A stretch of DNA of 10,906 nt from NCBI GenBank assembly GCA_006227965.1, contig SBFL01000324.1, positions 1 to 10,906 of the forward strand, read 5' to 3'. Position 1 is the first letter of the stretch. The number at the start of each line of letters is the position of its first letter. Source of the stretch: Bacteroidota bacterium (GTDB lineage Bacteria > Bacteroidota > Bacteroidia > Flavobacteriales > Flavobacteriaceae). Shown here piece by piece: positions 1-10,906 of this stretch. The notes beneath the pieces are model-generated. The model was not told the DNA's origin, searched no databases, and worked only from the letters and a program-made list of their open reading frames with translations. Position numbers and translations under genes: made by a program.

Positions 1-18
1 AAACCCTTTTTTATTCAT

Positions 19-54
19 TTTGTTTAAAATTTTAAGATTTTATTTATACATTTA
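19..54 (+). promoter_or_regulatory. Candidate promoter of the proteorhodopsin gene
   Basis: A TTTG at 19-22 and a TAcaTTTa at 47-54 (7 of 8 matches to the Bacteroidetes -7 consensus TAnnTTTG) lie upstream of the ATG at 106. The 24-base spacer is slightly long for this promoter class, so the -33 assignment is weak. The whole stretch 1-105 has only about 14 G or C bases, as is common in front of well-expressed flavobacterial genes. No Shine-Dalgarno site is visible; the A-rich leader just before the ATG is typical of Bacteroidetes translation starts. Confidence 0.35.
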
Positions 55-105
55 TGTCTAAACTTTTTTAAATTTACTTAAACAAAACTAATAAAACTAA
101 TTATT

Positions 106-831
106 ATGGAAAGTCTTTTAACAAATTTATCGTACGTGGCCAAAATTGCCACTGACGATTATGTAGGGTTTACCTTTTTCGTTGGTTGCATGGCTATGAT
201 GGCGGCTTCCGCCTTTTTCTTCCTGTCGATGAACCAATACGACAAGAAATGGCGTGTTTCGATCCTCGTATCGGGGCTGATCACATTCATCGCTGCTGTC
301 CACTACTGGTACATGCGTGATTACTGGGCTGCCAACATGGAGTCCCCTACCTTCTTCCGTTATGTGGACTGGGTCTTGACCGTACCTCTAATGTGCGTGG
401 AATTCTTCCTCATTCTCAGGGTGGCGGGGGCAAAGAAATCCCTTATGTGGAATCTCATTCTATTGTCTGTGATCATGCTGGTAACCGGATATTTCGGGGA
501 AGCCGTACACAGGGACCAGGCGTGGCTCTGGGGTCTGATTTCAGGGATCGCCTATTTTGGGATTGTCTACATGATCTGGTTCGGTTCGGCTAAAAAACTG
601 GCGGAAAATGCGGGTGGTGCTGTCCTGAGCGCTCACAAAACCCTCTGCTGGTTCGTGCTGGTCGGTTGGGCTATCTACCCTATTGGTTATATGGCAGGAA
701 CCCCCGGATGGTACGAAGGGATCTTTACAGGTCTCAACATGGATGTTATCTACAACATTGGAGACGCCGTGAATAAAATTGGCTTCGGACTGGTAGTTTA
801 TAATCTGGCGGTACAGTCTTCCGATTCCTGA
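106..831 (+). CDS. Proteorhodopsin, green-type light-driven proton pump
   Basis: This is a seven-helix microbial rhodopsin of 241 residues that uses retinal to pump protons out across the inner membrane. Helix C carries the proton-pump triad D88 (Schiff-base counterion), T92 and E99 (cytoplasmic proton donor), the DTE pattern, inside RYVDWVLTVPL...E. H66 in AVHYWYMR matches the conserved proteorhodopsin His75. The retinal-binding lysine is K224, with D220 one turn before it. The spectral-tuning site (position 105 in marine proteorhodopsin) is M96, which in flavobacterial pumps goes with green absorption. G143 sits where bacteriorhodopsin has W138, suggesting an opening for a carotenoid antenna. 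No long signal peptide is seen. The gene is monocistronic, with its own AT-rich leader and a strong terminator; no carotenoid or retinal synthesis gene is in the window. Confidence 0.97.
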   Translation: MESLLTNLSYVAKIATDDYVGFTFFVGCMAMMAASAFFFLSMNQYDKKWRVSILVSGLITFIAAVHYWYMRDYWAANMESPTFFRYVDWVLTVPLMCVEFFLILRVAGAKKSLMWNLILLSVIMLVTGYFGEAVHRDQAWLWGLISGIAYFGIVYMIWFGSAKKLAENAGGAVLSAHKTLCWFVLVGWAIYPIGYMAGTPGWYEGIFTGLNMDVIYNIGDAVNKIGFGLVVYNLAVQSSDS

Positions 832-866
832 TGAATTAGATCAACAGCACTTATTTGATGGTTGAT

Positions 867-902
867 GAAGGGCTTCCTGTTTTGGGAAGCCCTTCTTTTT
901 TT
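867..902 (+). terminator. Rho-independent terminator after proteorhodopsin
   Basis: A perfect 11-bp stem (867-877 pairs with 885-895) with a 7-base loop is followed at once by seven T residues (896-902). It lies 36 bases past the proteorhodopsin stop and separates this gene from the next one, supporting a single-gene transcript. Confidence 0.92.
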
Positions 903-996
903 AGACCAGCCCCGGGTACATCCGGCTTATAGTCATTAAAAAGGCTACTTTTAGCCGGGAAAAGCCACCCGTCAGTCTTTTTTAACAACTAATGCC

Positions 997-1764
997 ATGT
1001 TCATCCTGATGCGAAATCTGAGAAGAAACCTCATGAAAAACAATTCCACTGGCAAATATTTACTTTATGCGCTGGGCGAAGTGGTTCTTATCGTGCTGGG
1101 GATCCTCGCTGCCCTCTGGATTGACAACTGGAACCAGGAGCGGCAGGAGGCCAAAAGAGAACAGTTCTACCTTTCCGGTCTGAAGGAGGAATTCCAGGTG
1201 AGCCTGCTGAAGCTGGACACGCTCATTGCGGTAAACCGCAACTCCTACCGGACTTCAGAAGAACTGCTACAGCGGATTCCCCAGGCGAAGTCCACCGGCG
1301 ACGAGGAAACCATATCCGGATTACTTGTTGAGGCCCTGTCATATGGAATTGCCTACAACCCGAACAATTCCCTGTTAAATGAGCTTATAAACTCGGGGCG
1401 AATGGAGATCCTTTCCGATACAGAACTTCGCAAAAGATTAACTTCCTGGGAATCCTTTGTGGAAAGCGTGCTGCATCAGGAGGAGGGCCTGAGGCAACAG
1501 CAGGAGCTCGCCAAGGACCTGTTCCGCGGTTCAGATGGGAGCATCCGTACCATCCTCACCCAGACGGGTGCCGCGCCCGAAGCACTGGCCCTTAAGTGGG
1601 GTGGGGACCTGCACAGCAACCTGCCTTTGCTGAAAAGCCGGGAATTCGAAAACAACCTGCTACTCTACATGCTGTCGGCCATTTCCACCGAAACGAACCA
1701 TTATCAGCCGCTTCGGCGTGAAATCGAAACCATTCTGGAATTGATAGAATCCGGACTGGAGTAG
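997..1764 (+). CDS. DUF6090-type membrane-anchored protein
   Basis: This 255-residue protein has the pattern of the flavobacterial DUF6090 family: a basic N-terminus (RNLRRNL), the motif TGKYLLYALGE, one membrane segment at about residues 24-42, then IDNWNQERQ and a long charged, mostly helical extracytoplasmic region. A region around residues 115-140 (NSLLNELINSGRMEILSD) matches the family's conserved 'L..SG.l..i.d..L' stretch. The function of the family is unknown; the architecture suggests a small inner-membrane protein with an external helical domain. The start at 997 gives the usual short basic leader; M5 (1009) is an alternative. It stands alone between a terminator and a convergent argS, with no clear promoter. 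Confidence 0.85.
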   Translation: MFILMRNLRRNLMKNNSTGKYLLYALGEVVLIVLGILAALWIDNWNQERQEAKREQFYLSGLKEEFQVSLLKLDTLIAVNRNSYRTSEELLQRIPQAKSTGDEETISGLLVEALSYGIAYNPNNSLLNELINSGRMEILSDTELRKRLTSWESFVESVLHQEEGLRQQQELAKDLFRGSDGSIRTILTQTGAAPEALALKWGGDLHSNLPLLKSREFENNLLLYMLSAISTETNHYQPLRREIETILELIESGLE

Positions 1765-1790
1765 CCCGGCTACCCGCATCAGAGGGGTTC

Positions 1791-3575
1791 CTACATCCGC
1801 TCAGGCACCTTGATGCCCAACATGGAGGTTCCCTTCCGGACCACCTCCCCAACCATTTTGGTTAGCTGAACCCGAAAACACCGGTGGGCCACATTGGATT
1901 CTCCCAGGATGGTGATCTGCTGGTACAAGGAATTGAAATCCTTGACCAGGTCGTAGGTGTAGTTGGCTATCAGGGCAGGGCTATACTGAGCAGCAGCCTC
2001 CTCTACCACCTGTGGAAAGACCTCCAGGTCTTTCAGGAGTTGTTTTTCCCTGGGGTCCAGTCCCCCAAGGTCTGAGGGGTCCACCTCGGAGCTGTAATCG
2101 AAATCAGCCCGGCGAAGTATGGACTGGATACGCGCATAGGTATACTGGATAAATGGCCCCGTATTCCCCTGGAAATCGACGGATTCCTCCGGATTGAACA
2201 ACATGCGCTTGCGGGGGTCCACCTTCAGGATGAAATACTTCAGTGCACCCATTCCAATGGTGTGGTACAGTTCCTTCTTTTCACCTTCACTGAAACCATC
2301 CAGCTTGCCGTGCTCCTGGGAGATCTGGGCTGCGGTCTGGTCCATTTCAAGGATCAGGTCATCCGCATCCACCACAGTGCCTTCACGGCTCTTCATTTTT
2401 CCACTTGGAAGGTCTACCATCCCGTAACTGAGGTGGTAGAGGTGGTCTGCCCACGCGTATCCCAGTTTTTTGAGGATGAGGAAGAGAACCCTGAAATGAT
2501 AATCCTGCTCATTCCCGACGGTATATACCATTCCCGTGATGTCCGGGTAGTCCTGTACACGCTGAATGGCCGTACCTATGTCCTGGGTCATATAAACTGC
2601 CGTGCCATCCGCTCTCAGCACGATTTTCTCGTCCAGCCCCTCATCGGTAAGGTCAATCCATACGCTGCCATCGGGTTTCCGGTAGAAAACCCCTTTATCG
2701 AGCCCCTCGGCCACCACATCCTTGCCGAGCAGATAGGTGTTGCTTTCGTAATAGAGCTTGTCAAAATCCACCCCGAGGTCACGGTAGGTCAGCTCAAAGC
2801 CATCGTAAACCCAACCATTCATCAGCTCCCAGAGGGAAACCACTTCCGGGTCACCGGCTTCCCACCGCCGGAGCAGCTCCTGTGCCTCTTTAAGGCTGGG
2901 AGCCTCCTTTTCTGCCTCTTCCCTGCTCATCCCTTTTGAGACCAGGTCCAGGACCTCGTCCTTGTAGGTGCGGTCAAAGGCCACATAGTAGTTCCCCACC
3001 AGTTTATCCCCTTTTAGCCCTGAGCTTTCTGGCGTTTCTCCTTTTCCATGGCGTTGCCAGGCCAGCATGCTCTTGCAGATATGGATCCCCCGGTCATTGA
3101 TGATCTGGGTTTTGTAAACCTTGTGACCAGCAGCCTCCAGGATCCTGGAAACGGAATATCCCAGCAGGATGTTGCGAATATGCCCCAGGTGGAGGGGTTT
3201 GTTCGTGTTGGGAGAGGAATATTCGACCATGGTGACGCCTGCGGAATTCCTCGGTTTATAGCCGTATAGTGCCTCGGCACGGACCCGATTAAAAAACCCA
3301 AGATAGAAGGCATCGCTGATCTCCAGGTTCAAAAACCCTTTTATGGTATTAAAACCGGCCACTTCCTCAAGTCCCTCTGTCAGGTATTCCCCAATGTCGT
3401 TTCCGATCTGCACGGGGTTGCCCTTTAACTGCCTGAGCATTGGAAAAACCACCACGGTGATATCCCCCGCAAATTCCTTTCGCGTGGGTTGCAATTCCAC
3501 TGTTTCAAGGGTGATATTATAAAGGGAACTAACCGCTTCCTTAACCTTTTGGACTAGCAAGTCTTCAAGTTGCAT
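1791..3575 (-). CDS. argS: Arginine--tRNA ligase
   Basis: Class I aminoacyl-tRNA synthetase of 594 residues that charges tRNA-Arg with arginine in the cytoplasm. It shows the N-terminal ArgRS tRNA-recognition domain (about 1-105), the ATP-binding HIGH-type motif HLGH (129-132) within SPNTNKPLHLGHIRN, the catalytic Rossmann fold, the KMSKS-equivalent MKSR (394-397), and the C-terminal helical DALR anticodon-binding domain ending in SMLGIKVPERM. The length is normal for the family. An in-frame TTG eight codons upstream (3597-3599) would lengthen the protein, but that TTG lies inside a perfect -7 promoter element, so the ATG at 3573-3575 is the likely start, with a leader of roughly 15 bases. 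It converges on the DUF6090 gene with a 26-base gap and is divergent from the 3674-5618 unit. Confidence 0.98.
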   Translation of the reverse strand: MQLEDLLVQKVKEAVSSLYNITLETVELQPTRKEFAGDITVVVFPMLRQLKGNPVQIGNDIGEYLTEGLEEVAGFNTIKGFLNLEISDAFYLGFFNRVRAEALYGYKPRNSAGVTMVEYSSPNTNKPLHLGHIRNILLGYSVSRILEAAGHKVYKTQIINDRGIHICKSMLAWQRHGKGETPESSGLKGDKLVGNYYVAFDRTYKDEVLDLVSKGMSREEAEKEAPSLKEAQELLRRWEAGDPEVVSLWELMNGWVYDGFELTYRDLGVDFDKLYYESNTYLLGKDVVAEGLDKGVFYRKPDGSVWIDLTDEGLDEKIVLRADGTAVYMTQDIGTAIQRVQDYPDITGMVYTVGNEQDYHFRVLFLILKKLGYAWADHLYHLSYGMVDLPSGKMKSREGTVVDADDLILEMDQTAAQISQEHGKLDGFSEGEKKELYHTIGMGALKYFILKVDPRKRMLFNPEESVDFQGNTGPFIQYTYARIQSILRRADFDYSSEVDPSDLGGLDPREKQLLKDLEVFPQVVEEAAAQYSPALIANYTYDLVKDFNSLYQQITILGESNVAHRCFRVQLTKMVGEVVRKGTSMLGIKVPERM

Positions 3576-3596
3576 AGATCGGATGTTTTCAAGGGG

Positions 3597-3604
3597 CAAA
3601 ACTA
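3597..3604 (-). promoter_or_regulatory. -7 promoter element of argS
   Basis: On the minus strand this reads TAGTTTTG, a perfect match to the Bacteroidetes -7 consensus TAnnTTTG, followed by C as is common. No TTG is seen at the expected -33 spacing. Transcription would begin around 3590, which excludes the upstream TTG start and supports the ATG at 3575. Confidence 0.6.
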
Positions 3605-3653
3605 ATGAAATTTAACCGTATTTTTTTGTTTTCGGAGATTGGACGCAATTGGC

Positions 3654-3661
3654 TAACTTTA
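3654..3661 (+). promoter_or_regulatory. Candidate -7 element of the 3674-5618 operon
   Basis: TAACTTTA matches seven of eight positions of TAnnTTTG. A TTTG at 3625-3628 is a possible -33 element, but the 25-base spacer is long. Transcription would start near 3668, just ahead of the small frame at 3674. The element overlaps an inverted repeat (3657-3671). Confidence 0.4.
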
Positions 3662-3671
3662 CTTCGTAAAG
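3657..3671. repeat. Short inverted repeat over the operon promoter
   Basis: CTTTAC and GTAAAG form a perfect 6-bp inverted repeat around a TTC centre. It overlaps the candidate -7 element and would lie at the very start of the transcript, so it could be an operator or a 5'-end hairpin. It is short and AT-rich, so chance is possible. Confidence 0.35.
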
Positions 3672-3673
3672 CT

Positions 3674-3727
3674 ATGAAACCACAAATCAAACAAGTCCGG
3701 CCATACGCAGAAGAAAAAGACGGGTAA
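3674..3727 (+). pseudogene. 17-codon upstream frame resembling the N-terminus of UbiE/MenG
   Basis: An ATG at 3674 opens a frame encoding MKPQIKQVRPYAEEKDG before TAA at 3725-3727. From memory, flavobacterial UbiE/MenG (demethylmenaquinone methyltransferase) proteins begin with a short basic leader, then V-[KR]-P-Y, about six residues ending in Gly, then KKEQV. This frame has V-R-P-Y plus AEEKDG and stops exactly where KKEQV would follow; none of the methyltransferase domain is present. The stop overlaps the next start as TAATG, so it could also serve as a translated leader peptide coupling ribosomes into the 141-residue gene. The UbiE resemblance is an inference from a very short match; the open frame and overlap are seen directly. 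Confidence 0.35.
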
Positions 3728-4152
3728 TGCTAGTTAACGCGTCCTATAACAATCCGGAAATCGACCGGAAGATCGACTCCCTGGTTGGCAAACCGTTTAC
3801 CCTGAAACAGCGGTGGACCATGAAGGGTATTGGTTCGCCAAAACTTTACATCACCAGTGCGAGCCTTCAGATCCGAAATCTTCTTCTGCTGGACAACAAC
3901 CTGGACAGCTGTAATATCGAGTTGCGGCCTGATGGGATTATCCTGCGCTTCAGATCGCTTCTGGAAACCTACGCCCTGGTCATTCCTTATTACAAACTCA
4001 CCCTGTATAAGGGGGACCTTGGGATCTACAGCGTCTACATGGACCACCATTTTGTCAAGGTCAGGGCAGACACCAAGGCCATTCAAAGGTTCTTTGTTAA
4101 ACTTCTGGGGTACAAAGCGGATCAGATGCCACAAAGTCCCCCAAATCTGTAA
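3727..4152 (+). CDS. Conserved-looking hypothetical protein (141 aa)
   Basis: I do not recognise a named family. The 141-residue product has no signal peptide or membrane segment and looks like a small cytoplasmic alpha/beta or beta-rich protein: alternating strands such as PKLYITSASLQIRNLLLLDN, SCNIELRPDGIILRFRS and YALVIPYYKLTLYKGDLGIYSVYMDHHFVKVRAD, then a terminal helix (TKAIQRFFVKLLGYK). That pattern resembles small beta-barrel or PH-like folds, but only as a guess. The ATG overlaps the stop of the small frame upstream (TAATG), and its own stop overlaps the next start in the same way, so it is probably co-translated with the SDR protein and may work with it. An antisense frame over the same bases has no family character. 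Confidence 0.8.
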   Translation: MLVNASYNNPEIDRKIDSLVGKPFTLKQRWTMKGIGSPKLYITSASLQIRNLLLLDNNLDSCNIELRPDGIILRFRSLLETYALVIPYYKLTLYKGDLGIYSVYMDHHFVKVRADTKAIQRFFVKLLGYKADQMPQSPPNL

Positions 4153-5618
4153 TGATGTCAACAGAAAACAAGAGCGGAAAGTCATTGAAAATTCTGCTTA
4201 CGGGCGCCAACGGGTATATTGGTTTGCGCGTACTGCACCAGTTGCTGGAAGAAGGGCATCAGGTGGTATGTGCTGTGAGGGATGAAAAGCGCCTGCCGGT
4301 CCATGAGGATACCCGCCGCAAAGTGCAGGTAGTGGAAGTGGACTTCCTGGAGGACCCGCAACCCGGCCTTTTCGATGAGGACTTCGATATTGCCTACTAC
4401 CTGATCCATTCCCTGAGTTCCTCAACAAAGGATTTTGACCAGCGGGAAGCCCAGGCCGCCAGGAACTTCAACATTTACATGCAGCGGGCCAAACCCCGTC
4501 AGGTTATTTACCTGAGCGGGATCGTTAACAACCCTCAGCTTTCCAGGCATCTGAGTTCCCGGAAAAACGTGGAGGATATCCTTTATGAGGGCCCTTTCGC
4601 ACTCACAGTGCTCAGGGCCGGGATCATCGTGGGCTCCGGTAGTTCCTCCTTCGAGATTATCCGGGACCTTTGCGAAAAACTGCCTGTTATGATCACCCCT
4701 AAATGGGTGCTGACCATAACCCAGCCAATCGCTATTCACGATGTCATTCAATTCCTGACCGGAGTTCTGGGGAGGGAGGATACCTTTGACCAGAGCTTTG
4801 ATATTGCGGGCCCTGACATCCTCACCTACAGGGATATGCTGAACGGATACGCCAAGGTCCGGGGCTTTAAAAACTGGATTATCACCGTACCGGTTATGAC
4901 CCCGAGGCTCTCCTCCTACTGGCTCTACTTTGTAACCTCCACCTCCTATAAACTGGCGGTGAACCTGGTAGAGAGCATGAAGGTGGAAGTATTGGCACAG
5001 GACAACCGGCTTCAGGAAATGCTGGGCATAAAAACACTTTCCTATAAGGAGGCGATTAAAATGGCCTTCAGGAAAATTGAACAGAACTCCGTGGTGAGCA
5101 GCTGGAAGGACAGTATGGTAAGCGGGCGTTTCGATAAGAACCTGGGGCGGTATATTCAGGTCCCGAAATACGGGGTGCTCAAGGACGAGAAGTCCGTGAA
5201 GATCACCGACAGGGAAGCTGTATTGGACAACATATGGCGCATCGGGGGGGATACCGGATGGTACTATGGCAACTGGCTGTGGCAACTCCGCGGGTTTATG
5301 GACAAACTCAACGGCGGGGTAGGGCTGAGGCGCGGACGTACCAGCCCGGACAGGATCTCCGTCGGGGATTCACTGGATTTCTGGCGGGTATTGCTGGCGG
5401 ACAGACAACAGGGGCGCCTGCTCCTGTTTGCTGAAATGCGCCTTCCGGGAGAGGCCTGGCTGGAATTCCATATTGACGAGAACAACGTCCTGAATCAGAC
5501 GGCCACCTTCCGGCCCAGAGGGCTTACCGGACGATTGTACTGGTACAGCGTCCTGCCCTTTCATTACTTCATTTTCGGGGGGATGATACGGAACATCTCC
5601 AAAAACCACATTGCTTAG
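4152..5618 (+). CDS. SDR-family NAD(P)-binding protein with C-terminal DUF2867-like domain
   Basis: This 488-residue two-domain protein has an N-terminal atypical short-chain dehydrogenase fold. The nucleotide-binding motif TGANGYIG (17-24) follows the first strand KILLT, and VDFLED and YYLIHSL continue the Rossmann fold. The region YLSGIVNN (120-127) is where classical SDRs have the catalytic Ser and Tyr; no YxxxK is visible, so it belongs with the atypical NmrA-like/complex-I-like group, which may bind the nucleotide without classical dehydrogenase chemistry. The C-terminal part (about 345-485), with W-rich segments (DTGWYYGNWLWQLRGFMD, GEAWLEFHID, GLTGRLYWYSVLPFHYFIF), looks like DUF2867. 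The SDR-DUF2867 fusion is widespread but its substrate is unknown. Two ATGs in a row open the frame; the first overlaps the previous TAA. It converges on ctlX. Confidence 0.9.
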   Translation: MMSTENKSGKSLKILLTGANGYIGLRVLHQLLEEGHQVVCAVRDEKRLPVHEDTRRKVQVVEVDFLEDPQPGLFDEDFDIAYYLIHSLSSSTKDFDQREAQAARNFNIYMQRAKPRQVIYLSGIVNNPQLSRHLSSRKNVEDILYEGPFALTVLRAGIIVGSGSSSFEIIRDLCEKLPVMITPKWVLTITQPIAIHDVIQFLTGVLGREDTFDQSFDIAGPDILTYRDMLNGYAKVRGFKNWIITVPVMTPRLSSYWLYFVTSTSYKLAVNLVESMKVEVLAQDNRLQEMLGIKTLSYKEAIKMAFRKIEQNSVVSSWKDSMVSGRFDKNLGRYIQVPKYGVLKDEKSVKITDREAVLDNIWRIGGDTGWYYGNWLWQLRGFMDKLNGGVGLRRGRTSPDRISVGDSLDFWRVLLADRQQGRLLLFAEMRLPGEAWLEFHIDENNVLNQTATFRPRGLTGRLYWYSVLPFHYFIFGGMIRNISKNHIA

Positions 5619-5669
5619 GTACACACGCCTCATAAGAAGAAAGGAGCCGTGGCTTTTGTTTTTCGGAGG

Positions 5670-6599
5670 TTATTTTCTTGGGAGGAACACCTCCGCCATC
5701 ATACAGCGGGCACTGCCGCCCCCACAGGCCTCGATGGTATCGATCGGACTGGATATTATCCTGGAAGTACGCTCGATACAGGCTATCTGCTCCGGGTTCA
5801 GGGATTTTCGCGCGGAAGCGCTCATCACCATAAGGCGTTCGCCATCCCGGCCAAGTACCTGCAGCATATTTCCTGCAAAGGAGTGCATTTGTGCTTCGGA
5901 GATTTCGACGATGTCAAAACCGTCCTTTTTTAGGTGGCTGACCACGCTTTGCCGCTCTTTTTTGTTGTCTATGGAATCCAGACAGATCACGGCAAGGTCC
6001 TCTGCAAGGCACATCATCACATTGGTGTGGTAGATGGGAAGCCGCTTGCCATCCACAGACTGGTAAGCCGTAAAGATAACCGGAGCCACATTGAAATCCT
6101 CACAGAATTCGATAAACAATCCTTCATCGGCCCTGTCAGACAAAGCGCAGTATGCTTTCTGGTGGGTTCGGTCCATCAGAATACTGCCGGTAGCTTCAAG
6201 AAAGATCCCTTCCTTTTCGGCCGATGTGTAGTCTATGATCTGCTCGATAACGAACCCTTTTTCCTCCAGGAGGTCAAAAATGTCCATCCGCCGTTCTTTT
6301 CTGCGGTTCTCTGCGTACATGGGGTAAATCACTACCGTGCCATTTTCATGGAAGGAAACCCAGTTGTTGGGGAAGATGGAATCCGGGGTGTCTGTTTCCA
6401 CCCGGTCGTCCACCACAATCACTTCCACCCCTGCTTCGCGCAGCTTTCCCACAAAGGCGTCGAACTCCTCCTGAGCCCGCTGGTTAATAACGGAATTGCG
6501 AAGGTCCAGGTCCTCCTGAAAGTAGTTGTTCACCGCGGTCTGTTCGTTCATCCGGAAATTTACCGGACGCACCATCAGGATAGTGTTCGTGATCTGCAT
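5670..6599 (-). CDS. ctlX: CtlX-type citrulline/arginine-family hydrolase
   Basis: This 309-residue cytoplasmic enzyme belongs to the guanidino-group-modifying superfamily (arginine deiminase, DDAH, amidinotransferase). It matches the CtlX group linked to citrulline utilisation: start MQITNTILMVRPVNFRMNEQ, FPNNW at 76-80, the LEATGS motif (134-139), the catalytic His at H191 in PIYHTNVMM, and the nucleophile C299 in CGGGSARCMMAEV near the C-terminus. The likely reaction is hydrolysis of the ureido or guanidino group of citrulline or a related compound; the exact substrate is not settled by sequence. An upstream in-frame TTG (6621-6623) falls inside a perfect -7 promoter element, and an ATG at 6608 would leave almost no leader, so the ATG at 6597-6599 is chosen. 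It is a single-gene unit, convergent with the SDR gene. Confidence 0.93.
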   Translation of the reverse strand: MQITNTILMVRPVNFRMNEQTAVNNYFQEDLDLRNSVINQRAQEEFDAFVGKLREAGVEVIVVDDRVETDTPDSIFPNNWVSFHENGTVVIYPMYAENRRKERRMDIFDLLEEKGFVIEQIIDYTSAEKEGIFLEATGSILMDRTHQKAYCALSDRADEGLFIEFCEDFNVAPVIFTAYQSVDGKRLPIYHTNVMMCLAEDLAVICLDSIDNKKERQSVVSHLKKDGFDIVEISEAQMHSFAGNMLQVLGRDGERLMVMSASARKSLNPEQIACIERTSRIISSPIDTIEACGGGSARCMMAEVFLPRK

Positions 6600-6620
6600 A
6601 AAACACATATAAAATGCAAG

Positions 6621-6628
6621 CAAATGTA
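6621..6628 (-). promoter_or_regulatory. -7 promoter element of ctlX
   Basis: On the minus strand this reads TACATTTG, a perfect TAnnTTTG, followed by C. Transcription would begin near 6614, giving a leader of about 15 bases before the ATG at 6599. No TTG is seen at the usual -33 distance. Confidence 0.6.
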
Positions 6629-7088
6629 GCTAAATCCAAGGGTATTTTATCCTTCTTTCAGCCAACAAAAAATAGAAATATTTATCTTCATCGGGAGGTT
6701 CGGCCGTAACACGGCCCATCGTTAATTTTACAGACCGCAGCCTTCACCGGATTGCCTTGCGTCGTTCTTTGCGGCTGAGCGCTCATTCCGTTTCCTCAAT
6801 CCCGGAACACACCTAATCTGCACCCGTGAATTTCGGCAGTGCCTCCCCAATGAACCGCTAACCGGTTGGCTCACCTTTCTGGATACATTCGGGAGCTACC
6901 CTTATTTAACGAGGACCGGGAACGGATCAAACAGGGTAGGCATCGGACGGAATAAGGCGAACCGTGCCCCTTAGAAGAGGGTAGAAACAACACCATCCCT
7001 TCGCCTTCAGAAACTGGGATCCATTGACCAGCGGATAAGGAAAGTATGTCTTTGATTTCTTACCTTCGGTGCCCAAGTATGTACCTCC
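6629..7088. other. Long intergenic stretch without a recognisable gene
   Basis: About 460 bases separate the divergent ctlX and the isomerase operon. No tRNA, rRNA, known riboswitch or convincing protein frame is visible. It contains a perfect 6-bp hairpin (GGCCGT / ACGGCC, 6702-6716), a palindrome AACCGGTT near 6860, and many short self-complementary GC-rich bits in its middle. A weak -7-like element, TACCTTCG, lies at 7061-7068 ahead of the ATG at 7089. The ctlX promoter accounts for only its first bases. The rest could be a long 5' leader, a small RNA or decayed coding sequence. Confidence 0.6.
6702..6716. repeat. GC-rich hairpin in the intergenic stretch
   Basis: GGCCGT, a 3-base AAC spacer and ACGGCC form a perfect 6-bp inverted repeat. 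Neither strand has a following T tract, so it is not an intrinsic terminator; it could be an operator or part of an RNA structure. Confidence 0.4.
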
Positions 7089-7940
7089 ATGAAAAAACTA
7101 TTCAATACCCCATGGATGCAAATCACCAGCCTGGGACTGATGGTTGCCCTTGCCCTGCTGATCCTTTTCGGACCGGGAACACCTTCGGAAGCGGACCGCA
7201 AGATCGTGATCGACGATGCGGACGTGGCCCAGCTGATCGCCGCCTGGCAAAGCACCTGGAACCGCCTTCCCACCCAGGAGGAATTAACGGGCATCCTACA
7301 GAACCATGTGCGGGAAGAAGTACTCTATCAAGAATCCCTCAGACAGGGGCTGGACAAGTCCAATGCTGCCGTCAAACGCGCCCTTATCAACCAGATGGAC
7401 ATGATGGCTGAAGGACAGGGGGAACAGCGGGAGATCACCGATGCCGATATCCTGGCCTACTACAACCTGAGGAAGGAACAGTTTGTGAGCCCGGCCATAT
7501 TCAGTTTCAAACAGGTTTATTTCGGGCAGGATGCCGAGATGCAGGCCCTGGCCCTTTTGAAAGACAAATGGAATGCCACAAATGCAAGCTTTGAACAGGT
7601 GCTGTCTGCAGGTCAGACCACCATGCTGCCCCCGGTATTGGAGAACCGGAATGGTCCACAGGTAGACCGCGAATTCGGCCAGGGGTTTGCAGCGGCACTT
7701 GAGGAACTGGAAACAAACACCTGGGAAGGGCCCTTGGCCTCCAGCTTTGGCTGGCATCTCGTCTACCTGGATTCCCTTGCCACCGCCGCTCCCATGCCGC
7801 TTTCAGCAGTACGGGGTTCCATTTACGAGCAGCTGCAGTATGAAGACAAAAATGCCGCCAAAGAGCAATTTTATACGGAGCTCATCCAGCAATACGACGT
7901 AACCTACAAGGGGCTTGCCCAACAGATCGTAAATGAATAA
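7089..7940 (+). CDS. Membrane-anchored parvulin-type (PpiC-like) peptidyl-prolyl isomerase
   Basis: This 283-residue protein has one N-terminal membrane anchor (about 11-28), then a SurA/PpiC-like helical region (about 38-125) with the family pattern REEVLYQESLRQGLDKSN...VKRALINQM, and a C-terminal parvulin-like domain (about 131-230). Recognisable parvulin elements are the first strand IFSFKQVYF, the FGQGFAAAL helix and the WEGPLASSFGWHLVYLD end strand. It probably acts on the periplasmic face as a folding helper. The helical part fits isomerases encoded next to HupE/UreJ-family genes. Its last 8 bases overlap the start of the HupE-like gene, so it is probably dedicated to folding or assembling that protein or its partners. 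The active-site residues of canonical parvulins are not all obvious, so it may be more chaperone than enzyme. There is no Shine-Dalgarno site. Confidence 0.88.
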   Translation: MKKLFNTPWMQITSLGLMVALALLILFGPGTPSEADRKIVIDDADVAQLIAAWQSTWNRLPTQEELTGILQNHVREEVLYQESLRQGLDKSNAAVKRALINQMDMMAEGQGEQREITDADILAYYNLRKEQFVSPAIFSFKQVYFGQDAEMQALALLKDKWNATNASFEQVLSAGQTTMLPPVLENRNGPQVDREFGQGFAAALEELETNTWEGPLASSFGWHLVYLDSLATAAPMPLSAVRGSIYEQLQYEDKNAAKEQFYTELIQQYDVTYKGLAQQIVNE

Positions 7941-10086
7941 AGCCAAAAAGCCACTCCTCAAAACCTGGATGCTGCTATGCCTCTTCCTGCTGGGGTACCC
8001 GGCCCGGGCAGACATCGTCTACCCTGCGCGTCTGCAATTCAGCGAAACGGCCCCGGGCCTGTTTGAGGTCGTTTTCATCCTGCCGGTGATCAACGGGAAA
8101 ATACTCAAGGCACAACCCGTATTTCCCGAGTTCTGCAGTCCTGTTTCTGATCCGGTGGTGCAGGTGGACGCCTTCCAGAAAAAATCCAGGTGGGAAATGC
8201 GATGCGAAAAAATTTCCCTGCACGGTGAGCAGATCGGCATAAACGGACTGCTGGGAAGCCCGATCGACATCATCCTGGAGGTCACCACCCTGGAGGGTCG
8301 TACCTACCAGACCACCCTGAGCCCAAATGAAGCTTTTTACCTAATCCCCCCACCTCCGGGCCTGTCTGAATTCCTGACCTTTGGAACCATGAAAGGGACC
8401 CGGGGCATGCTCTGGCAATGGTGCCTCGCATTCATGTTTCTTGCCGGGTTTCTCAAAAGGCCCGTGCTCCCATTTTCATGGATGCTGCTGGCCGCCATCT
8501 CAGGGGCGTCCATCGGGAGTTTTTTAAGCGCCCGGGAATTGCTACTGGTACCTTCCTGGGCCGGAGAGGTTACGGCCCTGTTGGTGAGCCTTGTGCTGCT
8601 TTTGCCCAGGGCCCCCGGACAGGAAAACGGGCGGCCCCTGAAAAGTGGGCTGGTCCTGTTAGGGCTTGGGGCCCTGCTCATAGGGGGTATGCTTCCAGAA
8701 GAAATGGGCCTGTCCGGGTATACAACGGCCGAGATGGCCGTGCTGAAATTCTTTGAGATCCTCGGGATAGCCCTAGGGGTGTTGCTCCTGGGATTGCTGG
8801 TGCGGCAGGCCCTTTTGGTTCTTGCCCTTACAAAGAACGGTCTCAAAATACCCCTGGCCAGAGGGTTCGCTGCCCTCTCCCTCGGGGTATTGCTCTGGAA
8901 ACTAAGCCTGTTCTGGAACTACCCTTCCATGCTTCCTTCTATTCCATGGGCCATAACCGGGATTGTAGCTTCCCTGGCACTCTGGACGGTCTGCCTGCCC
9001 CGCAATGAGAAGGGTGCTGTTCCCGTCTGGCTGCTGCCGGCCTTTGCCCTGGGGTACCTTTGGGGCTTGCGGGAAATTGAAATCCCCTTTGCCCGGGCCT
9101 TCTTGCTTGCACTCACAGCGGTTTACCCCATCCTCATCCTGTCGGGCAGATGGCGCTTCGGTCCCGTTCAAAAGGGCCTCATGGTATTGGGTGGGGTGGC
9201 TGCGGGGAATTATCTGTTCCGGCATGCGGATGCAACCCTCTCTTACCCGGTGGCCAGGTCCATATTCTTTGCCGTTCTGCTGTTATTGATATCAATCTGC
9301 TTTATTGTATTCTCCGGGTGGAACTCAGCCCCTGCCTCCTCAAAAAGGTATCGCTCGGTCACCGCTATTGCCTTGATCCTGTTTGCCTTCGTTTCCGGGG
9401 GCTTCCTGTTACTGGATGCATATCGGGACTCCCTTGGGTTCAGCCTTCCGGAGGGAAAACTTCCCCTCCCCTTCCTCTCGGCCGGCCTCATGCTGCTGGG
9501 CTTGCTGCTGTGGCCCCGGCACCGGAAAATTCACCGGCAAATGGGGATGGAGCGAAAGGCCCCTGTGGCCAGCCTGGCCCTGATAACAGTGGCCTTCTTT
9601 TTGCTGCCTGTGTGCCTGGAAATCCGAAATCCGTGGTACCGGCCTGAAAAGATGGATGAACAGGCCCTGATAGGCCTCATGGAACGAAGGCTTAGGAATA
9701 CCTACACCGCATTTAATATCGCAGACGAGGAGGCCCTGTTCGAGCAACTGGCAGACAACCTGGACGAAGGATTGCTCGATCACATTTATCTGGACAGCCG
9801 CAGGCGCCTTACCATGGGGCTTCGGGAAGGCTCCCGGGTCACCGTGAAGGACGTAAGCCTGGGGGAACTCGGAACGCCGGAGTCCGGTGTCTCCGAAGCG
9901 GGAGGTTGGAAGTACCCGGCCACCTGGACGGTAACGGCCCAGGTAAAACACTTAAAACACATCCACTATCGCAGAAACCAGTATACCGGCACCATTGCCC
10001 TTAAACCTTTAGAAAACGGATGGAAAATATCGGAAATCATACTGACCTCGGAGGACCGGCAGGTGATCGCCTCGGGCAGCCTGTAG
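7933..10086 (+). CDS. Large polytopic HupE/UreJ-related membrane protein with soluble domains at both ends
   Basis: This 717-residue protein has a signal peptide (1-26, cleavage after ARA). An extracytoplasmic domain (27-140) follows, of the type that precedes HupE/UreJ membrane cores (DIVYPARLQFSETAPGLFEV, PVFPEFCSP, RWEMRC, GINGLLGS), with a Cys pair C68/C91 that could form a disulfide. A proline-rich hinge (LIPPPPG) leads to FLTFGTMKGTRGMLWQW, the position of the HupE 'LG.eHil.GiDHllF' motif, but without its histidines. Some 13-14 membrane segments run from about 157 to 561, roughly twice the usual HupE span count. The C-terminal soluble domain (565-717) starts LIGLMERRLRNTYTAFNIADEEALFEQLA and ends GWKISEIILTSEDRQV. 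The gene overlaps both neighbours. Its function is unknown; the context suggests an envelope transport complex. Confidence 0.85.
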   Translation: MNKAKKPLLKTWMLLCLFLLGYPARADIVYPARLQFSETAPGLFEVVFILPVINGKILKAQPVFPEFCSPVSDPVVQVDAFQKKSRWEMRCEKISLHGEQIGINGLLGSPIDIILEVTTLEGRTYQTTLSPNEAFYLIPPPPGLSEFLTFGTMKGTRGMLWQWCLAFMFLAGFLKRPVLPFSWMLLAAISGASIGSFLSARELLLVPSWAGEVTALLVSLVLLLPRAPGQENGRPLKSGLVLLGLGALLIGGMLPEEMGLSGYTTAEMAVLKFFEILGIALGVLLLGLLVRQALLVLALTKNGLKIPLARGFAALSLGVLLWKLSLFWNYPSMLPSIPWAITGIVASLALWTVCLPRNEKGAVPVWLLPAFALGYLWGLREIEIPFARAFLLALTAVYPILILSGRWRFGPVQKGLMVLGGVAAGNYLFRHADATLSYPVARSIFFAVLLLLISICFIVFSGWNSAPASSKRYRSVTAIALILFAFVSGGFLLLDAYRDSLGFSLPEGKLPLPFLSAGLMLLGLLLWPRHRKIHRQMGMERKAPVASLALITVAFFLLPVCLEIRNPWYRPEKMDEQALIGLMERRLRNTYTAFNIADEEALFEQLADNLDEGLLDHIYLDSRRRLTMGLREGSRVTVKDVSLGELGTPESGVSEAGGWKYPATWTVTAQVKHLKHIHYRRNQYTGTIALKPLENGWKISEIILTSEDRQVIASGSL

Positions 10087-10760
10087 TCCGGCTCGATGGC
10101 CTGGCTTTCTCCTATGGGGACAAGGGATTTTCCCTCGATGTCCCCATATTGGAAATCGGGCATGGCAGCAAGGTGGCCGTTGTAGGGCCAAGCGGCTGTG
10201 GCAAGACAACCCTCATCCACCTGGTTGCAGGCATCCTGAAGCCTGTTAACGGGTCTGTAACGGTGGGGGAAGTGGTGTTGGGAGATTACCCGGAGCGGGA
10301 TCTGCTGGATTACCGGATTGCCACCATGGGGCTGATCTTTCAGGAATTCAGGCTGCTGGAATACCTCAACGTCCTGGAAAACATCCTGCTTCCCTATCGG
10401 TTGAATCCCGTGCTGGAACTCAGCCCGCAAACCCGGGCCAGGGCTGCAGAACTGGCCACGGAGGTGGGCCTGCACGACAAACTGGAGCGGCATCCCAAAA
10501 ATCTTTCCCAGGGGGAACGGCAGCGGGCAGCCCTCTGCCGAGCCCTGATAACGCGTCCCACCCTGCTATTGGCCGACGAACCGACGGCCAACCTGGACCC
10601 TGCCAACCGCGACAAAATCCTGGGCCTGTTATTCAAATACTGCGGGGAAGAGCAGGCTACTCTGATGATGGTCACCCATGACCCGGAGGTACTGCAGAAA
10701 TTTGATCGGCAGGTAGACATCCGTGAATTCCTGCCGGAACCCAAACCCACCGCCTTATGA
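10020..10760 (+). CDS. ABC transporter ATP-binding protein, MacB/LolD-like
   Basis: This 246-residue cytoplasmic ATPase powers the permease encoded next. It has Walker A GPSGCGKT (56-63), Q-loop Q108 in GLIFQEFRLLEYLNVLEN, signature LSQGE (162-166), Walker B LLLADEP (182-188), D-loop NLD (191-193) and H-loop H220. The GLIFQ.F.LL..L...EN pattern is typical of the LolD/MacB/FtsE group, which moves lipoproteins, peptides or other envelope cargo rather than importing nutrients through a binding protein. The only ATG, GTG or TTG in frame before the conserved core is the ATG at 10020, which lies inside the preceding gene. The first 21 residues are therefore encoded by DNA that also encodes the end of the HupE-like protein. 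The stop overlaps the permease start as ATGA. Confidence 0.94.
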   Translation: MENIGNHTDLGGPAGDRLGQPVVRLDGLAFSYGDKGFSLDVPILEIGHGSKVAVVGPSGCGKTTLIHLVAGILKPVNGSVTVGEVVLGDYPERDLLDYRIATMGLIFQEFRLLEYLNVLENILLPYRLNPVLELSPQTRARAAELATEVGLHDKLERHPKNLSQGERQRAALCRALITRPTLLLADEPTANLDPANRDKILGLLFKYCGEEQATLMMVTHDPEVLQKFDRQVDIREFLPEPKPTAL

Positions 10761-10906
10761 AGCATGTTCTGTTTCTGGCCTGGAATTACCTGAGATATCA
10801 CCGCGTAAAGACGCTGTTTCTTTTGTTTGCCATCAGTCTCACTTTTTTTATCCCCATGGCCCTGGACCGGCTCTCCGAGCAGGGATCCGAAAAGCTTCGG
10901 GCCCGT
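10757..10906 (+). CDS. ABC transporter permease, FtsX/MacB-like (5' part, runs off the window)
   Basis: An ATG at 10757, overlapping the ATPase stop by four bases (ATGA), opens a frame that stays open for 50 codons to the window end. The product begins MKHVLFLAWNYLRYHR, has a hydrophobic segment at about residues 18-35 (TLFLLFAISLTFFIPMAL) and then a charged stretch, DRLSEQGSEKLRAR. This is the usual start of an FtsX/MacB-type permease: a short basic cytoplasmic leader, the first membrane span and the beginning of the extracytoplasmic domain. It is the likely partner of the ATPase. The rest of the protein and any further operon genes lie outside the window. Confidence 0.85.
   Translation, partial: MKHVLFLAWNYLRYHRVKTLFLLFAISLTFFIPMALDRLSEQGSEKLRAR

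Follow-up and report, generated by a model that had tools for sequence, protein, structure and literature searches.

Organization of the operon

The window analyzed here, that is, the whole 10,906-nucleotide stretch of contig SBFL01000324.1, ends in an operon from a marine member of the Flavobacteriaceae. The operon begins with four plus-strand genes (7089-7940, 7933-10086, 10020-10760 and 10757 onward), and the successive overlaps of 8, 67 and 4 bases reported in an earlier note on this DNA were confirmed from the coordinates. The first gene (7089..7940) encodes a parvulin-type peptidyl-prolyl isomerase of 283 amino acids, a PpiC protein whose membrane anchor was recognized by eye; its PpiC-like nature, already proposed, was borne out by a Pfam match to Rotamase_2 (PF13145, E 2.1e-16). 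The second (7933..10086) encodes a 717-amino-acid protein composed of a degenerate HupE homolog, an extra membrane segment and a C-terminal domain that is a partner of the ABC genes. The third (10020..10760) encodes a LolD/FtsE-class ABC ATPase of 246 amino acids and shares with the 717-amino-acid gene the 67-base overlap, which was identical in the window and in relatives L005, L012, L013 and L015 and measured 4 bases in L014 and L016. The fourth (10757..10906) is the start of a MacB/FtsX-type permease, cut at its first 50 of 391 residues by the end of the contig at 10906.

The proposal that these genes form a single system was supported by the neighborhood of the genes. In all six relatives examined, the PpiC gene was followed by those of the large protein, the ATPase and the permease, and then by a gene for a lipoprotein of the ZnuA family (PF01297), the last of which lies outside the window. 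The presence of such a lipoprotein as the next gene suggests transition-metal handling, and the conserved order counts in favor of a metal transporter. No binding-protein gene was found in the genome to which the window belongs, whose assembly is 75% complete and whose contig stops at 10906. An Rfam scan of the window gave no match. A simple scan, made without a known Flavobacteriaceae Zur consensus, showed no convincing Zur-like palindrome in the regions preceding the parvulin gene at seven loci; this was counted against the Zrg-like reading.

ATPase and permease

The ATPase belongs to ABC_tran, and its best NCBIfam models were LolD and FtsE, in agreement with the LolD/MacB class assigned before; it scored below the cut-off of every one of the best 25 of 209 NCBIfam models. 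The first 50 residues of the permease were identical to those of a MacB_PCD/FtsX protein of 391 amino acids (P0067), so that the permease start was also correctly recognized. The assignment to PF12704/PF02687 and to a MacB/LolCDE-type fold was made on full-length relatives, as the window holds only 50 residues. A separate LolD-like ATPase and a MacB/FtsX-fold permease are shared with the zinc-regulated MacB-like system known as ZrgABCDE in Vibrio and PA4063-PA4066 in Pseudomonas, and the permease was 27% identical to that of a Phaeobacter locus with the order Fur, DUF2796, ATPase, permease and DUF3299, which supports the same relationship.

A search for permease homologs gave 1025 matches, of which 120 were listed and 68 aligned. 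Four histidines were invariant in 68 of 68 relatives (also in 14 of 14), and the periplasmic domain carries the motifs HGH and FHxH, which are absent from the Phaeobacter and Shinella relatives; the invariance argues for a role in metal handling. On the other hand, the predicted model, which was made from the L005 homolog (P0063) and not from the window's own protein, contained long membrane helices only at residues 16-52, 291-334 and 349-390. Nine aligned permeases of the family end at the third long helix. MacB and LolCDE (type VII ABC transporters) have four transmembrane helices, and the Zrg permease likewise differs from this model, which lacks TM4. Thus, the transport path is uncertain, and this counts against a transporter. 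The close homologs from Christiangramia and Formosa among the 120 of 1025 matches listed, taken without their neighboring genes, were also counted against.

The 717-amino-acid protein as a degenerate HupE homolog

The whole protein had no significant match of its own in Pfam and NCBIfam (best Pfam E 0.4). Residues 1-329 aligned to the entire length of a HupE protein (hhalign probability 99.8, E 1.3e-28), which establishes homology to HupE/UreJ permeases along their full length and upholds the HupE-type N-terminal part described earlier. An AlphaFold2 model (pLDDT 85.6, pTM 0.80) comprised an N-domain, a helical core and a soluble C-domain, the last of which had also been anticipated.

The N-terminal periplasmic domain (residues 27-138; 8011..8346, plus strand) is a homolog of the HupE N-domain ('anglerase') and had no Pfam match at E<=10. 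A second look at the predicted model with VIA placed its fold near zinc-binding ZrgA, which favors the metal reading; Foldseek alone gave no match for the large protein at E<=0.001, with ZrgA absent from its best 50 entries, which weighs against it. The agreement with Zrg is therefore one of fold only, and here the ZrgA-like domain sits within a HupE-derived membrane protein. Excerpts of one report describe a HupE N-domain as binding copper and nickel, with ZrgA as the closest fold (PMC12537917), and excerpts of two others describe ZrgA as required by Vibrio for zinc-limited growth (PMC9820375, PMC9817125), both in favor of a metal function.

The ligands of HupE itself have been lost. Asp27 aligns with the mature N-terminal histidine of HupE, and this site was aspartate in 43 of the 44 relatives having a residue there. 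When 49 relatives of the large protein were compared with five short HupE proteins, four core histidines and one aspartate, invariant in the latter, were not conserved in the former: H187, for example, was retained in 5 and D158 in 9 of the 49, and the window's protein has none of them. This loss, which counts against the metal reading, sets the protein apart from HupE/UreJ permeases, as do its extra membrane segment and C-terminal domain.

The first membrane core (residues 144-329; 8362..8919) is HupE_UreJ_2-like and contains the non-conserved histidine positions. The second (residues 336-556; 8938..9600) weakly resembles HupE_UreJ (PF04955). The double-length core suggested previously thus received weak support: PF04955 matched 5 and PF13795 3 of the 49 relatives at E<=0.05, the two signals fell in the two halves in turn in P0043 and P0046, and the second half reached an hhalign probability of 70% to one HupE-type protein of 211 amino acids, but only 0.2-0.6% to a longer HupE set. 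Internal duplication of one core was rejected (first versus second half, 13% by hhalign), and owing to the PF04955 signal two different HupE-type cores are the better explanation, although still a weak one. An MFS-like fold of the core was not trusted, as the Foldseek and VIA matches had rmsd values of 12-20. It appears that an old nickel-permease-like protein lost its own metal-binding histidines and became joined to a domain that bears histidines and partners an ABC transporter.

The C-terminal domain and its ABC partners

The C-terminal soluble domain (residues 576-717; 9658..10083, plus strand) has an NTF2/VirB8-like fold and matched no significant Pfam family. It contains an HxxHxH motif (H673, H676 and H678; 9949..9966), each histidine of which was present in 49 of 49 relatives; these are the only histidines of the protein conserved in at least 80%. 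Their invariance in a further set (7/7) also favors metal handling. In a further Bacteroidota genome (G554), as well as in Methylomagnum and Paracoccus, the domain was found without HupE beside an ATPase, a permease and a ZnuA-family protein. Thus, the C-terminal domain, and not the HupE part, travels with the ABC unit, and the earlier view that the large protein is a partner of this unit is supported. Its carrier varied from a degenerate HupE-type membrane protein in Flavobacteriaceae to a single anchor helix in Paracoccus and a soluble protein in Methylomagnum. Similar permeases (P0127, P0143) and a C-terminal domain (P0042) were also present in Planctomycetes, as the earlier note had suggested.

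A ZnuA-family protein adjoined a permease of this type in all nine complete loci; membership in PF01297 was checked in L005, L012, Methylomagnum and Paracoccus. This family is shared with ZnuABC/AdcABC (cluster A-I), whose permease is of the ZnuB type (ABC-3) rather than MacB/FtsX-fold, whereas the binding protein of Zrg is DUF2796. A search for the latter (ZrgA-type, PF10986) matched 0 of 60 relatives, but no positive control gave a match either, so that this result does not argue for its absence. All nine binding proteins shared the motif HSHGx4HxH, a further point in favor. Against it, scoring by eye at what we take to be the ZnuA/AdcA ligands (His/His/His/Glu) found the first histidine in none of the nine and the second in one; the third histidine and the glutamate were each kept in seven.

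Distribution in sequenced genomes

Among 397 sampled genomes of the Flavobacteriaceae, five besides the window's own contained the large protein at E<1e-200, and the same five had permeases at E<1e-180; 25 other genomes had weak permease matches alone (E 1e-20 to 1e-26). The linkage of the two exceeds chance, and it counts in favor of the transporter. A genome search matched 11 genomes besides G000, and the loci of G554, G497, G576, G472 and G340 were inspected; in G576, G472 and G340 the HupE-type core proteins are short, with about 200 amino acids, and the stretch had no PpiC or DUF3604 match. Permease matches occurred in 37 plasmid records, of which 20 were listed and five inspected, and among these five the C-domain set was found in Methylomagnum and Paracoccus alone (the other three were judged by annotation). 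Both loci have neighbors that favor metal handling. In Methylomagnum these are nikR, CopC and a TonB receptor gene, whereas the Paracoccus locus has two genes of DUF4198, a family to which PMC12537917, as far as its section title goes, refers as 'DUF4198-a secreted nickel-binding protein'.

Proposed function and alternative explanations

On balance, the operon probably codes for a transition-metal transporter of the Zrg-like kind at the inner membrane, with a MacB/LolCDE (type VII) ABC fold, that would move metal inward. The locus is best read as a divergent metal ABC unit of Zrg type (MacB fold) to which a degenerate HupE scaffold has been joined. The computation shows how the genes are ordered, how the domains are arranged, which folds are predicted, which histidines never vary and that the parental ligands are lost; from this we infer metal binding, the sequence of the relay, its direction, the metal itself and the scaffold and foldase roles. 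The ZnuA-family lipoprotein would collect the metal, probably by its invariant HSHGx4HxH loop, and the metal would pass through the HxxHxH site in the periplasmic C-terminal domain of the 717-amino-acid protein and through the permease's periplasmic HGH and FHxH motifs. ATP hydrolysis by the LolD-like ATPase would power the conformational cycle carrying metal inward. Zinc is the likeliest metal, with nickel, cobalt or copper as candidates. The HupE-derived part may be a degenerate permease retained because it provides a scaffold in the membrane or a platform for docking, and the parvulin would help the envelope parts fold, perhaps including the large protein as the earlier note proposed; it also stood beside HupE in all five short-HupE loci, where the stretch read had no ABC match.

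A different role, which we regard as rather unlikely, is periplasmic metallation, in which the ABC unit, instead of moving metal into the cytoplasm, would use mechanotransmission to take it off the ZnuA-like lipoprotein and supply it to secreted DUF3604 enzymes, which the parvulin would also fold. NosDFY and the loading of copper into nitrous oxide reductase offer a comparison, and a MacB/LolCDE-fold permease with only three long membrane helices in its model would suit such a task. In all six loci a DUF3604 gene lay no more than 4 kb from the operon, and in four of them it was the immediate neighbor on the same strand. The order DUF3604, PpiC, HupE was found in five of five short-HupE loci; an upstream PpiC and a nearby DUF3604 are features that the operon shares with HupE/UreJ loci. 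All 15 aligned DUF3604 proteins kept the motifs HxH, DH, HN and DxH, presumably those of PHP-type metallohydrolases, and had signal- or lipoprotein-like starts as judged by eye; the best match among PDB sequences had an E of 1.7. However, DUF3604 gave no match in the three C-domain loci without HupE (L032, L044 and L045), which indicates that it goes along with the HupE portion and that the ABC unit can do without it as a client. A broader version, also unlikely, would see in the operon a machine of a new class that relays metal in the periplasm, combining a three-TM type VII ABC unit, a ZnuA-like lipoprotein with a histidine loop replacing the canonical site and a grafted HxxHxH NTF2-like domain, the HupE-fused form of which would load secreted PHP-like DUF3604 enzymes without import.

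Export of a metal or metallophore complex by the MacB-fold unit is decidedly unlikely. It would agree with the fold and with excerpts of a report arguing that the Pseudomonas aeruginosa relative PA4063-4066 exports a pyochelin-cobalt complex (PMC11481552), which counts against import, and in L012 the operon is immediately preceded, in the same orientation, by HlyD and RND-type efflux genes, with OEP also among the genes upstream. The ZnuA-family protein of the nine complete loci fits uptake or capture instead, and no MacA-, TolC- or LolA-like gene occurred among the five operon genes of six relatives (a 630-base gap in L016 left out), a further difference from MacB/LolCDE as far as linked genes go. 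A generic envelope machine of the LolCDE/MacB kind, extracting lipoproteins or other proteins, with the parvulin and large protein acting on polypeptides and metal incidental, is very improbable: the LolD and FtsE scores of the ATPase, the LolCDE-matching permease fold and the parvulin in the operon would fit it, but the invariant multi-histidine motifs in three periplasmic parts and the ZnuA-family partner would not. Returning to the Zrg-like transporter, it should be noted that no DUF3299 was detected among the L005 proteins scanned, in which the operon again differs from Zrg.

In the literature searched, no published account of this exact gene set was found, so the claim of the earlier note that no such system had been described stands for the set itself, whereas the Zrg zinc system (PMC9820375, PMC9817125) is closely related in its permease and in the fold of the N-domain. 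The overall interpretation of the note was partly supported, as it lacked the fifth gene, the metal theme, the link of the ABC genes to the C-terminal domain rather than to the HupE part, and the loss of the HupE histidines. The operon links into one testable system three gene sets that are poorly understood, namely DUF3604, the MacB-like ABC units of Zrg type, and HupE/'anglerase' proteins together with their parvulin. It bears on the dispute over the direction, inward or outward, in which Zrg units of the MacB fold carry metal, since a related permease adjoins a ZnuA-family protein, and the invariant histidines provide the exact residues to mutate.

Organization and conservation of the five-gene operon

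The four reading frames of the operon were found on the + strand of the window at the positions given by the earlier note, with overlaps of 8, 67 and 4 bases. The window is an entire contig of 10,906 bases from an assembly with a completeness of 74.8%, the named close relatives are Robiginitalea MAGs, and the contig end cuts the operon within the permease gene, whose start is identical to residues 1-50 of a homologous protein (P0067, 391 aa, with MacB_PCD and FtsX domains). Other genes in the window encode a microbial rhodopsin at the contig start (106-831, +; PF01036, E 1.6e-41), likely of the proteorhodopsin type, a DUF6090 protein (997-1764, +; PF19578, E 7.9e-11), arginyl-tRNA synthetase (1791-3599, -; PF00750 and PF05746), an NAD-binding epimerase-like domain fused to DUF2867 (4152-5618, +) and a dimethylarginine dimethylaminohydrolase-like protein (5670-6623, -; PF19420, E 3.5e-110).

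In all six large-protein loci retrieved from other genomes (L005 and L012-L016), the genes followed the order parvulin, large protein, ATPase, permease and ZnuA-like protein. The final gene matched PF01297 in L005 (1.9e-36) and L012 (3.4e-34), and was assigned in the other four through a BLAST match to the L005 protein. This gene order bears out the previous suggestion of a single unit, the metal character of which had been missed. The five-gene system is conserved and real, and no published description of it was found in the literature searched. In L016, ∼630 bases separate ATPase and permease. The 67 bases shared by the 717-aa gene and the ATPase frame in the window (10020-10086) lie at the conserved 3' end of the former. 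An overlap of exactly this length was also present in L005, L012, L013 and L015 (five loci in all), compared with 4 bases in L014 and L016, which implies that a 21-residue ATPase leader is read out of frame from the conserved coding end.

Both proteins were searched for in samples of 397 Flavobacteriaceae genomes. Apart from the genome of the window, five carried the large protein (E<1e-200), and strong permease matches (E<1e-180) came from exactly these five, the window's own genome having no permease match because the contig ends; a seventh large-protein match (G389) was a short HupE. Across the phylum samples, matches to the large-protein profile were present in 12/296 genomes, the window's own included, and loci were inspected in five of the other eleven; the permease profile had matches in 2/395, strongly in G554 only.

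Origin of the large protein

Short HupE proteins (326-330 aa) occurred in the order DUF3604, parvulin and HupE in five of five loci (L017-L019, L033 and L034), with no match to the ABC proteins in the stretches read around them; three shorter, core-only HupE-type proteins (L035-L037) lay in loci without parvulin and DUF3604. The C-terminal soluble domain (C-domain) without HupE directly preceded the ATPase, permease and ZnuA-family set in 3/3 HupE-less loci. The protein that bears it has 166 aa and an anchor in Paracoccus, 498 aa in Methylomagnum and 591 aa in G554, a genome that contains both modules at separate places (L032 and L033). Since the two modules occur separately, the best interpretation of the 717-aa gene is that the HupE and C-domain modules became fused. 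The HupE origin was visible to Pfam in some relatives (PF04955 in 5/49 and PF13795 in 3/49), and the search with the C-domain of the protein P0023 listed 44 proteins, including those of Robertkochia, Tamlana, Fulvivirga, an Acidobacteriota and a Planctomycetes organism. The partnership of the large protein with the ABC unit, proposed in the earlier note, is carried by the C-domain and not by the HupE part, a distinction that the note did not make.

Putative metal sites and possible roles

The system probably belongs with the Zrg/MacB-fold metal ABC kind, as a variant. In the aligned permeases (n=68; 390-394 aa), H207, H209, H250 and H252 were invariant (68/68, and 14/14 of a wider set), whereas permease relatives from Phaeobacter and Shinella lacked these histidine motifs. 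The L005 permease model (pLDDT 86.8) had the MacB/LolCDE fold with three long membrane helices, the fourth TM being absent. All nine aligned binding proteins shared HSHGx4HxH. At the ZnuA ligand positions, alignments compared by eye indicated that the first canonical ligand was absent in 9/9 and the second in 8/9, with the third His and the Glu each kept in 7/9. A re-wired metal path would be expected to look like this, with parental metal sites lost and histidines invariant in all three periplasmic parts.

As a less probable alternative, the ABC unit would load metal into secreted DUF3604 enzymes. DUF3604 genes lay within 4 kb of the operon in 6/6 loci, as the same-strand immediate neighbor in 4/6. 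Their proteins (L005 15065-16993 and other loci) retained HxH, DH, HN and DxH in 15/15 aligned, motifs like those of PHP-type metallohydrolases, which makes them candidate clients of metallation and favors this alternative. However, no DUF3604 match was present in any of the three HupE-less C-domain loci, a result that weighs against it.

For a re-wired metal path, transport could run in either direction: ZrgA is required for zinc-limited growth in Vibrio (PMC9820375 and PMC9817125), whereas export of a pyochelin-cobalt complex by the Pseudomonas unit is argued in PMC11481552. Nickel, cobalt and copper are also possible metals, given nikR, CopC and DUF4198 among the neighbor genes of HupE-less loci (Paracoccus and Methylomagnum). 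Directly upstream of the operon in L012 (11136-14960, - strand) are HlyD-type and RND-type efflux genes, and the frame 12312-14960, running almost to the limit of the retrieved sequence, matched ACR_tran and OEP, that is, a pump-porin fusion. Related MacB-fold permeases were also located near alkaline phosphatase genes on plasmids of Deinococcus radiodurans (L048) and Shinella (L047), and these neighbors represent another possible metalloenzyme link.
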